NCBI RefSeq assembly: GCF_009762795.1
Contig: NZ_CP046400.1
Location: 186,001 to 250,000, forward strand
Length of the DNA stretch: 64,000 bases
Reading direction: 5' to 3'
From: Pseudodesulfovibrio cashew
GTDB lineage: Bacteria; Desulfobacterota; Desulfovibrionia; Desulfovibrionales; Desulfovibrionaceae
Shown one piece after another: positions 1 through 64,000 of the stretch (positions are counted from its first letter, which is position 1; every line of letters begins with the position of its first letter). The notes beneath the pieces are model-generated. The model saw only the letters and a program-made list of their open reading frames with translations, was not told the DNA's origin and did not search any database. The position numbers and the translations under genes were made by a program.

Positions 1-2
1 CA

Positions 3-179
3 GTCCACGGCACCCTGGTCGCCTCGTCCTACTTTGGCACCACCGAGCTGGAATACAACCCGTTCACCGGAGAAATTCCAGAAGATCCCGGCACCTCTGT
101 TCCAGAACCAGGCACCCTGGTCCTGCTCGGGCTCGGCCTGGCCGGACTGGGCATTACCCTGAAGCGCAGACGGGCGTAA
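3..179 (+). CDS. PEP-CTERM sorting-domain protein (3' end only)
   Basis: Only the last 58 codons lie in the window. The end reads VPEPGTLVLLGLGLAGLGI followed by a KRRRA tail. That is the tripartite PEP-CTERM signal: VPEP motif, hydrophobic helix, basic C-terminus. Proteins with it are exported, then cleaved by a membrane exosortase and usually placed in the extracellular matrix or outer surface. The preceding acidic, Pro/Gly-rich linker is typical. The function of the missing N-terminal part cannot be told. No exosortase is in the window. Confidence 0.85.
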   Translation, partial: VHGTLVASSYFGTTELEYNPFTGEIPEDPGTSVPEPGTLVLLGLGLAGLGITLKRRRA

Positions 180-193
180 TTGACACGACAGCC

Positions 194-230
194 AAGCGGG
201 TTGCGGCATCTGTCGCAACCCGCTTTTTTT
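194..230 (+). terminator. Rho-independent terminator of the PEP-CTERM gene
   Basis: An 11-bp perfect stem (AGCGGGTTGCG pairing with CGCAACCCGCT) with a short loop runs directly into seven T residues, 15 bases after the stop codon. Confidence 0.9.
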
Positions 231-296
231 CATGGAGGCCTTTCCCGCCCGCGACACTCGTTGCGCGAAGCAAAGAAAATTGATACCTCCTGCCTC

Positions 297-890
297 ATGA
301 GCTATCTGAAGGAATTTCAAGCGGCGGCCAGCCGCACCAGGAAACTCGGCCTGGATGACGTCTCCCTCGGCAGGGACGGGCTCGTCCTCGACGGCGCCGT
401 GCTCGACGCGGTGGAAACCACGGGCCATATTCCCTTTGCGCAGCGGGCGGATAACGGCTTTAACGTCAATTTCGGCATGTTCCACATGCTGGCCAAAAAA
501 TTCCACATCCCCGGCGCGACCATGACCATCGGCAACGTGGCAGTGCACGGCAAGATGCGCTTTCCGGCCACCCCGGCCCACTTCCGCAAGATGGTCGAAA
601 ACCAGACCGGCGAGGAGAACATGGGCAACTATCACCTGTGGACCACTCTGCCCGGCGGCTACATCCTGGACCACGCCATCCTCTCGTCACTGCACAAGGA
701 CGGCCTGGCCGTAATTGACGAAACGGTCCCGGCCCAGCGATTCCTCTACGGCCTGGGGGACGAACTGGAGCATGGGTTGACCTACCACCCCATGCTCGTG
801 GGATTGGAATTCTTCGTTGCTTCGGCCACCCTGGACCGGGAAGCCCTGGAGTACCTCATGGGCGAGCGGTTCCCCAAGCAGTACTCCTGA
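297..890 (+). CDS. Hypothetical protein, 197 aa
   Basis: I do not recognise the family. The protein is soluble, with no signal peptide or membrane segment. It has a central stretch with many His and Met residues (GMFHMLAKKFHIPG near residues 60-73) and a C-terminal aromatic part. The ATG at 297 is chosen because the reading frame upstream of it runs through the terminator. It lacks a clear Shine-Dalgarno, and a TTG at 261 is an alternative. The gene stands alone between a terminator and a convergent glycosyltransferase gene. Confidence 0.7.
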   Translation: MSYLKEFQAAASRTRKLGLDDVSLGRDGLVLDGAVLDAVETTGHIPFAQRADNGFNVNFGMFHMLAKKFHIPGATMTIGNVAVHGKMRFPATPAHFRKMVENQTGEENMGNYHLWTTLPGGYILDHAILSSLHKDGLAVIDETVPAQRFLYGLGDELEHGLTYHPMLVGLEFFVASATLDREALEYLMGERFPKQYS

Positions 891-916
891 CCGCGAATAA
901 ACGACATTTCAATGGA

Positions 917-964
917 AAAGCGGCGCGGCGTTCCGGACAACCGGACCGCCGCGCCGCTGTTTTG
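917..964. terminator. Bidirectional terminator between convergent genes
   Basis: A GC-rich stem (CGGCGCGGCG arm, one mismatch, ACAA loop) spans 921-956. It is flanked by AAAA on the left and TTTT on the right, so it can end transcription of both the 197-aa gene and the facing glycosyltransferase gene. Confidence 0.75.
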
Positions 965-973
965 GCAGGGAAA

Positions 974-2134
974 TCACACGGCAAAGGAAGCGCCGTCATA
1001 GGACGAGAAGTCGTAGGCCTCCTCGATCTCCTCCCGGATGAGCTGGACCACTCCGTGGTCCTCCAGCCAGGCGAGAGCCCCGCTTTCGCGCAGGGGATGG
1101 GCATGGAGGAAGAGATCGTCCCAGCGGGAGATGTCAACCGCCTCCCGCCCGGTGCGCAGATCGTGGCCCAGACCGCTCAAGTCGGCCCGGAGCAAGGTCC
1201 AGATACGGGGATAGCCGGTGAAGAGGTGGGCCAGGGCGGCCAGGAAATCGCGGCGCATGGACGGTTTTGCCCGCCGCCGCCAGATGAGGAAATCGAGACA
1301 ATCGAGCACGGCGTGGGCCAGATAGAGCTGTTCGACGTAGTGGAAAAGCGGTTCGTCCAGTTCGGCGATCCGCCCGAGACGATCATACATGGGCGCGGCC
1401 AGCACGCCGAAGAGGTAGTTGACCACCCCGCTTTCGGGGGCATCCGCCTCGGCCGCCTCCATAAGCTGCTGTTTGATCGGCTTGTGGCACCATTTCCAGA
1501 CCCGTTTGCACAAGGTTATGCGCGAAATTCTGCGCAACTGCCACGCCTCGGCCCGGGCGTCTGAGAACAGGGTGTAGCCCAGACGCTTCAGCCGGTTGCA
1601 GAGATAATGGTCCTGGCAATTGGTCTCCTCGTAACCGAGGAATCCACCCGCGTGCTCCCAAGTCTCGCGGCGCAGGACAAAGGCGTTGCCCGGGACAAAA
1701 TCAACGGGGCCCACATGACGTTGGTTGTGGTTGTCGCCGAAGTGGGCGAGATAACGGGAGACCAGGTCGTCGCCCGCGCGGTAGGTGAGAGACCCGCCAA
1801 CCAACCCAACCCCCGGCCTGCCGAGATGGACCAAGGCGCGTTCCAGCCAATCCGGGTTGACCCGGGTGTCGCAATCCATGGAAAATAGAATATCGCCCGA
1901 GGCCGCGTCCAGTCCGGCCCCTTTGGCCGCAGTGATGCCCCTATTTTTTTCGAAGCGGATGATCCGCAGAGTATCCGGCGCGTCAGCCATGGCGAACGGC
2001 GTGTCCGAGCCGTCGTCCACGACCACTATCTCGTCCGGGCGGACGGTGAAGGAGGCAGCCAGGCGCACCAGATCCGCCGCGTAGGCCGCGTCATTGTAAG
2101 TATAGGTGATGAAACTGATGGCCGGTTCGCCCAT
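974..2134 (-). CDS. Family 2 glycosyltransferase
   Basis: A 386-aa inverting GT-A glycosyltransferase that transfers a sugar from a nucleotide-sugar donor. Visible family marks in order: N-terminal SFITYTYND, the nucleotide-binding EIVVVDDGSDT near residue 40, the DXD-type MDCDTRVNPDW near residue 85, and the acceptor-side GGFLGYEETNCQDHYL near residue 155. The C-terminal 170 residues are a helical extension without membrane segments. The start at 2134 is set by GGGGAG six bases upstream; the in-frame ATG at 2155 is less well placed. It is divergent from a GT4 gene 63 bases away, so the two may act on the same glycan. Acceptor unknown. Confidence 0.85.
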   Translation of the reverse strand: MGEPAISFITYTYNDAAYAADLVRLAASFTVRPDEIVVVDDGSDTPFAMADAPDTLRIIRFEKNRGITAAKGAGLDAASGDILFSMDCDTRVNPDWLERALVHLGRPGVGLVGGSLTYRAGDDLVSRYLAHFGDNHNQRHVGPVDFVPGNAFVLRRETWEHAGGFLGYEETNCQDHYLCNRLKRLGYTLFSDARAEAWQLRRISRITLCKRVWKWCHKPIKQQLMEAAEADAPESGVVNYLFGVLAAPMYDRLGRIAELDEPLFHYVEQLYLAHAVLDCLDFLIWRRRAKPSMRRDFLAALAHLFTGYPRIWTLLRADLSGLGHDLRTGREAVDISRWDDLFLHAHPLRESGALAWLEDHGVVQLIREEIEEAYDFSSYDGASFAV

Positions 2135-2197
2135 GGCGGTCTCCCCCGTGTGCATTTTTTTGACGGCGCACCGTCTTTCCGAGTATATGCAAAAACC

Positions 2198-3145
2198 ATG
2201 ACGGCCAAGATCGCGATTCTCATTCAGGGCGGCAACGACGCCTTTCTGCCACCTCTCCGGGCATGGTTCAGAGACCGGTTCGAGATCCGGGAATATCTTT
2301 CCCCGGACTCGGAAGACCTCCGGGAAGCGTTGGCCTGGGCGGATTTGACATGGGTGGAGTGGGTACAGGACACGGCCGTGGCCGCATCCGGCATGGAACG
2401 GCGCGGCAAGCTGGTCATGCGGCTGCACAGCTTCGAGGCCTACACCTCGCAGGTGGAAGCCGTGGACTGGCAAAGCGTTGACGCACTGGCGGTCGTGGCC
2501 CCGCACGTAACCGATATCCTCTCCCTGCGCGTGCCGGACATCCGGGAGCGAACGGAGGTCTTTGTCCTGCCAAACGGCGTGGACACCGACCGCTTCACCA
2601 TACCGGAGCGCAAGACGGCGACAGGCAAAATCGCCTTTGTGGGGCAAATCAGGCACACCAAGAACCTGCCGATGGTCCTGCAATGCTTTGCCGCCGCCAG
2701 GGAGGCGCAGCCGGACCTGACCCTGCACCTGGCCGGGCAATATGCGGGAACCGAGCTGGAGGTTTCGGAGCTGGCCCTGTACCTGGACCACATGATCCAC
2801 GCCATGGGACTGGCCGAGGCCGTCACCCTGCACGGGCATGTGGAAGACATACCCGCGTTCCTGGCCGACAAGGACGCGCTCATCTCGGCCTCCCTGCGCG
2901 AGAGCTTCGGCTATAACATCGCCGAAGCCATGGCCTGCGGCGTGCGCCCGGCCATTCACAATTTTCCGGGCGCCGGCTCACTCTACCCCGAGGAGTTGAT
3001 CTTCAACACCGTGGCCCAGGCCAGGGACATCCTCACGGCGGACGGTCCGGCCCCGGACCTGCTGCGACGCTACGTTCTGTCCCGCTGGCCCCTCGCGCTG
3101 CAGCACGCCAAGCTCGCAGAACTTTCGGCAAGGGTGCTGTCTTGA
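2198..3145 (+). CDS. Family 4 (GT-B) glycosyltransferase
   Basis: A 315-aa GT-B type enzyme. The C-terminal Rossmann half is clear: LPNGVDTDRF near residue 132, KIAFVGQIRHTKNLPMVL near 149, LHGHVEDIPAFLADKDALI near 215, and the donor-binding SLRESFGYNIAEAMACG near 235, the E-x7-E-like region of GT4. The N-terminal acceptor half is short, so the enzyme is smaller than most GT4 members. The ATG at 2198 begins MTAKIAILIQGG; the ATG at 2150 would add residues unlike the family. It is divergent from the GT2 gene. Substrate unknown. Confidence 0.8.
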   Translation: MTAKIAILIQGGNDAFLPPLRAWFRDRFEIREYLSPDSEDLREALAWADLTWVEWVQDTAVAASGMERRGKLVMRLHSFEAYTSQVEAVDWQSVDALAVVAPHVTDILSLRVPDIRERTEVFVLPNGVDTDRFTIPERKTATGKIAFVGQIRHTKNLPMVLQCFAAAREAQPDLTLHLAGQYAGTELEVSELALYLDHMIHAMGLAEAVTLHGHVEDIPAFLADKDALISASLRESFGYNIAEAMACGVRPAIHNFPGAGSLYPEELIFNTVAQARDILTADGPAPDLLRRYVLSRWPLALQHAKLAELSARVLS

Positions 3146-3204
3146 CTTTGCAAAATGGGAGCACTCGGTGTAGTCAGGCCTAAACTTACCGGAACAGAGT
3201 GACG

Positions 3205-3414
3205 ATGAAATTCAAGGATGAAATAAAAAAGCAGGGTTACGTACGCTACAAGGGCGCGGTTGACGCCTCGGTGTACGAATATTTCAATTGCGACTGCTCG
3301 TGGAAGGCCGTCTGGTATCTCAAGGACGGCCATTACCAGTGCTGCGGCTGCAAGGAAAAATGCGAAACCTCGGACCCGGACGGGTTCCAGTTGTTTCTCG
3401 ACCTCGGAGAATGA
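3205..3414 (+). CDS. Small cysteine-rich protein, 69 aa
   Basis: Unrecognised family. Six Cys lie within about 25 residues in the pattern CDC, then CCGCKEKC, separated by a WYLKDGHY segment. This suggests a small metal- or zinc-binding fold. There is no signal peptide. The stop overlaps or abuts the next gene, so the two are probably cotranscribed. A GTG two codons upstream (3199) is an alternative start. Confidence 0.65.
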   Translation: MKFKDEIKKQGYVRYKGAVDASVYEYFNCDCSWKAVWYLKDGHYQCCGCKEKCETSDPDGFQLFLDLGE

Positions 3415-3419
3415 GACGC

Positions 3420-3941
3420 ATGCGACGGATCACGATACTGACTGCCACGCTTCTGCTGGCCGCGCTCACCGCGCTGCCGGCCCTGGCCACGGAACTGACG
3501 GACATGGACATCTGCGTCGGCAGGAGCGTCCTGGCCAGGGGATTGTGCAAGACCCCGGCGCAGATCAACTACGTGTCCAAGGTGCGTGACAACATCTATC
3601 TCTTCTCCGTGTTCTACGCCAACAAGGAAGCCCACTTCTTCGTGGGCGTCTACAAGGACATCATTCGCATCCAGGGCAAGGAATTCAGGAAAGTGACCCG
3701 CTCCATCCCCTACGACTTCGACAAGGAGTCCAAGTGTGCGGTGGTCAACTATTCCGTACCGGACTGCCCCAACAGCGAGCCCATCGTCTGCTGCTCGGAA
3801 AAGACCATCGAGGAAAAGATGGACGACAAATTCTGGGACAGGACCATCCCCGAGTTGCTGGAAGAGGATCTGCAAAAGGCCCTGAAGGCGGACAACGCCA
3901 CGCAACCCGGGCAGGGGACGCCCCAGCAGCCGGGACAATAG
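3420..3941 (+). CDS. Exported hypothetical protein
   Basis: A 173-aa protein with an N-terminal signal peptide (basic start, hydrophobic core, ALA cleavage region near residue 23). The mature part carries several Cys (ICVG, LCKT, KCAVV, DCPN, VCCSE), likely disulfide-bonded in the periplasm, and ends in a Gln/Pro-rich tail. GGAGA at 3406-3410 is too close to the ATG at 3411 and correctly spaced for the ATG at 3420. The 3411 ATG would overlap the preceding stop as ATGA. Function unknown. Confidence 0.7.
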   Translation: MRRITILTATLLLAALTALPALATELTDMDICVGRSVLARGLCKTPAQINYVSKVRDNIYLFSVFYANKEAHFFVGVYKDIIRIQGKEFRKVTRSIPYDFDKESKCAVVNYSVPDCPNSEPIVCCSEKTIEEKMDDKFWDRTIPELLEEDLQKALKADNATQPGQGTPQQPGQ

Positions 3942-3962
3942 CGTCGTCTCCGACGGCGTGTC

Positions 3963-4274
3963 TCAGATCCGCCTGAACCACAGCAGCAGGCCGAGCACGA
4001 CCACCGCTGGATAGAGCGGCCACCACGTCTTCTGGAAGAAGCAGACCGCGGCCACTACCGCCAACACGCCGAGGTAGCCCCACGCCTCCACCAATCGCCT
4101 GAAAGTAAGCCAGCGATCCTCCGGCAACCCATGATGCGTAAAGCGCGGCAAGGGAGCGGAAGAATTGTCGTCCGAAGCCGCCATTCGGCGGGAGGACTGG
4201 AGCTTCTTGCCGCATTTTTGGCAGAAACGTTCGCCGTCCTGGTTTTGTTGGCCGCAGCCTGTGCAGATGATCAC
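3963..4274 (-). CDS. Zinc-ribbon membrane protein
   Basis: A protein of about 103 aa. The N-terminus is a double zinc knuckle (CTGCGQ then CQKCGKKL), a zinc-ribbon fold found at the start of many small bacterial membrane proteins. After a polar linker come two closely spaced hydrophobic segments, and it ends LLWFRRI. The GTG at 4274 places the ribbon at residue 2, as usual. A TTG at 4310 would extend the protein by 12 residues. Role unknown. Confidence 0.6.
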   Translation of the reverse strand: MIICTGCGQQNQDGERFCQKCGKKLQSSRRMAASDDNSSAPLPRFTHHGLPEDRWLTFRRLVEAWGYLGVLAVVAAVCFFQKTWWPLYPAVVVLGLLLWFRRI

Positions 4275-4396
4275 ATCGGTTTTATTGCCAATTCTAGGCA
4301 ACCAGGTCAAGAAATCCCGATAAATGTAGTTGACGGAATCCCCTGTTTGTGGAAAACGAAAAGTAATAACATTGTCACACGAGAGTCATACTGAGC

Positions 4397-5299
4397 ATGA
4401 TGCAACCCATCCGACTTTCCACTAGAAATCCGGGAACAACGGACCAGGAGGTCCGGGCTATCGTGACTTCCATGTATCGCGACTTCGATTTTCGCGATTA
4501 CGAGGCGGTCCTGGGAAGCACGGTGCGACTCTTCGAGGGCAAGATGGCCGGCTTCGCGGGCTGTGATACCGGCTACCACGATCTCTCCCACACACTGTCC
4601 TCGCTCCTGGCCACGGCCCGGTTGCTGCACGGCGTGCACATCAGCCGCCAGCCCATCTCGGAGCGAATCATCCACCTCTGCCTCATAGCTGCTCTTTTCC
4701 ACGACACAGGCTACATTCGCCGTCTGGGTGAGAACAAGGGCACCGGGGCGCAGTTCACCCGCACCCACGTGCAGCGCTCCGTCGATCTGCTCAAAGCCGA
4801 CGGCGCCTGCCGCCAATGGCCCCAGGACGATATCCAGGCCATGGCCTCCATGATCCGCTGCACCGACCCGGCAAGCGCCCCTGAAGCCATCTACTTCGAA
4901 AGCGAGGAGGACCGACTGGGCGGGCACATTCTGGCCACCGCAGACCTCCTGGCCCAGATGGCTGACGACACCTACCTGGAAAAGCTGCCCATGCTCTACG
5001 CCGAGTTCGCCGAAGCGGGCATCGCCGAATTTGAAAGCGAGTACGACCTGTTCAGCCAGACCATGGACTTCTGCCAGCATATGCGCAGAAAGATGCAGGG
5101 CAGGCTGTCCAATGTCATGGCCTGCATGGGCGATCACTTCCGCCAACGGCACGGCGTGGCCCGAGACCTCTACTCCGAGGCCGTGGACCGGAACATGAAC
5201 TATCTCACACTGATCCTGCAGGACTACGGAGAGGACTACCGCCGTGGCCTGCGCAGAAACCTGGACCGCAAGCCCATGCCGGTCCTTGTGGCGGCGTAA
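4397..5299 (+). CDS. HD-domain metal-dependent phosphohydrolase
   Basis: A 300-aa soluble protein with HD-superfamily metal ligands: GYHDLSHT (His61, His65) and the HD dyad in ALFHDTGY (His102, Asp103), with a further His in RTHVQRS near 120. Such proteins hydrolyse phosphoester bonds in nucleotides or second messengers. This one lacks the HD-GYP signature, so a cyclic-di-GMP role is not indicated. An ATG at 4400 directly follows the chosen start. Substrate unknown. Confidence 0.75.
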   Translation: MMQPIRLSTRNPGTTDQEVRAIVTSMYRDFDFRDYEAVLGSTVRLFEGKMAGFAGCDTGYHDLSHTLSSLLATARLLHGVHISRQPISERIIHLCLIAALFHDTGYIRRLGENKGTGAQFTRTHVQRSVDLLKADGACRQWPQDDIQAMASMIRCTDPASAPEAIYFESEEDRLGGHILATADLLAQMADDTYLEKLPMLYAEFAEAGIAEFESEYDLFSQTMDFCQHMRRKMQGRLSNVMACMGDHFRQRHGVARDLYSEAVDRNMNYLTLILQDYGEDYRRGLRRNLDRKPMPVLVAA

Positions 5300-5333
5300 T
5301 CCTGTCACAGCCCCTTTCCGATTCATATTTTTT

Positions 5334-5362
5334 TTGCAATGAATCCCGAGATGACATAGAGT
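5334..5362 (+). promoter_or_regulatory. Sigma-70-type promoter
   Basis: TTGCAA and TAGAGT separated by exactly 17 bases, 40 bases upstream of the 525-aa gene. Confidence 0.5.
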
Positions 5363-5402
5363 TTTCGGCAGCCGCTTACGTCATTCAGCCAACTGAGAGA
5401 AC

Positions 5403-6980
5403 ATGACTGCATCGCCGCCCGGAAACAATTCGCCCCGCAAGCCAGCTGAACAACGCCTGGAAATATACCAGCGCAAGTTACGTGCTCTTAAAGACCGCTC
5501 CTCCCTGCGCGAGGTCATGGAACGGGAGTTGCTCCTCAAGTTCATTGAGGTCAACCATTCCAGCATCAACGAGTACCCGCTCCTGCCTGCGCAGCAGAAG
5601 AGCGTGGTTGAGTTGCTGTGCGGCCGCATCGGGCACCCGGGCTATGAATTCATCCACAAGCACATCGGCGATTTCATCGTCCTGCTTGTCCACTATGAAA
5701 AGGCGGGCAAGGTAGGCGACAAGGAGAAGGCCGCCGAACTCAGGGCTCGGCTGGTCAACACCGAATCCATGCTTATCAAGTGCGTGCAGGGCATCGTCTA
5801 CACCATGGCCCTGATCACGGACAACTTCGAGGAGATCGTCCTGCGCCACTTCGGCCAGTCCGCTCTCAAGAAGTACAGCGAACTCATCGAGAAATACGAA
5901 CTGGACGAACGGTTCTGGACCGCCTTTGTCGAGGAATTCGTGGCCACCCAGGTGGAGGAGGCGCACAAGGAAATCCTGGAAGGAGAGAAGTTCAATATCT
6001 CCAAGGAGCGGAATTTCCTGATCATCCGGTTCCTTTTCGACGACATTCTTTCCAAGCTGAACCCCACCTCCCAGGCCATCGACAAGACGCGAATCCAAAA
6101 GAGCTACCTTGCCAGCCTGGAGGACGAGGCAACCACCCGGCGAAGCAAGCTCGTCCAGTCCATCCTGGTCAAAGGTGTTTCGTCCCTGCCCAAGGCGGAC
6201 ACCATCCCTCAGAAGGAATTCGTCCAGGCGGCCCGCATCACCTGTATGGACCCGGTGGCCCAGGATTTTGAAAAGGCCTACGCCAACAGGGTAACGCAGG
6301 CCAAGGAACAGAAGGCCAAAGGCGAAACGCCGGACCCGGAGAAGGCAAAACGGGAGCAGTTGGAGTTCAAGTTCCTGATGGATCAAGTCATCGGTGCGGG
6401 CGTCGGCGCGGCCATCGCCATCGGCAGGACCAGCGACCACTTCTACCGGGCCATGGAGGAATTCGTGCCCGAGCAGATCAGCGGCATCCGCTCCCTGTCC
6501 CACGACTTCACCTTCGCCACCCTGGAACGAATTCTCTATTTCCTGCTGGAAAACCACACTATCCACATCCTCAGGGAGACGGGCCGGAGCGAAGGCGGCA
6601 AGATCCAGGTCCGCAGCGGCCGCGCCCGCCGGGCTCCAGCAGCCGAAGTAGATGCGCTGCCGGGCATGACCAAGATCCGCAAGACGCAACTCTTCGCCAA
6701 CGACGTGACCCGCGAGGACACCCTCCTTTTCAAGCCCAAGACCGCCAAGCAGATGGCCTCGGCCATGGCCATGCTCAGCCTGGAGCCGGAGTTGCAGGCC
6801 GCCCTGTCCCGCATATGGAAGGAAGCCGCCTTCCGGGTGGACATCATGGTCCTGCTCAACCTTGAGCTGATCGCCAAGACCACCACCAATCTGCAGAACA
6901 AGCTCGCTGAGATACTGGAAAAATATGGCGTGGCCAAACGATCTTCCAACGACCCTGTGGATGAAGTACTGCCCTCCTGA
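5403..6980 (+). CDS. Conserved-looking hypothetical protein, 525 aa
   Basis: Unrecognised. A long, largely helical soluble protein without signal peptide. The N-terminal third is rich in charged heptad-like segments. A Gly/Ala-rich IGAGVGAAIAIG sits near residue 332, and an Arg-rich linker (GRARRAPAAEVD) near 408 separates a C-terminal helical domain. Codon use matches its neighbours, so it is a real resident gene. It is monocistronic, with its own promoter, and is followed by a 123-bp tandem repeat array. Confidence 0.8.
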   Translation: MTASPPGNNSPRKPAEQRLEIYQRKLRALKDRSSLREVMERELLLKFIEVNHSSINEYPLLPAQQKSVVELLCGRIGHPGYEFIHKHIGDFIVLLVHYEKAGKVGDKEKAAELRARLVNTESMLIKCVQGIVYTMALITDNFEEIVLRHFGQSALKKYSELIEKYELDERFWTAFVEEFVATQVEEAHKEILEGEKFNISKERNFLIIRFLFDDILSKLNPTSQAIDKTRIQKSYLASLEDEATTRRSKLVQSILVKGVSSLPKADTIPQKEFVQAARITCMDPVAQDFEKAYANRVTQAKEQKAKGETPDPEKAKREQLEFKFLMDQVIGAGVGAAIAIGRTSDHFYRAMEEFVPEQISGIRSLSHDFTFATLERILYFLLENHTIHILRETGRSEGGKIQVRSGRARRAPAAEVDALPGMTKIRKTQLFANDVTREDTLLFKPKTAKQMASAMAMLSLEPELQAALSRIWKEAAFRVDIMVLLNLELIAKTTTNLQNKLAEILEKYGVAKRSSNDPVDEVLPS

Positions 6981-7084
6981 CCTGTCCGGCGGCTCCCTCC
7001 AGACGGTCCGGCCGCGTTCCAAGCCATTCCAAAACGGAAAGCCATAGCTCCACAACCGTTCCCGCCTCATAACGGCAAAGGACG

Positions 7085-7612
7085 ACTTTTTCACGACAAC
7101 GCAGCAGACGGCCTCATGCCACACCCGCCCAGACGGGCGGGGAATGGTCGGCTGAAAGGCGCAAGAAAAGGATGGGATTGAAGCGTATCCCAATACGCGA
7201 AAGTCCGGCCTTTTCACAGCAACGCAGCAGGCGGCCTCATGCCATACCCGCCCAGACGGGCGGGGAATGGTCGGCTGCAAGGCGCAAGAAAAGGATGGGA
7301 TCGAAGCGTATCCCGATACACGAGAGTCCGGCCTTTTCACAGCAACGCAGCAGACGGCCTCATGCCACACCCGCCCAGACGGGCGGGGAATGGTCGGCTG
7401 CAAGGCGCAAGAAAAGGACGGGATCGAAGCGTATCCCAATACACGAGAGTCCGGCCTTTTCGCAGCAACGCAGCAAGCGGCCTCATGCCACACCCGCCCA
7501 GACGGGCGGGGAATGGTCGGCTGCAAGGCGCAAGAAAAGGACGGGATCGAAGCGTATCCCAATACGCGAGAGTCCGGCCTTTTCGCAGCAACGCAGCAGA
7601 CGGCCGTTTCCC
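7085..7612. repeat. 123-bp tandem repeat array, about 4.3 copies
   Basis: The marker GCCTCAT recurs at 7111, 7234, 7357 and 7480, and the degenerate GCCGTTT at 7603, a constant 123-bp period. Each full unit carries the palindrome CCCGCCC-AGAC-GGGCGGG (first at 7124-7141) and a second small stem GGGAT/ATCCC. Units differ by a few substitutions. Because 123 is a multiple of three, long repetitive reading frames are open on both strands, but none has a ribosome site. I treat the array as non-coding. It lies between the convergent 525-aa gene and purU. Confidence 0.9.
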
Positions 7613-7623
7613 GCCCGTCTGGG

Positions 7624-8499
7624 TTAGCGGCGAAAGACTATGGTCTTGTTCCCGTCAACGATTACCCGGTCCTCAAGGTGCCACTTGACGGCGCGGGCAA
7701 GCACGTGACGCTCGATGTCGCCGCCGAGGCGCTTGAGGTCGGCAATGTCGTGAGAGTGGGTGACGCGGATGACGTCCTGCTCGATGATCGGACCTTCGTC
7801 CAATTCGGCGGTGACATAGTGGGCGGTGGCGCCGATAAGCTTGACACCGCGCTCATGGGCACGGCGGTAGGGATCGGCTCCCACGAAGGCTGGCAGGAAA
7901 GAATGATGGATGTTGATGATCCGATTTGAGAACCGGGACACGAAGTCCGAAGTGAGAATCTGCATGTAGCGGGCGAGAACGATCAGGTCCACGTCCCCCA
8001 TGAGCTCCATGATGCGGTCCTCGGCGGCCACCTTGTCGCGCAGGGACGGTCCCACCGGCACGTAGTGAAAAGGCACGAAATGCTCGACGGACTCGCGCAG
8101 GTCGGGATGGTTGCTGACGACCATGGCGATGTCCGCCTCCAGGTCGCCGCGCTTCCAGCGCCAGAGCAGTTCCATGAGCGCGTGGTCCACCTTGGAGCAG
8201 AGAATGACCATCCGCTTGGGCTGCCACACGGGGTTGAGCGACCAGTCCATGATGAAGCCGTTGGTCACCTCTTCCTCGAACTCCCGACGCAGACCGTCCA
8301 GGCCGTCCAGGTCGAGACCGGGCAGGAAGAACTCGTTGCGCATGAAGAAGCGCCCGCCCTCGGGGTCGGTGGAGTGCTGGTCGGAATGAATGATGTTTGC
8401 GCCTTTCAGGTGGAGAAAACGGCTGACAGCCGCCACGATGCCGGGCTGGTCCGGGCAGGTGATGAGCAATCGAACGGTGGATTCCTTGGATTCGGTCAT
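7624..8499 (-). CDS. purU: Formyltetrahydrofolate deformylase
   Basis: Hydrolyses 10-formyl-tetrahydrofolate to formate and tetrahydrofolate, balancing one-carbon pools and supplying formate for purine synthesis. The 291-aa protein has an N-terminal ACT domain (LLITCPDQPGIVAAVSRFL) and a C-terminal formyltransferase fold. The Asn-His-Asp catalytic set is visible as NIHHSFLPAF near residue 200 and the Asp in TAELDEGPII. The length is close to E. coli PurU (280). The ATG at 8499 is chosen; a GTG at 8511 also fits. The stop sits at the edge of the tandem repeat array. Confidence 0.93.
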   Translation of the reverse strand: MTESKESTVRLLITCPDQPGIVAAVSRFLHLKGANIIHSDQHSTDPEGGRFFMRNEFFLPGLDLDGLDGLRREFEEEVTNGFIMDWSLNPVWQPKRMVILCSKVDHALMELLWRWKRGDLEADIAMVVSNHPDLRESVEHFVPFHYVPVGPSLRDKVAAEDRIMELMGDVDLIVLARYMQILTSDFVSRFSNRIINIHHSFLPAFVGADPYRRAHERGVKLIGATAHYVTAELDEGPIIEQDVIRVTHSHDIADLKRLGGDIERHVLARAVKWHLEDRVIVDGNKTIVFRR

Positions 8500-8639
8500 G
8501 GGGATCGTCACTTCTTTTTTCTTGGTATTTTCGCCCTCGTCCGGTAAACGGCTTGGGCCAAGGTTGGCCTGTACCGCAAAACCGGACCGAATTAAAGTCT
8601 TTTTCCTGGCCGGACGCGCCCCGGAAACCGTTGCGCCGA

Positions 8640-8668
8640 TTGCGCAGCCAACTCATTTGCGATAGTGT
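8640..8668 (+). promoter_or_regulatory. Possible promoter of gmhA
   Basis: TTGCGC and TAGTGT separated by 17 bases, about 40 bases before the gmhA start. Confidence 0.4.
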
Positions 8669-8707
8669 TGCAAGACGCACAAACCGAATTTTCAAGGATA
8701 CTCATAT

Positions 8708-9328
8708 ATGTCTGAAGCCGCTCTGAAAAAAGTCATGGACCACGCCGCCGCAGGGCTTACGGCCCGCAAGACCTTCTTCGACACCAAGGGGGAACTGGTG
8801 GTGGAAATCGCCCGCACCATGGCCGTATGTCTGGCCAGCGGGGGCAAGATCATGTTCTGCGGCAATGGCGGCAGCGCCGCCGACTGCCAGCACCTGGCCG
8901 CCGAGTTCACCAACCGCTTCAAGCTGGAGCGTCCGCCCCTGCCCGGGCTGGCCCTGACCACGGACACCTCGGCCCTGACCGCCATCGGCAACGACTACTC
9001 CTTCGATGAAATCTTCTCCAAGCAGCTCCAGGCTCTGGGCCGCCCCGGCGACATGCTTGTGGGCTTCTCCACCTCGGGCACCAGCTCCAACGTGATCCGG
9101 GCCATGCGCGAGGCCAAACGGGTCGGTATCGTCACCATCGGCATGTCCGGCCAGACCGGCGGCGAGATGGCGGCGGTCTCCGACTTCCTGGTCACCGTGC
9201 CCTCCGGCGACACCCCGGTGATTCAGGAGATCCACATCGCGGCCGGACACATGCTCTGCCACCTGGTGGACCACTTCCTGTTCGAGGCCGTTGCCGAGCT
9301 GACCCCGTACCTGCCCCAGGAAGGGTAG
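8708..9328 (+). CDS. gmhA: Phosphoheptose isomerase
   Basis: Converts sedoheptulose 7-phosphate to D-glycero-D-manno-heptose 7-phosphate, the first step to the LPS core heptose. The 206-aa protein is a single SIS domain. Visible are the substrate loop GNGGSAADCQHLAAEF (near residue 52), FSTSGTSSNV (near 119) and the C-terminal HLVDHFLFE helix that carries metal or catalytic residues. AAGGA lies upstream of the ATG. No other heptose gene is adjacent. Confidence 0.93.
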   Translation: MSEAALKKVMDHAAAGLTARKTFFDTKGELVVEIARTMAVCLASGGKIMFCGNGGSAADCQHLAAEFTNRFKLERPPLPGLALTTDTSALTAIGNDYSFDEIFSKQLQALGRPGDMLVGFSTSGTSSNVIRAMREAKRVGIVTIGMSGQTGGEMAAVSDFLVTVPSGDTPVIQEIHIAAGHMLCHLVDHFLFEAVAELTPYLPQEG

Positions 9329-9357
9329 TCCCACCCGCAACCACGGACAAGAACCCC

Positions 9358-9405
9358 AAAAGCGGCAAGGCCGACACGCAGTTGCGCGTCGGCCTTGCCG
9401 CTTTT
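9358..9405. terminator. Bidirectional terminator after gmhA
   Basis: An 18-bp perfect stem beginning AAAAGCGGCAAGG and ending CTTTT, with a loop of about 12 bases. It can serve both gmhA and the facing gene at 9441. Confidence 0.85.
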
Positions 9406-9440
9406 GCAGGGACTGAAGGTCACCCGTTCACTTAAAGCAG

Positions 9441-9830
9441 CTAGATCATCTCCCGCCGCACGCGCACGATCAGCCCCTTGCGCCGGAGATGTCCGGCCAG
9501 GCGTTCGGCCCGACCCAGCGTGGGCAGGGTGGATATGACCAACTGGGCAATACCTTCCTCGTCCCAGACCCAGATATTTTCCGACAGCACAAGCCCGGCC
9601 AGGCGCACCTCGCGGAGCAGGGTATCCCTCGCCGCGTCACGCTGGCGCTCGTCCTCCTCGTCGTACTTCTCGCCGCACGCCAGCACCCACCATCCCAGGG
9701 GGCGCTTCTCGGCATCCGGATTCTCTCCGAAGCTGCGGGCGACCTCGTCGGCCTGCCCCTGCCGAACCATGGCGGTCATGCGCAGAATGGATTTTTCCAA
9801 TTCGTAGATAGCGTTGCTCTGTTCCATCAT
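9441..9830 (-). CDS. Hypothetical protein, 129 aa
   Basis: Unrecognised soluble protein: an N-terminal helix (SNAIYELEKSILRM), an acidic middle (GEKYDEEDERQRDAARD), and a C-terminal half with alternating hydrophobic segments ending in basic residues. The frame stays open to 9980, but the codons between 9831 and 9980 are much poorer in G/C at third positions. AAGGA sits four bases before the double ATG at 9830, so I start there. A start at 9980 would overlap the divergent neighbour's start codon. Confidence 0.65.
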   Translation of the reverse strand: MMEQSNAIYELEKSILRMTAMVRQGQADEVARSFGENPDAEKRPLGWWVLACGEKYDEEDERQRDAARDTLLREVRLAGLVLSENIWVWDEEGIAQLVISTLPTLGRAERLAGHLRRKGLIVRVRREMI

Positions 9831-9978
9831 CTGTTCCTTAACCCGTATAACGGGGCGGCACATTTCCGCGTCGGCGGCGAGAATAGCCGCTCCCTCCCTT
9901 TCAAGGCAAGCGGTGATTTGTCTTTCCCACTTCGGACCGACGCCTTGCGCCGAAAATTTGTCCGGTGTATCAGGGGAC

Positions 9979-10398
9979 ATGGTCTATTTCCCCGGCACCC
10001 ACCCCAGGCGAACGCCAACCCAGCGGGCCGTGCGCATCCTCATCGGCATCGCGGCCTGTACGCTCATCGTCCTGGCCCTGTACGCCATCCCCTACGACAT
10101 CCTGCGCGAGGAACGGTTCCGCATCTACGGCGAGACCAGCACCACGGGCGTTGTCCTGGAGACTTCCACCGAAGGGAACGCCGCACCGGAACACCGCTTC
10201 CTGCTCCGCTACAAATACGTGGACCAGGATGGCATCGCCCGCGAGGCCACGGCTCCGCTCCCCAGGGAGGCGTGGAGCCGCTACCGCCCGGGACAGCCCA
10301 TTGAGGTCATCTACATCCGCTCTCGCCCCGGCTACTCACGCATTCAGGACGAAATCGAGCCGCCATTCCAGAAGTGGCTCCGCAAGGCTCTGGAATAA
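9979..10398 (+). CDS. DUF3592-like membrane-anchored protein
   Basis: A 139-aa protein with one N-terminal transmembrane helix (VRILIGIAACTLIVLALYAI). It is followed by an extracytoplasmic beta domain: GVVLETSTEG, FLLRYKYVDQDG, PIEVIYIRSRPG. That strand order resembles DUF3592. AGGGG lies five bases before the ATG. Function unknown; the family assignment is from pattern only. Confidence 0.65.
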   Translation: MVYFPGTHPRRTPTQRAVRILIGIAACTLIVLALYAIPYDILREERFRIYGETSTTGVVLETSTEGNAAPEHRFLLRYKYVDQDGIAREATAPLPREAWSRYRPGQPIEVIYIRSRPGYSRIQDEIEPPFQKWLRKALE

Positions 10399-10455
10399 CG
10401 CCACTCTGATCCTGTTCAACCAAGGCAGACTATCGCCCTGCCAAGATCACAGTGA

Positions 10456-10492
10456 CAAAAAAACCGGCCTGCCGCTCGAAGCGGCAGGCCGG
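10456..10492 (-). terminator. Rho-independent terminator of icd
   Basis: A perfect 13-bp stem (CCGGCCTGCCGCT) with a 3-base loop. On the minus strand it runs into seven T residues. It may also stop the plus-strand DUF3592-like gene. Confidence 0.92.
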
Positions 10493-10514
10493 GTCCATTA
10501 CGTTTCCGAACGCC

Positions 10515-11666
10515 TTAGGCGTCGGTGATCTTCTTCAGCAGGATTTCGCCGAAGGCCTGGCAGCCCACCTCGGTGGAGCCGCTGATCTGGGAGGCGAGGT
10601 CCACGGTGACCTTCTTGTCGGCCAGCGCGCCCTCCACGGCGTCGTGAATGAGCTTGGCGGCCTCGTGCCAACCGATGTGCTCCAGCATCATGGTGCCGGA
10701 CAGGATCAGGGAGCCGGGGTTGGCCATGTCCTTGCCCGCGATGGTCGGGGCCGTGCCGTGGGTCGGCTCGAAGAAGGCGAGGTTGTCGCCCATGTTCACG
10801 CCGGGAGCCAGGCCGAGTCCACCCACCTGCGCGGCCAGGGCGTCGGAGATGTAGTCGCCGTTCAGGTTGGTGGTGGCGATGACCGAGTACTGTTCGGGGT
10901 ACATGAGCACGTTCTGGAACATGGCGTCGGCGATGCGATCCTTGATGATCACGCCTTCGCCTTCCTCGCCTTCGCGCACGACGCGGCCCTTGTATTCCTC
11001 ATCGGCCAGTTCGTAACCCCAGGCGCGGAAGCCGCCTTCGGTGGTCTTCATGATGTTGCCCTTGTGCACCAGGGTAACCGAGGGCTTGCCCTGGGCGATG
11101 GCGAAGTCCAGGGCCTTCTTGACCAGACGCTTGGAACCGGCCGGGGTGATGGGCTTGATGCCTACGCCGGCGGTGATGTCGATCTTGGCGCCCAGCTCGT
11201 CCACGAGGAACTCGATCAGCTTCTTGGCTTCCGGGGAACCGGACTGATACTCGATGCCCGCGTACACGTCCTCGGTGTTCTCGCGGAAGATAGTCATGTC
11301 CACCAGGTCGGGACGCTTGACCGGGGACTCGATGCCCTCGAAATATTTGATCGGACGGATGCAGGCATAGAGATCGAAAACCTGGCGCAGGGTGACGTTG
11401 AGGCTGCGGAAGCCCTTGCCAACCGGAGTATTCAGGGGGCCCTTCATGGCCAGCTCGGCACCGGCCAGAGCGTCCATGGTGGCCTTGGGCAGGTGCTCGC
11501 CGGTCTCGGCAAAGCCCTTTTCACCGGCCAGCAGTTCGACCCAGTCCAGCTTGTTTGCGCCGCCGTAGGCCTTTTCCACTGCCGCGTTCAGAACGGGCAT
11601 GCCAGCCTTCCAGACCTCGGCTCCGACGCCGTCACCTTCGATATAATATACTTTCTTATCAGCCAA
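10515..11666 (-). CDS. icd: Isocitrate dehydrogenase (NADP type)
   Basis: Oxidative decarboxylation of isocitrate to 2-oxoglutarate; in sulfate reducers it usually feeds glutamate synthesis. The 383-aa protein shows the isocitrate-binding region (SLNVTLRQVFDLYACIRP), the NTEDVYAGIE motif, the Lys/Asp region LVHKGNIMKTTEGGFR, and metal/cofactor residues in NGDYISDALAAQ and FEPTHGTAPTIAGKD. The start is a TTG at 11666 with a strong AAGGAGG five bases upstream. The preceding in-frame codons are leader sequence. Confidence 0.93.
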   Translation of the reverse strand: MADKKVYYIEGDGVGAEVWKAGMPVLNAAVEKAYGGANKLDWVELLAGEKGFAETGEHLPKATMDALAGAELAMKGPLNTPVGKGFRSLNVTLRQVFDLYACIRPIKYFEGIESPVKRPDLVDMTIFRENTEDVYAGIEYQSGSPEAKKLIEFLVDELGAKIDITAGVGIKPITPAGSKRLVKKALDFAIAQGKPSVTLVHKGNIMKTTEGGFRAWGYELADEEYKGRVVREGEEGEGVIIKDRIADAMFQNVLMYPEQYSVIATTNLNGDYISDALAAQVGGLGLAPGVNMGDNLAFFEPTHGTAPTIAGKDMANPGSLILSGTMMLEHIGWHEAAKLIHDAVEGALADKKVTVDLASQISGSTEVGCQAFGEILLKKITDA

Positions 11667-12098
11667 AACGTCCTCCTTGCATACGGATAAGCGGGGGTAA
11701 ACCAAAACGGTTCTCTCTTAAATTCGGGACCGGACTATGACGTTTATTCGGCCCGATTGCAAGCGAGACTGCGCCAAACGGCCCGCCAGCACCATTGCGC
11801 CGGACACTTTGTCCAATGAAGATTCGACGAAGTTTTTCCTTCGAGTCATCGGACCACGGTATCCGTTCCACCGTGAAAAAGTGTTTTTCCTTGCTTGCGA
11901 TCAAAAGAAAACGGAAGATATGGGTAGGAGAAAAAGCAAAATTGCGTACGACCGCCATACCAACAAGCGTCGTTTTCCACATCGATTATACACGCACCGA
12001 AGACGCCCTTGCCCGCCGGAGGCAAATTCATCTATCGTGCGGCCAAAGGCGGCTTCCTCCCCTGATTTCCGCACTCTATTTTAAGGATCACCATACGA
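11667..12098. other. Intergenic region between divergent icd and cobB
   Basis: About 430 bases, lower in GC than the flanks. Reading frames here have poor codon use and no ribosome site, so I see no gene. A possible icd promoter on the minus strand is TTGCAA with CATAGT 17 bases on (about 11738-11766). The cobB ribosome site AAGGA lies at the right end. Confidence 0.5.
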
Positions 12099-12830
12099 AT
12101 GCAAGCTGAACTGGAAATGGTCAAGGCGCTGCTCGGAGGCAGCAAACGGGTGGTGGCGCTCACGGGCGCAGGCGTGTCCGCCGAGAGCGGCGTGCCCACC
12201 TTTCGCGGCCGGGACGGCCTGTGGAGGAATCACCGGCCCGAGGACCTGGCACGACCGGACGCCTTCAAAGCCCATCCGGAGCTGGTCTGGGAGTTCTACA
12301 ACTGGCGGCGCGAACTGGTTGCCGGATGCAAGCCCAACGCCGCCCACTACGCCCTTGCCGAACTGGAGCGACAGGTCCCGAACTTCCTGCTGATCACCCA
12401 GAACGTGGACGGGCTGCACGCCGAAGCGGGCAGCGTCAAGCTCATGGAGATGCACGGTTCCCTGTGGAGGGTGCGCTGCACCAAATGCACCCATGCCCGC
12501 GAGGAACGCGACCCCCTGCCCCCGCTGCCGGAGTGCCCGGTCTGCGGCCATCTGCTCCGCCCGGGCGTTGTCTGGTTCGGCGAACCGCTGGTCCCCGGCG
12601 TGCTCAAGGTAACCATCGACCAGATCACCAAGGCGGAAATTTTTCTCTCCATCGGCACCTCCAGCCTGGTCCAGCCTGCGGCTTCCTTTCCGCAACTGGC
12701 CAAGGACCACGGCGCGGTCACCGTGGAGATCAACCCGGACCCGACCCCCATCTCCGGGCTGTTCGATTTCGCCTTGCATGGCAAGGCGGGCGAGGTCCTG
12801 TCCGAACTGATCACCGGCCTCGACGACTGA
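12099..12830 (+). CDS. cobB: NAD-dependent protein deacylase (sirtuin)
   Basis: Removes acetyl or other acyl groups from protein lysines using NAD. The 243-aa protein has the Rossmann motif GAGVSAESGVPTFRG (residues 23-37), TQNVDGLH near 99 and the catalytic His in EMHGSL. The structural zinc site CTKC...CPVCG spans about residues 127-152, and GTSSLVQPA completes the NAD pocket. AAGGA lies upstream of the ATG. A GNAT acetyltransferase gene follows 16 bases downstream and may be functionally linked. Confidence 0.93.
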   Translation: MQAELEMVKALLGGSKRVVALTGAGVSAESGVPTFRGRDGLWRNHRPEDLARPDAFKAHPELVWEFYNWRRELVAGCKPNAAHYALAELERQVPNFLLITQNVDGLHAEAGSVKLMEMHGSLWRVRCTKCTHAREERDPLPPLPECPVCGHLLRPGVVWFGEPLVPGVLKVTIDQITKAEIFLSIGTSSLVQPAASFPQLAKDHGAVTVEINPDPTPISGLFDFALHGKAGEVLSELITGLDD

Positions 12831-12846
12831 TTCACCGGAACGCTTT

Positions 12847-13332
12847 ATGAATAATGACATTATCTACGGCCCCCTGCCCCCGGAACGGGAAGCTGAGGCC
12901 GTGGCCCTGGTCCGATCCGTGTTCGACACGGCCGTGGCTCCAGGCTACGGCGAACAGGGACGCGCCACCTTTCACGACTATGTGACCCAGCTCGCCTTTT
13001 CGCAGCGCAGCCAGGGAGCCTTTGCCCTGACCGCCGAACAGGGCGGAAAAGTCATCGGCGTTATCGAGGTGCTGGACACCGGCCACGTGGCCCTGCTCTT
13101 TGTTTCACCCGACAGGCAAGGCCTGGGCGTGGGCGGCGAGCTTATGCGCCGCGCAGTGGCGCACTGCCGCCGAAGCAGCGGAGCCCCCACCCAATTCACG
13201 GTCAATGCCTCGCCCAACGCCGTGCCCGCCTACGAGCGCATGGGCTTTGCCGCCACCAATACGGAGCAGGAACTCAACGGCGTCCGCTTCGTGCCCATGA
13301 CCATGCCGCTCTCGCCTCCGGCAACATCCTGA
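12847..13332 (+). CDS. GNAT-family N-acetyltransferase
   Basis: A 161-aa acyl-CoA-dependent acetyltransferase. The acetyl-CoA pyrophosphate loop is clear (VSPDRQGLGVGGELM, an R-x-x-G-x-G/A variant), followed by NASPNAVPAYERMGF, the usual GNAT end. It lies directly behind cobB and is probably cotranscribed. It may acetylate a small molecule or a protein that the sirtuin deacetylates; this is inference. Confidence 0.85.
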   Translation: MNNDIIYGPLPPEREAEAVALVRSVFDTAVAPGYGEQGRATFHDYVTQLAFSQRSQGAFALTAEQGGKVIGVIEVLDTGHVALLFVSPDRQGLGVGGELMRRAVAHCRRSSGAPTQFTVNASPNAVPAYERMGFAATNTEQELNGVRFVPMTMPLSPPATS

Positions 13333-13346
13333 AATTCCTGTTCCGC

Positions 13347-13376
13347 TTGACTTCAAAGCCGTGACCGGAGTATCGC
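13347..13376 (+). promoter_or_regulatory. Possible promoter of trpB
   Basis: TTGACT and TATCGC separated by 18 bases. If used, transcription would begin almost at the ATG of the small leader frame at 13385. Confidence 0.35.
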
Positions 13377-13384
13377 TCTGGACT

Positions 13385-13553
13385 ATGCAAACACCCATTT
13401 CATACACCTATTTCTGTGGACGCGGGTGGCGCAACGTCAAGCGGCCCGATTCCTGATTGCGCGCGTATGCCCGTCGCCTCTTGCGGCGGGATGAAGCACG
13501 CAGTTACGAGTTATCGGAAGCCGCCGGCGTCTTGCGCCGACGGCTCTTTTTTT
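13385..13553 (+). promoter_or_regulatory. Attenuator-like leader upstream of trpB
   Basis: A 23-codon frame (13385-13456) encodes an aromatic-rich peptide, with SYTYFCGRGW holding two Tyr, one Phe and one Trp. After it come three competing elements: hairpin CCCGTCGC/GCGGCGGG (about 13470-13490); CGGCGG, which can instead pair with CCGCCG at 13521-13526; and a terminator stem GCCGCCGGCG/CGCCGACGGC (13520-13544) followed by CTTTTTTT. The terminator lies 78 bases before the trpB start. This is the layout of transcription attenuation, though there is only one Trp codon and no strong ribosome site for the leader. Confidence 0.5.
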
Positions 13554-13630
13554 ACCCGAAACCGTGTCGAGATGCCGGGGAAGCCTGCAGCCCTCGACGC
13601 CGGACTCACAACTGCCGGAGGAACCAACTC

Positions 13631-14974
13631 ATGACCAAACGAATCTTTCTACCGCAGGACCAGATGCCCACGCAGTGGTACAATCCCATGCCGGACCTGC
13701 CCACCCCCCTTGCGCCGCCCCTCAACCCGGCGACCATGCAACCCCTCTCACCCGAAGACCTGGCCCCCATCTTTCCGAACTCGCTTATCGCCCAGGAGAT
13801 GAGCCCGGACCGTTTCATCGACATCCCGCAGGAGGTCCTCGACGTCTACAAGATCTGGCGTCCCTCCCCGCTGGTCCGCGCCGACAAGCTGGAAAAGGCC
13901 ATCGGCGCCAAGTGCAAGATCTACTACAAGGACGAGTCCGGCTCTCCCGCCGGGTCGCACAAGCCCAACACCTCCGTACCCCAGGCCTATTACAACAAGA
14001 TGGAAGGCGTGGAGCGACTGGCCACCGAGACCGGCGCTGGCCAGTGGGGCACCGCCCTCTCCTTTGCCTGCGCCCAGTACGACATGGAATGCGTGGTCTA
14101 CATGGTCAAGGTCTCCTACGAGCAGAAGCCCTACCGCAAGATGATCATCAACACCTACGGCGGCACCATCTACCCCTCCCCGTCCGAGCAGACCCGCACC
14201 GGACGCGAGATGCTGGCCAAGGACCCGGACTGCAAGGGCTCCCTGGGCCTGGCCATCTCCGAGGCCGTGGAGGACGCCGCCACCCATGACAACACCAAAT
14301 ACGCTCTGGGCTCGGTGCTCAACCACGTGCTTATCCACCAGACCATCACCGGCCTGGAGGTCAAGAAACAGCTCGAAATCGCGGGTGAAAAAGTCACCCA
14401 TCTGGTGGGCTGCGTGGGCGGCGGTTCCAACTTCGGCGGCCTGGTCCTGCCCTTCCTGCCCGAGAAACTCGCCGGAGATCCGGTCAGGTTCATCCCGGTG
14501 GAGCCCAAGGCCTGCCCGACCCTGACCCGAGGCGAGTACCGCTACGACTTCGGCGACATGGCCCGCCTGACCCCGCTGGTCAAGATGCATACCCTCGGCC
14601 ACGACTTCATGCCCGCACCCATCCACGCGGGCGGCCTGCGCTACCACGGCGACGCGCCCATCGTCTGCAACATCGTCGAGGAAGGGCTCTGCGAACCCGT
14701 GGCCTACTTCCAGACCGAGTGCTTCGAGGCCGCCAAGCTCTTCATGCAGACCGAAGGATTCCTGCCCGCGCCCGAGACCTCCCACGCCATCAAGGGAGCC
14801 ATTGAGGCCGCCAAGACCGCCGGACCGGACGACGTCATCGTCTTCCTCTACTCCGGCCACGGCATGCTCGACCTCGCGTCCTACGACGCCTTCAACCAGG
14901 GCCTGCTGACCAACTTCGAACTGCCCCAGCGCGACATCGAAGAAGCCCTCAAAGCCTGCCCCAAGATTGATTAA
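13631..14974 (+). CDS. trpB: Tryptophan synthase beta chain, TrpB2 type
   Basis: PLP enzyme condensing indole and serine to tryptophan. The 447-aa length, the N-terminal WYNPMPDLP segment and the insert-rich sequence place it in the TrpB2 subgroup rather than the 390-aa TrpB1. The PLP lysine is Lys111 in [11 protein letters not shown]. The phosphate loop [11 protein letters not shown] is near residue 260. The start has GGAGG upstream. No trpA is adjacent; TrpB2 often works without tight alpha-subunit pairing, perhaps salvaging indole. A terminator-like leader precedes it. Confidence 0.92.
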
Positions 14975-14977
14975 GTT

Positions 14978-15091
14978 GCCTCCGGCGGCCGGGGGAAGGG
15001 GAGAAAAAACCTTTTGTAAAGGGTTCTTTCCTCCCCTTTCCCCGGACCCCCATCCCCTCCTTTTCCCAAACTTTTTGGTGCCGCTTCGCGG
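14978..15091 (-). repeat. Dispersed intergenic repeat, copy A
   Basis: Read on the minus strand: GCGAAGCGGCACCAAAAAG, TTTGGGAAAAGGAGGGGATG, a long imperfect hairpin centred on AACCTTTTGTAAAGGGTT, then GGCCGCCGGAGGC. Related copies lie at 21576-21667 and 32713-32765. The GCCTCCGGC end starts three bases after the trpB stop. The hairpin (about 14988-15045) may act as the trpB terminator. Confidence 0.8.
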
Positions 15092-15221
15092 GGTGTTGCG
15101 CGGAGGGATGGTTTATTGAAAGAATAATTTCGAATACGGGAGAGAGGCTATGGATGATGTCTGCCTTGCCACCTTGATGGCGGGCTGGTAGGTTCGCCGC
15201 ATCAACCTCAAGGAGACTTTC

Positions 15222-15689
15222 ATGTTTGTACGCCGCGCCCTCGACGCCGCCTTTTTGTCCTGCGTTCTGCTGACCCTGCTGCTCGCCGCCGGATGCGGCA
15301 CCGGCGAGACCCCGCCGGTGGACCCCGAAGTGGTCAGGAAGGAATTGATAGGTAAGGTCTGGCACTGCGAATCCATGTTCGGACGGCCCATCCTCGGCGA
15401 CGACAAGCCCACCCTGGAGTTTCTGGCCGACGGCACGGTAAAGGGCAACGGCGGCTGCAACGACTACAGCGGGACATACGCCCTGGCTGCGGAGAGTCTC
15501 TCCTTTGGCCCCATGACCCAGACCAAGAAGGCCTGCGGCGCCGCACTCGGCGACCAGGAGTTCACCTACATCACCTCACTGGGCAAGGTGAACAAGCTCA
15601 AGGTCGACGGCGGCGAACTGCTGCTGTTCGGTGAACAGGCCATTGAGCCCATGAAGTTCACCAAGAGCGGCGGCGGACTCTTCTGGTAA
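15222..15689 (+). CDS. META/HslJ-domain lipoprotein
   Basis: A 155-aa protein with a lipoprotein signal peptide; lipobox LLAAGC places the lipidated Cys at residue 25. The mature part is one META domain (HslJ-like): LEFLADGTVKGNGGCNDYSG and LSFGPMTQTKKAC are the hallmark segments. The family sits in the periplasm or outer membrane and is linked to stress resistance in other bacteria, with no enzymatic role known. AAGGAG lies before the ATG. Confidence 0.88.
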   Translation: MFVRRALDAAFLSCVLLTLLLAAGCGTGETPPVDPEVVRKELIGKVWHCESMFGRPILGDDKPTLEFLADGTVKGNGGCNDYSGTYALAAESLSFGPMTQTKKACGAALGDQEFTYITSLGKVNKLKVDGGELLLFGEQAIEPMKFTKSGGGLFW

Positions 15690-15705
15690 TTCCGGGTCCC
15701 TGTCG

Positions 15706-16800
15706 CTAGTTCAGAAACGCCTTCAGGCTCATGATCCGGGAGTAGGAAAGCTCGATTCGCTCCCTCGGAATCGCACCGGTGTCCACCAGCCTGCGGATGA
15801 TGGCGTGCGCCTTGCGGACCACGTCCGGGTCGAAGCGGAGGTTGTTCCCGAATAGCAGGATGTCCGCTCCGGCCTCGATGGCCAGGCGAACCGCCTCTTC
15901 CCTGCCGTACATCTCGGTGATGGCCCCCATGTCCATGTCGTCGGTGATGACCACGCCGTCGAACCCCAATTCGCCGCGCAGCAGGCCGCCGATGACCTTG
16001 CGCGACAGGGTCGCCGGATAAACCGGGTCCAGCCGGGCGTTGAAGATGTGCGCGGTCATGATGACCTTGGCCGCACCTTTGCCGATCAGCTTTCGATAAG
16101 GAGTCAGCTCGTCCTTGCTCCAGGTGGCGGTGACGTCGGTCACGCCCTTGTGGCTGTCCGTCCCCGCGCTGCCATGACCTGGGAAATGCTTGAGGCAACC
16201 CAACACTCCATGGGAGGCCAGGCCCCGCAGAAAGAGCCCGTCGCACTCGGCCACCCTGTCGGGATCGGCGGAAAAGCTCCTGCCCAGCGCCCCGATGGCC
16301 GGGCTCTCCGGGTTGACGTTCACGTCCGCCACCGGCGCAAAATCAAGATTGAAGCCCGCTTCCTGAAGGGTGCGCCCGACCACGTCCGCAGCGGCCGACA
16401 CTCCCTCATCCGGCCCGGCCCCCAGCTCCTGTGCCGAAGGCGTCGGCGTAAAGCCATAGGTCTCCTTGAGGCGCTGAACGCGCCCCCCCTCCTGGTCCAC
16501 GGCCACCAGCAGCGGGATGTGCGCCGCCGACTTCAGCTTGGTGATCAGCCCCTTGACCTGCGCCGGGTCCTTGATGTTGCGCCCCTTGTCGAGCCAGGCG
16601 GTCATGTCGCGGTCGAACAGGATGACCCCGCCCAGATGGCGTTCGCGGATGTCGCGCATGATGGTGGAATCGTCGTCCACCGTATAGCCCCGGAACCCGG
16701 CCATGAGCATCTGCCCGATCATGACGTCGAGATCGTCGGCACGGGCCGGGATGGAGAGACAGGTAACAACGAGCAGGGTGAGGATAAAACGGATGATCAT
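15706..16800 (-). CDS. nagZ: Glycoside hydrolase family 3, NagZ-like
   Basis: Predicted beta-N-acetylhexosaminidase for peptidoglycan recycling. The 364-aa protein has a signal peptide (IIRFILTLLVVTCLSIPARA), so it acts in the periplasm, unlike cytosolic E. coli NagZ. The catalytic loop with the acid/base His is CLKHFPGHGSAGTDSHKG near residue 205. The nucleophile Asp is in FDGVVITDDMDM near 280. Substrate residues include AVDQEGGRVQRL near 100. The ATG at 16800 has GGAG six bases upstream; the longer frame adds an implausible leader. Convergent with the META gene. Confidence 0.88.
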   Translation of the reverse strand: MIIRFILTLLVVTCLSIPARADDLDVMIGQMLMAGFRGYTVDDDSTIMRDIRERHLGGVILFDRDMTAWLDKGRNIKDPAQVKGLITKLKSAAHIPLLVAVDQEGGRVQRLKETYGFTPTPSAQELGAGPDEGVSAAADVVGRTLQEAGFNLDFAPVADVNVNPESPAIGALGRSFSADPDRVAECDGLFLRGLASHGVLGCLKHFPGHGSAGTDSHKGVTDVTATWSKDELTPYRKLIGKGAAKVIMTAHIFNARLDPVYPATLSRKVIGGLLRGELGFDGVVITDDMDMGAITEMYGREEAVRLAIEAGADILLFGNNLRFDPDVVRKAHAIIRRLVDTGAIPRERIELSYSRIMSLKAFLN

Positions 16801-16900
16801 GCGGACTCCATGGTTTGTTTCCCACCTCATACCGCCCAACCCCGCCGCCTTCAAGGCGAAACCGGTTTGCACCCGGCCGATTTTGCCCTACCATGCCCTC

Positions 16901-17923
16901 ATGCCGATCACCCCTCCCAGCACAAGCTTTCTGCGCCGCACCTTCCGACCGCAATGGGTGGACCTTGCGCCGCGCGTGCTGAACGCCGCCCCCGAGGACC
17001 CAGGGCTGGACCTGCCGACCGCCCGGCTCTGGGCATTGGTCCTGGCCTCGCGCCACATTCCCTGCCGGGAGCGCACCCGCTCCGAGATCGAGGGAGGCGG
17101 ACACACCGTCCAGGTGAGGCAGTGGTTCGCGGACCGCGCCGAGGAGGAGATCCGCCTCTACCTGGAAGAGAACAAACCTGACGGACGCGCCGTGGTCCTG
17201 CCCGACCTTCGCCCCGTGGGCGGCCTGGAGCCCACCGTGTTCGCCATGGCCGCGCTGGTCCTCTTTCACTGGATTTGCAGCCGGACCTATCCGTCGCTGG
17301 CCCTGCACCCCTCCACCTGGCTCGACCTGGGGAGCTGCGAGGCCCGGCGTGTATTGGCAGGCGAATGGTGGCGCATCTTCACCGGGCTGACCCTGCACGG
17401 GGACATCGCCCACGTCATGGGCAACGCGCTCATCGGCGGGGTCTTCGTCTGGCTCGCAGCCCGACGACTCGGCTCGGGGCTGGCCTGGGTCCTGGTCCTG
17501 CTCGGCGGCGGCCTGGGCAACCTGCTCAACGCCATGGCCCACGGCGCGCCGCACAACTCCATAGGTTTCTCCACTGCCTCCTTCGCCGCCGCAGGCCTGC
17601 TCGCGGGCATCGCCGGTTTCCGCGTGGGAGGCGGACTGCACGGCCTGGGCGACGGCCCCCTGCCCCGCCGCATAGTCCGCTTTCTCGGCTCGGCCCTGCT
17701 GCCGGTGGCCGCCGGGCTGGGGCTTCTGGCCATGCTCGGCGCGGGCGAGGACACTGACCTGGGTGCGCACCTGTTCGGCTTTGCCTCGGGCCTCGGCATC
17801 GGGATCACGACCGGCCTGATCGCCACCCGCCTCGGGCTGCCTTCCCCCCGCAAGGACAAGGCGCTCCTGACCGTGGCCTCGGCCATGCCCGTCCTCGCTT
17901 GGTTTGCGGCCTGGTTGGCATAA
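16901..17923 (+). CDS. Rhomboid-family intramembrane protease
   Basis: A 340-aa protein with a cytoplasmic N-terminal region of about 110 residues and six or so hydrophobic segments. Rhomboid marks are visible: WWRIFTGLTLHGDIAHVMGNA (oxyanion HxxxN region), the serine motif GFSTA (Ser224; canonical GxSG, so the second Gly is replaced by Thr), and the catalytic His290 in GAHLFGF. It probably cleaves transmembrane substrates. The Thr in place of Gly is unusual, but Ser and His are both kept. It is divergent from nagZ by 100 bases. Confidence 0.85.
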   Translation: MPITPPSTSFLRRTFRPQWVDLAPRVLNAAPEDPGLDLPTARLWALVLASRHIPCRERTRSEIEGGGHTVQVRQWFADRAEEEIRLYLEENKPDGRAVVLPDLRPVGGLEPTVFAMAALVLFHWICSRTYPSLALHPSTWLDLGSCEARRVLAGEWWRIFTGLTLHGDIAHVMGNALIGGVFVWLAARRLGSGLAWVLVLLGGGLGNLLNAMAHGAPHNSIGFSTASFAAAGLLAGIAGFRVGGGLHGLGDGPLPRRIVRFLGSALLPVAAGLGLLAMLGAGEDTDLGAHLFGFASGLGIGITTGLIATRLGLPSPRKDKALLTVASAMPVLAWFAAWLA

Positions 17924-17981
17924 AATTTTTGACTGTGCTAGTCTTCGCCTTGGCGCAAAAGAAATTATTCAGGAGCAACGA

Positions 17982-18791
17982 GTGGTTGAACCAGCGGTTT
18001 TCATCAAGGACGTAACCCTGTCCCTGGGCGGGGTGCCCATTCTGGAGGATGTCTCCCTGACAGTGGAGCATGGCGATTTCATGGCCGTGCTCGGTCCCAA
18101 CGGGGGCGGCAAGTCCACCCTGCTCAAGCTCATGCTCGGACTGCTCAAGGCAGACCGGGGCACGGTCAAGGTGCTGGGTCTCCCGCCGGGTGAAGCGGGC
18201 GGGCGCATCGGCTACCTGCCGCAGTATACTTACGTCTCCACATCCTTTCCCGTGACGGTGCTGGACGCCGTCCACATGGGGACCGTCCGTCCCGGATTCA
18301 GCGGCATCGCGCGCCGAAGGCAAAGACAGGACGAGTTGGACAACGCCCGCCAGGCCCTTGAGCGCGTCAACATGCTCCAACACGAGAAACGACGGCTGGC
18401 AGGACTCTCCGGCGGCCAGAAGCAGCGCGTGTTCATCGCCCGCGCCCTGGCCAGCGGCCCGGAACTCCTCCTGCTGGACGAGCCCACGGCCAGCGTGGAC
18501 TCCTCCAGCCGCAACTCACTTTTCTCCCTGCTCACCGAACTCAACGAGGAGATGACCGTGATCATGGTCAGCCACGACATTTCGGCGCTGGCCTCCGGGG
18601 TCAAATCCGTGGCCTGCGTAAACCGCAACCTCCACTTCCACAACTCTCCGCAGATAACCAGGGAGATGTATCAGAGCAGCTACGGCGCGCCGGAAGGAGA
18701 ATGCTGCCCCATGGACCTGGTTACCCACGGCAAGGTGCCGCACCGGGTCCTGGCAGAGCACCCCGGCCCCAGAGAGGAGGACGACGAATGA
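17982..18791 (+). CDS. znuC: Metal (Zn/Mn-type) ABC transporter ATPase
   Basis: A 269-aa ABC ATPase with Walker A GPNGGGKST (near residue 38), Q-loop LPQYTYV, signature LSGGQKQR, Walker B LLLLDEPTA and switch His in MVSHD. Together with the overlapping permease it belongs to the ZnuBC/MntBC group. The C-terminal extension has ECCPMDLVTHGKVPHRVL, a Cys/His-rich tail common in such transporters. Start is GTG at 17982 with AGGAG six bases upstream. The substrate-binding protein gene is not in the window, so the ion is not certain. Confidence 0.85.
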   Translation: MVEPAVFIKDVTLSLGGVPILEDVSLTVEHGDFMAVLGPNGGGKSTLLKLMLGLLKADRGTVKVLGLPPGEAGGRIGYLPQYTYVSTSFPVTVLDAVHMGTVRPGFSGIARRRQRQDELDNARQALERVNMLQHEKRRLAGLSGGQKQRVFIARALASGPELLLLDEPTASVDSSSRNSLFSLLTELNEEMTVIMVSHDISALASGVKSVACVNRNLHFHNSPQITREMYQSSYGAPEGECCPMDLVTHGKVPHRVLAEHPGPREEDDE

Positions 18792-19591
18792 TGGACCTCC
18801 TCCACTTCGAATTCATGCGCAACGCGCTCATGGCGGGCCTGCTGGCCAGCCTCATATGCGGCATCATCGGCACACTGGTGGTGGTCAACCGGATCGTGTT
18901 CATCTCCGGCGGCATCGCCCACGCCTCCTACGGTGGGGTCGGCCTGGCGTTCTTCCTCGGCCTTCCCGTGCTGCCCGTGACCACGGCCTTCACCCTTGCC
19001 GCCGCACTGCTCATGGCCATGGTCACCCTGCACGCCAGGGAGCGAGCAGACACGGTCATCGGCGTCATGTGGGCGGCGGGCATGGCGCTGGGCATCATCC
19101 TCCTCGACTTCACGCCGGGCTACAACGTGGACCTGATGAGCTACCTCTTCGGCTCCATACTGGCCGTGCCCCGGAGCGACCTGTGGCTCATGGCCGGGCT
19201 GGCCTGCCTTGTCTTCGTGCTGGTCATGGCCTTTTTCCGGGGCTTTCTGGTCATGGCCTTTGACGAGGAGTTCGCCCGGAGCCGAGGCGTTCCCGTAGAT
19301 TTTCTCTACTGCCTGCTCATCGCCCTGATCGGCCTGTCCGTGGTCATGATCATCCGGGTGGTCGGGCTGATCCTGGTCATCGCCCTGCTGACCATCCCGC
19401 CCTTCATAGCCGAGCGAAGGGCCCGTTCACTGGGCTCCATGATGGCCGTGTCCACAGTGCTGAGCGCCCTGTTCACGGTCATCGGGCTGATCGTCTCCTA
19501 CATGGCCGACATCACCTCGGGCGCGTCCATCATCGGCGTGGCATCCCTGGGCTTTTTCCTCTCCTTCCTTGTTCCCGGCAAATCGCGCTGA
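18788..19591 (+). CDS. znuB: Metal ABC transporter permease
   Basis: A 267-aa integral membrane protein of the ABC-3 family with about eight hydrophobic helices. Family segments include SGGIAHASYGGVGLAFFLG near residue 45 and IRVVGLILVIALLTIPP near 195. The start overlaps the stop of the ATPase gene (ATGA), indicating translational coupling. It forms the membrane channel for Zn, Mn or Fe uptake with the preceding ATPase. Confidence 0.88.
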   Translation: MMDLLHFEFMRNALMAGLLASLICGIIGTLVVVNRIVFISGGIAHASYGGVGLAFFLGLPVLPVTTAFTLAAALLMAMVTLHARERADTVIGVMWAAGMALGIILLDFTPGYNVDLMSYLFGSILAVPRSDLWLMAGLACLVFVLVMAFFRGFLVMAFDEEFARSRGVPVDFLYCLLIALIGLSVVMIIRVVGLILVIALLTIPPFIAERRARSLGSMMAVSTVLSALFTVIGLIVSYMADITSGASIIGVASLGFFLSFLVPGKSR

Positions 19592-19685
19592 GCAAGCGCA
19601 GCCTATCACCTGTCCAACCGTCGAAACGCCGATCCGAAACCACTTTGCCCTTGCGGAAAATTGCCTCGTCTACTAATGAAAACCC

Positions 19686-20240
19686 ATGTCTGAAAACAAC
19701 ACACGCATCCTGATTCTCGGCGTGGGCAATATCCTCTACACGGACGAGGGCTTCGGCGTCCGGGTGGCCGAGGAACTGGAACAACGCTACGAATTTTCCC
19801 CCAATGTCACGGTGCTGGACGGCGGCACGCTCGGCTCCAAACTGATCGGCCCGATCATGGAAGCGGACTACCTGATCGTCGTGGACATCGTGCTCAACGA
19901 AGGCAAGCCCGGAGACGTCTTCCGCCTGCTTGGCGACGACCTCGAAAAGGCCTGTGCCTTCAAGAACTCCATGCACCAGACCGACCTGCTCGACACCCTG
20001 GCTCAGTGCAGCCTCATGGGTGAGGTCCCGGACGAGGTCATCCTCTACGGCATCGAGCCGGTCAACTACCACGACATGTCCCCGGCACTGTCTCCCGAAC
20101 TGGAGGCCAAGCTGCCCGAAGTCATGGATGTGGTCCTCAAGGAAGTGGAACAAGCAGGAGGAAGCTACTCCCTCCGTACGGATACCAACCCCGCCCAGGA
20201 GAAGATCTATGTGCCTCGCGATACCAGCCAAAATTCTTGA
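19686..20240 (+). CDS. Hydrogenase maturation endopeptidase (HyaD/HynC-like)
   Basis: Cleaves the C-terminal peptide of the [NiFe] hydrogenase large subunit after nickel insertion. The 184-aa protein has the family pattern: ILGVGNILYTDEGFGV (Glu ligand), VLDGGTLG, VVDIVL (Asp ligand) and the His in SMHQTDLLD, which together bind the large-subunit nickel site. The hydrogenase large subunit encoded at 21752-23470 ends in a matching cleavable tail. The gene overlaps hypC by 32 bases. No good ribosome site is visible. Confidence 0.92.
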   Translation: MSENNTRILILGVGNILYTDEGFGVRVAEELEQRYEFSPNVTVLDGGTLGSKLIGPIMEADYLIVVDIVLNEGKPGDVFRLLGDDLEKACAFKNSMHQTDLLDTLAQCSLMGEVPDEVILYGIEPVNYHDMSPALSPELEAKLPEVMDVVLKEVEQAGGSYSLRTDTNPAQEKIYVPRDTSQNS

Positions 20241-20466
20241 AATCGATGACGGCGTCGCCACCTGCCAGGTGGGTGAAGGCGACACCACGGTTCAGGCGTC
20301 CATCATGCTCCTGGACGAGGAAGTGGTCCTGGGCGACTACATCATCATTCACGCCGGGTTCGCCCTGCGCCGCCTTGACCCCAAGGAGGCCGAGGAGACG
20401 CTCAAGATTCTGCGCGACATGGTCGAGCTCATGGGCGGTGAGAACTACGAGCACGAAATGCTATAA
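20209..20466 (+). CDS. hypC: Hydrogenase assembly chaperone HypC/HybG family
   Basis: An 85-aa chaperone beginning MCLAIPAKI, whose Cys2 contacts the hydrogenase large-subunit precursor and HypD during Fe(CN)2CO transfer. The core GDYIIIHAGFALRRLDPKEAEETL is intact. AGGAG sits inside the upstream protease gene. The 32-base overlap implies coupled expression with the endopeptidase. Confidence 0.93.
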   Translation: MCLAIPAKILEIDDGVATCQVGEGDTTVQASIMLLDEEVVLGDYIIIHAGFALRRLDPKEAEETLKILRDMVELMGGENYEHEML

Positions 20467-20477
20467 CTCTCTTCAGC

Positions 20478-20533
20478 ATCAAACGCAGCAAGGCCCGGAA
20501 CGTCTGGACGTTCCGGGCCTTGCTGCGTTTGAT
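20478..20533. terminator. Long perfect inverted repeat, probable bidirectional terminator
   Basis: A 25-bp perfect stem (arm starting ATCAAACGCAGCAAGGCC) between hypC and the facing SMR gene. It has no strong T-run, so efficiency is uncertain. Confidence 0.7.
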
Positions 20534-20546
20534 ACCGCTCCACGAC

Positions 20547-20876
20547 CTAGTGACCGGTGGTCCCGGAGAACAGATTGATGACCGCCACCCCCGCAACAAT
20601 AAGCCCCATGCCGATCATGGCCGGGACATCCGGCACCTGTTTGTAGACTACGGCTCCGGCGATGCCGATAAGCACAATCCCGAGCCCGGCCCAGATGGCA
20701 TAGGCGATGCCCACCGGGATGGACTTGAGCACCAGCGAGAGGAAATAGAAGGCGATGGCGTACCCAATCACCACCACAATAGCCGGAGCGAGTCGGGTAA
20801 AGCCCTCGGAGGCCTGCATGGCGGTGGTGGCGACGACTTCCGCCACGATGGCTATGGCCAGATAAAGATATCCCAC
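20547..20876 (-). CDS. Small multidrug resistance (SMR) transporter
   Basis: A 109-aa protein with four transmembrane helices. The membrane-embedded Glu is in [13 protein letters not shown]. The motifs [19 protein letters not shown] and YKQ are those of EmrE/QacE/SugE-type exporters, which exchange protons for cationic or guanidinium compounds. The start is a GTG at 20876 with GGAGG five bases upstream. It follows a small membrane protein gene by 28 bases, probably in one operon. Substrate unknown. Confidence 0.9.
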
Positions 20877-20904
20877 TATGTCCTCCAGGTTTGATGTCTG
20901 CGGA

Positions 20905-21399
20905 TCAGGCCCGCGCCTTCTTGCCCGGCATGAAGCAGGCGCGCAGAAAACCGGGCCGCAAGAATGCCAGCGGATTGCGCACGACCTTGTCCGGCAGGAC
21001 ATGATACCAGCGATACCCCAGCCCCGTGAAATACCGCCTTGCCGCCCCGCCGTGCCCGGTCTCGTCTGCGGCGAAAAGGGCCGCATCCCGCTGGCAGCGA
21101 GATCCCGCCACCGGCTCCAGGATGCGTTCGCAGTAGCCGAACCGCAGGAACATGGCCTTGATCCGGCGATACTCGCGATACCGCGATACGCCGTCGGCCA
21201 ACGCAAAAAAGGAAACCACCAGCCACCCTGCGCCCCAGCCGCAAAGAACTGCCGCCCCCGGCAGGTCGCCCGCAGCCAACCGGGCCGCACCTGCGCCCTT
21301 AAGCCCCAGGGCGAGAAGCAGCGATGCTGTCCCGGTAAGATACGGCCACGGCGCGGCCTTCACATAACGAATGGCTTGTTTGCAGCGGAAACAGAGCAT
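20905..21399 (-). CDS. Hypothetical membrane protein
   Basis: A 164-aa protein. N-terminal CFRCKQ resembles half a zinc knuckle. Two hydrophobic segments follow ([16 protein letters not shown] and [17 protein letters not shown]), then a basic C-terminal domain ending MPGKKARA. Unrecognised. It lies just upstream of the SMR gene on the same strand. Confidence 0.6.
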
Positions 21400-21575
21400 G
21401 ACTTTCTGTTAGCCAAGGCCCAAGCCGGGGTCAATGGCCTGAACCGAATGGACGGTCTTGAAATCAGGAGAGGAAGCCTCCTGCGGCGGCCAGCGTCAGC
21501 TCTCGGGCTCAACTTGTTCGGCCTTAGAGATGACGACAGCAGAGATAAGGGGCGAGCCCCAGGACGGGACGAATC

Positions 21576-21667
21576 AAACCAAAAAGTTTGGGAGAGTCCA
21601 GAGAACCTTTTACAAAAAGGTTCTCTGGTCCCGCCGAAGGCGCCCCCCGGTAGGGCCGCCGGAGGCC
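21576..21667 (+). repeat. Dispersed intergenic repeat, copy B
   Basis: Begins ACCAAAAAGTTTGGGAGAG and contains a perfect 14-bp hairpin (CCAGAGAACCTTTT arm, loop ACA, 21598-21628). It ends GGGCCGCCGGAGGC. It shares both ends and the AACCTTTT/AAAAGGTT core with copy A. The GGAGGC end points toward the 3' end of hynA. Confidence 0.8.
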
Positions 21668-21692
21668 TCTGATCCGCCCTTGACGCATGCGC

Positions 21693-21724
21693 AAAAAAAG
21701 AGGCCCGGCTGGGCCGGGCCTCTT
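21693..21724 (-). terminator. Rho-independent terminator of hynBA
   Basis: An 11-bp stem (AAGAGGCCCGG arm) followed on the minus strand by seven T residues, 27 bases after the hynA stop. Confidence 0.9.
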
Positions 21725-21751
21725 GTATTCGCTTTCAAGCCTGTGGACGAA

Positions 21752-23470
21752 CTACAGGATCTTGAACTTCTTGACGTTACCGGTCTTGTTGTCGATGACG
21801 TGCACGCCGCAGGCGATGCAGGGGTCATAGGAGTGAACGGTACGCAGGATTTCGACCGGACGTTCCGGATCGGCGATCGGGGTGTTGTCGAGCAGAGCCT
21901 CTTCCAGCGGGCCGGGGAGGTCGTTGTCGCAACGGGGACCGATGTTCCAGGTGGAGGGCACCACGAGCTGGAAGTTTTCGATCTTGGAGTCCTTGATCAC
22001 GATCCAGTGGCTCAGGCCGCCGCGCGGGGCGTTGACGAAACCGACGCCCTTGGCTTCGGAAGGCATGTCCCAGTCCTTGCAGATGCTGGTGTCGCCCTTG
22101 GCCACGTTTTCCTTCAGGTCGTTGACCCATTCCTCGGTCTTCAGGGCCACGATCAGGCACTCGATACCGCGGGCAGCGGTGCGGCCCAGGGTAGAGAAGA
22201 GCGCATCGGGACCGACGCCGAGGGCGTTGAGCACGAAGTCCACGTAGGTCTTGAACTCGGGATGACCCTTGGCGTAGTTGACCAGGCAGTGAGCCAGCGG
22301 GCCGACTTCCATGGATTTGCCCTCGTAACGGGGGGCCTTCATCCAGGAGTACTTGGTCTTGTCGTCCAGGCTGGTGTACATGGGATCGGTCACGCCGCTG
22401 TAGGGATGTTTCGGAGAATCATCCTTGTACCAGGAGTGCTTGACGTGCTCCTCGATCTTGGAGGGATCGAAGTCCATGATGTTGGAGAGGTCGCGGTTGT
22501 AGATGACACCGGGCTTCTCGTAACGGGAGTTGAGGTCGGCCTCGCCGCCGGGGGCGGGGAATTCGCCGAAGCTCATGTAGTTGGTGGTACCGCCGATCTT
22601 GGCCCAGTCCTTGTAGACGCCGGCGACGGCCAGCAGGTCCGGGATGTAGCAATCGATGATGAAGTCCTTAACCTCTGCGTACAGGGCCAGGTAGTCATTG
22701 ATGTACTTGTCGGTCAGGCCTTCGTAGCAGGTCACGCCGCCCATGACGGTGAACTGGGTGTGCGGGTTCTTGGCACCCCAGACAGCCATGGCGCGAGCGG
22801 CCTTGACCTGCATGTGCAGGGCCTTCAGGTAGTGGTCGGTAGCCAGCAGGTTGTACTCGGGGGGCAGGATGTAGGCATCGTGGCCGCCGAGGAAGTAGGC
22901 GTTGGTGAAGATACCGAGACGGCCGGAGTCGACGATCTTTTTGACGGTATCCTTGGTTTTCTGCAGGTCGGCCTTGGTGGAGACGACCTTGGGATCCGTG
23001 CGGACGGTCTTGGAGACGGCGTCGGCGATCTGGGCGGCCTTGTCGACATCGGCGCTGAGGCAGCCGGCCACATCGACGAAGTCCAGGGCATGCAGGTGAT
23101 AGAAGTGCACCAGATGGTCATGCATGAACTGGGAGGCCATCACCAGGTTACGGATGATGGTGGCGTTATGGGGCATTTCCTTGTCCACGCCGACGGCGTT
23201 GTCGACGGAGCGGATGGAAGCCAGAGCGTGGGTGTAGGTACACACGCCGCAGGAACGCTGGGTGAAGTGCTGTGCATCGCGGGGATCACGGCCTTTCAGG
23301 ATGATCTCGAGACCACGGAACAGCTGGGAGCTGGAACGCACGTCGATGATCTTGCCGTCTTCGACCACGGCTTCCACGCGAAGGTGACCCTCAATCCTGG
23401 TTACCGGGTCTACGACGACGTCGTGTTTCCCCTTAGCCATCGCGGGGCCGGATTTTGCGCAACCGGACAT
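21752..23470 (-). CDS. hynA: Periplasmic [NiFe] hydrogenase large subunit
   Basis: Carries the Ni-Fe active site for H2 oxidation and production in the periplasm. The 572-aa protein has both nickel-binding motifs: RSCGVCTYTH (Cys74, Cys77) and DPCIACGVH (Cys551, Cys554, His557). The 15-residue tail after His557 (VIDNKTGNVKKFKIL) is the part removed by the maturation endopeptidase. It has no own signal and is co-exported with the small subunit. AAGGAGG lies seven bases before the ATG. hynB is 61 bases upstream. Confidence 0.97.
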   Translation of the reverse strand: MSGCAKSGPAMAKGKHDVVVDPVTRIEGHLRVEAVVEDGKIIDVRSSSQLFRGLEIILKGRDPRDAQHFTQRSCGVCTYTHALASIRSVDNAVGVDKEMPHNATIIRNLVMASQFMHDHLVHFYHLHALDFVDVAGCLSADVDKAAQIADAVSKTVRTDPKVVSTKADLQKTKDTVKKIVDSGRLGIFTNAYFLGGHDAYILPPEYNLLATDHYLKALHMQVKAARAMAVWGAKNPHTQFTVMGGVTCYEGLTDKYINDYLALYAEVKDFIIDCYIPDLLAVAGVYKDWAKIGGTTNYMSFGEFPAPGGEADLNSRYEKPGVIYNRDLSNIMDFDPSKIEEHVKHSWYKDDSPKHPYSGVTDPMYTSLDDKTKYSWMKAPRYEGKSMEVGPLAHCLVNYAKGHPEFKTYVDFVLNALGVGPDALFSTLGRTAARGIECLIVALKTEEWVNDLKENVAKGDTSICKDWDMPSEAKGVGFVNAPRGGLSHWIVIKDSKIENFQLVVPSTWNIGPRCDNDLPGPLEEALLDNTPIADPERPVEILRTVHSYDPCIACGVHVIDNKTGNVKKFKIL

Positions 23471-23531
23471 AGTATATCCTCCTTAAGGAATGAATTCTGA
23501 TTTGCGTCTGCTTACTAAACGGGACCGGCGA

Positions 23532-24518
23532 CTAGAGGTCGGTGAGGTCGGCGTAGAAGTAGGTCTCGCCATCCCAGTCCGCGCCGTCCCAGAAATCGGG
23601 CTGGGAGCAGCCGATGCAGGGGTGGCCGGCCTGGACGGGCCAGTTGTACTGGTTGAACTTCACGGTCGGACAGTTGTTGAACGTCTCGGGACCGCGGCAA
23701 CCGAGTTTGCGCAGACACCAGCCCTTCTTGGCTTCTTCGGAGCCGAAGGAGGGTGCGAACTCGTCCATGTCGAAGTGCTCCTGGCGGGGGCAGTTGTCGT
23801 GCACGGTTTCGCCGAAGAAGGCGACCGGGCGGCCGACGTCATCGAGCTCGGGGAGACCCTTGGTCACGTAGTGCACGATGGTGCCGACCAGGTTGTAGGG
23901 GTTCGGCGGGCAGCCGGGGACGTTGATGATGGGCTTGCCGGGGAAGACCTCGGCGACGCCCTTGGCGCCGGTCGGGTTCGGGGCGGCCTTCTGGACGCCG
24001 CCGTAAGACGCGCAAGTGCCGTAGGTGATGGTAGCCACGGCTTTTTCAACGACCTTGGTGGTATTTTCGAGCATGGTGTGACCGCCGACCTTGCCGTGGC
24101 CACCAGGCTCGTTTGCAGTTCCGGTCACGGCAGTGGGGATGCCGCCTTCGATGACTGCCACGTACTTGCCTTTCTCAACAGTTTCCCACAGGGCCTCTTC
24201 GGCCGCATGGCCGGCAGCGGCCATGATGGTCTCGTGGTAGTTGAGAGAAATGTAATCCAGGATGAGAGCGTCGATATAGGGCTCGACGGTCCTCAGGATG
24301 GACTCGGAACAACCGGTACATTCAGCGTTGTGCAGCCACACGACATCGGGCCTGTTATCGCTGGTGAGGGCTTCGGCGACCTTCGGAGCGAAAGCCGGCC
24401 CCATGCCCATCACTGCGGCCACGGTTCCGCAGAACTTCATGAAATCACGACGGGTCACGCCGCGTTTTTCCAGCCGTTCCACGGCTCCGTCCCTGCCATG
24501 ACCTACGGAAAATTTCAT
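23532..24518 (-). CDS. hynB: Periplasmic [NiFe] hydrogenase small subunit
   Basis: Electron-transfer subunit with three Fe-S clusters. The 328-aa precursor has a Tat signal (RRDFMKF at residues 23-29, then a hydrophobic stretch) that exports the folded heterodimer. Proximal cluster ligands: ECTGCSES (Cys67, Cys70), GTCASYGG and GCPPNP. Distal: VHDNCPRQ with CLRKLGC. Medial [3Fe-4S]-type: [13 protein letters not shown]. The ATG at 24518 has GGAGG six bases upstream, and a longer frame to 24581 is leader. Cytochrome c3 is the usual partner in this group; no cytochrome gene is nearby. Confidence 0.96.
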
Positions 24519-25035
24519 AGAACACCTCCGTAATAAAATGAGTCTGTCGTAAACCGAAGAACACCGTTTTTCCCGGTTCACGACTGTCGGGCAAAACCCG
24601 AACTCGGACCTAACCTCAGAAGTGGCACGAATACAGCAAACGTACCACTTTTTGCATTCTTTTCCCGAGTTCGTGCTATAACCCCCCGGAAAAATTAATT
24701 AACAATCTCGTAACCCGCTTTACAAACAAAATCAATAGGGAACTACGACAAAGTTTCAAGCGTATCGGCACGCTAGGCACCCAACATATGTTTTAACAGT
24801 TTCCATTGCGCTTTTCTTCGCAATCTGCCGTTTTTCACTGAACCCCATGCAATTTTCTCCAAATGCCCGGGTTCGAGCATTCCCGAAACGAGACTCCGGC
24901 AGCTCGGGGTTCCGCCTATTTCCGACAACGCCACAGGAAATGGACTTCCCCTCGCAAGGATTGACATCCCGGTGAGGTCATAGCACCGTAGAACATCGAA
25001 AATCCGTACGGCAACCCGCACCCAAGGAGAACACC
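24519..25035. other. Long divergent intergenic region
   Basis: About 515 bases between hynB and the isochorismatase-like gene, clearly more A/T-rich than the surroundings. It holds the probable hynB promoter, a perfect palindrome AACATATGTT near 24783, and a plus-strand GG-N10-GC element (TGGCACGAATACAGCA near 24623) that weakly resembles a sigma-54 site. Small frames here have poor codons and no ribosome site. Confidence 0.5.
24676..24705 (-). promoter_or_regulatory. Probable hynBA promoter
   Basis: On the minus strand TTGTTA and TTATAG are separated by 18 bases. The resulting leader would be about 150 bases. Confidence 0.45.
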
Positions 25036-25662
25036 ATGCGCACCGCCGTCACCGCCGCCCTGTTCTGCCTGCTGGCCCTTCTCCCCGCCTCCGCATTTGC
25101 CGGCGACACGGTCGTGGACCGGTGGGAACAGGCCGTTCCGCCGGCACCGCCGAAAATCAAGCCTGTTGCCGTCAACGCGGCCGACACCGCCCTCCTTGTC
25201 CTGGACATCGAGGAGCGGACCTGCAACGCGGAACGCAGGCCCCGCTGCCTGGACACGGTGCCCAGAATCGCCGCGCTCCTGAAGCGCGCCCGGGAGCACG
25301 GCATGCCCGTGATATACAGCCAGATCAGCAGCCCCACTCCGATCCTGGACCCGGTCCGTCCCCATCCCGGCGAGCCCGTGGTCAGCTCCAGCGTGGACAA
25401 ATTCTACGGGACGGAGCTGGAGGCCATCCTGACAAAGGCGGGCGCAAAAACCGTGATCATCACCGGCACGGCGGCGCACGGAGCGGTCCTGCACACGGCC
25501 ACCGGCGCGGCCCGGCGCGGCCTGAACGTCGTGATTCCGGCAGACTGTCTTTCCGCCGCGAGCCTGTACACCGAGCAGGCCGCGGTCTGGTGTCTGGTGG
25601 ACGGCCCAGGCACCAGGAAAAGAACCACCCTGACCACCTCGGACCTGATCACGATCAGGTAA
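25036..25662 (+). CDS. Exported isochorismatase-like protein lacking the catalytic Cys
   Basis: A 208-aa cysteine-hydrolase (isochorismatase) fold with a signal peptide (cleavage near SAFAG, residue 22), so periplasmic. The Asp and Lys of the triad are present: Asp57 in LLVLDIEE and Lys122 in SVDKFYGTELEAIL. The nucleophile position in the usual G-x-x-T-x-x-C-V motif reads GTAAHGAVLHTA, with Ala150 where Cys is expected. It may be a non-hydrolytic binding protein. AAGGAG precedes the ATG. It is first of four close genes; the next encodes a thiamine-binding-type protein. Confidence 0.82.
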   Translation: MRTAVTAALFCLLALLPASAFAGDTVVDRWEQAVPPAPPKIKPVAVNAADTALLVLDIEERTCNAERRPRCLDTVPRIAALLKRAREHGMPVIYSQISSPTPILDPVRPHPGEPVVSSSVDKFYGTELEAILTKAGAKTVIITGTAAHGAVLHTATGAARRGLNVVIPADCLSAASLYTEQAAVWCLVDGPGTRKRTTLTTSDLITIR

Positions 25663-25697
25663 TCGATCGAATTCACCCAAAAACGGAGAAGCATACC

Positions 25698-26000
25698 ATG
25701 AGCGTCATCGTTGATCTGACCATTTTCCCCATGGACAAAGGCGGCTCGGGGTTGAGCACTTACGTGTCCCGCGTCCTGAACCTCATCCGGGAGTCCGGCC
25801 TGAAACACCAACTGGGCCCCATGGGCACAGCCATCGAGGGTGAATGGGACGAGGTCATGGCCGTGGTCACCCGCTGCTACAAGGCGCTCGAACCTGACTG
25901 CGACCGGCTCTACGTCAACATCAAGGCGGACGTCCGCAAGGGCCGCACGGACGGGCTCAAGACAAAGGTCGGGGCGGTCATGGCCAAGGCCGGAAGTTGA
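25698..26000 (+). CDS. MTH1187/YkoF-type thiamine-binding protein
   Basis: A 100-aa protein of the DUF77 family: VDLTIFPMDKGGSGLSTYV at the start, YKLGPMGT-like HQLGPMGTAIEG in the middle, YVNIKADVRKGR near the end. Ferredoxin-like members form tetramers and some bind thiamine or hydroxymethylpyrimidine. It lies between the isochorismatase-like gene (35 bases upstream) and a Crp-type regulator gene (19 bases downstream). Confidence 0.85.
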   Translation: MSVIVDLTIFPMDKGGSGLSTYVSRVLNLIRESGLKHQLGPMGTAIEGEWDEVMAVVTRCYKALEPDCDRLYVNIKADVRKGRTDGLKTKVGAVMAKAGS

Positions 26001-26019
26001 CCCCTGCCCGGAGGCCCGC

Positions 26020-26673
26020 ATGACCATCATCCAGCAGCCGCTCCAGATGAAGCAGGTGTCCCGGGGGCACTACCTGATGCGCAACGTGCTCAAGCACAAC
26101 GTCGTATTCAATGAAGGAGCCAAAGGAGACGCCGCATACATCCTGACCGAGGGCAAGATCGAGATTTCCGGGATCATCGAGGGGCACAAGAAGGTCTTCG
26201 CCATCCTCAAGCCCATCTCTCTCTTCGGGGAGATGGCCCTGTTCCTGGACGAGGGGACGCGCACCGCCACGGCCACGGCCCTGGAGGACTCCAAGGTGGT
26301 GGTCGTGACCAAGGACGACCTCCAGGAATTCCTGCGCGAGTCCCCCAAAGTCATCGCGGCCATCATCACCGTACTGGTGGGACGCCTGAAGTCCACCACC
26401 CGCAAGGCCATGCAGGTGCCCTCCGTGGGCATGGGCGTGGTCCGCACCCTCGACCTCATGGCCGACCACGGGATCACCACCATCCGCTATGACAAAACCG
26501 TCCGCTCCCTGGCCGACACCTTCGTGACCACCCCGGAGCGCATCGAAGGCTACATCCACGGCCTGGCGGACCAACGCCTGCTCGTGGTGGGCCGCGACGA
26601 AAACGACACCCGGATCATCCGCCTGCGGGAAAAGCACCTGTTCAACGAAATCATGCGAAGTAAACAGGAGTAA
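26020..26673 (+). CDS. Crp/Fnr-family transcription regulator
   Basis: A 217-aa protein with a cyclic-nucleotide-binding beta roll (about residues 12-115: GDAAYILTEGKIEISG and SLFGEMALFLDEGTRTATATALE) and a C-terminal helical region with a degenerate winged helix (VRSLADTFVTTPERIEGYIHGLADQRLL). There are no Fnr-type Cys, so it is not an iron-sulfur oxygen sensor. GGAGG precedes the ATG. It probably regulates its own operon. The weak HTH means it could instead be a cNMP-binding protein only. Confidence 0.78.
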   Translation: MTIIQQPLQMKQVSRGHYLMRNVLKHNVVFNEGAKGDAAYILTEGKIEISGIIEGHKKVFAILKPISLFGEMALFLDEGTRTATATALEDSKVVVVTKDDLQEFLRESPKVIAAIITVLVGRLKSTTRKAMQVPSVGMGVVRTLDLMADHGITTIRYDKTVRSLADTFVTTPERIEGYIHGLADQRLLVVGRDENDTRIIRLREKHLFNEIMRSKQE

Positions 26674-26675
26674 CC

Positions 26676-27227
26676 ATGACGTCCGCCCCGCCGCCCTTTG
26701 CCGACACCGTCCTGCTCACCCGCCGCTGCGTCATGCGCCCCTGGCAAGATAGCGACGTGGCCCTGCTCCCGTCCATTGCCAGCACACGCAAGATTTCATG
26801 GAATACCTCCAACAAATTTCCCTACCCCTTCGGCGAGCCCGAGGCCCAACGGCTGCTTCGCTTCAGCAACGACGGCGCGGGAGAGGACGTCTGGCAGTTC
26901 GCGGTGGAATTCGGCGGAGAACTCGCCGGCAGTTGCGGCGCCATCCGGGGAACGGACGTCCAGGCGCACACCGCAACCATCGGCTACTGGCTCGGCGTCG
27001 ACTACTGGGGAAAGGGCATCGCCACGGAGATGGTCGCCCGGCTGGTGGACTACATGACGCTGGAAACGGACATCGAACAGTTGACCGCCACCTGCTACGG
27101 CTGGAACCCGGCCTCGGCGCGAGTGCTGGAGAAGGCGGGCTTCGAAAGGGAAGGCGTGCGCCGGGGTGTGGTCAAAAAATGGGGCGAGACCACGGACCTG
27201 CTCATCTATGGCAGGCCCCTCGCCTGA
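26676..27227 (+). CDS. RimJ/RimL-type GNAT acetyltransferase
   Basis: A 183-aa acetyltransferase of the RimL subgroup: N-terminal VLLTRRCVMRPWQDSD, acetyl-CoA loop GVDYWGKGIATEMVARLVDYM and the typical ATCYGWNPASARVLEKAGFEREGVRR. It starts two bases after the Crp-type gene and ends the operon. Members acetylate N-termini of proteins, antibiotics or small amines; the substrate here is unknown. Confidence 0.88.
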   Translation: MTSAPPPFADTVLLTRRCVMRPWQDSDVALLPSIASTRKISWNTSNKFPYPFGEPEAQRLLRFSNDGAGEDVWQFAVEFGGELAGSCGAIRGTDVQAHTATIGYWLGVDYWGKGIATEMVARLVDYMTLETDIEQLTATCYGWNPASARVLEKAGFEREGVRRGVVKKWGETTDLLIYGRPLA

Positions 27228-27234
27228 GGTCGGC

Positions 27235-27981
27235 TCACTCCAGGGCCACCAGCTCCAGCTCGCCCCAGGCGGCCACCTGTTTTCCGTACTGGGCGAAGAC
27301 CCCCTGCAAACCATGCCCGGCCAATTCCCTGGCCCGCTTGAGCACACGGTCCACGTCTGCCTCGGCCTTGAGCAGGTTGCACAGCGCCGTGGCCGCAGCG
27401 TCTGCCAATCGCGCGTCCGCCGCCCGGACGGCAACCAGATCGCCGGACCCCAGGCTCAAGGAATGGCCGATGGTCGCACTGGAGGCGCAGACCGCCGCCG
27501 GAAACGTTCCCGCCTCCAGGCGCAAGCCTATGACTGCCCCGGACTCAGGCTCGGGCAGGAGCGCCACCACGCGCTCCCGGGTGGAGCGAAGGTAGGTGTC
27601 GCCGCCGTTCTCAACCAGAATATTGGGGCTCTCGACGGCAAAGCGATCGCCTACGGCCTGGGCCACGGCCCCTGCCACGGCGGCCATGGGGCCAACCCCG
27701 CAGACTGAAGCGGCATCCGCCATGGCCCGAATAATCTCGGGCGCGGTCTCCGGCACGTCCAGCGGCACCAGCGACTCGGCGAACTCCGGGTGGAACATGA
27801 TCCAGTTCTTGATCTCGCCGCGCACCTGGGAAACAAATGAGGCGATCTCGTCCCGCAGGTCCTTTTCGGCCACCACCAGCAGGTCGGTCTGCTCCACAGC
27901 CACCTGAAAACGAACCTCGCCCCCCCTCGGCCGGATGGCGTCGCGGTAGTCGCGGGCTGTGGAAAGATGGCGTTTGTTCAT
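27235..27981 (-). CDS. UPF0280 family protein (ApbE-like fold)
   Basis: A 248-aa protein. Recognisable marks are GPMAAVAGAVAQAVG near residue 97, ESPNILVENGGDTYL near 115 and CASSATIGHSLSLGSGD near 168, the UPF0280 set distantly related to FAD:protein FMN transferase ApbE. The exact reaction is unknown. It is the second gene of a minus-strand pair with the LUD-domain gene 126 bases upstream. Confidence 0.85.
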   Translation of the reverse strand: MNKRHLSTARDYRDAIRPRGGEVRFQVAVEQTDLLVVAEKDLRDEIASFVSQVRGEIKNWIMFHPEFAESLVPLDVPETAPEIIRAMADAASVCGVGPMAAVAGAVAQAVGDRFAVESPNILVENGGDTYLRSTRERVVALLPEPESGAVIGLRLEAGTFPAAVCASSATIGHSLSLGSGDLVAVRAADARLADAAATALCNLLKAEADVDRVLKRARELAGHGLQGVFAQYGKQVAAWGELELVALE

Positions 27982-28107
27982 GGACGGGGCCTCCGAGGCG
28001 ATGTTCGTAAAAGGGAACCAGTTTGGAACAGGGTTGGGAACAGGTTTTCCACACCTCTCGGCGGAGCGGGCGGAAAACCTCTTCTCGAATCGGACAGGGA
28101 GCCGGGC

Positions 28108-28761
28108 CTAGAAGCCCATATCCTCGTTGATCAGAACGACCTTGATGCGGCCCTTGGGAAAGGACTTCTCGGTGATGCACCAGACGTTGCAGATGCGCTG
28201 GGGCGACTCGCAATCCATGCAATAGCCGGTCTTGACGCACGGGGTCTTCATGTCCAGGCGCATGGTGTTGACCGGAGCCACGTATTCCTTGATCCGGTCC
28301 ATGGCCCGCTGAAGGTCGGGCACGAGCTTGTTGCGCGACAACAGGATGATGACGTTCTTCGGGCCGAAGGTAATGGCTCCGGTGCGATTGCCGATCATGT
28401 CCAGGTTGACCAGGTGCCCCTCCTCGGTGACTGCGTTGGTGCCGGTCAGGAAGCAATCCACCAGCAGGGCCTGGCGGCGGCGCTCGTACTTGTCCTCGTT
28501 GGACAGGGAGTGGTCCCAGGTGTCCAGGGTTTCATACTCGTCCCCGTCGCGCAGAATCTCGTAGAGTCCGGTGGATGCCAGGGTGGTGGAGCCGCCCCAG
28601 GACAGGGTCCGGGGCTTGATGGCGGGCAGGATGTCGTTGAGCACCAGGTCCTTGGCGGCGGCCGCCGAATCGGCCAGATAGACGTCGAAACCGTTTTTTT
28701 CGAGCTTGGGCTTCAGTTCACGAAGATTGAGATTCCAAAAATTATCGATGGGCTTGTCCAT
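28108..28761 (-). CDS. LUD-domain (lactate-utilisation type) protein
   Basis: A 217-aa protein of the LUD/YkgG (DUF162) family: LSWGGSTTLASTGLYEIL, FLTGTNAVTEEGHLVNLDMIGNR (20-residue parts of the hallmark), and FGPKNVIILLSRNKLVPDL. A C-terminal Cys cluster (PCVKTGYCMDCESPQRICNV) could bind a metal or Fe-S cluster. In lactate operons relatives assist LutABC, but no lactate gene is adjacent. AAGGAG precedes the ATG at 28761; the longer frame runs through the upstream intergenic region. Confidence 0.85.
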   Translation of the reverse strand: MDKPIDNFWNLNLRELKPKLEKNGFDVYLADSAAAAKDLVLNDILPAIKPRTLSWGGSTTLASTGLYEILRDGDEYETLDTWDHSLSNEDKYERRRQALLVDCFLTGTNAVTEEGHLVNLDMIGNRTGAITFGPKNVIILLSRNKLVPDLQRAMDRIKEYVAPVNTMRLDMKTPCVKTGYCMDCESPQRICNVWCITEKSFPKGRIKVVLINEDMGF

Positions 28762-28920
28762 ATCGTCTCCTTGGCTTGCTGTAATTGCTGCCGAATCGGA
28801 CCGGTTCCGGCGAGAGGGTGAAAAAAGACTCGCCTTCGGCAGGGAAATCTTGTAGCAGAATTCGCGCCCGCGAGGAAGCGGCCCATGGACAGGCCTCGCC
28901 AAGCGGCGTGATTTTTGGTC

Positions 28921-28949
28921 TTGACGACCGCCAGGGACCCGGTTATATG
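28921..28949 (+). promoter_or_regulatory. Promoter of the rpmH-rnpA-yidD-yidC operon
   Basis: TTGACG and TATATG separated by exactly 17 bases, 55 bases before the rpmH start. One of the best sigma-70-type promoters in the window. Confidence 0.75.
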
Positions 28950-29003
28950 CTTCCGTTCACCGGAACTTTTACCGCGAAATTTTACTCTCAGGAGATTAGC
29001 GAT

Positions 29004-29138
29004 ATGAAACGTACTTATCAGCCCAGCAAATGCCGCCGCAAGAGGACTCACGGTTTCCTGGTGCGTTCCCGCACCAAAAACGGTCGCGCGGTGCTCCGCC
29101 GCCGTCGCGCCAAAGGGCGTAAGAGATTAGCCGTTTAG
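29004..29138 (+). CDS. rpmH: 50S ribosomal protein L34
   Basis: A 44-aa, highly basic ribosomal protein: [18 protein letters not shown] followed by [23 protein letters not shown] precedes the ATG. It is the first gene of the conserved rpmH-rnpA-yidD-yidC-jag cluster. Its last 13 bases overlap the inferred start of rnpA. Confidence 0.97.
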
Positions 29139-29509
29139 CTTGGAACAAGGAGCGTCGGCTGCTCAAAAGCCCCGAGTTCACGGAATGCTATGAACGGGGC
29201 AGGAAATATTTCACTAGAAATTTCATCCTGTTCGTTAAACGGCGCAATGAAGGCCAGGGCGGTATCCGCCTTGGCCTTACCGTGAGCAAGAAGATGGGCC
29301 ATGCGGTGGCGCGCAACCGGATCAAAAGGGTGGTGCGCGAGTATTTCCGGCTGCATCAGTTCGAGTTTTACCTGCCTCTGGACATCGTCGTCGTTCCGAA
29401 GCGGAACCTTGAGGCCAAGCAGCTCACACTCGCCCTCGCCATAGAAGAGTTCACCCCGCTTTTAGCCCGCATCCGCGCGGAAGCGGCGGCCTCACAAGAG
29501 AGGAAATGA
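29126..29509 (+). CDS. rnpA: Ribonuclease P protein component (inferred AUU start)
   Basis: Protein subunit of RNase P for tRNA 5' processing. The RNR motif is in [17 protein letters not shown]. No ATG, GTG or TTG occurs in frame until the GTG at 29282, which would remove the conserved N-terminal half. From ATT at 29126 the frame reads [16 protein letters not shown], aligning residue for residue with E. coli RnpA KLAFPRELRLLTPSQF, and the ATT falls at the E. coli start position. AAAGGG lies eight bases upstream. A CTG at 29159 preceded by AAGGAG is the alternative. The 127-aa length is normal. Overlaps rpmH by 13 bases and yidD by 4. Confidence 0.85.
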
Positions 29510-29784
29510 TGCGCTCCATACTATTGGCGCTCATTTGGTTCTACCAAAAACTCATCTCTCCCTTGCTGCCAGCGGCATGCAGGTTCTATCCGACGTGCTC
29601 CGAGTACGCGAAGGAAGCTGTCATCCGACATGGTGCGTTCAAGGGTACCCTTCTCGCGTCCTGGCGTCTCCTTCGTTGCCAGCCATTATGTAACGGGGGC
29701 TACGACCCCGTCCCGGCCGTCTGGCCAGACCCTCAAATGATAGCGAGAATCACCCCATGGACAAGCAGGAGAAAATCCGCCTAG
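29506..29784 (+). CDS. yidD: Membrane protein insertion efficiency factor YidD
   Basis: A 92-aa protein with the family signature [18 protein letters not shown] plus [13 protein letters not shown]; an N-terminal amphipathic helix attaches it to the inner membrane, where it aids YidC. It starts in the overlap with the rnpA stop (ATGATG; the second ATG at 29509 has better spacing from GAGAGGA) and overlaps yidC by 28 bases. Confidence 0.95.
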
Positions 29785-31412
29785 TCATTGCAATGGCCCT
29801 GAGTGCCGTGGTCATCTTCGGATGGTCATACTTCATGGGCCCCTCGGCCGAAGAAAAGGCCGAAATGGCCCGCAAGGCCGCCGAAGCCGAAAAGAAAACC
29901 GCCGCTCTCACCCAGCAGGCCCCCGAGACCAAGGCCGCTCCCGCCGCCCCCGCTTCCGCATTCGTTCCCAGCGAAGGCGTCACCGTCAAGGTGGACACCC
30001 CGCTGTACACCGCCGTGTTCAACTCCCAGGGCGGCATCCTCGAAAAGTTCATCCTGAAGAACTACAAGGACTCCATCGAGAAGGATTCCCCCAACGTGGA
30101 CCTCATCGGCGAAAACGCCTTTGCCAAGGGTCCCCTGGGTCTGTTCCTGTCCCGTGGCGGCGACGACCAGGTCCACACCTGGCTGCACGGCCAGTGGTCC
30201 TTTGACGGTTCCGACATCAACCTCGACCAGGGCACCAAGACTCTGACCTTCACCGGCCAGGTGCACGGCTTCCGCATCGAGCGCGTGCTGACCTTCCACG
30301 CCGACACCTATCTCGTGGAGGAGAACACCAAGGTCACCAACCTCAACGCCACCGGCGTGGAGGGCGGCATCTCCTACACCGCGGCCGCCAAGTCCATGTC
30401 CGCAGAGGACAACCGCTACAACCCGACCAAGGTCGCCTACATGACCTCGGACGCCCGCGAGGAAGTGACCGACCGCGAAGACCTCCAGAAGGATGGCCTG
30501 ACAGCCACCGGCGACCTCAAGTGGGGCGTCATCGAATCCAACTATTTCATGTTCGCCGTGCTGCCCGGCAGCAGCGAATCCGCGTTGTCCGCAGGCTATC
30601 AGGACGACGTGTTCCGCATGGCCGTGAACGAGGAAGCCACCTTCATGCCCAACGTGGCCAAGACCTTCAAGGCGTCCTACTTCATCGGCCCCACGGACCG
30701 CGACATGCTCGCTAAGATGCCCAACCAGCTGGCCGACGTCGTGAACTTCGGCTGGTTCGACTTCCTGGCCAAGCCCCTGCTCATCGGCCTGAACTTCTTC
30801 TACAAGTACGTAGGCAACTACGGCGTCGCCATCATCATCCTGACCATCATCATCAAGATGATCTTCTGGCCTCTCTCCCAGAAGAGCTACGCCTCCATGG
30901 AAAAGATGAAGAAGCTCCAGCCCATGGTCAACAAGCTGCGCGAGAAGTACGGCGACGACAAGCAGCGTCTCAACCAGGAGACCATGGCCCTGTACAAGAC
31001 CTACAAGGTCAACCCAATGGGCGGCTGTCTGCCCATGGTCGTGCAGATCCCCGTCTTCTTCGGCCTGTACAAGGCCCTGCTCGGTGCGGTTGAACTGCGG
31101 CACGCCCCGTTCATCGCGCACGTGCCGTTCACCGACCTGCCCTGGCTGGCCGACCTGTCCGCCAAGGACCCGTATTACATCACCCCCATCATCATGGGCG
31201 CGTCCATGTTCCTGCAGCAGAAAATGACTCCCAATGCAGGTGACCCGACCCAGCAGAAGATCATGCTCTTCATGCCCCTGGTCTTCACCTTCATGTTCCT
31301 GCAGTTCCCGTCCGGACTGGTCATCTACTGGCTGCTCAACAACATCCTCTCCATCGGCCAGCAGCTCATGATCGCCCGCGCAGGCAAAGCCAAATCCGCC
31401 CAGAACGACTAA
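29757..31412 (+). CDS. yidC: Membrane protein insertase YidC
   Basis: Inserts and folds inner-membrane proteins, alone or with Sec. The 551-aa protein has an N-terminal anchor helix ([17 protein letters not shown]), an Ala/Pro-rich linker, a periplasmic beta domain (about 75-330) and the conserved C-terminal five-helix core, including [38 protein letters not shown] and [14 protein letters not shown]. It is translationally linked to yidD. Confidence 0.96.
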
Positions 31413-31462
31413 CAGCGCCACCGGGGGGCCCTATCACCCCGGCATGATAAGGATACGAAACC

Positions 31463-32566
31463 ATGAGTGACTTCAAGGAATTCCAGGGCAAGGACCTGGA
31501 CGAGGCCATAGAAAGCGCCTGCGATTACTTCAATCTAAAACGGGACCGGCTGGAAATCGAAATAATGTCCGGCGGCTCCTCCGGCATCTTCGGCATCATG
31601 GGCGTCAAAAAGGCCAAGGTCAAAGCCCGCCCCCGTGCCCAGGTCAACACCTCGGACATTCTCAACGGCGAAGCAAAGAAGCCGGAAAAGAAGGCGAAGC
31701 CCGCGCCCCGGCGCGAGCCGGAAAAGGCCCCGGAACCGGAAGCCGCAGCCGAGCCCGCAGCCGAGCCCGCAGCGGTCAGCGAACCCGCCCAGACCATTGA
31801 GCCCGGCAACCAGGCCGAGGCCGAAGTGGACTTCGAGGAGCTGGACAACAAGGTCAATGGCAACGTGATGGAGGAAGAGGTTGACCTCGACTCCCTCGAC
31901 GAGCAGGTCAACGGCAATGTCGCCCCGGATGAACGCGAACCCAAACCCAAAAAAAAGCGCGATCGCAAGCCCCGCGAGAAGAAGGCCCGTGAGGAGCGAA
32001 AGCCCCGGGAAAGGAAGCCTCGCGAAAGGAAGCCTCGCCCTGAACCGCGTGAGGAACGCCCCCGCGCCAACATGGCCGATTTCGATCCCGAGGTGCTGAC
32101 CAGCGCCACTACCGAGGTCATGACCGAGCTGCTCAAGCCCATCGTTGGCGAGACCACCCTCGAAGTGACCATCGAGACCGACCGGGTCAAGGTTTTCATC
32201 GATGACGAAGAAAACTCCGGCCTGATCATCGGCCGCGAGGGACAGACTCTGTCCTCCCTCCAGTACCTGGTCAATCGCCTGGTCTCCCGCAAGATGGAGG
32301 CCTCGGTGCGCATCCAGGTGGACACCGGCGACTACCGCGAGCGCCAGGACGACAAGCTCAGGCAGATCGCCGAGCACCTGGCCGAAAAGGCCGCCGACCT
32401 CGGCCGGACCCAGTCCACCAAGCCCCTTTCCTCCTACCACCGCAGGGTGGTGCACCTGACCCTGCAGGAGCACGAGGAAGTCTTCACCCGCTCCAAGGGC
32501 GACGGCCCCATGAAGCGCGTGCTCATCGTGCCCAAAAGCCGCCGGGACAGCCGCTCCCGCCGCTAG
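31463..32566 (+). CDS. jag: RNA-binding protein Jag/KhpB
   Basis: A 367-aa protein with three parts. The Jag-N domain (residues 1-52) ends GGSSGIFGIMGVKKAKV. A long charged linker (about 55-205) is rich in Lys/Arg/Glu/Pro, with the repeat LDNKVNGNV/LDEQVNGNV. The KH domain (IGREGQTLSSLQYLVNRLV) and R3H domain (SYHRRVVHLTLQEHEEVFT) form the C-terminus. It binds RNA and is usually linked to membrane or cell-wall functions. It is last in the yidC operon, 50 bases after yidC. Confidence 0.93.
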   Translation: MSDFKEFQGKDLDEAIESACDYFNLKRDRLEIEIMSGGSSGIFGIMGVKKAKVKARPRAQVNTSDILNGEAKKPEKKAKPAPRREPEKAPEPEAAAEPAAEPAAVSEPAQTIEPGNQAEAEVDFEELDNKVNGNVMEEEVDLDSLDEQVNGNVAPDEREPKPKKKRDRKPREKKAREERKPRERKPRERKPRPEPREERPRANMADFDPEVLTSATTEVMTELLKPIVGETTLEVTIETDRVKVFIDDEENSGLIIGREGQTLSSLQYLVNRLVSRKMEASVRIQVDTGDYRERQDDKLRQIAEHLAEKAADLGRTQSTKPLSSYHRRVVHLTLQEHEEVFTRSKGDGPMKRVLIVPKSRRDSRSRR

Positions 32567-32587
32567 GCGCGACAGATACGACGAAAC

Positions 32588-32620
32588 AAAAGGCCGGAGG
32601 AAAATCCTCCGGCCTTTTTT
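32588..32620 (+). terminator. Rho-independent terminator after jag
   Basis: A 13- to 14-bp stem AAAAGGCCGGAGGA with a 3-base loop, followed by TTTTTT. Confidence 0.93.
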
Positions 32621-32712
32621 ATGACCCAGCACTGGTTGGCAAAAAAATCACTACTCCATTTCCCTCTACTCCTCGGCTAAACAGCACGGCCTTGGCGCAC
32701 GCACAACTCTGA

Positions 32713-32765
32713 GCGAAGCGGACCCAAAGAGTTTAGGAAGGGAGAGGGGATGGGGGGCCGGAGGC
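32713..32765 (+). repeat. Dispersed intergenic repeat, copy C (short)
   Basis: Starts GCGAAGCGGACCCAAAGAG, continues TTTAGGAAGGGAGAGGGGAT and ends GGGGGGCCGGAGGC. It matches both ends of copy A but lacks the AACCTTTT hairpin core. Its GGAGGC end lies eight bases from the lgt stop. Confidence 0.7.
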
Positions 32766-32772
32766 TTCCACC

Positions 32773-33585
32773 CTACCGGAATTCAGCGGGGATGGTCGGG
32801 TGAGTCTGCTCGCGACGGTAGGCCCAGACCAGGTAACCCGCGCCGAAGACGATCATGGGCAGGCACAACACCTGTCCCATGGACATCCAGTCCAGGGCCA
32901 CGAAACCGAGCTGGGCATCGGGCTGGCGGGCGAACTCCACCGTGAAGCGGAACACCCCGTAGCCGAGCAGGAACAGCGCCCCCACGCACCCCTTGGGGCG
33001 GGGCTTGGCCGAATAGAACCAGACGATGAGGAAAAGCAGCACGCCTTCGAGGGCGGCCTCGTAGAGCTGGGAGGGGTGCCGCGGCTGGTACCCCGCGCCG
33101 GGAAAGACCATGCCCCACCAGCCGTCCGTGGGGCGGCCCCACAGCTCCGCGTTGATGAAATTGCCGATGCGTCCGAAAAACAGGCCCGGCGGCACCAGCG
33201 GGGAAACGAAATCCCCCACCTCGGGAAAGGTCATGCCGTGTTTCCTGCCGAAGAGCCAACAGGCCAGGAGAACGCCGAGCATGCCGCCGTGAAAGGACAT
33301 GCCGCCTTCCCATACGTAGAAGATCTTGTACGGATACCCGGCGTAGTAGCTGAAGTTGTAGAACAGGCAGTAGCCGAGCCGTCCGCCCGCCACCACGCCG
33401 ACCACGGCCCAGGTGATGAAGTCGTCGAAACTTTGCGGCGTCATCTTGTTCCAGGGCTTGGTCGCCCGGTAGCGGCCGAGGAGCCAGCCCGAGGCCACGC
33501 CGAAGACGTACATCATCCCGTACCAACGGATGTGCAGCGGGCCGATGGAGATCATGTCCGGGTCGAAATAGGGGTAGCTGAGCAT
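32773..33585 (-). CDS. lgt: Prolipoprotein diacylglyceryl transferase
   Basis: Transfers diacylglycerol from phosphatidylglycerol to the lipobox Cys of prolipoproteins, the first step of lipoprotein maturation. The 270-aa membrane protein shows IRWYGMMYVFGV near residue 20, GGMSFHGGMLG near 92 and the Lgt signature FFGRIGNFINAELWGRP near 130, with HPSQLYEA following. The start at 33585 has a weak ribosome site. The product would process the META lipoprotein seen at 15.2 kb. Confidence 0.95.
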   Translation of the reverse strand: MLSYPYFDPDMISIGPLHIRWYGMMYVFGVASGWLLGRYRATKPWNKMTPQSFDDFITWAVVGVVAGGRLGYCLFYNFSYYAGYPYKIFYVWEGGMSFHGGMLGVLLACWLFGRKHGMTFPEVGDFVSPLVPPGLFFGRIGNFINAELWGRPTDGWWGMVFPGAGYQPRHPSQLYEAALEGVLLFLIVWFYSAKPRPKGCVGALFLLGYGVFRFTVEFARQPDAQLGFVALDWMSMGQVLCLPMIVFGAGYLVWAYRREQTHPTIPAEFR

Positions 33586-33690
33586 AAGTGGTCGCGGCGG
33601 CTGCCGTCTTTGTTTTCTCGTAAAATTCGGGTAAGCTGGGTCGGCAACAAGGTGGGCCTTTTTGATTTGGACGTCAACCCCGGACCAGAG

Positions 33691-34443
33691 ATGCACAAGG
33701 AAAAGACGCAGGACCTCGACATAGTGGACATGCCCTTCGAAGGGCTGGCCGCCTATTGGCTGTCGGTCAAGAAGATCATGGACACCAAAAAGGGGCGCAC
33801 CTTCCTCGACGAAGAGATCGCACACACCGACGAGCCCTACATCCTCCATCTGCTGGAAACGGTCTTCACGTCCTTTTCCCGACGCATGGTCCGGCGCCTG
33901 GCAGGAGTGAAGAAGGAAATCCTGCTGGAGGACTACGGGCGCAAGATCGACCTGATGCGCATCGCGGCCTATGCCATCGCCTCCGGGGAGAACCCGCGCA
34001 TGACCCTGGTCCGCATGGACTCCAAGTTCGCGTCGCCGCTCATCCAGGAAGACAAGGCCCTGGAGATGGCCACCGCCATGTTCAACGCCATCAAGCCCAA
34101 AGGCGTCAATCTCGGCATGCTCCTGTCCGTGGACCACAAGGTCCAGGCCGACAGGTTGTTGGTAAAATTGCTCTTTTTCGTCATGTTTGCCCGGCGCGAA
34201 TCCAAGCAGAACCTAGACCGTTTCCTGCCTTACCTCGGTTCGCGCTTCTTTTCCGAAGGTGTCTCCCTGGCCATCGACAACTTCGAGGCCGACTTCCTGG
34301 CCCACCACCTGATGAGCATGCGCGACAACGTCATAACCGAAACCGGACGCAAGATGGACATGGCCCTGGAAATGGCCCTGGCCATCCGCGACAAGCTCCC
34401 CTACGATGACGTCTTCCGCATTGCCCGGGCCTACATGCCCTAG
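33691..34443 (+). CDS. Hypothetical protein, 250 aa
   Basis: Unrecognised, mostly helical soluble protein: N-terminal acidic segment, TYILHLLETVF-like helices, a basic patch (RRMVRRLAGVKKEIL), and MLLSVDHKVQADRLLVKLLFF in the middle. There is no signal peptide or known motif. The ATG at 33691 is used; an in-frame GTG at 33652 would add MGLFDLDVNPGPE and cannot be excluded. It is divergent from lgt and followed 45 bases later by an exported protein gene. Confidence 0.65.
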   Translation: MHKEKTQDLDIVDMPFEGLAAYWLSVKKIMDTKKGRTFLDEEIAHTDEPYILHLLETVFTSFSRRMVRRLAGVKKEILLEDYGRKIDLMRIAAYAIASGENPRMTLVRMDSKFASPLIQEDKALEMATAMFNAIKPKGVNLGMLLSVDHKVQADRLLVKLLFFVMFARRESKQNLDRFLPYLGSRFFSEGVSLAIDNFEADFLAHHLMSMRDNVITETGRKMDMALEMALAIRDKLPYDDVFRIARAYMP

Positions 34444-34488
34444 CGGACAGGACTCCATTTCCGGCACAGCATTTCAAGGATATATACA

Positions 34489-35145
34489 ATGAACAAAATC
34501 GTCCTCCTCCTCGTCGCCCTCATCGCCACCGTGGTCCTGAGCCTATCGGCCCTGGCCGTAAGCCCGGTACGCAGCGGCGAAAAGAATTTCGAACGGGCCT
34601 GGAAATCGCTCATGACCAGAAACGCGGACAAGGCGGCGCAATACTTCGGCACTGCCGCCGACGCCTTTGCCGAGGCCTTGGCCGGAGACCCGCCCAGCCG
34701 CACCACCCGCTTCCCGTCCAACCTGACCAAGGCGGGCATGTCCCTCTACTATGCCGGACGCTACAAGGAGAGCATCGACGCCTTAAACCGGATTCCCGAG
34801 CGGGAAAAGGACATGTGGGAGGCAGCCCTCTACCGTGCGCTCTCCTATGGCCGCCTCGGTGACCGTGAGGCCATGGTTCGCTGGCTGAATATCTACCTCG
34901 ACCTCTACCCCAGTCAGCCCATCCTCTCGTCCGAGGTTCAGCGACAACTGGACGGTCTGGACTCCGGCAGCGCAGCCCCGGATGCCGCAGCAGCCGCCCT
35001 GGATGATTCCGCCATCAAGCAATTCAGGAACAACGTGCTGGTCAAGCAAAAGGGATCGCTCGCCGGTCCGGAGAACTGCAATGGCGCGTTCTGGTGGCGG
35101 AACTACCGAGCCCCCTGCACGCAAAAACAGTTCGAGGACGAATAA
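34489..35145 (+). CDS. Exported TPR-like hypothetical protein
   Basis: A 218-aa protein with a signal peptide (VLLLVALIATVVLSLSALA). The mature part holds helix-turn-helix pairs resembling tetratricopeptide repeats (NADKAAQYFGTAADAFAEAL, and AGMSLYYAGRYKESIDALN). The C-terminal tail has two Cys (GPENCNGAFWW, RAPCTQKQF) that may form a disulfide. AAGGA precedes the ATG. Probably a periplasmic interaction protein; role unknown. Confidence 0.7.
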   Translation: MNKIVLLLVALIATVVLSLSALAVSPVRSGEKNFERAWKSLMTRNADKAAQYFGTAADAFAEALAGDPPSRTTRFPSNLTKAGMSLYYAGRYKESIDALNRIPEREKDMWEAALYRALSYGRLGDREAMVRWLNIYLDLYPSQPILSSEVQRQLDGLDSGSAAPDAAAAALDDSAIKQFRNNVLVKQKGSLAGPENCNGAFWWRNYRAPCTQKQFEDE

Positions 35146-35183
35146 CCCTTTCGCCCCGGCTGGCTGACAGCCCGGAAAGAATC

Positions 35184-35213
35184 GGCCGGAGGGATAACAA
35201 TCCGGCCATTTTT
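35184..35213 (+). terminator. Rho-independent terminator
   Basis: A 7-bp stem (GGCCGGA/TCCGGCC) with a 10-base loop, then ATTTTT, 38 bases after the TPR-like gene. Confidence 0.75.
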
Positions 35214-35305
35214 CACTTTTTTCACGCCGGACTTGACGAAACCGGTCAAATATTCAAACATCCGTCCACTTCGACGACGCAATATATTCAGAGACTATTT
35301 TTTTC

Positions 35306-35923
35306 ATGACCCAGGCCGCAAGCATACCCGAACAATACCTGAGAGCCTTTTCCAAGGACGACATCAACGAAATGCCCCTTCGCCGATACGAGGGGCCCAT
35401 TCAGGTGGTGCGCACGGAAAAGCAACGCGCCCAGGCGCTCAAGGAAATGGCCGGGGAACGGCTCCTCGGATTCGATACCGAGACCCGTCCGGTGTTCAAG
35501 AAAGGGAAGAAGCCCGGACCGCCTGCCCTGGTCCAGTTGGCCACGGCGGAAAAGGCCTATGTCTTCCAGATCCGCATCCTGCCCATGTGCAACGGTCTGT
35601 GCGACCTGCTGGCCGACCCCAGCGTGGTCAAAACCGGCGTGGCCGTCCGCGACGACATTCTCGGCCTCCGGCGGCTGGCTGATTTCAACCCCGCCGGATT
35701 CGTCGACCTCTCGGACATCACCTCCGGAGCAAAAATGCAGACCCACGGCCTGCGCAACATGGCCGCAAACCTGCTCGGCTTCCGCATTTCCAAGTCCGCC
35801 CAGTGCTCCAACTGGGCCAAGGACAAGCTCACCATGCAGCAGATCAATTACGCTGCCACCGACGCCTGGGTCAGCCGCGAGCTCTACCTCGCCCTTGAAG
35901 ATCTCGGCCTCATCGCCCGCTAG
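35306..35923 (+). CDS. RNase D-like 3'-5' exonuclease
   Basis: A 205-aa DEDD-family exonuclease domain. Exo I is LLGFDTET (Asp57, Glu59), Exo II is around KTGVAVRDDIL (near residue 110) and Exo III is YAATDAW near 190, giving the DEDDy subtype. It lacks the HRDC domain of full RNase D, so it is a stand-alone nuclease. It probably trims structured RNAs. Convergent with arfB. Confidence 0.88.
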   Translation: MTQAASIPEQYLRAFSKDDINEMPLRRYEGPIQVVRTEKQRAQALKEMAGERLLGFDTETRPVFKKGKKPGPPALVQLATAEKAYVFQIRILPMCNGLCDLLADPSVVKTGVAVRDDILGLRRLADFNPAGFVDLSDITSGAKMQTHGLRNMAANLLGFRISKSAQCSNWAKDKLTMQQINYAATDAWVSRELYLALEDLGLIAR

Positions 35924-35957
35924 TCTTTTTTGAACAGTATCAGTTTGCGCGTGCGCT

Positions 35958-36386
35958 TTAATACTCGCCGCTGACGTCCGGAGTCTTGCGCTGTCGTTTA
36001 CGCTCGGAAGTGTGGCGTTTCCGCTCCAGCCTCCTGCGCTTGGCGGACTTGGGCACGACCGTGTCCTTGCGCGGGGTCACCGGTGTAAGAGCCCAGCGCA
36101 TCAGCTCCACGAAACGCTCGATGGCCGAATCCTTGTTGGTCTTCTGGGAGCGGAACTTCTGAGAGGTGACGCGAAGCACGCCGCGCTTGTCGATGCGGCG
36201 CCGGAGCTTGCCCTTGACCGCCACCTTCTGGAACTGGGTCAGCGAGGGCGAAGCGTCCACATCGAAGAGCAGGGTCACCCGCGTGTCCGTGGTGTTGACG
36301 TGCTGGCCGCCGGGTCCGGAACTGCGAGAGGTGATGAATCGGAGCTCCCCATAAGGGATGCAAACGGTGTTGGTCAGGCGAATCAT
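35958..36386 (-). CDS. arfB: Alternative ribosome-rescue peptidyl-tRNA hydrolase ArfB
   Basis: Releases stalled ribosomes by hydrolysing peptidyl-tRNA. The 142-aa protein has the catalytic GGQ (residues 26-28, in SRSSGPGGQHVNTTDTRV) and a long basic C-terminal tail (KSAKRRRLERKRHTSERKRQ) that enters the empty mRNA channel. The length and lack of a codon-recognition domain separate it from release factors. The ATG at 36386 fits E. coli ArfB; upstream codons are leader. Confidence 0.92.
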   Translation of the reverse strand: MIRLTNTVCIPYGELRFITSRSSGPGGQHVNTTDTRVTLLFDVDASPSLTQFQKVAVKGKLRRRIDKRGVLRVTSQKFRSQKTNKDSAIERFVELMRWALTPVTPRKDTVVPKSAKRRRLERKRHTSERKRQRKTPDVSGEY

Positions 36387-36434
36387 GAACACAGGGTGCC
36401 ATGCTGCCAGGGAGGACGCAACCCCTTCCGGCGA

Positions 36435-36462
36435 TTGACAATAGCCACGCTTGCTATATAGT
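36435..36462 (+). promoter_or_regulatory. Sigma-70-type promoter
   Basis: A perfect TTGACA with TATAGT 16 bases on, about 50 bases before the SEC-C protein gene. Confidence 0.7.
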
Positions 36463-36513
36463 TCGGAAACAATTGAGGAAGGATACAATTTAACCAGGCT
36501 GACGAGGTGAAAG

Positions 36514-37002
36514 ATGACCAAGCCCTGTCCATGCGGTTCCGGCAAGGAACATGTCGAATGCTGCACCCCCTACATTAAGGGAGAGAAACCCGCGCCCACA
36601 GCGGAGGCACTGATGCGCTCCCGCTATTCGGCCTATGTTTTCAAGGAGCTGGACTACCTCAAAAAATCCTTGGCGCCCGAAGCCGTGGACGGCCATGATG
36701 ACGCCTCGGTCAAGGATTGGGCCGAAAAGGCCGAGTGGCTTGGCCTGGAGATTCACGACACCTGGGCCGGCGGCGAGACCGACGACACGGGCATCGTGGA
36801 GTTCACCGCCCGCTACGCCATCGACGGCGAGGAGCTCGCCCACCGCGAGCGCAGTGAGTTCAGGAAGATTGCCAACGAGTGGCGCTACGTGGACGGCACC
36901 ATGGTCTCCGGCCCGCCCGTGCGCAAGGAGCCCAAGGTGGGACGCAACGAGCCCTGCCCCTGCGGCTCCGGCAAGAAATACAAGAAGTGCTGCGGCCGCT
37001 AG
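36514..37002 (+). CDS. YchJ-family (UPF0225) protein with two SEC-C motifs
   Basis: A 162-aa protein with zinc-binding SEC-C motifs at both ends: [14 protein letters not shown] at residues 4-17 and [14 protein letters not shown] near the C-terminus. Between them is the YchJ NTF2-like domain ([21 protein letters not shown]). Function unknown in the family; SEC-C motifs bind zinc and often ribosomes or SecB-like partners. GAGGTG precedes the ATG and a strong promoter lies upstream. Confidence 0.9.
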
Positions 37003-37074
37003 GCCGGGCATCAAGACGCGACAGGGGACGCCTCGCATGAAGCGTCCCGCTTCCGTCTCTCCCCCTTCAGTCCG

Positions 37075-38208
37075 TCATTTTCCGACGGACACCCCATAGA
37101 CCTTTTCCGCATTGCGGTAGGCAATCTTTTCAGCGACCGCGCGGGGCAACTGCCCCAGAATGAGCCGCTGACCTTCCACACCCTCAGCGTACCGACGCCA
37201 CAGCTTGCGCATGTGCGGGTCCGTGGCGAACAGGATGCGGTCCTGAAAACGGATCAGCAATGCCTTCCACTCGGGCCGGAGCCGTTTACCATCGAGCATG
37301 GCCTCACCGATGGCAGCCTGCTTTGCCGAGTCCGCGAAGTCACCCATGTACCGCTCCTTCTTGGAGGTCAACGCGTACAGGTTGGGGTGCTGCTCCAGAA
37401 ACGACGCAAGCTGATCCGCAGAAGCGAAGCCCATGTGCGGAAGCAGGAAGACCTGATCCGGCCAGGCCGCATACAGGGCATGGAATCGGGGAAAGTCGCG
37501 CTCCGGAGCATACGGCTCCCAGTGAGCCATGAACGGCACCTTGAGCGGAGCCAGGGCCTTGAGCAGCCGGGCCGTGCCCGGACGGGACGGGTCCACGTAC
37601 CGCTCCCCGGCGGCGTTCAGCTTACCCGACTGCTTGTCGCCATGGGTGTAGAGCAGTTCCCCCACGAACCGGTAGCCGTGCTTCCGTATGCCGTCCGCCG
37701 TTGCCCTGATGTAGTCGGAGCTGACGTCGCCCGATAGCTGGAAATACTTGGGCGCGCCGAGGACAACCAGGTCCGGGTTGCGTTTCGCCAACTCAAGCAC
37801 CGCTTTCTCGTTCTGGTGCAACCGCTTGCGGCTTCGGGCAAAGAGCGCGATCCGGCTTACGCCCGCCCCACGGACCAGGGTCATGGCCTTGTCCATGTCC
37901 ACGGTCTCGTCGATCTGGGCCATGGCATCGAACAACGGGCCGTCATACACGGGCACGTCGGACAGCCCCGCACTCTCCGCACATTCTTCATAGGCCGCTC
38001 TGACCGCCATCCGGGCCGCCTTGCCTTCGGGACGACTGCCGTTACGGATGTCGTCCATGGTCTCCGCCCCGAGGCGGGCCTCCATGCACGCCTTCACTTC
38101 CGGCGAAGCATTGCGCACCTCGCCAGGACCGAACCCCCAGCCGGAAGTTGCCCCAAGCAGCAAAAGAGCGAACACAAGAAGAGTCATCAGCCTGAAATTC
38201 AAATTCAC
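37075..38208 (-). CDS. Exported amidohydrolase-2 family protein
   Basis: A 377-aa protein with an N-terminal signal peptide (LMTLLVFALLLLGATSGWG). The mature part is a TIM-barrel of the amidohydrolase_2 type: DGPLFDAMAQIDETVDMDKA, HWEPYAPERDFPRFHAL, VFLLPHMGF and RILFATDPHMRKLW resemble its strands. The usual N-terminal HxH metal pair is not evident, so metal dependence is uncertain. Periplasmic; substrate unknown. It stands alone. Confidence 0.72.
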   Translation of the reverse strand: MNLNFRLMTLLVFALLLLGATSGWGFGPGEVRNASPEVKACMEARLGAETMDDIRNGSRPEGKAARMAVRAAYEECAESAGLSDVPVYDGPLFDAMAQIDETVDMDKAMTLVRGAGVSRIALFARSRKRLHQNEKAVLELAKRNPDLVVLGAPKYFQLSGDVSSDYIRATADGIRKHGYRFVGELLYTHGDKQSGKLNAAGERYVDPSRPGTARLLKALAPLKVPFMAHWEPYAPERDFPRFHALYAAWPDQVFLLPHMGFASADQLASFLEQHPNLYALTSKKERYMGDFADSAKQAAIGEAMLDGKRLRPEWKALLIRFQDRILFATDPHMRKLWRRYAEGVEGQRLILGQLPRAVAEKIAYRNAEKVYGVSVGK

Positions 38209-38352
38209 GGGAACGCTCCTTCATCGCTTTCCAAAATGACAAGTAGGTTTCATCACTACTACGCGTCCCGCCGGACAGCACCATTATTATCGGGACATCC
38301 CCATGGCGCGCACTTGGCTTGGGCAACGAAATGACGTACTGTCCCACTCCCT

Positions 38353-39426
38353 ATGAAACGAAAGCAGACACGCACCCTGCGCGTGGGCAACGTGGGCATC
38401 GGCGGGGACAACCCCGTCCGGGTCCAGTCCATGTGCAACACCGACACCCGCGACGTCATGAGCACGGTCGCCCAGATCAACCGGCTGGCCGAGGCCGGTT
38501 GCGAAATCGTGCGCCTGGCCGTGCCCGACGACAAGGCTGCCGCAGCCCTGGCCGCCATTCGCGAGCAGTCGCCGGTGCCGCTCATCGCGGACATCCACTT
38601 CGACCACAGGCTGGCACTGGCAGCCCTGGACGCCGGACTGGAAGGGCTGCGCATCAACCCGGGCAACATAGGGAACGAGTCCAAGGTGGACGCCGTGGTC
38701 CGCGCCGCCAAGGCGGCTGGCGCGCCCATCCGCATCGGCGTCAATGGCGGCTCGCTGGAAAAAGACCTGCTCAAACAATTCGGCGGGCCCACACCCGAGG
38801 CCATGGTCGAGTCAGGCCTGCGCCACGTGGCCATGCTGGAGAAGCGCGGCTTCCACGACATCAAGATTTCGCTCAAGACCTCATCGGTCCTGAACACCAT
38901 CGCCGCGTACCAGCTCATGTCGGAGAAGGTGGACTATCCCCTGCACATCGGCATCACCGAGGCGGGCACCCTGCTCCGAGGCGCGGTCAAATCCGCCGTG
39001 GGCCTGGGCATCCTGCTGCACCAGGGCATCGGCGACACCCTGCGCGTCTCGCTGACCCACGACCCCGTGGCAGAGATCGGGGTGGCCTATGAAATTCTCC
39101 GCGCCCTTGGCCTGCGGGAACGCGGCCCGGAGATCATCTCCTGCCCCACCTGCGGGCGCACCGAGATCGGGCTCATCGAGCTGGCCGAAAAGGTGGAGGA
39201 AGCCCTGCGCGGCGTGGAGGAAGTCTTCACCGTGGCGGTCATGGGCTGCGTGGTGAACGGACCGGGAGAAGCCCGCGAAGCGGACATCGGCATTGCCGGC
39301 GGACGCGGCCTGGGCATCATCTTCCGCAAGGGCGAGGTGGTCCGCAAAGTCAAGGGCGACGAGAACCTGCTGCCCGAATTCATGAAAGAGATCGAGGCCT
39401 TCCTGGCCGAAAGGAGAAACAGATAA
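38353..39426 (+). CDS. ispG: 4-hydroxy-3-methylbut-2-en-1-yl diphosphate synthase
   Basis: Penultimate step of the MEP isoprenoid pathway; reduces MEcPP with a [4Fe-4S] cluster. The 357-aa protein has a TIM barrel and a C-terminal cluster domain: Cys264 and Cys267 in CPTCGR, Cys299 and Glu306 in [10 protein letters not shown]. Their spacing is the same as in E. coli IspG. A promoter-like TTGGCT-N17-TACTGT ends ten bases before the ATG and no ribosome site is seen, so the transcript may be leaderless. One base separates it from proS. Confidence 0.95.
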
Positions 39427-39427
39427 T

Positions 39428-41167
39428 ATGCGTCTTTCCCGTTACTACGTCCCGACCCTGAAGGAAGACCCGGCCGACGCCGAGGTGGTGTCCCACAAGC
39501 TGCTCATGCGCGCCGGGATGGTCCGCAAGCTGACCAGCGGCATCTACAACTACCTGCCGCTGGGCCTGCGCTCCATCAACAAGGTAGCGAACATCGTGCG
39601 CGAGGAGATGGATCGTGCCGGAGCCATGGAAGTGCTCCTGCCCACGGTCCAGCCCGCCGACCTCTGGCAGGAGACGGGCCGCTGGGAATACTACGGCAAG
39701 GAGCTGCTCCGGTTCAAGGACCGCCACGACCGCGACTACTGCCTCGGCCCCACCCACGAGGAGGTCATCACCGACCTGGTCCGACACGAGATCAAGTCCT
39801 ACAAGCAGCTGCCGGTCAATCTCTATCAGGTCCAGACCAAGTTCCGCGACGAGATCCGCCCCCGCTTCGGGCTCATGCGCGGCCGCGAGTTCATCATGAA
39901 GGACGCCTACTCCTTTGACAAGGACGAAGCCGGAGCCGAGGCCTCCTACTGGAATATGTTCGAAGCCTACAAAGCGGCATTCTTACGCATCGGCCTGAAT
40001 TTCAAACCCGTCCAGGCGGACTCCGGCGCCATCGGCGGCGACTTCTCCCATGAATTCATGGTTCTGGCCGAGACCGGCGAGGACACCATCGCCTCCTGCA
40101 AGGCATGCGAGTTCGGCGCCAACCTGGAAAAGGCCAAGGTGGCTCCGCCCACTGAGACCGGCGGCCTCGAGGCCCCCTGCCCGCCCATGGAAGAGGTCTC
40201 GACCCCGGGCACCCACACCGTGGAGGAGGTCTGCGGCTTCCTCGGCATCTCCGCCGACAAGCTGGTCAAGACCCTGCTCTTCGTGGTCGACGGCAATCCG
40301 GTGGCCGCCCTGGTGCGCGGCGACCGCGAACTCAACGACGTCAAGCTGCGCAACCTGGTGGGCGGCAACGAGATTGAGATGGCCGACGAGGAAACGGTCA
40401 AGAAGCTGACCGGAGCGCCCGTTGGTTTTGCCGGCCCTGCCGGCCTGGCCGAAGACGTGCCCGTCTACGCGGACCACGAGTTGCTCTCCGCCACTGACTG
40501 GGTGGCAGGCGCCAACAAGGGCGACACCCATGTCCAACACCTTTCCCTGGGCCGCGACTGCAAGGTCGAGGCATTCGCCGACCTGCGCGTCATCGAACCC
40601 ACCGATCCCTGCCCGGAATGCGGCGGCGAAATCGAATTCAAGAAGGGCATCGAGGTCGGCCACGTCTTCAAGCTCGGCCTCAAGTACTCCGAAAAGATGG
40701 AAGCCACCTTCCTGGACGAGAACGGCAAGTCCCAATACATGATCATGGGCTGCTACGGCATCGGCGTCTCCCGCATCGTGGCCTCCGCCATCGAACAGAA
40801 CCATGACGAGAACGGCTGCTGCTTCCCGCCCTCCATCGCTCCCTTCGAGGTCTGCCTGATCTCCTTGGGCGGCAAGGACCAGGATGTGGCCGACAAGGCC
40901 GAGGAACTCTACGCGACCCTGGAGGGGCTCGGCGTGGAGGTGGCCTACGATGACCGCAAGGAGCGCCCCGGCGTCAAGTTCGCCGAGGCCGATCTCATCG
41001 GCTATCCCATGCAGCTCGTACTCGGCGGCAAGGGCCTCAAAAACGGCATCATCGAGGCCAAGAACCGCAAGACCGGTGAAAAGACCGAGCTGCCCCTGGA
41101 AGGCTTTGCCGAGGCCTTCGCTCAGTGGCGCAAGGACATCTGGAACGGCTGGGGACTGGACGCCTAG
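39428..41167 (+). CDS. proS: Prolyl-tRNA synthetase
   Basis: Class II aminoacyl-tRNA synthetase charging tRNA-Pro. The 579-aa bacterial-type enzyme shows motif 1 ([17 protein letters not shown]), motif 2 ([20 protein letters not shown]), a YbaK-like editing insert (about 225-400: [21 protein letters not shown]) and motif 3 ([16 protein letters not shown]), then the anticodon domain. It is tightly linked to ispG. Confidence 0.96.
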
Positions 41168-41209
41168 CCTTCACGGAAAAGATTCCTCAGCAAACAGATC
41201 AACGCAATC

Positions 41210-41242
41210 AAAAGCGCACCATGCCAGGCATGGTGCGCTTTT
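41210..41242 (+). terminator. Terminator after proS
   Basis: A perfect stem starting AAAAGCGCACCATGCC with a 1- to 3-base loop and ending CTTTT, 43 bases after the proS stop. Confidence 0.85.
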
Positions 41243-41379
41243 CGTTTGTCGCAGTAATCGCGGCAGTCATATCATTCTGGCTTCAGCTATCGGAGGGCTC
41301 GATACTCCCATCCCAAAAACATCAACCTCATCTCTATCGACGGATCGCTGCAGCATGGCCGATACGACGCCAACACAAC

Positions 41380-41445
41380 GTCGCAATATGTCGCATTGCG
41401 ACGTCGCAATTGTTGCATTTGTCGCGCGACAGTGTCGCATGCGAC
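41380..41445. promoter_or_regulatory. Cluster of TGTCGCA half-sites
   Basis: Within 66 bases GTCGCA or its complement TGCGAC occurs at 41380, 41390, 41397, 41403, 41434 and 41440, plus the palindrome GTCGCGCGAC at 41421-41430. The last pair forms the perfect palindrome GTCGCATGCGAC. It lies just upstream of the -35 of the CII-like gene at 41610, a typical position for a multi-site regulator. Confidence 0.75.
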
Positions 41446-41458
41446 GTTTGAAACACAT

Positions 41459-41487
41459 TTGCGTGAAATGCGGGGTTTCTCTAGAGT
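41459..41487 (+). promoter_or_regulatory. Promoter of CII-like gene A
   Basis: TTGCGT and TAGAGT separated by exactly 17 bases, immediately downstream of the TGTCGCA cluster. Confidence 0.55.
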
Positions 41488-41609
41488 TTGTATAACCATT
41501 AGTCTTTACAGAATATAATGCGACTAATGCATGCCTTGGCACACCGATTGCTTTAATGAGTTCAACAGCGCATCACTCGAGCCTGCAACAAACCAATGTG
41601 GAGGGAAAT

Positions 41610-41858
41610 ATGTTTGAGAGAAACGTGACCAAGGTGGTTCAGGACTGCATTCTCGACAGCGGCATCCAGGCCAAGGTTGTAGCGGAAAAGATCAACAAGC
41701 CGTACTCGACTCTCATGCGGGAAATCAATCCCTTTGACGCCAGCGCCAAGCTCGGTGCCGAGACCCTGCTCGAAATCATGAAGGTCACCTCGGACATCCG
41801 CCCCCTGCAGTTCATGGCTTCCGAGATGGGTTGCTCTCTCGAATCCGGAACTGCATAG
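41610..41858 (+). CDS. CII-like small DNA-binding regulator A
   Basis: An 82-aa protein resembling the phage regulatory CII family: MFERNVTKVVQDCILDSG, a helix-turn-helix-like AKVVAEKINKPYSTLMREIN, then FDASAKLGAETLLEIMK and LQFMASEMG. GGAGGG lies four bases before the ATG at 41610; the frame upstream is leader. A paralogue sits at 49057, and the five genes between them form a sensory operon. No other prophage genes are adjacent, so it is probably a domesticated regulator. Confidence 0.72.
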   Translation: MFERNVTKVVQDCILDSGIQAKVVAEKINKPYSTLMREINPFDASAKLGAETLLEIMKVTSDIRPLQFMASEMGCSLESGTA

Positions 41859-41901
41859 TTTTCGCTGAACCGTCCAGCCTTCGACAGCACAAGCACATTT
41901 C

Positions 41902-41930
41902 GGGCCGGAGTCTTCTCCGGCCCTTTTTTT
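41902..41930 (+). terminator. Rho-independent terminator after CII-like gene A
   Basis: A 9-bp stem GGGCCGGAG/CTCCGGCCC with a TCTT loop, then seven T residues. It separates the regulator from the kinase gene, so the operon downstream needs its own promoter or read-through. Confidence 0.92.
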
Positions 41931-42012
41931 GTCCCGCTTCCGGGTAAAAGTTCAATGCGGCCTTGCGAAAGCGGCAACGCGCCTTTATACTGGGAAAAAC
42001 CCGGAAAACGCG

Positions 42013-44265
42013 ATGACCGAAACCAAAAGCAAGAAGACATCCTCACCCAGCGCTCTGAGCAGAAGGGCCGCGTTGACGCAGACCGTGGCCATAGCAGGGG
42101 TTGTCCTCCTGTTTTCCATTGCCGCCATTCTCTACAACACCTACCGCCTCTACAACCAGGTTGACAGCAAGATAGCGAGCGTGGCCGCCCTGGCGGAAAC
42201 CAGCCTGGCCACGGCGGTCTGGCAGGTGGACCACGCCTCGGCCAGGGATTTCATCAACGCCGTCCTCCTGGACCCGGACGTGGTCTTTGCCCAGGTGGTC
42301 ACGGGCCGCGAGACCATGGCTTCACGCGCCAAGCCGGGCTACGCGGGCATGGACTTCGCCGCCTTCGGGAAAAACGGACAGTTCCGCACCATCGCCGTGG
42401 AGATCAGAAAGAACGGCAACCGGATCGGCACGTTCAACCTGGCGACCTCGCTTCAGTCAATCCGCCGGGACGTGGTCATCAGTTGCCTCGTAACCCTGGT
42501 CCTGGCCTTCGTGCTCATCGTCGTCATCTCCCAGACCACGCTCTATTTCTCCCGAGCCAAGCTGTTCAACCCGCTCAAAAGGCTCGAGGAGTCGGCAACA
42601 TCCATTGCCGACGGCGATCTTGATGCTCCCATCGACACCCATCTGCCCGGAGAACTCGGCACCCTGGCCCACGCCATTGACGATATGCGCGACTCGGTAC
42701 GCCACCTGATCAGTGACCTGCAGGAATCCAAACTGCGTCTCGAGGATCACCGCAATGCCCTGGAAAAGACCGTCAAGGAACGCACCGAAGAGCTTGAGCA
42801 GAAAAACGAATCCCTGAACAAGGCCCTGGACGACGTACGCAACGCCAAGCGGGCGGCCGAGGTGGCCAACCTGGCCAAGTCCAGCTTTCTGGCCAGCATG
42901 AGCCATGAGATCCGCACTCCCATGAACGCCATCCTGGGCATGGCCGACATTCTCTGGGAAACCAAACTGACCGAAGACCAGTCTCGTTATGTGCAGGTGT
43001 TCCGGTCAGCAGGAGAAAACCTGCTGGAAATTCTCGATGACATCCTTGATCTCTCCAAAATCGAGGCGGGACGCCTCAGCCTGGAGGAAATCGAATTCAA
43101 CCTCTACGAGGTAATCAGCAAAACCTGCGCGCTGATCGAGCCCAAGGCACGGAGCAAGGAGCTGAGCTTTTCCTGCGACATTGCCCCCACAGCCCCGGAA
43201 TTCCTGAGCGGAGACCCGGTCCGGCTGAAGCAGATCATCATCAACCTGCTCGGCAATGCCGTGAAGTTCACCGAAGAAGGCACAGTGAGCCTGAGCGTGG
43301 ACCCCCTGCAGACTGAAAACGAGGACCTGCTCCTCCAATTCACCGTCAAGGACACCGGTCCGGGAATCCCCCCGGACAAGCTCGACGCCATCTTCGACTC
43401 ATTCACCCAGGCGGACAGCTCCACCACCCGGCGATTCGGCGGAACCGGCCTGGGACTGGCCATCAGCAAACGGCTGGTGAGCATGATGGGCGGCCGAATC
43501 TGGGTCGAGAGTTCCCACGGATCGGGTTCGGCCTTCCTGTTCACCGCCCGCTTCAACCTCTCCGAACCGATCGACATCATGCCGGGAGAGCCCCTCCCCA
43601 CCATCGAGGACGGCGACCTGCCCGCTCTGAACCTGCTCGTATGCGAGGACTCCAAGTACAACGCCTTCGTCATCCAGACCTATCTCAAGAACACCCCCTG
43701 CACCCTGACCATCGCAGAAAACGGCCAGGTCGGCGTGGACGCCTTCAAGAGAGAGGCCTTCGACTGCGTGCTCATGGATATCCAGATGCCGGTCATGGAC
43801 GGGTATGAAGCTACCCGCACCATCCGGGAGTGGGAGGCGGAAAACGGGCGGGCGCGCACCCCGCTCATCGCCATGACGGCCTACGCCCATTCCGAGGCCG
43901 CCCAGGCGTGCCTTGAGGCGGGGGCCGACAGTCACCTGGCAAAGCCGGTCAAGAAGAGCGCCCTCTTCGACGCACTGCAAGCTGTCAGTCTCCCCAAGGG
44001 AGGAGACGCCGAGAGCGAGGAAGCTGAGGCGGCCCGAATCAGCGTGAAAGCGGCCTACGCCGCATTGGAGCGCGACGACTTCGCCTCTGTCCGGGTGCTG
44101 GGCAGCGACATCGAAAACCGAGGGAAGGCGCTGTCCCTGGAACTGCTGACCGAAAGCGGCGCAGCCCTGCAACAGGCAGCCGGAGACGTTCCTGATCGTG
44201 CGGCTGTCAGACGAATCCTGGACGACCTCGCCCAAGTCGTTGATATACCGGGGCCGTTGGGGTAG
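42013..44265 (+). CDS. Hybrid sensor histidine kinase
   Basis: A 750-aa membrane kinase. Transmembrane helix 1 is near residues 22-42, followed by a periplasmic sensor domain of about 125 residues; helix 2 is near 158-178. Then come HAMP (PLKRLEESATSIADGDLD), a coiled coil (residues 240-285), HisKA with His298 in SHEIRTPMNAIL, HATPase (NLLGNAVKF, DTGPGIP, GGTGLGLAI), and a receiver domain with phospho-Asp589 in LMDIQMPVMDGYE. A 100-residue C-terminal tail may be a degenerate HPt or regulatory region. The ATG at 42013 is 83 bases after a terminator. Confidence 0.93.
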   Translation: MTETKSKKTSSPSALSRRAALTQTVAIAGVVLLFSIAAILYNTYRLYNQVDSKIASVAALAETSLATAVWQVDHASARDFINAVLLDPDVVFAQVVTGRETMASRAKPGYAGMDFAAFGKNGQFRTIAVEIRKNGNRIGTFNLATSLQSIRRDVVISCLVTLVLAFVLIVVISQTTLYFSRAKLFNPLKRLEESATSIADGDLDAPIDTHLPGELGTLAHAIDDMRDSVRHLISDLQESKLRLEDHRNALEKTVKERTEELEQKNESLNKALDDVRNAKRAAEVANLAKSSFLASMSHEIRTPMNAILGMADILWETKLTEDQSRYVQVFRSAGENLLEILDDILDLSKIEAGRLSLEEIEFNLYEVISKTCALIEPKARSKELSFSCDIAPTAPEFLSGDPVRLKQIIINLLGNAVKFTEEGTVSLSVDPLQTENEDLLLQFTVKDTGPGIPPDKLDAIFDSFTQADSSTTRRFGGTGLGLAISKRLVSMMGGRIWVESSHGSGSAFLFTARFNLSEPIDIMPGEPLPTIEDGDLPALNLLVCEDSKYNAFVIQTYLKNTPCTLTIAENGQVGVDAFKREAFDCVLMDIQMPVMDGYEATRTIREWEAENGRARTPLIAMTAYAHSEAAQACLEAGADSHLAKPVKKSALFDALQAVSLPKGGDAESEEAEAARISVKAAYAALERDDFASVRVLGSDIENRGKALSLELLTESGAALQQAAGDVPDRAAVRRILDDLAQVVDIPGPLG

Positions 44266-44301
44266 CTTCCGTAAGGGTTGAACAGCAGTCGGGGAGAGGT
44301 C

Positions 44302-44820
44302 ATGCATGATATTCGTCTAATCTGGTGCCACGGTTCACTGAGTGAACCATGGGGCGCCAAGTCCAGATACCTGGCTGGCGTGGCCGAAACCGCCGGGCTG
44401 GAGATGGACGCCCTGGATTTTCGGGATCTCGACGACCCGGACGATCGAGTGGAGCGCATGGTGTCCCACCTGGAGGGCTCGGACGTGCCCGCCATCCTCG
44501 TAGGTTCCAGCATGGGGGGCTACGTGGCCGCCGCCGCTTGCAGCCGCCTGAAGATCGCCGGAATCTTTCTCCTCGCGCCCGCCTTCTACCTGCCGGGATA
44601 CGCCACCCATGTCTTCAACGGCCTGCCCAAGGCCGTCACCGTGGTCCACGGCTGGCGGGACGATGTGGTTCCCGTGGAAAATGCCATCCGTTTCGCAAGC
44701 CTCCACCGGGCCGAGTTGCACGTCCTCGACGACGGCCACCGGCTGGCCGCCAGCACCGAGGCCCTCGGCGTATATTTCTTCAATTTCCTCGATGCCATCA
44801 AGGGCGGAGACCAGGCATGA
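44302..44820 (+). CDS. Small alpha/beta hydrolase (YqiA-like)
   Basis: A 172-aa esterase-type hydrolase. The nucleophile Ser is in VGSSMGGYVA (near residue 71), the acid in VHGWRDDVVP (near 114) and the His in VLDDGHRLAAS (near 148), a complete triad. The oxyanion region is IWCHGSL at the start. GGGGAGAGG precedes the ATG. It starts 36 bases after the kinase gene and its stop overlaps the next start (ATGA). Cytoplasmic; substrate unknown. Confidence 0.88.
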   Translation: MHDIRLIWCHGSLSEPWGAKSRYLAGVAETAGLEMDALDFRDLDDPDDRVERMVSHLEGSDVPAILVGSSMGGYVAAAACSRLKIAGIFLLAPAFYLPGYATHVFNGLPKAVTVVHGWRDDVVPVENAIRFASLHRAELHVLDDGHRLAASTEALGVYFFNFLDAIKGGDQA

Positions 44821-45971
44821 TCCCGGCCCGCCGCGTCATTGCTCTCCTGGCGGCCCTGGTTGTGCTGCTGGCCTGCGCACCGAGCCTGGCAGAGGAGTCC
44901 TTTCCCCTGCGCCCCTACTATCCCGAGGTCCGCTACATGAGCACCGAGCAACTCCTCAGGGACTACACCCGGACCGTGGTTGTCGATATCCGCTCCAGCT
45001 TCGAGTACGATGTGGCGCGCATCAACAAGGCCAAGCTGCTTCCCCTGACCACTCCGGACTTCGGAGAAAAGCTGGAAAAGCTCAGGCCCAAGGACGATCC
45101 CACGCCCATGGTCTTCTATTGCAACGGGCACAGCTGCGCCAAGAGCTACCAGGCAGCCCAGGTCGCCCTCTCCCTTGGATTTTCCCACGTCTTCGCCTAT
45201 GACGGGGGCATCTTCGACTGGATCGGAGCCGCACCCGACAAGGCCACGCTCATGAATGAGACCCCGGCCCGCAAGGACCGGATCATCTCCCCGGCCCAGT
45301 ACGAGACGCGACTTCTCGGCTTCGACGAATTCTCCCGCCAGGCCATGGAAAAGGATACCGTCACCATAGACATCCGCGACCCGTTCCAGCGCTCCATGCG
45401 ACCGCGCATACCTGGCGTTCGCAACATTCCCCTGGACCCCCTGCTCGACCTGGTTGTCTCGCGCATCTGGACGGAAAAACGGCTCCTGTTCTTTGACGCC
45501 GTGGGCAAGCAGGTCCGCTGGCTCCAATACTTCCTGGAGTCCTACGGCTACTTCGACTACGCCTTCCTGCGCGGCGGCATGCGCGCCATAGAGCACGATC
45601 GGGGCAAGGCCGAACCGGTCATCGAGGCCAACCGCTCCATAGTCTCCAACCAGGAGATGCTGCTCACCCTTACCGCCGACGGCAGGCTGGACAACAGCGA
45701 CCGCAAGGTCATGAGCTTCCTGCTGGCCAACGTCAAATTCGACAACTACATCGTGGTGGGCCTGGGTGACGCGGTGAAGACCCTGTCCATGGGCCGGGAC
45801 CTGCTCATGAGCACCATGCGCAAGCTCGACCAACTGCAATACGCCACCCACTCGGTCATGCAGGACTCACTCATCGTCAAGGTGGACCCCCGCCTGGCCT
45901 GGAAGGGCAAGCCCGGCACCAAGGCGTGGAAGGACAAACTGGCCGAATTCCGGGCCTCGGTGAGGGATTAG
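44817..45971 (+). CDS. Exported tandem-rhodanese protein, second domain degenerate
   Basis: A 384-aa protein with a signal peptide; LLAC at residues 17-20 could be a lipobox, otherwise cleavage falls near SLAEE. Rhodanese domain 1 (about 35-145) has an active-site-like loop YCNGHSCAKSYQAA. Domain 2 (about 170-260) has DIRDPFQRSMRPRIPGVRNI and FFDAVGKQVRW at the loop, where Cys is absent. A C-terminal helical region (about 285-384: DGRLDNSDRKVMSFLLANV) is unfamiliar. Translationally coupled to the hydrolase and four bases from the binding-protein gene. Possibly a periplasmic sulfur or redox sensor; inference. Confidence 0.78.
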   Translation: MIPARRVIALLAALVVLLACAPSLAEESFPLRPYYPEVRYMSTEQLLRDYTRTVVVDIRSSFEYDVARINKAKLLPLTTPDFGEKLEKLRPKDDPTPMVFYCNGHSCAKSYQAAQVALSLGFSHVFAYDGGIFDWIGAAPDKATLMNETPARKDRIISPAQYETRLLGFDEFSRQAMEKDTVTIDIRDPFQRSMRPRIPGVRNIPLDPLLDLVVSRIWTEKRLLFFDAVGKQVRWLQYFLESYGYFDYAFLRGGMRAIEHDRGKAEPVIEANRSIVSNQEMLLTLTADGRLDNSDRKVMSFLLANVKFDNYIVVGLGDAVKTLSMGRDLLMSTMRKLDQLQYATHSVMQDSLIVKVDPRLAWKGKPGTKAWKDKLAEFRASVRD

Positions 45972-45975
45972 ACTC

Positions 45976-46938
45976 ATGCGCCGCGCCGTATACAACCTGC
46001 TCCTGCCCCTGGCCGTCCTCGTGCTGCTTTCGCCCGTGGCTTTTGCCGCAGAGAAGGCTTCCCTGGTCCTGCAATGGACGCCGCAGGCCCAGTTCGCCGG
46101 ATTTTTCATGGCCCAGGAAAAGGGCTTTTACGCCGAGGAAGGCATCGACCTGACCCTCATCTCGGGCGGTCCGGACGTCCTGGCCAGCGAATACCTGGAG
46201 ACGGGCAAGGCCGAATTCGCCACCATGTTTCTCTCCTCGGCCCTGCAGCGGCGAGCCACCCTGCCCGTGGTCAACGTGGGGCAGTTCGGCCAGCACTCGG
46301 CCCTGATGCTCGTGGCCATCAAGGGCAGGGGCATCGAGCGCATCGAAGACCTCGGCTGGAAAAAGATCGGCCTCTGGGCCAATGAATTCCAGATCCAGGC
46401 CCGCGCGCTGTTCAAGCGCAAGGGGCTCAAGGTCACGGTGGTGCCCCAGTCCGACTCCCTGGACCTGTTCATGCGTGGCGGAGTGCAGGCGGCCTCGGCC
46501 ATGTGGTACAACGAATACCACACCCTGCTCTCCTACGGCCTGGACGAGTCCGAACTGATCCCCTTCTTCTTCCGCGATTACGGCCTCGACTTCCCTGAAG
46601 ACGGCATCTACTGCCTGGATACGACCGCAGAGAAGAAACCGGAACTGGCTCGCGCCCTGGTCAGGGCTACGGCCAGGGGATGGCGCTACACCTTCGATCA
46701 CCCCGACGAGGCGCTGGATACCGTGCTCAGCCGGATGCGGGAGGCGCGGATTCCCGCCTGCCGCGCCCACCAGAAATGGATGCTCGCCCGGATGCGGGAC
46801 ATCATGGTCGAAGGCGACGTGCCGTCCATGGGCATCTTGCGCCGCAAGGACTTCGAGCGCGTCCGGGACGTACTCCTGGAAACGGGATTCATCAGCAACA
46901 AGACTGACTTCAACGATTTTTACCGAGGTGAGCGATGA
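45976..46938 (+). CDS. NMT1/THI5-like periplasmic binding protein
   Basis: A 320-aa substrate-binding protein with signal peptide (LLLPLAVLVLLSPVAFA). The hallmark of the NMT1/SsuA group is VLQWTPQAQFAGFFMAQEKG, followed by YAEEGIDLTLISGGPDVL and the hinge region KIGLWANEFQIQA. Typical ligands are thiamine precursors or small organosulfur compounds. No ABC ATPase or permease is nearby. It overlaps the next gene, a membrane phosphatase, by ATGA. It may therefore act as a ligand sensor rather than in uptake; inference. Confidence 0.88.
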   Translation: MRRAVYNLLLPLAVLVLLSPVAFAAEKASLVLQWTPQAQFAGFFMAQEKGFYAEEGIDLTLISGGPDVLASEYLETGKAEFATMFLSSALQRRATLPVVNVGQFGQHSALMLVAIKGRGIERIEDLGWKKIGLWANEFQIQARALFKRKGLKVTVVPQSDSLDLFMRGGVQAASAMWYNEYHTLLSYGLDESELIPFFFRDYGLDFPEDGIYCLDTTAEKKPELARALVRATARGWRYTFDHPDEALDTVLSRMREARIPACRAHQKWMLARMRDIMVEGDVPSMGILRRKDFERVRDVLLETGFISNKTDFNDFYRGER

Positions 46939-48872
46939 TCCAGCGACGCGGCCTCGCCTTCAAGCTCGCACTCTCCATCCTCGGCTGCGCCCTGCTCGTG
47001 GTGGCGGCCATCCTTGCCTATACCTACCAGTATTCCCGGGATATCATCCTGCGACAATCCAGGGAGCACTCGAGGAGCCTGGCCATCGAGACCGCCAGCC
47101 GCATAGACTCGGTGCTCGCGGGCGTGCAGAAGGTGGCCTCCAACATCGCCTTCTCCCTGGAAGACGCCAGCCTGACCGAAGAGGAGATCCTGGACCTCAA
47201 CCGACGAGTGCTTGCCAACAACCCTGAAATCTACGGTATGGCCATCGCCTTCGAGCCCTATTTCCTGACGCCCGACAAGCTCTACTTCGCGCCCTACCAT
47301 TATCGGTCCGGCAACCGAATCGCCTACACCAATCTCGGGTCGCCGCAGTACCGCTATTTCTACATGGACTGGTACCAGCTTCCCAAGGAACTGGGCCGCG
47401 CGGTCTGGACCGAACCGTACAGCGACGAAGGCGGCGGCAACGTGACCATGGCCACCTACTCCGTGCCGTTCTATCGAACCGAGCACGGGCAGCAGGTATT
47501 CGCCGGCGTGGTCACCGCGGACATCTCCCTGGATTGGCTCCAGGAGATGGTCCATGAAATCAAACTGTTCGACACAGGCTACGCCTTCCTTATCTCCCGC
47601 TACGGCACGTTTGTCACCCACCCGGAAAAACACCTGGTCATGAACCAGACCATCTTTTCGCTGGCCGAGGAGACCGGCTCGACCCAACTCCGCCAGGTGG
47701 GCCGGGACATGGTCGAAGGCAAGCGCGGGTTCGTCCAGCTGAAGGAGGACCGGGGCGAGGCCAAGCGTTATCTCTATTACACCGGGCTGAAGAACGGAGG
47801 CTGGTCCCTGGGCGTGGTCTTTCCCAAGAGTGAGATGATGGCCGACGTCTACTCCCTGTCCAAGGCAACCGGTCTCATCGGCCTCGGCGGCTTCGCGGTC
47901 CTGGCCCTGGTCGTGATCGTGGTGGCCCGCCGCATCACCTGGCCCCTGACCGAACTCTCCGGCTCCGCCCTGGAGATCGCCTCGGGCAACCTGGACCTCA
48001 AGCTCCCGGATATCGGGAGCAACGACGAAGTAGGCGAGCTGGCCGAGTCCTTCTGGATCATGAAGACCTCCCTCAAGCGGCACATCGCAAACCTGACCGC
48101 CACCACCGCGGCCAAGGAGCGCATCGAATCCGAACTGCGCATCGCCCGTGACATCCAGATGGGCATCCTGCCCAAGCTCTTTCCCGCATTCCCGGATCGC
48201 GACGAATTCGAGGTCTTCGCCTCCATCGAACCGGCCAAGGAGGTGGGCGGCGACCTCTACGACTTCTTCTTCGTGGACGAAACCCACTTCTGTTTCCTGG
48301 TCGGCGACGTCTCGGGCAAGGGCGTGCCCGCCGCCTTTTTCATGGCCGTGACCAAGACCCTGCTCAAGGTCGTGTCCGAGCGGGGGCTTGATCCGGGCGA
48401 GGTGCTGACCAAGGTCAACTCGGACCTGGCCGCCGACAACGAGTCGTGCATGTTCGTGACCCTGTTCCTGGCCGTCATCGACATCGAGACCGGCGAGACC
48501 CGCTACGCCAACGCCGGGCACAACCCGCCAATCTTCCTGAAAAAGGGCGAAAAGCCGGAGTGGGTCCCCCCCTTGGGCGAACCCGTGGCGGGCATCATGG
48601 AAGGCTTCGAGTATTCCACCAAGACCATGGTCATGGACCCGGGCGACATCCTCTTCATCTACACTGACGGCGTGACCGAGGCCATGAACCCGGCCAAGCA
48701 AATCTACTCCGACGACCGGCTCATGGACCTGCTCACCTCCATGCGCGACCCGGCTGCCACCGCCATGATCAGGGACATAGACACCTCCATCAAGGACTTC
48801 ACCCAGGGCGCGGAACAGTCGGACGATATCACCATGCTCGCCATGCGCTTCCAGGGGCCGGACAAGAGCTGA
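46935..48872 (+). CDS. Membrane sensor PP2C-type phosphatase (CACHE-HAMP-SpoIIE)
   Basis: A 645-aa protein: transmembrane helix near residues 10-30, periplasmic double-CACHE domain (about 35-300; FEPYFLTPDKLYFAPYHY, GVVTADISLDWL, FLISRYGTFVTHP), helix 2 near 305-328, HAMP (PLTELSGSALEIASGNLDLK), a coiled linker, then an RsbU/SpoIIE phosphatase domain (about 400-640). Metal Asp residues are in EVGGDLYDFF, VGDVSGKG, YTDGVTEA and SDDIT. Such enzymes dephosphorylate anti-anti-sigma factors, but none is encoded nearby. Coupled to the binding-protein gene; last of the operon. Confidence 0.92.
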   Translation: MIQRRGLAFKLALSILGCALLVVAAILAYTYQYSRDIILRQSREHSRSLAIETASRIDSVLAGVQKVASNIAFSLEDASLTEEEILDLNRRVLANNPEIYGMAIAFEPYFLTPDKLYFAPYHYRSGNRIAYTNLGSPQYRYFYMDWYQLPKELGRAVWTEPYSDEGGGNVTMATYSVPFYRTEHGQQVFAGVVTADISLDWLQEMVHEIKLFDTGYAFLISRYGTFVTHPEKHLVMNQTIFSLAEETGSTQLRQVGRDMVEGKRGFVQLKEDRGEAKRYLYYTGLKNGGWSLGVVFPKSEMMADVYSLSKATGLIGLGGFAVLALVVIVVARRITWPLTELSGSALEIASGNLDLKLPDIGSNDEVGELAESFWIMKTSLKRHIANLTATTAAKERIESELRIARDIQMGILPKLFPAFPDRDEFEVFASIEPAKEVGGDLYDFFFVDETHFCFLVGDVSGKGVPAAFFMAVTKTLLKVVSERGLDPGEVLTKVNSDLAADNESCMFVTLFLAVIDIETGETRYANAGHNPPIFLKKGEKPEWVPPLGEPVAGIMEGFEYSTKTMVMDPGDILFIYTDGVTEAMNPAKQIYSDDRLMDLLTSMRDPAATAMIRDIDTSIKDFTQGAEQSDDITMLAMRFQGPDKS

Positions 48873-48945
48873 CCTCGGCTGTTGCAGTGCAAAAAAGCTA
48901 ACAATCCATATTTCAACCGCTTATCCGGCATTCCCCCGCTCTTTT

Positions 48946-48979
48946 AGGGCGCTCTTCTCGAAAAACACCGCCCTTTTTT
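48946..48979 (+). terminator. Terminator after the sensory operon
   Basis: A 6-bp stem AGGGCG/CGCCCT around a 17-base loop, followed by TTTTTT. Modest stem, good T-run. Confidence 0.6.
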
Positions 48980-48988
48980 CGGTTTTCG

Positions 48989-49018
48989 TTGACGCAAAGT
49001 CGAAAATGGGGCTAATTT
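48989..49018 (+). promoter_or_regulatory. Promoter of CII-like gene B
   Basis: TTGACG and TAATTT separated by 18 bases, about 40 bases before the regulator start. Confidence 0.5.
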
Positions 49019-49056
49019 GCATACTAGCCAGCAATTCCAACATGTGGGGGGTAAAC

Positions 49057-49374
49057 ATGTTCGAGAAAAGCGTGACAAAGAAGATGCAGGACATTGTCCT
49101 GGGTGGCAGGGTTCCGGCCAAACAGGTGTGCCGGGAAATCAAGAAACCGTATTCAACATTGCTGCGGGAGCTCAATCCGTTCGACAACCACGCCAAGCTC
49201 GGCGCGGAGACCATGTTCGAGATCGTCAAGGCGACGCACAACGTCTCCATCCTCGAATTCATGGCAAGGGAGCTGGGTTATACACTCATGCCCATGGAGC
49301 GGGACAATCCCGTCGGCAGGCCCAAAGGCCGCAAGACCACGGAGCGCGTGCGTCGCCAGGCAGCGACAATGTAG
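49057..49374 (+). CDS. CII-like small DNA-binding regulator B
   Basis: A 105-aa paralogue of the protein at 41610: both share MFE-x-x-VTK, KPYSTL(M/L)RE, NPFD and AKLGAET. This copy has a C-terminal extension VGRPKGRKTTERVRRQ, an AT-hook-like basic tail that may strengthen DNA binding. A GGGGGG tract precedes the ATG. It lies 184 bases after the phosphatase gene. Probably represses or activates the adjacent sensory genes or itself; inference. Confidence 0.72.
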   Translation: MFEKSVTKKMQDIVLGGRVPAKQVCREIKKPYSTLLRELNPFDNHAKLGAETMFEIVKATHNVSILEFMARELGYTLMPMERDNPVGRPKGRKTTERVRRQAATM

Positions 49375-49398
49375 CCGTTCTCTTACCGGCCCTTCATC

Positions 49399-49426
49399 GC
49401 CCCCCGTGCGCGACGCACCGGGGGGC
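49399..49426 (+). terminator. Probable terminator after CII-like gene B
   Basis: GCCCCCCGTGC pairs with GCACCGGGGGGC with one bulge. Only a weak T-stretch follows. Confidence 0.55.
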
Positions 49427-49547
49427 TTGATTGCGTGATAATCCGGTGAAGAGGGCACCTTGCATTTTGACTTTTCAGGATAATTGGTTTTAATTAATGG
49501 TTGCGCGTCAACGCACTCAAGCCACACCATTTCCCAAGGAGGAACTC

Positions 49548-50816
49548 GTGTCTCAGGATACATTCAACAAAGCGCTCGCCGTGGGCCGCCCGCCGAACGT
49601 GGTCCGGAATTTCCCCAACTCCCAGGCGCTCATCGTCAGCGGCAAGGTCATCGACCGCGCCATGCTCGCCAAAGGGCAGGCCATGACCATCGCCGCCAAC
49701 GGCCGCAACATCTTCGTCATCGAGGGCGCGCTCAAGGCCGCCCAGCGCGCCAACGCAGCCATCATCATCGAGATCGCCCGCAGCGAGTCCACCTACTGCC
49801 CGACCACCCTGTGGAACATCGCGCGCCGCGTGGACTATCTCTGCAACATGCACAACATCACCGTGCCCGTTGCCGTCCATGCCGACCATTACTTCATGAA
49901 GAAGTGGGATGACGTGCCCGTGGCCAAGGCCGAGATTTCGTCCGTCTTCGACGCGGGCGTCACCTCCATCGCCATCGACGCCTCGCACATGACCGACGAT
50001 CTCAACCTGCTCGCCAACATCGAAGTCTCCTCGTCCATCCCCTCCTGGGCCGGATACGAGACCGAAATCGGCGAGATCAAGGGTGAATTCGGTCTCTCCA
50101 CTCCGGTGGAAGCCAAATATCTCTGCCAAGGGCTCAACGCCCATGGCCTGTGCCCGGACTGGATCGCCCTGAACAACGGCACCACCCACGGCATCGAGGC
50201 CTCCGGCGAAGGCATCCAGGTGGACGTCACCGCTGAAATTCACGAAGCCCTGAAGGCCTACGGCACCTCCGGCGCACAGCACGGCACCTCGGGCAACGAC
50301 TCCGCCCGCCTGCGCGAAATCGCCGCCAAGACCAAGACCACCAAGGCCAACGTGGCCACCGCTCTCCAGATGATCGGCTGGGGCGTCAAGGTCAACGACT
50401 TCGGTAACGCCATCATGACCGATGACGGCCGCTTCGACAAAGTGCCCGGCGAAGGACTCCAGGACGCCCTCTGGGAAGAAATGGTCGCCTACGCCGATGC
50501 CAACGACATCCACGGCGGCAACTACAAGAAGCTCAACCTGCCCTTCGAGCGCCGCTGGCAGGGCCAGGATGCCACCTCCCGCGACCGCATGGCCAAGGCC
50601 GTCGAGGATTTCGTCCACCACCTGCTGGTGGATGTGTTCAACGCCGATGGCACCGCCGACATCGCCTGCGACCTCATCCTTGAGGCCGGTTCCTACGACC
50701 TTGGCGCCAAAGCCGAGCAGTTCGAGGACCCTGCCGAGTGGACCGAGGAGAAGATCAAGGCCAGAGCCGCCGCCATCGATACCGACAAGGGCCCTGAAGG
50801 GGACTTTGACGACTAG
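49548..50816 (+). CDS. Class II fructose-bisphosphate aldolase-type enzyme
   Basis: A 422-aa zinc-dependent aldolase. Class II marks: VAVHADHYFMKKW (zinc His), DASHMTDDLN (catalytic/second-shell), LNNGTTHGIEASGEG and AQHGTSGNDSARL (zinc His plus phosphate loop). It is longer than E. coli FbaA (359) and KbaY (284), with an acidic C-terminus. Glycolytic or gluconeogenic aldol cleavage is likely; the exact sugar is not provable here. The start is a GTG at 49548 with AAGGAGG five bases upstream, giving MSQDTFNKALAVG. Confidence 0.85.
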   Translation: MSQDTFNKALAVGRPPNVVRNFPNSQALIVSGKVIDRAMLAKGQAMTIAANGRNIFVIEGALKAAQRANAAIIIEIARSESTYCPTTLWNIARRVDYLCNMHNITVPVAVHADHYFMKKWDDVPVAKAEISSVFDAGVTSIAIDASHMTDDLNLLANIEVSSSIPSWAGYETEIGEIKGEFGLSTPVEAKYLCQGLNAHGLCPDWIALNNGTTHGIEASGEGIQVDVTAEIHEALKAYGTSGAQHGTSGNDSARLREIAAKTKTTKANVATALQMIGWGVKVNDFGNAIMTDDGRFDKVPGEGLQDALWEEMVAYADANDIHGGNYKKLNLPFERRWQGQDATSRDRMAKAVEDFVHHLLVDVFNADGTADIACDLILEAGSYDLGAKAEQFEDPAEWTEEKIKARAAAIDTDKGPEGDFDD

Positions 50817-50837
50817 GGTGTAGCGATATGCCAATGC

Positions 50838-50877
50838 AAACCGGCCCGACCGCTTGTGCGGTTGGGCCGGTTTTTTT
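50838..50877 (+). terminator. Rho-independent terminator after the aldolase gene
   Basis: Stem AAACCGGCCCGACCGC with a TTGT loop and one bulge, then seven T residues. Confidence 0.93.
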
Positions 50878-51588
50878 GTGGTTGGCCGGGGGGGTAAGAA
50901 GCTGTTATTTTTGCAATAAGGTGGGTTGTTGCCGCACTCCGCAAAGAGCCGGTGTTGGAGCGTTCCGCTCCTCCCCCTCCAGGAATCGCGCTTGCAGCGC
51001 GAACAGAGCCGTGTTTGGGGGCTGTGCCCCCAAAAGCCCTCCATGCCCTCCCGGCGGGGTCCATTTCTTTTGCTGCGCCAAAAGAAATAGACGAAAGAAA
51101 AGGAGCTTGGAGCGTCACCCCCGCCCCGATCTCGCTGGCGAGAATCTCATCCAACCCGGTCGGCTCCGGACTACGTTGAGTGAAACGCTCTGCCAGCCTT
51201 ATCAGTCGGAGGCCGTCAGGCTCCTTCGTACAGCGGCTGAAGAGCCGCCGACCAGTTTGGTGAGCTTCTAGGCCCGCGAGCAAGGGGCTGACTGCGGAGC
51301 TTCGGATGGAAAGGCGAAGAGCCCAATGGCTTCTTTCTAATTCGTAGAGAGGTGCTAGCTCGACTTGACGGACGGCTGCAGCTACAAAAAAGCGCGTCTT
51401 TTGCCTTCTTTTGAACGCGCTAGACTAGCGGTAACCGTTGGCGAGTCTTCGAGCCTTACGGATAGCGACAGCAGAGCAAAGACGGTCGCCCCGAAAGGGG
51501 CGAAATCCTTCCTACATCAATCGCCGCCTGAAAGGTGGCTTCCTCATCTCTTCCTCTTTCTTCCAAAAGAGACAGGAGACAAGCAAAA
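50878..51588. other. Hairpin-rich non-coding region
   Basis: About 710 bases with no supportable gene; frames lack ribosome sites and have poor codon use. Three perfect hairpins follow one another: TCGCGC-TTGCA-GCGCGA (50986-51002), TTTGGGGGC-TGT-GCCCCCAAA (51014-51034) and ATTTCTTTTG-CTGCGC-CAAAAGAAAT (51063-51088). A small CCCC-GAAA-GGGG stem lies near 51490. The remainder shows no recognisable feature. Confidence 0.6.
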
Positions 51589-52686
51589 CTAGACGTTGAA
51601 CAGGAAGTGGGCGACGTCCCCGTCATGCATGACGTAATCCTTGCCCTCGACGCGCAGGACGCCTTCGGCCCGGCACTTGGCCTCGGACCCGTACTGGACG
51701 TAATGGTCGTAGCTGATGACCTCGGCACGAATGAAGCCGCGCTCGAAATCGGTGTGGATGACGCCCGCGGCCTGGGGGGCCTTGTCGCCCTGATGAATGG
51801 TCCAGGCACGGACCTCTTTGACGCCGGCGGTGAAGTAGCTGATCAGCCCGAGGGAGTGGAAGCCGGTGCGAATAATCTGGTGCAGGCCGGACTCCTCGAT
51901 GCCGAAGGATTCCAGAAACTCCTGCTGCTCCTCTTCCTCCAGGCCCACGAGTTCCTCTTCCATCTTGGCGGAAATCTTGACGAACTCGGCACCGCGTTCA
52001 GCGGCCAGCTTGCGCACGGACTGGACGTAGTCGTTGTCTTCCATCAGACCGTCTTCGTCCACGTTGGCGCAGTAGATAACGTTCTTGGCGGTGATCAATC
52101 GCAGCTCGGCGAGCAACTCGGCCAGCCCCTTGCGTTCTTCGGTGAAGGTGGCGGCGGGCTGTCCCTGGTCGAGATGGGCGAGGAGCGCCTTGGCCGCCTC
52201 GATCTTGGGGGCCAGGGTCTTGTCGCCCTTGACCATCTTTTCCATGCGCTCAAGCCGATTCTCCAGAACCTGGACGTCGGCGAGGATCAGCTCGGTTTCG
52301 ATAACCTCGATGTCGCGCAGGGGATCAACGGAGTTGGCCACGTGAATGACGTCGTCGTTGTCGAAGCAGCGGACCACGTGCAGGATGGCCTGGGTCTCGC
52401 GGATGTTGCCGAGGAACTTGTTGCCCAGTCCCTCGCCCTTGGAGGCGCCTGCCACCAGGCCCGCGATGTCCACGAAATCCACGGTGGAGTACTGCACGCG
52501 CTGGGGCTTGACCAACTCGGCCAACACCTCGATGCGCGGGTCCGGCACGGGCACCACGGCCTTGTTGGGTTCGATGGTGCAGAAGGCGTAGTTGGCGCTC
52601 TCCGCGTTCTGGGCCTTGGTCAGGGCGTTGAAAAGCGTGGACTTGCCCACATTGGGCAGGCCGACGATACCGATGCTGAGTGACAT
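51589..52686 (-). CDS. ychF: Redox-regulated ATPase YchF
   Basis: Obg-related P-loop protein that prefers ATP, binds ribosomes and affects oxidative-stress responses. The 365-aa protein has G1 GLPNVGKST (residues 8-16), G3 DIAGLV, the non-canonical NxxE/NVDED G4 region ([10 protein letters not shown]), a coiled-coil insertion (about 130-200) and the TGS domain ([25 protein letters not shown]). It is monocistronic. Confidence 0.95.
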
Positions 52687-52892
52687 GGATGCTCCTGGAA
52701 AAGAGATTGCCGGACAAAACCGGCGCGGTGCTGGAAGTACCGTCCTTTATCGGTGAATGCAAGCAACTTTTCCGTCACGCCCCTTGAAGGGACCGCTGTA
52801 CATGGGAGAAAAATGCCACAGGACACGCCTTGATGGGGAGGACTGGAGTGGGGTAGGATGGATAATCGAAAAGCTCCAGCCAGAGGAACCGC

Positions 52893-55280
52893 ATGCAAGC
52901 CGCAACCCGAATCGACTTTCCCGCCCTGACCGAAAACCTGGCCTCGGCCCACCGTGAGGGCCGGAACTTTCTCTATGAATATGAAGTATACGACTTCCTG
53001 GCCAACCTCGGCTCGGAGACTCCACCCCGCTGCCATCTGGTGGAACGCGGCGAACACGTGGCGGACGAGAAGATCCTTTCCCTGCCCGGTGACAAGGCGG
53101 TACTCAAGATCGTTTCTCCCGCCCTGCCGCACAAGACCGAGGTAGGCGGCGTGCGCATCGTGGACAAGGAGCCCAACAAGGTCCGCTCCGCCATCAGGCG
53201 CATGCTCTACGAGGTGCCGGAGAACGCGGCCATGTGGATCGAGCGGAACAAGGACGTGGCCCACGAAGCCTATCTCGGGCTCTCGGGGGACGAACTGGTG
53301 CAGGCCATCGCCGATGACATCCGGGGCGTGCTTCAGGTCCAGTTCATGCCGCCCGACTCAGAGGCCTTCGGCAACGAGCTGATCGTGGGCCTGCGCAACA
53401 CCCGCGAGTTCGGCACGATTATCAGCGCCGGGCTCGGCGGCACCGACACCGAGCTGTACGCCAGGCGATTCCGCAAGGGACAGGCCATCGTGGCCGCCTC
53501 GGTGGAGATGATCGACGGCGGCGGATTCTTCGAGCTGTTCAAGCGGACCATCTCCTACCGCAAGCTGGCGGGACTGACGCGCGGCCAGCGGCGCATCGTC
53601 ACGGACGAACAGATCGTGGAGTGTTTCAGCGCCTTCATCGAGGTGGGACGACATTTTTCGTCCGGCAACCCCGACGCGCCCTTTGTCATTGAAGAGTTGG
53701 AAATCAACCCGTTTGCCTTCACCGACTACCTGATGATCCCCCTGGATGGGCTCTGCCGCTTCTCCCTGCCCGGCGATGCCCCGTCATCCAGGCCTGTACA
53801 CAAGATACGTTCCATCGTCGCGCCGGAGACCATCGGCGTGGTTGGCGTGTCATCCAGCCGGATGAACTTTGGGCGGCTCATCCTCAAGAACGTCCTCGAC
53901 GCGGGTTTTGCGCGGGAAAAAGTGTTCGTGATCAAGCCGGACGCGGACGAGGTGGACGGCGTGCGCTGTGTACCGGACCTGCACTCCCTGCCGGAACCGC
54001 TGGACCTGTTCGTGGTGGCAGTGCCAGCGCCTCACGTCCCGGCCATCGTGGACGAGGTGCTGGATACGGGCCGGGCCGAGGCCGTGCTCCTCATTCCGGG
54101 CGGCATGGGCGAGACCGAGGAAAGCCGCGAGCGGGCCGCCGAGTTAACCGAGCGGATGCGCAAGGCGCATGAAACCGGCGGCGGACCAGTCTTCCTGGGC
54201 GGCAACAGCATGGGCGTAGTCTCGCATCCTGGCCGGTACGACACCTGGTTCATCCCCGAGAACAAGTTTCCCAAATCCCACGGCAAGCCCTACAAACGGG
54301 CCGCGCTCATCTCCCAGTCTGGGGCGTTCATGCTCACCAGACTGGCCCAGTGCCCGGAGATCGAGCCCGCCTACATGCTCTCCATGGGCAACCAGAACGA
54401 TCTGACCCTGGGCGACATGGCCCGCTACTTCAAGGACGCGGACGACGTGGACGTCATCGCTGTCTATGCCGAAGGATTCAAGGACCTGGACGGGCTGGCT
54501 TTCTGCCGGGCGGTGCGCGAAGCCGTGCTGGCAGGCAAGGACGTAATCTTCTACAAAGCGGGCCGGACCCCGGAGGGCAAAGTTGCCACGGCCGGGCATA
54601 CGGCCTCCCTGGCCGGGGATTACATGGTCTGTGAGTCCTGCGTGCGCGAAGCCGGGGCCATCGTGGCCCGGAGCTTTACTGAATTTCAAAACCTGGTCCT
54701 GCTGGCCCAGCGGCTGCATGGCAAGACAATCGCAGGCAACCGGCTGGCGGCTCTTTCGGCCGCAGGCTTCGAGGCCGTAGGCATGGCCGACTCCATCGAA
54801 TCGGACGATTTCGCCATGCGCCTGGCCCCGTTGCGGCGCGAGACCCGCGACCGCCTGGCCGCGCTGTTCGAGCGAAAACGCCTGTCAGGACTGGTCACCC
54901 CCCGCAACCCCCTGGACGTCACCCCGGCGGCGGACGACGAGACTCACGCCGAAGCGGCCCGGGCCCTTTGCCAGGACCCCGGCGTGGACGCGGTTGTGCT
55001 GGGGCTGGTACCCATGTCCCCCTCCCTGGACGCGGTGGCGGATACCTGCGGTGCCTCGGAGCGGGTCGAGACCATCGTCCCCCTGCTCGCGGCCCTGGCG
55101 GCAGAAAGCGACACGCCGCTGGTCTGCGTGGTGGACGCCGGCAGGCTCTACGAGGGGCTGATCCGGCGGCTCATGGAGGCGGACATTCCGGTCTTCCGCT
55201 CGTCCGACCGGGGCGTGGCAGCCCTGAGCCAGTACATCGAGGGCAGGCTCCATGCCGCCCGACTGCGTGATGAGAGCTAA
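52893..55280 (+). CDS. Acyl-CoA synthetase (NDP-forming) with permuted domain order
   Basis: A 795-aa protein. Residues about 15-270 are an ATP-grasp_5 domain (AVLKIVSPALPHKTEVGGVR, FEIEELEINPF-like VIEELEINPF). Then a CoA-binding domain (about 305-400: IGVVGVSSSRMNFGRLILKN) and a succinyl-CoA-ligase-like domain with the phospho-His loop ATAGHTASLAGD (His569). The common archaeal-type order is CoA-binding first and ATP-grasp last, so here the order is reversed. Reaction: acyl-CoA plus NDP and Pi to acid, CoA and NTP, or the reverse; substrate unknown. Divergent from ychF. Confidence 0.85.
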   Translation: MQAATRIDFPALTENLASAHREGRNFLYEYEVYDFLANLGSETPPRCHLVERGEHVADEKILSLPGDKAVLKIVSPALPHKTEVGGVRIVDKEPNKVRSAIRRMLYEVPENAAMWIERNKDVAHEAYLGLSGDELVQAIADDIRGVLQVQFMPPDSEAFGNELIVGLRNTREFGTIISAGLGGTDTELYARRFRKGQAIVAASVEMIDGGGFFELFKRTISYRKLAGLTRGQRRIVTDEQIVECFSAFIEVGRHFSSGNPDAPFVIEELEINPFAFTDYLMIPLDGLCRFSLPGDAPSSRPVHKIRSIVAPETIGVVGVSSSRMNFGRLILKNVLDAGFAREKVFVIKPDADEVDGVRCVPDLHSLPEPLDLFVVAVPAPHVPAIVDEVLDTGRAEAVLLIPGGMGETEESRERAAELTERMRKAHETGGGPVFLGGNSMGVVSHPGRYDTWFIPENKFPKSHGKPYKRAALISQSGAFMLTRLAQCPEIEPAYMLSMGNQNDLTLGDMARYFKDADDVDVIAVYAEGFKDLDGLAFCRAVREAVLAGKDVIFYKAGRTPEGKVATAGHTASLAGDYMVCESCVREAGAIVARSFTEFQNLVLLAQRLHGKTIAGNRLAALSAAGFEAVGMADSIESDDFAMRLAPLRRETRDRLAALFERKRLSGLVTPRNPLDVTPAADDETHAEAARALCQDPGVDAVVLGLVPMSPSLDAVADTCGASERVETIVPLLAALAAESDTPLVCVVDAGRLYEGLIRRLMEADIPVFRSSDRGVAALSQYIEGRLHAARLRDES

Positions 55281-55291
55281 CCGGAGGCCAT

Positions 55292-55326
55292 AAAAATCGC
55301 CCGTCCCCGAAGACCGGAGACGGGCG
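55292..55326 (-). terminator. Rho-independent terminator of the disaccharide genes
   Basis: On the minus strand an 8-bp stem GCCCGTC/GACGGGC extended by CCGG pairs is followed by ATTTTT. It may also act for the convergent acyl-CoA synthetase gene. Confidence 0.8.
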
Positions 55327-55348
55327 CATACTTTAGCACTTCCGACCG

Positions 55349-58300
55349 CTAGCGCCGAGCCTCAACCGTCATGCCGGGCTTGAGGTTGTACTTCTTGCCG
55401 AATATCTCCACGGGCACGAGCTTGTCGCCCTTGTGGTAGGCGGTCATGTTCACGCGGTCCTGATCAATGACCAGATCGAACCAGATTTTCTTCCAGGAGA
55501 AATTGAGGTGCATCTCGCCCCAGTGGGCGGGCAGATCGGGGTCCACCTTCATGGGGGTGGAGGAAAGGTTCAGCCCGGCGAAATCCTGCTTGAGCACTTC
55601 CAGGGTTCCGGCCATGACGCCGGTATGGACGCCCTCGATGGTCGTGCCGCCCTGGGTATCGTAGATATCGCTCCGCATTGCCTCCATGAACCAATCCCAC
55701 GATATTTCACTAGGATATATGTACTTCGAAATAACCGCGTGAACGACCTTGGAAAGGGTTGAACCATGGCTCGTCCGCTGTTCGTAGAAGTCGTAGTTGG
55801 CCTTGAGGAGCTTGAGTGGATCGTCCACCTTGTGGCCAAGTTGGGTCAGGATGCGGGCCACCTCCTCGGGTTCAAGCACGTACCAGGTCATCAGGGTGTC
55901 TGCCTGCTTGGCCACCTTGTAGTTGTCCGGGTTGTCGCCTTCGGCCTTGAGGATGCGGTCCATGCGGTGGATGGAATAGAACCGCTTGCGGTAGCTCTCC
56001 CAGTCCAGCTCCTTGAGGTCCATGTAGCCTTCGAACTGGGGAATGATGCCCTCTTCGGTCAACGCCACGTTGAGCTTGGTAGTCATCTCCCGCCACTTGC
56101 CGATCTCCTCGTCCGTGAGGCCTATGGTCTTGCGAATCTTGGCCAGAGGCTTGGCAGGTATCTCCTCCAGTATCTCAAGCGACCTTTCCAGGAGCCAGAC
56201 CACCATGATGTTGGTGTAGGCATTGTCGGTGAGGCCGTGCACGCCGCTGCCCGGCAGGGCCTCATGGAACTCGTCGGGGCCCATGACCCCGCTGATGTGA
56301 TACTTGTCCGTGTCCTCGTCGCGAGTGGCGATGCTGCTCCAGAACCGTGCGATGTCGAGCATCATCTCAGCCCCGTACTCGCGGAGAAACGTTTTGTCAC
56401 CGGTCCAGGAAACGTAGCGCCAGGCATTGACGAAGACCGCGATGGACACATGCCGCTGGTTGCGGGAGAGGTCCGGCCCCCAGTCCTTGGCCTCCGGGTT
56501 GTAGTGGACCTCCTGGGTCTCCTCGGTGCCGTCATCCGCAGTCTGCCACGGGAACATGGCCCCGGAGTAGCCGTTCTCCCTGGCGTATTCCCTGGCGGCA
56601 TCCAGCCGGTTGTAGCGGTACAAGAGCAGTGACCGGGATATCTCCGGAAAGTTGGAATCGAAGAACGGGAGGATGTAGAGCTCGTCCCAGAAGATGTGCC
56701 CCCGGTAGGCTTCGCCGTGCAGGCCGCGCGCGGGCATGCCCGCGTCCAGGTCCACGTTGTGCGGCGAGGCCGTAACCAGAAGATGGTAGACATGCAGCCT
56801 GAGCACCCGCTGGACGAGGCGATCGCCCGTGACCCGGATGTCCGCCTTCTGCCAGAGCGACTTCCAGCTCTTGGCACTGGGGCCGTATACCCCCTGGTAA
56901 GTGCGGACCTTGGCCAGCGTGTCCAGGCACATATCCTTCAGGTTGCCCGGAGTGCGGTCCAGAGAGGTCCGCACACACACAAATTTCTCCAGCGCGTAGC
57001 GGGTGTTCTCCTGAGCGTGAATCTGCACCTCCTCGGACACCCGGCTGCGGTTCTGGGTCACGGTCTTGATCGGAGTCAGGGGCTTGCCATCCTCCATTAT
57101 CACGGTCTTGGAGGCCATGACGATCTGGTAGCGGGAATGCGTGGTCTCCATGTGCAGGTAGATGCCGTCGCCCGCCTTGCCCGCCGAGACTCGGCAGAGA
57201 TGATGCATGTTGAGGGAGGAGTAGCGGGCCACTCCGCCATTTTCCACGTTGCCGTCCAGGGAGGAGCGGAAGGTCAGCTTGCCCGAATAGTTGAGCGGCG
57301 TAATGCCGAAATTGAGGGCGCACAAGTGCGGGTCCGCCATGGAGGCCACCCGGCGGGAGGCAATGCGCGTGATCCGCCCCACCTGGTCCTTGACGACCAT
57401 GAACCGTTCCATGACTCCTTCCCGCATATTCAGTTGATGGCAATAGCTGAGGATTTCCATGTCGAACGGACTGGCGAACTCGCCGTTGCCTATCTTGAAC
57501 TCCACGGGCAACCAGTTCGGACAATTGACGAGATCATTGTTCCATATCTCACGGCCCTGAACCTTGCTCGGAGTCTTGTTGAAGATGCCCGCTATGTATG
57601 TTCCGGGATAGAAATTGAAGCCCGCGCAGGCGCACTCGGAAGCACCGCGCGTGCCAAGGTAGCCGTTGCCCACGGTGGTCAAGGTCTCGCGAAGTTTTTC
57701 GTCACCAGGATCAAAGCCGGAGTAGGTCAGGAACCAGTCGTCAGTGGCCATGCCGGTCTCGAACCACTCCTCGAAGTCCTGGACCGTGATCTCGCCCAGA
57801 TCGGAGACGACCATGTCCGCGCCGAAGCGCAACAGCATCTCGCCCTGAACGTTTCGGGCGACGCCGAGGGTCAGGCCGAAGTTGCCCGCGCGTCCGGCCT
57901 GGACTCCTGAAATGGCGTCCTCAACCACCACGCACTCGCCAGGATTGAGCCCAAGATTCCTGGCAGCTTCAACAAAGATATCCGGGTCCGGCTTTCCCTT
58001 GAGCTTGTGCTCGGCCGAATACACGCCGTCCACCTGGGCCTGGAACACATCCTCGAGCCCGGCCAGTTGGAGGACCAACTGGCAGTTGCGGCTGGAGGTG
58101 GCCACCGCCACTTTGATGCCGTATCCCTTGAGTTCCTCGATCAACGCCACCGAGGTCTGGAACACCTCCGGCCCCTCGGTGCGCAGGATGTCCTGAAAGA
58201 GTTCATTCTTGCGGTTGCCGATGCCGCAGATGGAATCCAGGCTCGGCGGGTCCTCGGGATCGCCCGGGGGCAGTTGCACGTTGCGCGACTTCAGGAAACT

Positions 58301-58516
58301 CAAAACGCCCTCGAAGCGGGGCTTGCCGTCCACGTAGTTCTGGTAGTCGTTGGTCCGGTCAAAGGGTTCGAAGCGCAGGTTCTTCTCCTCCGCGCGCTTC
58401 TTGAGAAATTCGTTGAACGCGGTCTCCCACGCCTGGGCATGCACCTTGGCCGTACGGGTGATGACACCATCCAGATCGAAAATCACGCCTTTGAGGGTAA
58501 TTGCAGACACGGTCAC
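55349..58516 (-). CDS. HAD phosphatase/phosphomutase fused to GH65 glycosidase or phosphorylase
   Basis: A 1055-aa fusion. Residues 1-255 form a beta-phosphoglucomutase-like HAD domain: nucleophile motif FDLDGVITRTAKVHAQAW (Asp14, Asp16), KLKGKPDPDIF and VVEDAISGVQAG. Residues about 262-1050 are GH65 (trehalose/maltose/kojibiose phosphorylase family): the catalytic-acid motif GPDEFHE near 741-747, and DELYILPFF and GMPARGLHGEAYRGHIFWDE before it. The pair would split a disaccharide or its phosphate and convert the released sugar phosphate. The next gene upstream encodes another HAD phosphatase. Minus-strand operon, 34 bases between them. Confidence 0.92.
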   Translation of the reverse strand: MTVSAITLKGVIFDLDGVITRTAKVHAQAWETAFNEFLKKRAEEKNLRFEPFDRTNDYQNYVDGKPRFEGVLSFLKSRNVQLPPGDPEDPPSLDSICGIGNRKNELFQDILRTEGPEVFQTSVALIEELKGYGIKVAVATSSRNCQLVLQLAGLEDVFQAQVDGVYSAEHKLKGKPDPDIFVEAARNLGLNPGECVVVEDAISGVQAGRAGNFGLTLGVARNVQGEMLLRFGADMVVSDLGEITVQDFEEWFETGMATDDWFLTYSGFDPGDEKLRETLTTVGNGYLGTRGASECACAGFNFYPGTYIAGIFNKTPSKVQGREIWNNDLVNCPNWLPVEFKIGNGEFASPFDMEILSYCHQLNMREGVMERFMVVKDQVGRITRIASRRVASMADPHLCALNFGITPLNYSGKLTFRSSLDGNVENGGVARYSSLNMHHLCRVSAGKAGDGIYLHMETTHSRYQIVMASKTVIMEDGKPLTPIKTVTQNRSRVSEEVQIHAQENTRYALEKFVCVRTSLDRTPGNLKDMCLDTLAKVRTYQGVYGPSAKSWKSLWQKADIRVTGDRLVQRVLRLHVYHLLVTASPHNVDLDAGMPARGLHGEAYRGHIFWDELYILPFFDSNFPEISRSLLLYRYNRLDAAREYARENGYSGAMFPWQTADDGTEETQEVHYNPEAKDWGPDLSRNQRHVSIAVFVNAWRYVSWTGDKTFLREYGAEMMLDIARFWSSIATRDEDTDKYHISGVMGPDEFHEALPGSGVHGLTDNAYTNIMVVWLLERSLEILEEIPAKPLAKIRKTIGLTDEEIGKWREMTTKLNVALTEEGIIPQFEGYMDLKELDWESYRKRFYSIHRMDRILKAEGDNPDNYKVAKQADTLMTWYVLEPEEVARILTQLGHKVDDPLKLLKANYDFYEQRTSHGSTLSKVVHAVISKYIYPSEISWDWFMEAMRSDIYDTQGGTTIEGVHTGVMAGTLEVLKQDFAGLNLSSTPMKVDPDLPAHWGEMHLNFSWKKIWFDLVIDQDRVNMTAYHKGDKLVPVEIFGKKYNLKPGMTVEARR

Positions 58517-58550
58517 TCCTTCACGCTTGATTGACGTCGATCATTCCGGG

Positions 58551-59747
58551 CTAGAGCGTGCCCAGAATGGTCACCAACATATCCGGCTGCGGCACGATGA
58601 GCGCGTTGCGGCTCAGGCCGGTCACCCGTTTCGCCAGTTCCTCGTTTTCCGTTACATAGATGGCCCTTGCCTCCGGGGTAAGCTCCAGGGCCGCTTCCAG
58701 CATGGGCACGTCGCTGCCGGTGTCGCCGCAGATGAGATGGGGCCCCCGGAACATGTCCAGGCCCAACTCGCTGTTCAGGAAGCCGACACCATCTCCCTTG
58801 TCGAAATCCTTGAGTCCGTCCCCGCCCGTTTCAATGGTCAGGATGATCTCCACGTCCAGCCCGGTGTCCTCAATGCGGAAGTTCAATCCATCGGGGTCCA
58901 GTTCGGCGACCAACGACTCCAAAGTCCGAAGAAACGCCTCGGACTCGGCGGGATCGATGGACTTCCCGATGTCCTGGCGGGCCACGGTGGACTGGCCGAA
59001 CTTGAATTGCAGCCCCGAGCCGATGAGCGAAAACTTTTCGTAGGAGGGTTCCCGGAGCAACGCATCAAGACGGACGTTGAGCACATCAATGGCATCCTGC
59101 TTGTCACGAGAAATGGGCAGACGGCGGACCCGCCCCTCCCTGTCCAGGCACTCCCGCCCCTTGGATGCGGCGTAATAGAACTGCCCCTCCGGGTTGACCG
59201 AGATGTGGATCAGGCCGTCCAGGGGGGCCGAGGTCAGGATAATCGGCTGCTGCACCCTTTCCCGTGCGAAGCGAGAGAGGAAAACCGCGTTGTACACGGA
59301 CTGGATGGAGGTGAGATACCGGGCGCAGTAGTTGTTGATGGTCCCGTCGCGGTCGGAGACAAGGCAGTTGAGCTCCAGGCCGCGCAACAACTCATGACCT
59401 GCGGCCACCCGCTCGTCGAAACCGGGATGCAGGTCCGCAAGCAGGTCCAGAAAGGTCTCCTCGCCCTCCTCCAAATAAAAGACATCCTTGCGCAACTCAT
59501 TGATTTCGTAATCCATGTCCAGGGAAACACTGCGCTCTCCATCCAGGGAGAGGGTCTTTCTGCCGTCCTGCTCAGGGATGTCCTCCAGAGTGGACAGCGC
59601 ATTGGACAGGGCTGTCACCGCCTCCTCGTCCACACGCCTGTCGGCCAGGATGTTGCCCACCGCCCGGTAGCGCACCTCGCGGGTGACGTCCATGAGCGCG
59701 TAGAAATCCCTGAGGGTTTGCAATTCCGTCTGTTCGATCTCCGCCAT
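58551..59747 (-). CDS. HAD-superfamily sugar phosphatase (trehalose-6-phosphatase-like)
   Basis: A 398-aa protein. After a helical N-terminal region of about 120 residues, the HAD motif I is LVSDRDGTINNY (Asp near residue 130), motif II is around IILTSAP, and motif IV is GDTGSDVPML near 335. The length and insert (GRECLDREGRVRRLPIS) resemble trehalose-6-phosphate phosphatases that carry an extra N-terminal domain. Context with the GH65 fusion suggests trehalose or a related compatible solute; inference. Confidence 0.78.
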   Translation of the reverse strand: MAEIEQTELQTLRDFYALMDVTREVRYRAVGNILADRRVDEEAVTALSNALSTLEDIPEQDGRKTLSLDGERSVSLDMDYEINELRKDVFYLEEGEETFLDLLADLHPGFDERVAAGHELLRGLELNCLVSDRDGTINNYCARYLTSIQSVYNAVFLSRFARERVQQPIILTSAPLDGLIHISVNPEGQFYYAASKGRECLDREGRVRRLPISRDKQDAIDVLNVRLDALLREPSYEKFSLIGSGLQFKFGQSTVARQDIGKSIDPAESEAFLRTLESLVAELDPDGLNFRIEDTGLDVEIILTIETGGDGLKDFDKGDGVGFLNSELGLDMFRGPHLICGDTGSDVPMLEAALELTPEARAIYVTENEELAKRVTGLSRNALIVPQPDMLVTILGTL

Positions 59748-59757
59748 GATTCCCTTC

Positions 59758-61173
59758 CTAGTAATTCACCTGCACGGTGTAGTTGACTGTCATCGGCTTC
59801 CCATCGGGTGTCGGCGGGACCTCCAGCGCAAACTGGAGAGTGGCTCCATCGCGCCGGGTGTGCTCCCGATCGGCGGTCAGCACCTTCCACTGGCCCGGAT
59901 AGACGTCGCGCAGAAGCAGGGCCTGCTTCTCCTTGCTGCCGTTGCGGACCTCGATCCGCCATGACATCTGATAGCTCTGCTTGCCGAGCTTCTGAAACTC
60001 GGCCTGGGTGCGCGTGACGCTCAGGTCGAAGGCGCGACCCAGAGGAAGCCGGACTTCGCCCCCTACAGGGGAGTGCCCCACACGGGTCTCTCCGGCCAGA
60101 AGCAGTGCCCCGTCACCGGCGGGCTTGAAGACCCGTACCAAACCGGCGGGCATGGGCTGGCCGAGCCCTCCCGCCTCAGTGTTTTCAAGAAGATAGGCGA
60201 ACTCCACGTTCTGCCGGACCTCGTCCCGCAACTGGCTCCCTGCCCTGTAGGTGGAAACCAGTTCCCGACGGGCCTTCACCGAAGGCGCGGAAAACAGGGC
60301 TATCTGCCGCATGCCCGATTCGGTCAGGGAAACCGGCTCCGGGATGGTGTAGACGTGATACTGCGTAAACTCTTCGCGCACCGGGGCTGATTCCATGGAG
60401 TCCGCCTCGGCGCTCTTCATCATGACCGCGCGGGCCATGGCAGGACGGGGAGCCGCGTTCTCACGACGGACCTCACCGGCCACCAGCTTCAGCCTCGCTC
60501 CGGAAAAAGCCCGTCCCGAGGAATTGGATACCGTGGCCCAGGCGCTCAGCGAGGCCGACTGCCCGGCGCCATCCAGGACCAGGGTATAATCAGCGCGCCA
60601 GTTCAGGCCGGACATGAGATAGCTGAGCTCCACGTCGCGTTTGCCCGCCGAGCCGCTCTCCGCAGTCAGGGCCAGGGACGGCTCCTTTTGCAGATCCTTG
60701 GGCAGTTCAGGGAAAAGCAGCGCGTCGTACTTGCCCACGTAGACCTCGTTGCCCACGAGAAAAACCGGCCCCTCCGCCATGGAGGCCAGGGTCGCCTTGC
60801 GCAGGATGCGCGCATCGGCCCCGGAGGGATCGGGCATGACCACGGTCAGCTCCTTGCCCAGGTAGCGCTTGAGCAGATTGTGTTCGGTGATGGGAACAAA
60901 GCTGTACTGAAGCTCGCGCACGGTCATACCCTCGGCTGCGGCATGTACCGATGTGGGGTCGAGGGTTCCGGGCACATCCTTGAAGATGATGGAGGCCAGC
61001 CCTGCCGGCAGGTTCACCGACCTCGTCTCCTTCACCAGCGCCTGTCCCGAGTTGTAGACTGCCAGGTCGGCCCCCTTGATGTCGGCGGCCAGGGAGGCGG
61101 AAGTCATTGCCGAAAGCAACAGAAGCGGCAAGGCCAAGACACTGAGAACACAACAATATTTACGTCCGATCAT
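59758..61173 (-). CDS. Exported DUF4139-domain protein
   Basis: A 471-aa protein with a signal peptide (CCVLSVLALPLLLLSAMTSA). The family marks are AVYNSGQALVKETRSVNLPAG at the mature N-terminus, LNWRADYTLVLD near residue 190 and the C-terminal beta domain with WRIEVRNGSKEKQALLLRD. Probably a periplasmic or surface beta-sandwich protein; function unknown. GGAGG precedes the ATG at 61173; a longer frame to 61263 is leader. It lies ten bases upstream of the HAD phosphatase gene and may lead that operon. Confidence 0.85.
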   Translation of the reverse strand: MIGRKYCCVLSVLALPLLLLSAMTSASLAADIKGADLAVYNSGQALVKETRSVNLPAGLASIIFKDVPGTLDPTSVHAAAEGMTVRELQYSFVPITEHNLLKRYLGKELTVVMPDPSGADARILRKATLASMAEGPVFLVGNEVYVGKYDALLFPELPKDLQKEPSLALTAESGSAGKRDVELSYLMSGLNWRADYTLVLDGAGQSASLSAWATVSNSSGRAFSGARLKLVAGEVRRENAAPRPAMARAVMMKSAEADSMESAPVREEFTQYHVYTIPEPVSLTESGMRQIALFSAPSVKARRELVSTYRAGSQLRDEVRQNVEFAYLLENTEAGGLGQPMPAGLVRVFKPAGDGALLLAGETRVGHSPVGGEVRLPLGRAFDLSVTRTQAEFQKLGKQSYQMSWRIEVRNGSKEKQALLLRDVYPGQWKVLTADREHTRRDGATLQFALEVPPTPDGKPMTVNYTVQVNY

Positions 61174-61395
61174 TTTTCCTCCAAGAACGGGAGCTAGGCT
61201 CCCGGTGATTGTCATAGCATTGAAACTGTAGCCCATGTTACATTGGCCCGGACGGTTTTGCAAAATATTAACCCAAGTTATCTTTTCCCTTCATCAGCCA
61301 GGAGGAGCCGGTTCCGTTACGATTTGCTCGGGAAGGCTCTGCAGAGGCATTCTCCGCTCGCCATCTGTATGGATGTTTGATATGAGAAAACTGTC

Positions 61396-62376
61396 ATGAA
61401 GATTCTCATCGTCGATGATTGCCGAACCACGGCACTGCATCTGGCGGGACTCCTCAAACAGGCGGGATATGAGGACTCCGTCATCGTTCCCGGCTATGAA
61501 CAGGCCATCCTGACACTGACGGCCTGCAATGAGACGTCGGCTCAAGTAGACCTCATCCTCATGGACGTCTCCATGCCCGGCACCGACGGGATCGCCGCCA
61601 CCCTGACCATCAAATCCCAATACGACTTCGAGGATATTCCGATCATCATGGTCACCAGCCATGGCGAGGATGAAATCCTGGATCGCTCTTTTGCCGCTGG
61701 AGCATGCGACTTCATCGTCAAGCCCGTGGGCAGGGTTGAACTCAGGGCCAGAATCCGCTCGGCATTGCAACTGCGCAAGGAAATGCTCAGGCGGCATCGC
61801 CGGGAACGGGAGCTGGAACGGCTGGCAAGGGAGCTTGAAAAGATGTCCAACCTGGACGGGCTCACCGGGATCGCCAACCGGCGCTGCTTCGACGACACGC
61901 TGATCCAGGAGTGGGTGCGCACCGGACGGCTTGACGCCCCGCTTGGCCTGCTGATGATCGACATCGACCACTTCAAGCCCTACAACGACTCACTCGGCCA
62001 TGTGGTAGGCGACGGCTGCCTCTGCGCGGTGGCCAAGGTCATCCAGTCCGCCGTGCATCGGCCCGGCGACCTAGTGGCACGCTACGGCGGCGAGGAGTTC
62101 GCGGTAATCCTCCCGCATACGGACTACATGGGTGCCTGCGCCGTAGCCGAAAACATCCACGCCAACCTGGCTGAGCAGTGCATCCACCACCCCAGCTCAC
62201 CGGTTGAGGACTGCGTGACGGTCTCCATCGGCGTGGCCTCGGGCGTTCCCACCTGCGAGACAACCCCCGAGCATCTCCTCAACGCTGCGGACACGGCCCT
62301 GTACCAGGCCAAGCAAGCCGGACGGAACAGAACCGAATCAATGAATCTGGCCTGCAGAGACGACATTCGGCAATAA
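61396..62376 (+). CDS. Response regulator with diguanylate cyclase (GGDEF) output
   Basis: A 326-aa protein: receiver domain (1-120, phospho-Asp57 in LILMDVSMPGTDG), a coiled linker (RRHRRERELERLARELEKM), and a GGDEF domain with an intact GGEEF signature (residues 231-235). It therefore should synthesise cyclic-di-GMP when phosphorylated. No RxxD inhibitory site is obvious five residues before GGEEF. The partner kinase is not adjacent. Confidence 0.94.
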   Translation: MKILIVDDCRTTALHLAGLLKQAGYEDSVIVPGYEQAILTLTACNETSAQVDLILMDVSMPGTDGIAATLTIKSQYDFEDIPIIMVTSHGEDEILDRSFAAGACDFIVKPVGRVELRARIRSALQLRKEMLRRHRRERELERLARELEKMSNLDGLTGIANRRCFDDTLIQEWVRTGRLDAPLGLLMIDIDHFKPYNDSLGHVVGDGCLCAVAKVIQSAVHRPGDLVARYGGEEFAVILPHTDYMGACAVAENIHANLAEQCIHHPSSPVEDCVTVSIGVASGVPTCETTPEHLLNAADTALYQAKQAGRNRTESMNLACRDDIRQ

Positions 62377-62489
62377 CCCACTCTTCACACCGGAAAGGAC
62401 GGCGCCAGCGACAGCAGACGCCGCATCGGGTTCATCCGCTCCAGACCAAGATAAAACTCAACCGATGGGGAAACAGAAAATCCCAAAAG

Positions 62490-62530
62490 CGAACGCGGGG
62501 CGCCACCGTGCCGTTCGGCGTGCGCCCCGC
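62490..62530 (-). terminator. Probable terminator of the small zinc-ribbon gene
   Basis: Stem GCGGGGCG/CGCCCCGC around a 20-base loop, followed on the minus strand by GTTCGCTTTTGGGATTTT. The T-run is broken. Confidence 0.55.
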
Positions 62531-62602
62531 AGTCGACAGGGAAGGGGGAATGACGGGGTGAGGAACCGCCCGGAGGCGGACCCCGCCATGGGGATGTGCT
62601 TA

Positions 62603-62767
62603 TTATCGAAGAAAATGGATGGAGAGGTACGCTCCGCAGTGAGGGCAGACCTTGACCGGGGAAGGCTCGCCGTCATCACGCATGATGATTGCCTCCCAGG
62701 GAAGGAAACCGTCGAGGGTGTACTGGACCTTCAGCCTGTGACCACACTTGCAAAACCGTTCCTGCAT
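62603..62767 (-). CDS. Small zinc-ribbon protein, 54 aa
   Basis: A short gene below usual length cut-offs. It encodes a 54-aa protein with two zinc-knuckle halves, FCKCGHRL at residues 5-12 and VCPHCGAYL at 40-48, separated by 28 residues including DGFLPWEAIIM. The ribosome site is excellent: AGGAGG seven bases before the ATG. A TTGACA-N17-TTATTA promoter with a palindromic operator lies about 65 bases upstream. It could bind zinc, RNA or a protein partner; function unknown. Confidence 0.8.
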   Translation of the reverse strand: MQERFCKCGHRLKVQYTLDGFLPWEAIIMRDDGEPSPVKVCPHCGAYLSIHFLR

Positions 62768-62829
62768 GACTCTCCTCCTGATGTCGCGCCGTGGCGCGTT
62801 TAGTATCGTTCACAATCAACGTGAGTCAT

Positions 62830-62858
62830 TAATAAACAGTTTCGACACACAGTGTCAA
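62830..62858 (-). promoter_or_regulatory. Promoter with palindromic operator for the 54-aa gene
   Basis: On the minus strand TTGACA and TTATTA are separated by exactly 17 bases. The perfect palindrome GACAC-ACA-GTGTC (62844-62856 on the plus strand) overlaps the -35 box, so a bound repressor would block polymerase. Confidence 0.75.
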
Positions 62859-62869
62859 TTTAAAATTTA

Positions 62870-63105
62870 CATTTTGTCGTCAAAAAATTCACTTCCTTCA
62901 AACAAAAAAATAATCTCCAATAAATTCAGCAGACACAGTCAGACAAGATGTAGAAAACACGCACAGGAAGCCTACCTTGACCCTGAGATCACGTCGCTCA
63001 AAAGGGAAAAGAACTCCACCCAGATCCTCGCGCAAATGAACTTCCTGCCTGACACCTGCCAACAGAGCAGCTGCTGCCAGAGCCCGTCTTTCCGATCCTG
63101 CACCA
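62870..63105. other. A/T-rich intergenic region without a supportable gene
   Basis: Part of a 410-base gap between the 54-aa gene and the repressor gene. The left half is strikingly A/T-rich for this genome. No frame has a ribosome site. Confidence 0.5.
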
Positions 63106-63144
63106 CAAAAAAACGGGCCCGAACGCATCAAGCGTCCGGGCCCG
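63106..63144 (-). terminator. Rho-independent terminator of the repressor gene
   Basis: Stem CGGGCCCG plus ACGC with one mismatch and an ATCAA loop. The minus strand continues with seven T residues. Confidence 0.92.
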
Positions 63145-63179
63145 GTCTCGTTTCGGATGCGAGAATACGGACAGATCGG

Positions 63180-63839
63180 CTAGCGGTACTCCCTGGAGGC
63201 CCACAAAACCTTGCCAATGACCCGGACGTTGTCCAGCTCATCGCCGGAGAGATGGATGGGCGAATAGTCCAGGTTGTCACTGCGCAGGACCAGGGTGCCG
63301 GGCAGCCGCTCCACGCGCTTTACCATGACCGTGTCCTCCACGCCCACGGCGTAGATGGACCCGGACAGAACCTGGGTGCGCGACTCGTCGATGAGCACCA
63401 TGTCGCCTTCCTTGATCTCCGGCTCCATGGAGTTGCCGACCACCTCCATCAGGACCATGTTGGTGGGATTGCCCCGCGAGTGGAGCCAGTCAGCCCGAAA
63501 GGAATAGTACCCCTCCACCTGGGACTCGGTCTCGAAGGAACCGCCTCCGGCAGAAAGCCGGGCGCGCACCTTGGGCACCTCGAAGTAGGCGGGGTCGTCC
63601 TCGCCGGACGCCCCCGCCGCCTCGGGACGAGGTACTCCCCGCCCCTGCTCCAGCCAGAGAGGATTGAGGCCGTAGGCCGCAGACAGGTCCAATATCCATC
63701 GGGCCGGAACCGAGTCCTTGCGCTTGGCCAGTGACACGGCGGCCCGGCCCACGCTCAGTTCGCGGGCCAGTTGAGATTGATTGGTAATGTCCGTCTCCGA
63801 ACACAGTCTGCGGAAAAACGCCTCGAATCCATTGTTCAT
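63180..63839 (-). CDS. CI/LexA-type repressor with S24 self-cleavage domain
   Basis: A 219-aa transcription repressor. The N-terminal HTH (about residues 8-62: NQSQLARELSVGRAAVSLAKRK) is of the phage CI type. A cleavage site LSAGGG puts Ala97-Gly98 in the linker. The S24 peptidase has Ser137 in VGNSMEP and Lys174 in MVKRVE, 37 residues apart, as in LexA. It should be inactivated by RecA-stimulated autocleavage after DNA damage. The ATG at 63839 has only a weak AGGG site. No phage structural genes are in the window, so its target is unknown. Confidence 0.9.
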   Translation of the reverse strand: MNNGFEAFFRRLCSETDITNQSQLARELSVGRAAVSLAKRKDSVPARWILDLSAAYGLNPLWLEQGRGVPRPEAAGASGEDDPAYFEVPKVRARLSAGGGSFETESQVEGYYSFRADWLHSRGNPTNMVLMEVVGNSMEPEIKEGDMVLIDESRTQVLSGSIYAVGVEDTVMVKRVERLPGTLVLRSDNLDYSPIHLSGDELDNVRVIGKVLWASREYR

Positions 63840-63877
63840 TGTTGCGCCCTGGTTGGTGTGTTGCTTTTGTTGCCCAC

Positions 63878-63906
63878 TGTTTAACATCGGTATACACATA
63901 AAGTCA
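63878..63906 (-). promoter_or_regulatory. Promoter of the repressor gene
   Basis: On the minus strand TTGACT and TTAAAC are separated by exactly 17 bases. A GTATAC palindrome lies in the spacer and could belong to an autoregulatory operator. Confidence 0.55.
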
Positions 63907-63981
63907 AGACCATGGTGAAAACTTTGCACACCCATTGACGCCGCAAGGTGATTCGGTGCAAGAATGGCGGGACCATCAACC

Positions 63982-64000
63982 ATGACCAAGGAAGACAATA
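63982..64000 (+). CDS. Possible start of a divergent gene (5' end only)
   Basis: ATG at 63982 begins MTKEDN and runs off the window. No ribosome site is evident, so this is only a possibility. Confidence 0.25.

Follow-up and report, generated by a model that had tools for sequence, protein, structure and literature searches.

A genus-wide array of TGTCGCA half-sites as the putative enhancer of a sigma-54 type promoter before a CII-like gene in Pseudodesulfovibrio

The array of TGTCGCA half-sites that precedes gene A, which codes for a small CII-like regulator, in Pseudodesulfovibrio cashew is a real switch element found throughout the genus. It is very likely the upstream activating sequence (UAS) of a sigma-54 type promoter driving gene A, with its half-sites bound by one enhancer-binding protein (bEBP), probably an activator of 987 amino acids. 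As judged from comparison of sequences, this sigma-54 enhancer appears to be of unusual design, phased and free in orientation. The analysed stretch of 64,000 nucleotides is referred to as the window, and its relevant features are listed in Table 1.

Table 1. Features around the array and gene A, in window coordinates.
Feature	Position	Strand	Basis or remark
proS	39428-41167		upstream of array
Likely intrinsic terminator of proS	41210-41243	+	by eye
Putative UAS (enhancer) array of TGTCGCA half-sites	41380-41445	.	core positions and genus conservation
Conserved A+T-rich block between array and promoter	41482-41519	+	alignment of 29 orthologues anchored on sigma-54 site
Predicted sigma-54 promoter TGGCACACCGATTGCT (-24/-12)	41537-41552	+	30 genus loci: 29 strict matches, 1 with a one-base change
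Gene A, 82-aa PF06892 (Phage_CP76/CII-like) regulator	41610-41858	+	Pfam E 9.7e-10
Gene B, CII-like paralogue, 52% identity to A	49057-49374	+	without array; TTGACG-type upstream sequence (by eye)

The array is flanked by the likely proS terminator on one side and by gene A on the other. The preliminary description had reported six half-sites and a palindrome within 66 bases, and all of them are in place: GTCGCA/TGCGAC starts at 41380+, 41390+, 41397-, 41403+, 41434+ and 41440-, and the palindrome GTCGCGCGAC occupies 41421-41430 inside the array. Reduced to the core GTCGC/GCGAC, the sites are 41380+, 41390+, 41398-, 41403+, 41421+, 41426-, 41434+ and 41441-, and one degenerate GTTGCA near 41412 is a further member. 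That this density is far above chance was likewise borne out. When 300 first-order Markov sequences of window length were generated, the maximum was 3 copies per 66 bp (reached in 7 of 300, otherwise 1-2), compared with the observed 6. Over the whole window GTCGCA/TGCGAC matches 25 times versus 43.85 expected, so that outside the array it is rarer than chance; the only hexamers with at least 5 copies per 66 bp anywhere in the window are GTCGCA and the simple repeat ATCATC. The layout upstream of gene A would suit multi-site cooperative binding, as had been suggested. An Rfam scan near the array in 8 loci gave no match to a known RNA, and a phage DNA similarity search of 41200-41900 gave no match.

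The conserved promoter of gene A appears to be of sigma-54 type. A TGGCACG-N4-TTGCW-like -24/-12 element occupies a conserved position, 66-97 bp before the ATG, in 30 orthologous upstream regions (our own and those from 29 of 35 other genus genomes). Four further genus loci have a similar sigma-54 site preceded by three to six GTCGC cores. Conservation had been named in the preliminary description as a check on the array; at each of the 34 genus loci examined, gene A is preceded by a cluster of at least three GTCGC cores together with a promoter of sigma-54 type, a count that leaves out G014, which has gene A. The putative sigma-54 site lies downstream of TTGCGT-N17-TAGAGT, which had been taken for the promoter of gene A. 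Both hexamers are indeed present (41459-41464 and 41482-41487), but they are not conserved in the other 28 orthologues. At the anchored place across 29 loci, the -35 and the -10 each have 0-4 matches of 6, and TTGCGT-N17-TAGAGT was rejected as a sigma-70 promoter.

Further, we examined the arrangement of the sites in 29 non-identical loci (L027 was left out, its upstream region being nearly identical to that of L026). GTCGC cores within terminator hairpins (GGGAGTCGC, GCGACTCCC) were excluded from core counts and positions. Cores in either orientation lie near -144, -136, -125, -115, -104, -95 and -84 from the TGG of the sigma-54 site, which makes a lattice spanning about -145 to -84, that is, conserved repeated sites upstream of a sigma-54 promoter, as in a UAS. 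The register of array to promoter is constant although the distance from promoter to ATG differs by 31 bp. Without prior choice of a word, TGTCGC is the commonest hexamer (146 copies, in 29 of 29 loci), and other frequent hexamers mostly overlap it. The consensus is TGTCGCA: of 166 GTCGC cores, 145 are preceded by T and 139 followed by A. Exact non-overlapping TGTCGC amounts to 145 sites, 3-7 per locus, and their pooled phase coherence peaks at 10.3 bp (r=0.71). At 10.2 bp it is 0.708; among 2000 random placements that preserve site number and minimum spacing, none reaches this value and the highest is 0.224. Since this null ignores the relatedness of the loci, the figure overstates their independence. 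Neighbouring pairs 7-13 bp apart are +- in 34 cases, -- in 18, -+ in 12 and ++ in 8; orientation is therefore free, with inward-facing pairs prevailing. The lattice emerges from the genus as a whole and cannot be seen in the window's own copy. There the cores lie at -157, -147, -139, -134, -116, -111, -103 and -96 from TGG, and no other array among the 29 is so poorly phased (0.36, about equal to random placement).

We wondered if the motif is peculiar to this locus. A genome-wide search, proposed in the preliminary description, found GTCGCA-N0-6-TGCGAC at 2 places in the 3.9-Mb genome, both in the array, with 1 place for the backwards control pattern. Our own genome lacks the longer pattern TGTCGCA-N0-2-TGCGACA, which 17 of the 36 genus genomes possess, at 25 places altogether; 22 of these precede gene A and the remaining 3 do not. 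In 24 genomes of other families it turned up a single time. Places elsewhere were inspected for L041, where the palindrome is inside a 109-aa ORF, L033, a lone intergenic site in another family, and L047, in a transposase-like stretch (by eye); G026:C55 was left out. Looser patterns are less selective in our own genome: TGTCGC-N2-7-GCGACA has 2 places, neither in the array (control 3), and TGTCGC-N2-27-TGTCGC has 31 (control 10). Among the 32 paired-site loci fetched from this genome, at least three TGTCGC no more than 260 bp from a sigma-54 pattern occur only in the array and at one other locus, which belongs to a second activator. L286 and L287 have three TGTCGC and no sigma-54 pattern nearby; L275 has two, with a sigma-54 pattern 259 bp on. 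The array is thus specific to nearly a single locus.

The second activator is a bEBP encoded at G000:C1:3866974-3868522, and it might bind the same enhancer in place of the 987-aa protein. Near the 5' end of its gene stands TGTCGC-N6-GCGACA, and right after its stop a GTCGC cluster is followed by a sigma-54 site and an EamA-like transporter gene (by eye). Yet its presence is patchy: among 22 other genus genomes searched (E<=1e-90), close orthologues (70-79%) were found in 4, together with one 43% homologue, whereas the array is present in all 34 loci. Since close orthologues are confined to 4 of 22 genomes, the second activator cannot account for an array found throughout the genus. Besides, the sites beside its orthologues L294, L295 and L296 are everted (GCGACA-N4-TGTCGC-like), which is a different layout. 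As the binder of this enhancer it is therefore improbable; in its own species it might cross-talk with the array. The locus as a whole (G000:C1:3866974-3868740; L098, L293) is a patchily distributed bEBP gene with TGTCGC sites, a sigma-54 site and an EamA-like gene, and a 70% homologue of the activator in another family (G038) suggests transfer.

A sigma-54 promoter requires an AAA+ enhancer-binding protein. Because the promoter of gene A seems to be of this type, such a protein was sought as the binder. The genome encodes 33 strong bEBP domains by profile search, none of them within the window. A motif scan of 21 loci (20 relatives and the window) detected no bEBP adjoining gene A, where a similar scan missed 14 of the 33 own activators; by eye, the end of a bEBP gene can be read in 5 of 20 regions upstream of CII-like genes from other genera. 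In two sister genera (g20 and g41), activators of one clade are located directly upstream of the CII-like gene, and in a FastTree phylogeny of activator domains these neighbours cluster with a single own activator (support 0.999). Other CII-like genes elsewhere adjoin activators from another clade, closest to own_L096 or own_L093, so that neighbourhood alone is not decisive.

The activator singled out in this way is encoded at G000:C1:143554-146514 on the minus strand, 81 kb from the array, and has 987 amino acids comprising REC, PAS repeats, AAA+ with GAFTGA and HTH_8. Its matches to PF00158 (E 3.1e-66) and PF02954 (E 6.2e-14), along with the GAFTGA motif, place it in the NtrC family of bEBPs. 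All 36 genus genomes encode it, two of them in a fragmentary or split form; in the 24 genomes from other families, no match to it extends beyond 469 of the 987 residues. Within the genus its gene is not adjacent to gene A, and the 420 bp after it hold no such array; the following gene belongs to the thioredoxin family. The linker between AAA+ and HTH is long and variable within the genus, which could let each HTH adopt either orientation. On the evidence of the sequences, this REC-PAS-AAA+-HTH activator is most likely the best candidate for binder of the array.

To follow the activator outside the genus, 37 distinct homologous loci from sister genera were taken from the higher-scoring part of a longer match list. 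An array (at least 3 half-sites) with a sigma-54 promoter was found in 24 of the 37, usually no more than a few hundred bases past the activator stop, and 2-2.5 kb away at L221 and L225. In 21 of the 24 the word is TGTGGC, each locus having 1-6 exact copies (no more than 1-2 in L242, L244 and L251, alongside several TGGGGC), and in the remaining 3 (L228, L231, L236/L256) it is TGTGnC. The scan detected no array at 13 of the 37 loci, among them L222, L223 and L255, with a TGTGGC-type helix, and L233, with a helix near the TGTGnC type. The words separate sharply: TGTGGC occurs 89 times and TGTCGC not once in the 21 TGTGGC loci, as against 145 TGTCGC and a single TGTGGC in the 29 genus arrays. 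The recognition helix of the activator differs accordingly, being G[IVM]HRATLYR[KR] in 29 of the 30 loci from the genus (an in-frame stop interrupts L214), [GN][VI][DH]R[RK]TLYRNM in 21 of 21 TGTGGC loci and GISRRT[LI]YRK in 3 of 3 TGTGnC loci. The DNA word thus appears to change together with the helix, a covariation that rests on few independent events, as the word changes are confined to few lineages.

The spacing recurs in these related bacteria, where both word and controlled gene differ. Positions in the best sister arrays closely match each other (-145, -135, -125, -115, -103 in L224; -146, -136, -126, -115, -103 in L226). Pooled phasing is weaker in the sister genera than in the genus, with a peak of r=0.46 at 10.8 bp and 0.385 at 10.2 bp versus a random maximum of 0.319. 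By Pfam, the genes downstream are sodium:dicarboxylate symporters at L224 and L235, and at L231 there is a sub-threshold thioredoxin match; the protein concerned is 34% identical over 88 residues to the one encoded after the candidate activator.

Between array and promoter lies a block whose genus consensus reads tagActTttTaTAACc.tTaG...AaTATAAt. Written as TAGACTTTTTATAACC.TTAG...AATATAAT, it is strongly conserved in most of 29 genus loci. It may be a site for a bend protein or a cryptic sigma-70 -10 element. In 18 of 29 loci, a -10 resembling TATAAT stands at -44 to -47 behind a poor -35, the pair matching at 9-10 of 12 positions (a score without a null), and on these grounds an additional sigma-70 start in the block is possible. 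The conserved block with its TATAAT-like element, the mixed orientation of the half-sites and the irregular spacing of our own copy could also mean that several proteins share the array, a bEBP along with a repressor or nucleoid protein, or that an extra sigma-70 promoter is served and the phasing serves bending. Against this, one word dominates all 29 loci and switches with the helix of a single activator, which makes such an arrangement improbable. On the other side of the array, a conserved ATGGACCGCAACCCACACC block followed by a GC-rich terminator-like hairpin was observed upstream of it in many relatives, among them L004, L006, L011, L014, L019 and L025; upstream flanks of L004, L014, L019 and L025 gave no Rfam match.

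Gene A scores 38.9 bits against PF06892 (gathering cut-off 26) and is thus a member of this family. It was found in 34 of 35 other genus genomes searched, with 76-93% identity, so that 35 of 36 genus genomes have it versus 0 of 24 genomes of other families; G008, a genus genome of 82% completeness, has the gene B type only. Of 247 genomes in the order, 113 yielded CII-like relatives in a search from the gene A alignment, and these cover 28 of the 51 genera. Directly after gene A, a hybrid histidine kinase is encoded at 42013-44265; of 21 loci compared, the window's and those of 20 relatives, 19 contain its sequence cluster. This kinase could feed the receiver domain of the candidate activator. 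In other genera, CII-like genes stand beside response-regulator-type bEBPs of a second clade (L174, L175, L182, L189), hinting at repeated pairing of the two kinds of genes. In genome G212 (L160/L173), a dense GTGTAA/TTACAC repeat lies upstream of a sigma-54-like TGGCGCCCTTCTTGCC and a CII-like gene and adjoins a related bEBP with another recognition helix.

The preliminary description had proposed one of the two CII-like proteins as the regulator, in which case the array would be an operator for A or B (autoregulation). Its position upstream of gene A is in keeping with this, as is the spacing of the half-sites recognised by known CII proteins, which lie on a single face of the DNA at intervals of one or two helical turns. 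A CII-like binder is nevertheless unlikely because a sigma-54 promoter needs an AAA+ enhancer-binding protein. No array was found upstream of gene B in our own genome, and the only other locus found there with at least three TGTCGC and a sigma-54 site adjoins the second activator. In sister genera, arrays stand beside the activator in fetched stretches that lack a convincing CII-like gene. If the array were a CII operator, it should occur only together with a CII-like gene; 11 of 21 genomes with TGTGGC arrays (G060, G118, G126, G140, G150, G151, G173, G200, G206, G222 and G228) have no CII-like match at E<=1e-3. We regard autoregulation as highly improbable. Because the arrays track the activator and a CII-like match is absent from those 11 genomes, a sigma-54 enhancer of phased design is preferred.

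From these observations we infer the following course of binding, ring assembly, looping and activation. TGTCGCA half-sites would be bound by HTH_8 domains of one bEBP. With many half-sites occupied, most of them along the same helical face, the AAA+ ring would assemble, loop over about 100 bp to reach sigma-54 RNA polymerase and open the promoter through ATP hydrolysis, so that CII-like regulator A would be made. To our knowledge, it is not settled how a hexameric bEBP with several DNA-binding domains engages its enhancer. Tentatively, and with somewhat less than even confidence, we propose a transferable grammar: one bEBP family would read an orientation-free lattice with one half-site per helical turn in fixed register, the spacing persisting while word and target change with the helix, and the whole AAA+ ring (about one half-site per subunit) would dock on 60-70 bp via individually tethered HTH domains. 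About 50 natural arrays of similar geometry, with different words and matching helices, make stoichiometry, tether flexibility and HTH specificity directly testable. Moreover, a core Pseudodesulfovibrio gene otherwise annotated only as phage CII gains a probable regulator.

Helically spaced half-sites are familiar from CII operators of temperate phages (lambda, 186), which are bound by a small HTH activator. The array resembles them in this spacing; it differs in that its promoter appears to be of sigma-54 type and that arrays also occur in genomes with no detectable CII-like gene.

Several sites upstream of a sigma-54 promoter are also present at norVW of E. coli, where three enhancer sites are the scaffold for the NorR oligomer (PMC2941729). 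Unlike these three sites, the array usually has four to eight half-sites of mixed orientation, about 10 bp apart and in a promoter register that is fixed throughout the genus. Targets of Nla28 in Myxococcus xanthus likewise have clusters of half-sites, 3-5 imperfect 8-bp ones, upstream of TGGCACG-N4-TTGC(T/A) promoters (PMC9765219). The Nla28 repeats, however, are described as tandem, with variable spacers (mean 25 bp), and occur at many promoters, while spacing in the array is about one turn and our own genome has one clear array of this kind. Closer in taxonomy are bEBP regulons of Desulfovibrio vulgaris Hildenborough, with TGT/ACA half-sites and, for DVU2956, a motif with three half-sites (main text of PMC4641369). 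Neither GTCGC nor GCGAC appears in the main text of PMC4641369 or PMC3333781, figures and supplements aside. Among the openly licensed texts listed, exclusive of supplements and figures, we recognised no description of the motif in these bacteria or of an orientation-free phased lattice, and on this account we judge the phased array to be new among multi-site bEBP enhancers. Measured against this body of text, enhancers with multiple bEBP sites are already known from NorR and Nla28, and the new element is the phased, orientation-free lattice.
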